Assembly: GCA_035288405.1 (NCBI GenBank)
Contig: DATEAK010000018.1
Coordinates: forward strand, 1-6,388
Direction: 5' to 3'
Source: JACPSX01 sp035288405 [NCBI: bacterium]
Lineage (GTDB): Bacteria > JACPSX01
Length of the DNA: 6,388 bases
Position 1 is the stretch's first letter. Each line of letters starts with the position of its first letter. The notes beneath the pieces are model-generated. The model made no database searches. It was not told the DNA's origin and was given only the letters and a program-made list of their open reading frames with translations. Shown here one piece after another: positions 1 to 6,388 of the stretch. The position numbers were made by a program, and so were the translations under genes.

Positions 1-318
1 CGGCCAGAAAGCCTTTTGCAATTTGAGAGCCGATTCGGTCACTTCTTCCACCAGATCCTCGAGCCAGCTTTCATCGGCAATCAAGAGGGGAAAGCTTTTT
101 CCCAGAGCCCGGCCTTTGAGCGCCATCACTCGCTCCACGGCGACTCGATCCACGCTGGCACAGCCGAGCCCATACAGTGTGTCCGTAGGGTAGATGATGA
201 CACCTCCACGTGAGGCACACTGGGCGGCTTCCTCCAAGTGAGATGGATTCGGAGAAGAAAGATCGATCGAAATTGTTCTAGGGTCGTTTGAATTTCTCTC
301 GCTGCAGGGAGAATCCAC
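1..318 (-). CDS. Sua5/YciO/YrdC-family protein, probable L-threonylcarbamoyladenylate synthase (3' end outside window)
   Basis: The family makes threonylcarbamoyl-AMP from threonine, bicarbonate and ATP, the first step of the t6A modification at position 37 of ANN-decoding tRNAs, in the cytoplasm. 106 residues are visible. The diagnostic nucleotide/threonine-binding motif GGVIIYPTDTLYGLGC lies at residues 38-53, followed by the KGR of the K-x-R signature (68-70), a PLLIA strand (77-81), and an AFWP end (103-106) that matches the start of the family's WPGPLT motif, so the reading frame is intact up to the edge. I chose the GTG at 318 because a GGAG lies 6 bases upstream; a GTG at 348 is also in frame but has no clear ribosome site. 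The rest (roughly half, or more if a C-terminal Sua5 domain exists) is missing, so TsaC and Sua5 forms cannot be told apart. It lies 65 bases after purE and is probably the fourth gene of the leuB transcript. Confidence 0.9.
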   Translation of the reverse strand, partial: MDSPCSERNSNDPRTISIDLSSPNPSHLEEAAQCASRGGVIIYPTDTLYGLGCASVDRVAVERVMALKGRALGKSFPLLIADESWLEDLVEEVTESALKLQKAFWP

Positions 319-383
319 GACGGCTCCACGGGAAGAAACAGTCTCCACGAGCGCTGAGAGGGAAACTCTACGGAACCGTTAAA

Positions 384-890
384 CTACTTACTCCGCTTCC
401 CTTTCAGCTTGCGATCCGCTTCCTCCACAACTTGACTCATTTTTTGTTTGAAGTTCTGAAGTTTTTGAGACAGAGCGGGGTCCGAGAGGGCCAGAATCTG
501 AGCGGCCAGGATGGAGGCATTGCGGGCCCCGCTCTTCCCCACGGCCATGGTGGCCACCGGAGTTCCTCCGGGCATCTGAACCGTGGCCAGAAGGGCGTCG
601 AGACCTTTCAGAGGCGAGGAGTCGATAGGAACCCCAATGACAGGGAGGATCGTTTCCGCCGCCAGAACTCCAGCCAGGTGGGCAGCCCCTCCGGCTCCGG
701 CAATCAGCACTTGGAGGCCTCGCTCCCCAGCCCGCTTTGCATACTCACTGGTTCGGGCGGGGGATCTGTGGGCGGAACTTACCGTCACCTCATAGGGGAT
801 CCCGAACTCATCGAGGGCCTTGAGGCACTCTTCCATGATCTCCTGATCCGAAGCACTCCCCATGACCACCCCGACTTTAGGCCAGGCCAT
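384..890 (-). CDS. purE: N5-carboxyaminoimidazole ribonucleotide mutase, class I PurE
   Basis: Converts N5-CAIR to CAIR in de novo purine synthesis in the cytoplasm; the family forms octamers. The protein is 168 residues, normal for the family. Visible hallmarks: phosphate-binding GSASD (11-15), the SAHR segment with catalytic His41 (39-42), the glycine-rich GAGGAAHL loop (65-72), ILPVIGVP (81-88), and the VQMPGGTPVATMAVG stretch (104-118) followed by NASILAAQIL. The family's usual HLPG is HLAG here, a mild change. The C-terminal tail is charged and probably helical. Two ATG starts are possible: 890 has GGAGG 6 bases upstream and fits the family's N-terminus; 905 (173 residues) has a weaker GAGG. 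Either start lies inside the 3' end of acpS (14 or 29 bases of overlap), which suggests translational coupling. No purK is visible in the window. Confidence 0.96.
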   Translation of the reverse strand: MAWPKVGVVMGSASDQEIMEECLKALDEFGIPYEVTVSSAHRSPARTSEYAKRAGERGLQVLIAGAGGAAHLAGVLAAETILPVIGVPIDSSPLKGLDALLATVQMPGGTPVATMAVGKSGARNASILAAQILALSDPALSQKLQNFKQKMSQVVEEADRKLKGKRSK

Positions 891-1305
891 CCGTTTCCTC
901 CCCATTCTTCCCCTCTAGAAGAACAGTCGCCACGGCCACTCCCTTGGTATGAGAGAGGCTGAGCAGGATTTTTTGCACCCCCAGACGGTTGGAGATTTCC
1001 TGCGTGCGTCCCCGAAGTTCGATCGTCGGAGGCCCTCCCGGTTTACGGACCACCTGAACTTCCTTCCAGCGGACTCCCTGGCGAAGGCCGGTTCCCAGAG
1101 CTTTGAACAACGCTTCTTTGGCGGCGAACCGGCCGGCATAAGAAGGATAAGGATCCCTCTTCCTCTGACAGTAGCGGATTTCTCCTTCCGTATAGATCCG
1201 GTTCAAGAAGCGCTCACGCCATTCCTGGATGACTCCGGCAATCCTCTCGACCTCGACCACGTCGACGCCGATTCCCACTGCCCCTGCCGGCCTCTCCCTT
1301 TTCAT
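877..1305 (-). CDS. acpS: Holo-[acyl-carrier-protein] synthase
   Basis: Transfers 4'-phosphopantetheine from CoA to the serine of apo acyl carrier protein, making holo-ACP for fatty acid synthesis; cytoplasmic, typically a trimer. The 142-residue product shows the family signatures: GIGVDVVEVERI (11-22) with the Mg-binding Asp15, the RFAAKEALFKALGTG block (59-73) with the second metal ligand Glu64 and Lys63, a WKEV segment (80-83), and LSLSHT (115-120) near the C-terminus. It is slightly longer than the usual 120-130 residues because of a short basic N-terminus (MKRERP) and a 10-residue charged tail that overlaps purE. The ATG at 1305 is 2 bases after the leuB stop, so translation is probably coupled to leuB. 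A GTG closer to the GIGVD motif, with an AGGGG upstream, is an alternative start. Confidence 0.96.
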   Translation of the reverse strand: MKRERPAGAVGIGVDVVEVERIAGVIQEWRERFLNRIYTEGEIRYCQRKRDPYPSYAGRFAAKEALFKALGTGLRQGVRWKEVQVVRKPGGPPTIELRGRTQEISNRLGVQKILLSLSHTKGVAVATVLLEGKNGEETDGLA

Positions 1306-1307
1306 CC

Positions 1308-2393
1308 TCAGGCGCCTTTCCGGACCCGTTCGGCCACCAAGTCACCCATTTCATCGGTAGCCACGAGCTTCTTGCCCGGCTCCATGATGTCGCCTGTCCG
1401 GTAATCCTGGTTGAGAACCCATTCCACGGCCTGTTCGATGGCGTGCGCTTCCTTGAGAAGATTGAAGGAGTAAGTGAGCATCATAGCCACGGTGAGAATG
1501 CTCCCCAAGGGATTGGCCTTTCTCTGGCCTGCAATGTCCGGGGCGGAGCCGTGGACGGGTTCGTAGTAAGCTATGCGCCCGGTACTCATGGATCCTGAAG
1601 GGAGCATACCCAGAGAGCCCGCCAGGACAGATCCCTCGTCGCTCAAGATATCTCCAAATGTGTTTTCCGTGACGATGACATCGAAGTCTTGGGGCTGGGT
1701 CACCAGCTTCATGGCGCCGACATCGACAAGCACATGGTCGAGGGCCACGTCCGGGTAGTCCTTGCTCACCTTCTCCACGGTTTCCCGCCACAGACGGGAG
1801 GTCTCCAGGATGTTGGCCTTATCGATCGAGGTGACCTTCTTGCGACGCTTCCGTGCGGCATCAAAAGCCACGCGCGCAACGCGCTCGATCTCCTCCGTGG
1901 TGTATTCCATCGTATCCACCGCCCGAAACCCTTTCCCGAAAGGAGTGCGCTCTTTCGGTTTCCCGTAATAGAGGCCCCCGGTGAGCTCCCGTACCATGAG
2001 GATATTGATTCCCTGGAGAATCCTATCGGTCTTCAAAGGGGAGACCCCGGCCAGAGCCGGGTAAACAATGATGGGACGCAAATTGGCAAAGCAGCCGAAC
2101 TCCTTGCGGATGCGGAGTAGGGCCTGCTCGGGCCGCTTGTTCAAGGGCAGTTGATCCCACTTGGGGCCCCCGACGGCTCCCATCAGAATCGCGTCAGAAT
2201 TGCGGCAGACCTCCATGGTGTGCTCGGGCAGGGGGTCTCCAAATTCCTCATAAGCACAGCCGCCGATCGGTGCCTCCCGGGTCTCGAATCCGCACCCGAA
2301 AGACTCCTCGATCGCTTCCAACACTTTGATTCCTTCACGGGTCACTTCGGGGCCAATCCCGTCGCCGGGAAGTACGGCAATCACTGGGCTCAT
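1308..2393 (-). CDS. leuB: 3-isopropylmalate dehydrogenase
   Basis: Catalyses NAD-dependent oxidation and decarboxylation of 3-isopropylmalate to 2-oxoisocaproate, the third step of leucine synthesis; a cytoplasmic homodimer. At 361 residues it has the normal length. Visible motifs: LPGDGIGPEV (8-17), GAVGGPKWD (72-80), substrate-binding arginines R96, R106 and R135 (in LRIRKEFG, NLRP, VRELTGG), the tyrosines of GLYYGKPKER, Lys192 in IDKANIL, metal-binding Asp224 in VDVGAM, and Asp248 and Asp252 in FGDILSDEG. The NAD-binding end shows EPVHGSAPDIAG and ANPLGSIL. This pattern fits LeuB better than isocitrate or tartrate dehydrogenase. The ATG at 2393 is preferred, with GAGAGG 10 bases upstream; an in-frame TTG at 2402 lies too close to that site. 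First gene of the acpS-purE-sua5 run; leuC and leuD are not in the window. Confidence 0.97.
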   Translation of the reverse strand: MSPVIAVLPGDGIGPEVTREGIKVLEAIEESFGCGFETREAPIGGCAYEEFGDPLPEHTMEVCRNSDAILMGAVGGPKWDQLPLNKRPEQALLRIRKEFGCFANLRPIIVYPALAGVSPLKTDRILQGINILMVRELTGGLYYGKPKERTPFGKGFRAVDTMEYTTEEIERVARVAFDAARKRRKKVTSIDKANILETSRLWRETVEKVSKDYPDVALDHVLVDVGAMKLVTQPQDFDVIVTENTFGDILSDEGSVLAGSLGMLPSGSMSTGRIAYYEPVHGSAPDIAGQRKANPLGSILTVAMMLTYSFNLLKEAHAIEQAVEWVLNQDYRTGDIMEPGKKLVATDEMGDLVAERVRKGA

Positions 2394-2461
2394 TCGAATC
2401 AATCCTCTCTAGTGTGGAGAAACCTGTTGGCCACTCGGCCAGTACGCGGAATTGCCCGCCT

Positions 2462-2489
2462 ATCTTAGTCTCAATCCGAAAAAAATCAA
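2462..2489 (-). promoter_or_regulatory. Candidate sigma70-type promoter of leuB
   Basis: Reading the minus strand, TTGATT (2489-2484) and TAAGAT (2467-2462) are separated by 16 bases; each matches 4 of 6 consensus positions. Transcription would start near 2455, giving a leader of about 60 bases before leuB. That leader contains a small TGGCC/GGCCA hairpin (2428-2441). The match is moderate and unsupported by other evidence. Confidence 0.4.
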
Positions 2490-2535
2490 GGTCCGGAGTG
2501 GCAGGAAGGAAAACCCGGACAGAGGCCAAAATGAA

Positions 2536-2606
2536 CAAGGACCCGGCACAGGCCCGGGCGCAGCAAGAACTCCAGCACGCACACCGAGAGCCTGAACGGG
2601 TCCTTG
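2536..2606. repeat. Nested inverted repeat between the small ORF and leuB
   Basis: CAAGGACCCG (2536-2545) and CGGGTCCTTG (2597-2606) are a perfect 10-base inverted repeat. Just inside lie CAGGC (2549-2553) and GCCTG (2590-2594), so the stem can continue for 5 more pairs after a small internal loop, closing about 36 bases. It begins 20 bases after the stop of the minus-strand small ORF and ends before the leuB promoter. On the minus strand it is followed by only a loose T-rich stretch, so it is not a clean intrinsic terminator. It could be an imperfect terminator, a processing or stabilising element, or a structured leader. This is the only clear content of the 232-base stretch before leuB apart from the promoter. 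Confidence 0.5.
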
Positions 2607-2625
2607 GAAAACTCGGAAAATGAGG

Positions 2626-2751
2626 CTAGATCACACGGGCCAGGAGGATGTCGAACAGAATCAGGATCAAAATGCCAGCAGCCCAAAAGAGAAGCTTCTG
2701 GCGATCGACTTTGGGAACGGGTTTCTTGATCCTTGCTTGTGCAAGCGGCAT
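2626..2751 (-). CDS. Predicted 41-residue single-span membrane protein
   Basis: A short frame runs from ATG at 2751 to TAG at 2626. The first 19 residues are hydrophilic and basic (segment IKKPVPKVDRQK), then comes a hydrophobic stretch of about 20 residues (LLFWAAGILILILFDILLA) ending in RVI. This is the layout of a small membrane protein with its N-terminus in the cytoplasm by the positive-inside rule; a lone Asp sits within the hydrophobic segment. An AAGGAG lies 10 bases before the ATG, and a good promoter (TTGACT/TAGAAT) lies about 100 bases upstream on the same strand. I do not recognise a family. Tail-anchor-like placement (the hydrophobic part at the very C-terminus) suggests a regulator or subunit of a membrane complex, but that is inference. 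It might also be a chance frame, as it is very short. Confidence 0.5.
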   Translation of the reverse strand: MPLAQARIKKPVPKVDRQKLLFWAAGILILILFDILLARVI

Positions 2752-2807
2752 AAAGAAGCAACTCCTTCACTCCAGCAACATGAGTGAGCGTGAACCATTT
2801 ACTCATT

Positions 2808-2825
2808 CCCCTCAGCTCCGAGGGG
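2808..2825. repeat. GC-rich hairpin in the 5' leader of the small ORF
   Basis: CCCCTC (2808-2813) and GAGGGG (2820-2825) flank a 6-base loop. In a minus-strand transcript starting near 2840 this would form a stable hairpin early in the leader of the small membrane protein gene. A second inverted repeat, ATGAGT/ACTCAT (2780-2806), follows it closely. No run of T follows on either strand, so it is not a terminator; it could affect leader stability or translation. Confidence 0.35.
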
Positions 2826-2846
2826 GCTTTCCCTACACGGGGGCGG

Positions 2847-2874
2847 ATTCTACCACCCCATGGTGGAGAGTCAA
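2847..2874 (-). promoter_or_regulatory. Strong sigma70-type promoter reading leftward, with palindrome in the spacer
   Basis: On the minus strand TTGACT (2874-2869) and TAGAAT (2852-2847) each match 5 of 6 consensus positions and are 16 bases apart. The spacer carries an inverted repeat, CCACC/GGTGG (2853-2857 and 2862-2866, 4-base centre), exactly where a repressor or activator could act. It would drive the small membrane protein ORF and perhaps read on into leuB. Confidence 0.55.
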
Positions 2875-2897
2875 GAAGTAATTTTTCCCTGGAAGGC

Positions 2898-2926
2898 TTG
2901 AACATCTAATGGATTTTCACTATAGT
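2898..2926 (+). promoter_or_regulatory. Sigma70-type promoter reading rightward, -10 box within a 12-base palindrome
   Basis: TTGAAC (2898-2903, 4 of 6) and TATAGT (2921-2926, 5 of 6) are separated by the ideal 17 bases. The -10 box is embedded in TCACTATAGTGA (2917-2928), a perfect palindrome that may be an operator or a chance effect of the AT-rich box. Its -35 is 24 bases from that of the leftward promoter, so the two are back to back. It would transcribe the unrecognised gene and the DUF2203 gene. Confidence 0.5.
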
Positions 2927-3096
2927 GAGTTACTTGAAATTTTCCCAGAACGGACACAACCACATTTACCGGGACCGCAAGGGCCGGCTGATTTGCGTGG
3001 CTGAAGGCCTTCGAACTCACCGACGACAGACCCGCTTTAATCAGCACCTTCCTGTGCGCCGGGATCTCCCACACACACCGAGGCAACGTCCCCTAC
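2925..3096 (+). other. Coding-like 5' extension of the unrecognised gene, in two frames (possible frameshift)
   Basis: The frame of the downstream gene stays open back to a TGA at 2989-2991 and reads like protein from about 3001 (LKAFELTDDRPALIS, then CAGISHTHRGN), yet contains no ATG or GTG. Before that point a different frame, open from GTG 2925, has coding-type composition: in 25 codons I count G or C in 19 third positions but only 8 second positions. Deleting one base near 2997-3003, such as one G of the GG at 2999-3000, would join the two into a protein of about 402 residues. A third frame from ATG 2909 (MDFHYSELLEIF...) also reads plausibly up to a TGA at 3002, and would join by adding one base, but only 10 of 30 third positions are G or C. 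The cause could be a sequencing indel, a real mutation, or simply a TTG start. Confidence 0.45.
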
Positions 3097-4134
3097 TTGT
3101 ACCGCACCACCCGGCTCAACTTCTTCGCCCCGGACGATCCTGAAATGGTGGCTCTGGCTCAATTCCTGGAGAAGAAGTTCCGGGAAATCGGCCGAGAGAC
3201 GCCGAGAGTCGAAGTCCTCTCGTTGATCCAGCTCCCCAAGACAGCAGCACAGTACCGGAGCTTCCTCACTCGGGTCCGGTGCCGGGGAGGAGACCCGCAG
3301 ACGTTGGGCTTGCCCGGGCGCCTGCAAGATTCCCGGTTCTTTGACCCCAAGACCCGGGGCTGCGTTTCTTCCAACTTCGTCTTTTTCAGCCCGCTGACCG
3401 AATTAGCTGATTCGATCAAGGTCATTACGATCAACACGGACTACCACGGAGAGGTCAAGAGCCGTGGAGTCCTCTCTCCGCTGATGGCCATCATGTCACT
3501 GATCCAGTGGTCATCCTTCGGACGGATCACCCACGAATATTTTCCCGAGAGGCTGTTTTACGATCCGGAATGGGGGCATCTTCTCTACGACCGCCGCCCC
3601 CGGCGGGTATCGGCCAACGTCTTTCTGGAAAGAAACCGAGGCCTGGATTTCTGCGTCAAGCGCGTGAGCGCCGAGGAGGCCATGCGCTGGCTCCTGATCG
3701 GGCGCACGCCGTCGGGAAAGTTCGAGCCTCTCTACAACGCCTATCCCGACTTCAGCGGTCTTCTGATGGGGACCGGAGTCGTGGGAGAAAAACTGGTTTC
3801 CGCTTACGAGGAAGCCCGCCGCGGAAACTTCAGCGCCCTGAACCCGAATCCCAGGATCGGCCAAGCGATTTATGATAAACTCCACATCCAGGTAACCTTG
3901 TGGCAAAAAAACTGCAAAGACATTCCCACCTATATCGTAAACGGGGCTCCGGGACTGGAAATCACCCAGGATATCAACTGGCTGCTCTCCGAGCACCCGG
4001 ACGCCTTTGGACCCTGGGAAAAGGTCACCGTGGAGGAATTCAAGAACTATATGTTCCGAAATTACCAGGTGACCTACGGCAGCAAGGGAGAGTGGACTCA
4101 CATCACCGCCGAGGAGCGGGCCGGCCAGCACTAG
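3097..4134 (+). CDS. Unrecognised conserved-looking protein, 345 residues or longer
   Basis: I do not recognise this family. The frame is long, has G/C-rich third codon positions and dense aromatic, Pro and charged content typical of a folded soluble enzyme; I see no signal peptide and no membrane segment. Features, counted from the TTG at 3097: an N-terminal part with YRTTRLNFFAPDD, a helical stretch rich in Lys/Glu (20-33), paired cysteines at 62 and 89, a hydrophobic segment FVFFSPLTELADSIKVITIN (94-113), TDYHGEV (114-120), SPLMAIMSLIQWSSFG (127-142), a cluster of aromatic and charged residues FYDPEWGHLLYDRRPRR (154-170), and a GLLMGTGVVGEK glycine loop (221-232). The TTG has no good ribosome site and the coding signal continues upstream, so the N-terminus is probably incomplete. 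It precedes the DUF2203 gene by 57 bases, likely in one transcript. Confidence 0.8.
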   Translation: MYRTTRLNFFAPDDPEMVALAQFLEKKFREIGRETPRVEVLSLIQLPKTAAQYRSFLTRVRCRGGDPQTLGLPGRLQDSRFFDPKTRGCVSSNFVFFSPLTELADSIKVITINTDYHGEVKSRGVLSPLMAIMSLIQWSSFGRITHEYFPERLFYDPEWGHLLYDRRPRRVSANVFLERNRGLDFCVKRVSAEEAMRWLLIGRTPSGKFEPLYNAYPDFSGLLMGTGVVGEKLVSAYEEARRGNFSALNPNPRIGQAIYDKLHIQVTLWQKNCKDIPTYIVNGAPGLEITQDINWLLSEHPDAFGPWEKVTVEEFKNYMFRNYQVTYGSKGEWTHITAEERAGQH

Positions 4135-4191
4135 GGCTGTTCGCCTTCACGATCCAGCGACAAGTTGACGATCGAGAGTCGGGGCGCATTC

Positions 4192-4581
4192 ATGACCAAA
4201 ATTTTTTTTACCGTGGAAGAGGCGAATCGCCTCCTCCCTACGTTGATTCCCATCCTCGAAGCGCTTAAAGAAGCGGAAAAATCTCTGCGAAAGACGCGGA
4301 AAGTTGCGTCCGCCCTGGCCCACAAGGCCGACGGCAATGGAGGAGGAAAAGAAGGAAGCCAGCTGCTTCTTCGCCACTACTTCCCTTTCCAGAGTCTTCT
4401 TCAGAAGATCGAAAGCTTCGGCGTCTTGGTGAAAAATATCGAAAGCGGGCTCATCGACTTCCCCTACTGGAGGGAAGGGAGGGAAATCTATCTGTGCTGG
4501 GAGTTCGGAGAATCGGGGATTCGCTACTGGCACGAAGTGGAAACGGGTTATGCGGGGCGGCAACCCATCGACACCCTCTAG
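4192..4581 (+). CDS. DUF2203 family protein
   Basis: A 129-residue soluble protein of unknown function. The DUF2203 pattern is clear at both ends: FTVEEANRLLPTLIPILEAL (6-25) at the N-terminus, then helical segments with a variable Gly/Lys linker (45-56), and the C-terminal signature VKNIESGLIDFP (80-91), EGREIYLCWEFGE (95-107), then RYWHEVETGYAGRQP (111-125). The conserved Trp, His and Glu of CW..GE...YWHE are all present and suggest a functional site, although none is established to my knowledge. The ATG at 4192 is chosen because the family starts at this point; an in-frame TTG at 4165 would add 9 residues. No strong ribosome site is visible, so translation may depend on the upstream gene. 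Its TAG stop overlaps that of the convergent HtrA-like gene. Confidence 0.88.
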   Translation: MTKIFFTVEEANRLLPTLIPILEALKEAEKSLRKTRKVASALAHKADGNGGGKEGSQLLLRHYFPFQSLLQKIESFGVLVKNIESGLIDFPYWREGREIYLCWEFGESGIRYWHEVETGYAGRQPIDTL

Positions 4582-5474
4582 CGGTAGAACTCTTCCCGAC
4601 TGCTGCAGACAACCTCCACGCTTTTGAGTTCTTTCTCGCGCAGAATGTTGAGGACCACACTTTCCCCCGGCTTCTTTTTCCAGAGCTCACTGTAAAGTTC
4701 CACCCGGTTGGAAATGTCCCGGGAATTGATCCCCAAAATGATATCCCCCTCGTGCAATCCGGAGATCTGGGCAGGGCCGTACGGAACCACGCTGGCCACC
4801 ACGAGCCCTCCTTCCAGCGGCTGAGTATAGAATCCGATCCATCCCCGAGCGGTGCGGATCCGCTGACCCAGGGTCAGGAACTCGTCCCGGTAGTCCTGGA
4901 AGTACTCAACCGGGATCGCCATGGTCGAGCGCAGAAGCTCGCTCAAGTTCAAGGAAACCACCCCCACCAGATTCCCTTTCATGGTGAACAGGCCGCCTCC
5001 TCCAAACCCCGGATTGATCGCAGTGGTCATGATGGCTCGATCCAACATGTATTCCCAATGGGCGTCAAAAGGCCCCAGGTAGGTCACCAGGCCCCCGCTC
5101 CCCTTGCGACCTTCATCGCCGGTCCCAGCCATCACAAAAACCGGCTGCCCGACCTCCAGAGACTGGGAGGAGACCGGCTCGGCAAAAGGAGTAAAGGGTA
5201 GAGGAATGCGCAAGACCGCAATTCCGCTATCAAAGTCCTGGGCCACAATCTCCCCTGGCAAACTCCTGCCGTCACTCAGGGTAACCGTGATCTTCTCCGC
5301 CCCCATGACCACGTAATTGACGGTCAAGATCAATCCCGAAGAGTCAATGAGCGTGCCCGAACCCATGCGCTCGGCTCCCAGAGCCCAGACGGAGGGGTGT
5401 CCCGCGGGCACCTGAATTTGCAGGGAGACGATTGCCGGCGCAACTTTTTCGATCAAGGCAACGTTTGCGTCCAT
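4578..5474 (-). CDS. HtrA/DegP-like S1C pseudoprotease with PDZ domain
   Basis: 298 residues: a trypsin-like S1C domain (about 5-200) and a C-terminal PDZ domain (about 205-290; GLVVASVVPYGPAQISGLHEGDIILGINSRDI). Active HtrA proteases carry TNNHVV, SD-I/L-A and GNSGG. Here the equivalents are TVNYVV (Tyr54 for His), DSGIAVL (Gly84 for Asp) and NPGFGGGGL (Gly158 for Ser), so the whole catalytic triad is gone while the fold residues around it (GSGTLID, GLILT, AINPG, LVGVVSLN) remain. Peptidase activity is therefore very unlikely; peptide binding through PDZ, scaffolding or chaperoning is possible. There is no signal peptide or N-terminal membrane segment, unlike typical periplasmic HtrA, which suggests a cytoplasmic location unless the start is wrong. 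The ATG at 5474 has AAAGGA 7 bases upstream. The frame is intact, so the losses look selected or tolerated rather than the result of decay. Confidence 0.9.
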   Translation of the reverse strand: MDANVALIEKVAPAIVSLQIQVPAGHPSVWALGAERMGSGTLIDSSGLILTVNYVVMGAEKITVTLSDGRSLPGEIVAQDFDSGIAVLRIPLPFTPFAEPVSSQSLEVGQPVFVMAGTGDEGRKGSGGLVTYLGPFDAHWEYMLDRAIMTTAINPGFGGGGLFTMKGNLVGVVSLNLSELLRSTMAIPVEYFQDYRDEFLTLGQRIRTARGWIGFYTQPLEGGLVVASVVPYGPAQISGLHEGDIILGINSRDISNRVELYSELWKKKPGESVVLNILREKELKSVEVVCSSREEFYR

Positions 5475-5498
5475 GGGAGGGTCCTTTCTAAACGCCTT

Positions 5499-5527
5499 AC
5501 TTTACACAGTCTCAAGAAGGGTGACAA
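5499..5527 (-). promoter_or_regulatory. Candidate promoter of the HtrA-like gene
   Basis: On the minus strand TTGTCA (5527-5522, 5 of 6) and TAAAGT (5504-5499, 4 of 6) are 17 bases apart. A start near 5492 would give a short leader of about 18 bases holding the AAAGGA ribosome site. Confidence 0.5.
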
Positions 5528-5551
5528 GCATGAATCCAGGCGCAAATAACG

Positions 5552-5580
5552 TTGCCTTTCGTCCTTCTGTTTGCTAGATT
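5552..5580 (+). promoter_or_regulatory. Candidate promoter of the aminotransferase gene
   Basis: TTGCCT (5552-5557) and TAGATT (5575-5580), each 4 of 6 to consensus, are 17 bases apart. Transcription would start about 20 bases before the ATG, leaving room for the strong AGGAGG ribosome site at 5597-5602. It is divergent from the HtrA-like gene promoter within a 132-base gap. Confidence 0.4.
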
Positions 5581-5606
5581 CGTTGCCAACGGGGAGAGGA
5601 GGGTCG

Positions 5607-6388
5607 ATGCCCGAACGAGTCGCGTACATCAACGGCAAGATGGTCCCCGAGAGCCAGGCAACTGTCTCCATCTTCGATCGGGGGTTTCTCTTCGGCGACG
5701 TAGGCTACGACGTGGGCCGCACGTTTGCCCACAAGCCGTTCAAGCTGGAAGCCCACACGGCTCGTCTCCTGCGCACGCTGAAATACATGAGGATCGATCC
5801 CGGACTCAGCGCGCAAGAAATCTCCAAGCTCACCTTGCAGGTGATCGAAGCGAATCTCCCGCTTCTCGATTCCCAGGAGGATTACACCTTCCATCAGCGG
5901 GTCAGCCGGGGACTCTATACAACGGACAACCCGCTGGCAGGCGGGCCGGCCACGGTCATTCTCTACTGCCAGCCCGTGAAGTTTGCCTCTTTTGCCCGCG
6001 GCTACACGGAAGGGATTCACCTGGTCACCCCCTCCGTGCGCCGCACGCCGCCTCAATGCATCGATCCCCGGGTCAAGATCCACAACAAGGCAAACCACAT
6101 CCTGGCGGACATCGAGGCGAAGCTTGTCGATCCGAAAGCCTACTCTCTGATGCTGGATGTGAACGGGCACCTGGCCGAGAACTCGTCGGCCAATGTTTTT
6201 CTCGTGCGGGAGGGGAAGCTGCTCACGCCGGGGAAGCTCTTTGTGCTCGAGGGGATCAGCCGGGAAATGGTTTTCAAACTCGCCAGGGATTTAGGGATCT
6301 CCACCGAGGAAGGGGAATTGACCCCCTATGATCTCTACATGGCCGAAGAGGCCTTCCTGACCACAACCAGCCCCTGCATTTTGCCTGC
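5607..6388 (+). CDS. Class IV PLP-dependent aminotransferase (branched-chain/D-amino acid type), 3' end outside window
   Basis: 260 residues are visible, probably all but 30-40. Fold-type IV hallmarks: N-terminal YINGK (7-11), SIFDRGFLFGD (21-31), Arg38, the HTARL segment with phosphate-binding Arg53, the RVKIHNKANHILADIEA block (155-171) with Lys157 the likely PLP-linked lysine, GHLAENSSANVFLV (187-200) with cofactor-contacting Glu191, LLTPG (205-209), LEGISR (214-219) and EEAFLTTTSPCILP (247-260). The family transfers amino groups between branched-chain or D-amino acids and 2-oxo acids. The DVGRTF and YMRIDPGLS segments resemble a subgroup often annotated as branched-chain aminotransferase-like, so the substrate is uncertain and I give no symbol. 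The start is secure: AGGAGG 4 bases before the ATG and a family-typical N-terminus. leuB in the same window makes a role in leucine synthesis attractive but unproven. Confidence 0.92.
   Translation, partial: MPERVAYINGKMVPESQATVSIFDRGFLFGDVGYDVGRTFAHKPFKLEAHTARLLRTLKYMRIDPGLSAQEISKLTLQVIEANLPLLDSQEDYTFHQRVSRGLYTTDNPLAGGPATVILYCQPVKFASFARGYTEGIHLVTPSVRRTPPQCIDPRVKIHNKANHILADIEAKLVDPKAYSLMLDVNGHLAENSSANVFLVREGKLLTPGKLFVLEGISREMVFKLARDLGISTEEGELTPYDLYMAEEAFLTTTSPCILP

Follow-up and report, generated by a model that had tools for sequence, protein, structure and literature searches.

In the HtrA-type protease DegS, binding of a peptide by the PDZ domain brings Met319 into a clash with the L3 loop, which spans residues 176-189; the L3 residue Arg178 then touches the neighbour's LD loop and contributes to the ordering of the active site, and the residues Pro161, Tyr162, Leu164, Thr167, Arg178 and Gln191 form the activation cluster (excerpts of PMC11642142). 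Among relatives with degenerate triads, MamO is described as carrying a C-terminal transporter domain and a di-His metal site, and as encoded in a magnetosome island (portions of PMC4794232). A survey from 2008 counted two catalytically inactive proteins among 247 prokaryotic trypsin-like proteins of 91 genomes (portions of PMC2605481). In the open-licence literature we found no bacterial HtrA-type pseudoproteases besides MamO and inactive MamE, and no work on the clade that is described here.

The gene under study lies on the minus strand of a stretch of 6,388 nucleotides, hereafter the window (contig DATEAK010000018.1 of assembly GCA_035288405.1), and forms an intact frame with an ATG start (Table 1). 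Its product matches the Pfam families Trypsin_2 (residues 38-172, E 1.8e-18) and PDZ_2 (residues 212-288, E 8e-16). The best NCBIfam match, TIGR02037, reaches 125.6 bits against a cut-off of 416.2, and none of the 16 listed HtrA models (TIGR02037, DegS, HhoA/HhoB/HtrA and others) passes its cut-off for this protein. A trypsin-like domain followed by a C-terminal PDZ domain is thus present, the His-Asp-Ser triad and an export signal or membrane anchor being absent; judged from its sequence, the protein is a homologue of HtrA/S1C by descent, and we do not class it with the proteases of that family.

Table 1. Features of the pseudo-HtrA gene, in positions of the window.
Feature	Positions	Strand	Basis
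Pseudo-HtrA gene, 298 aa: S1C trypsin-like domain and one PDZ domain, without leader	4578..5474	-	ORF, Pfam, phmmer, model
Tyr54 codon, catalytic His site (DegS H96)	5313..5315	-	Alignment; coordinates counted from the start codon
Gly84 codon, catalytic Asp site (DegS D126)	5223..5225	-	Alignment; coordinates counted from the start codon
Gly158 codon, catalytic Ser site (DegS S201)	5001..5003	-	Alignment; coordinates counted from the start codon
Putative L3 loop region, residues 135-147, with clade motif W140-E141-Y142	5034..5072	-	Alignment; L3 via DegS residues 176-189 (excerpts of PMC11642142)
PDZ region, residues 207-298: carboxylate-binding loop 207-216, helix residues Tyr261 and Trp265	4581..4856	-	Pfam, alignment
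Likely ribosome-binding site AAAGGA, 7 nt 5' of the ATG	5482..5487	-	Read directly from the sequence

The initial annotation had proposed an HtrA-like protein with a well-preserved fold and PDZ domain, a fully replaced triad and a normal promoter and ribosome site. Its view of the triad is borne out, as phmmer alignments to chains of the DegP/DegQ type place Tyr54, Gly84 and Gly158 on the catalytic His, Asp and Ser, and a MAFFT alignment places them on H96, D126 and S201 of E. coli DegS. The HMM and MAFFT alignments agree on the triad columns in all rows of both trees discussed below; displacement of the triad by misalignment is ruled out by the concurrence of the phmmer, HMM and MAFFT alignments. 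The ribosome site likewise stands, and the promoter is the weakest part of the proposal, with one sigma-70-like match (TTGTCA-17-TAAAGT, 9/12, 5527-5499 on the minus strand) against a chance mean of 0.5.

The preserved fold is supported by the Pfam matches and by a structure model. With the nine family rows alone the monomer model was poor (pLDDT 58.4), and its PDB matches are disregarded here. The addition of two intact HtrA rows to the alignment yielded a confident model (pLDDT 87.4, pTM 0.85), which leans on these two rows and predicts an HtrA fold. It matches DegP, AlgW, DegQ and HhoA best, with Z about 27 and an rmsd of 5-10 Å over the two domains together, and the protease domain alone superposes on H. 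pylori HtrA (5y28) at 1.9 Å over 177 residues; structures were also compared by Foldseek listing.

The replaced triad is not peculiar to the window. A scan of genome contigs returned eight loci (L001-L008), each matched over residues 1-298, from a Candidatus Tectomicrobia MAG (L001, 84% identity to the window protein), six Rokubacteria MAGs and one 'Deltaproteobacteria' MAG. Tyr54, Gly84 and Gly158 are invariant in all nine first homologues, at 44-84% identity to the window protein, and a recurrence of this kind means that the replacements are not read errors, a possibility that had been raised for these codons. A wider census comprised 162 distinct homologues with at least 240 aligned residues, after removal of duplicates and shorter rows (including fragments from genomes G023, G031 and G010): 81 members of a branch A that contains the window protein, 37 of a branch B, two with a His-Gly-Ser combination (the H-G-S pair) and 42 intact HtrAs, this last group being defined by the His-Asp-Ser triad itself and not by other motifs. 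The triad is kept in these 42 and not in the other 120, hereafter the clade. Here the Asp is absent throughout (120/120), all three residues are absent in 112, and 108 read Tyr-Gly-Gly. A close homologue with an intact triad was looked for and was found in none of the 120 clade members read.

Single-letter states of the three sites show how uniform the branches are. Branch A reads YGG in 72 members, YGS in three, YSS in two, and HGG, SGG, YNG and YSN in one each; branch B reads YGG in 36 and YGA in one. Six members of branch A thus keep or regain the His (one) or the Ser (five). The latter five (L138, L139, L140, L141 and L162) have Ser at position 158 without the His or Asp, and the nested position inside branch A of those included in the trees makes this look like a secondary return. 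Branch A is present twice in each of two genomes, its copies lying about 11-12 kb from each other (L097 and L102 on contig C343 of G024; L098 and L099 on contig C62 of G026). One copy in each genome, L097 with H-G-G and L099 with S-G-G, lacks the Tyr at position 54, which every other A or B member has.

The clade is also broadly distributed. We searched three phylum-level groups, those of genomes G001, G002 (the genome of the Rokubacteria locus L002) and G003, and clade genes occur in all three. In the G002 phylum, a profile of the nine sequences had matches at E <= 1e-60 in 73 of the 95 genomes. Branch A is found in 63 of the 95 genomes, in three of them as fragments only (G010, G023 and G031), and the lower-scoring branch B in 45, its loci having been read in 22 genomes and the other 23 being assigned by score alone. 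At least 16 of 297 sampled genomes of the G003 phylum match at E <= 1e-55, at least 12 with branch A and at least four with branch B; here, as in a search with the H-G-S pair that gave additional clade members, scoring stopped at 7 or 5 candidates in any one genome, so that the counts are lower bounds. The G003 genome itself also carries an H-G-S copy, and the single genome of the G001 phylum has branch A. Among viral contigs, 188 pattern matches included no relative of the pseudo-HtrA.

In order to place the loss of the triad, two trees were built with the triad columns left out, from 76 and 71 representative rows of the 162. Intact HtrAs and the rest are separated with an SH-aLRT of 100 in both; branch A receives 99 in both, branch B 92 and 99, and the grouping of A with B 85 and 88. 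If the root is placed with the intact HtrAs, the first lineage to split off is the H-G-S pair (86 in both), followed by B and A; these are quick-search trees without bootstrap, in which the branching of A, B and the H-G-S pair rests on SH-aLRT values of 85-92. Parsimony requires one change between intact and lost states. Counted separately for sites 54, 84 and 158, it requires 3, 2 and 4 changes, or 3, 3 and 4 on the 71-row tree, the extra changes arising because a few nested members differ. On these trees the loss of the triad therefore appears confined to one clade, in which the same replacements recur, and that the window protein is not a canonical protease seems to us very nearly certain.

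The H-G-S pair (L106:3968-5221 and L146:1489-2697, both on the minus strand) is HtrA-like, keeps the catalytic His and Ser, has Gly for the Asp, and bears the signature of Trp-Glu and Tyr261 described below. These two proteins are possible intermediates, and a whole clade with possible intermediates allows an order of loss to be proposed. Loss would have begun with the Asp and with the greater part of the activation relay, ahead of the His and Ser; in the pair, the first five cluster residues are already gone, and Gln191, the His and the Ser are retained. The likely succession is loss of the Asp in secreted forms, a step that rests on two sequences, then replacement of His by Tyr and of Ser by Gly, and finally loss of the leader in branch A; a Tyr-Gly-Gly ancestor thus likely gave rise to both the secreted branch B and the leaderless branch A.

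According to the alignments, most of the DegS activation cluster has been lost along with the triad. Pro161, Tyr162, Leu164, Thr167, Arg178 and Gln191 of DegS correspond to Thr118, Gly119, Glu121, Lys124, Pro135 and Met149 in the window protein, so that all six are replaced; of the 14 tree rows from branch B, six retain an Arg at the Arg178 site. This bears on the idea of a cryptic enzyme, in which migrated or other residues would catalyse despite the missing triad, as some pseudoenzymes are described to have migrated catalytic residues (portions of PMC10211241). Two acidic residues, Asp80 and Glu141, do not vary among the first nine homologues, and Ser158 occurs in the five branch A members named above; against this, the same nine share a Ser-loop of the form N-P-G-[F/L/Y]-G-G, in which the Asn that precedes the catalytic Ser has been replaced as well, and the replacement of most of the activation relay argues against cryptic catalysis, which we consider very improbable.

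Other positions have become fixed. Trp140-Glu141 in L3, Tyr261 in the PDZ domain (the site of DegS Met319) and the group Leu32-Gly33-Arg36 are each present in 120/120 clade members and in 0/42 intact HtrAs, counts that may be inflated, as the homologues were collected with family profiles, which favours members sharing the family motifs. Met at the Met319 site is not general among intact HtrAs, the commonest residue being Gln. Mean column entropies differ as well: from intact HtrAs to branch A they are lower in L3 (2.56 to 0.92 bits) and in the PDZ helix (2.11 to 1.27 bits), and higher in the Ser-loop segment (0.62 to 1.11 bits) and in LD (0.90 to 1.52 bits). We read this pattern, in a comparison of two sets that differ in diversity, as a transfer of constraint away from catalysis and towards the PDZ-L3 side; the His-site segment (1.30 to 0.94 bits) runs counter to a simple shift. 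The carboxylate loop of the PDZ domain is largely kept in the window protein (Arg207 and Gly211-Trp212-Ile213-Gly214-Phe215). Its first Gly, present in the window protein, is replaced by Ala in 91% of branch A and by Pro in branch B, and the binding of C-termini may thus be altered in these proteins.

A further conserved residue, His26, is found in all 81 members of branch A. It could bring to mind a protease repurposed for metal binding, since MamO demonstrates that a trypsin fold can carry a conserved metal site (portions of PMC4794232). However, no second His is invariant among the first nine homologues, and neither branch B nor the H-G-S pair conserves His26, so that these homologues show no conserved di-His pair; the window protein also ends after its PDZ domain, without the C-terminal transporter domain of MamO. 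A role in metal binding therefore seems most unlikely.

The proposed lack of an export signal and the resulting cytoplasmic placement find support as well. In the window only nine codons separate Met1 from the preceding in-frame stop, too few to encode a leader, and in 53 of the 81 branch A members the open frame ahead of the equivalent Met extends over 15 codons or fewer. A missed upstream start with a leader was considered and rejected on account of this short frame in the window and in the 53 members; in the remaining 28 the upstream frame is longer, and only a hydropathy test speaks against a leader. This test is positive in 1 of 81 members of branch A, in 36 of the 37 branch B proteins (L107, the one that fails, is truncated at a contig end) and in 17 of 42 intact HtrAs, the last figure indicating that such a crude test misses many true leaders. 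One of the H-G-S pair has a hydrophobic N-terminus and the other falls just below the threshold. It is highly probable that the window protein is cytoplasmic, and branch B (L107-L129, L142-L145, L157, L158, L161, L163, L166, L167, L170, L171, L208 and L216) is a sister group that lacks the triad and looks secreted.

The gene is under purifying selection, and the constraint is weaker than on its neighbours. In comparison with its nearest relative, L001, dN/dS is 0.156 (dN 0.088, dS 0.566, 298 codons), two to three times the values for the neighbouring genes leuB (0.076), purE (0.078), acpS (0.045) and DUF2203 (0.046). A decaying gene or an assembly artefact could be suspected next to a neighbouring ORF that looks broken (2925-4134, plus strand), but the open frame, the 81 distinct branch A sequences with 72 Tyr-Gly-Gly states and the dN/dS value leave this a negligible probability; pseudogene and read error were rejected in view of recurrence together with dN/dS. 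As for the neighbouring ORF itself, it has no Pfam match at E <= 1 and its frame is broken around 2990-3003, and L001:5149-5598 carries the apparent two ends of the same gene in one short frame; this gene seems to be decaying in both genomes.

Within the 6.4 kb of the window, Pfam identifies Sua5, purE, acpS, leuB, DUF2203 and an aminotransferase, and L001 shows the same order (pseudo-HtrA, convergent DUF2203, leuB, acpS, purE, Sua5), Pfam having been run on the window genes only. Clustering of the neighbours of 80 branch A loci revealed no conserved operon partner, and the idea of one was rejected; the recurring neighbours are ordinary and lineage-specific, and they differ from those of the window. 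They include a short-chain dehydrogenase (at least 29 of 80 loci), a BrkB-like membrane protein (at least 22), a DNA polymerase B (at least 22) and a DsbA-like protein (at least 19), lower bounds because many loci have short flanks. In branch B, a nucleotidyl transferase gene lies upstream in 14 of the 27 loci examined and an epimerase-like gene, named by eye, is found in 12 of 27.

One could also imagine that the pseudoprotease joins an active HtrA and modulates it, in the manner of MamO, which promotes MamE-dependent proteolysis (portions of PMC4794232). Intact His-Asp-Ser HtrAs are encoded in all eight genomes of L001-L008, and in each of the four among them that have branch B (G002, G006, G007 and G008) the branch B gene and an intact HtrA gene share a strand and are about 5-7 kb apart. 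The window protein belongs, however, to branch A, whose members have no leader and so should not meet exported HtrAs; no HtrA gene is prominent among the branch A neighbours, and the residues that link subunits in DegS (LD, and Arg178 of L3) are replaced in this branch. A regulatory partnership with an active HtrA is thus improbable for the window protein, and this account fits branch B better.

The cutting site and the export signal have been lost and the peptide-binding part is strongly conserved, and the protein is therefore probably a binder or sensor. We moderately favour a leaderless, dead HtrA homologue that would serve as a cytoplasmic PDZ binder of peptides or protein C-termini, with a non-proteolytic output via L3. 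The initial annotation had likewise suggested a pseudoprotease kept for binding: its non-cleaving half stands, given the loss within one clade, the purifying selection and the fold, and binding by the PDZ domain in the cytoplasm is what we infer. In such a protein, the PDZ domain would bind a peptide or protein C-terminus in the cytoplasm, and binding would be read by loop L3, by analogy with the clash of Met319 and L3 in DegS at the site of Tyr261. The L3 signal would then be passed to a partner or oligomer, not to the active site, in the role of an adaptor, holdase or sensor. This PDZ-L3 mechanism is put forward tentatively, at slightly less than even chances.

We speculate further that a protease could have been turned into a peptide-sensing switch, which as a soluble protein would sense exposed C-termini or serve as an adaptor for them, and that the secreted branch B would have a similar task outside. 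Of the DegS path, the first half, from the PDZ ligand through residue 261 to L3, would have been kept and hardened; the second half (LD, L1 and catalysis) would have been cut, the protein moved to the cytoplasm and the movement of L3 made the output. This extended account is possible but rather doubtful.

Altogether, the clade makes it testable what an HtrA does without cutting and whether a PDZ-L3 switch works alone, and the annotation 'serine protease' would mislead for its genes. Like DegS, DegQ and DegP (HtrA, S1C), the window protein combines a trypsin fold with PDZ, having one PDZ domain as in DegS, and its predicted structure matches DegP, DegQ and AlgW. In contrast to DegS, DegQ and DegP, it has no triad and no leader or membrane anchor, and most of its activation-cluster residues are replaced; in contrast to DegS, it has a Trp-Glu motif in L3 and a Tyr at the Met319 site. 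MamO and the inactive MamE copies of magnetotactic bacteria are similarly HtrA types with degenerate triads beside active ones, and MamO is the nearest studied precedent (portions of PMC4794232). It differs in architecture, as the window protein ends at residue 298 after the PDZ domain and shows no conserved di-His pair among the homologues aligned here. Inactive prokaryotic homologues of serine proteases likewise have an S1 fold from which catalytic residues are missing; compared with the two proteins of the 2008 survey (portions of PMC2605481), we find here a clade of two branches and 120 distinct members, in which the loss of most of the relay, the invariant L3 motif and PDZ residue, the secreted sister branch and the relatives that have lost only the Asp go beyond the initial annotation.
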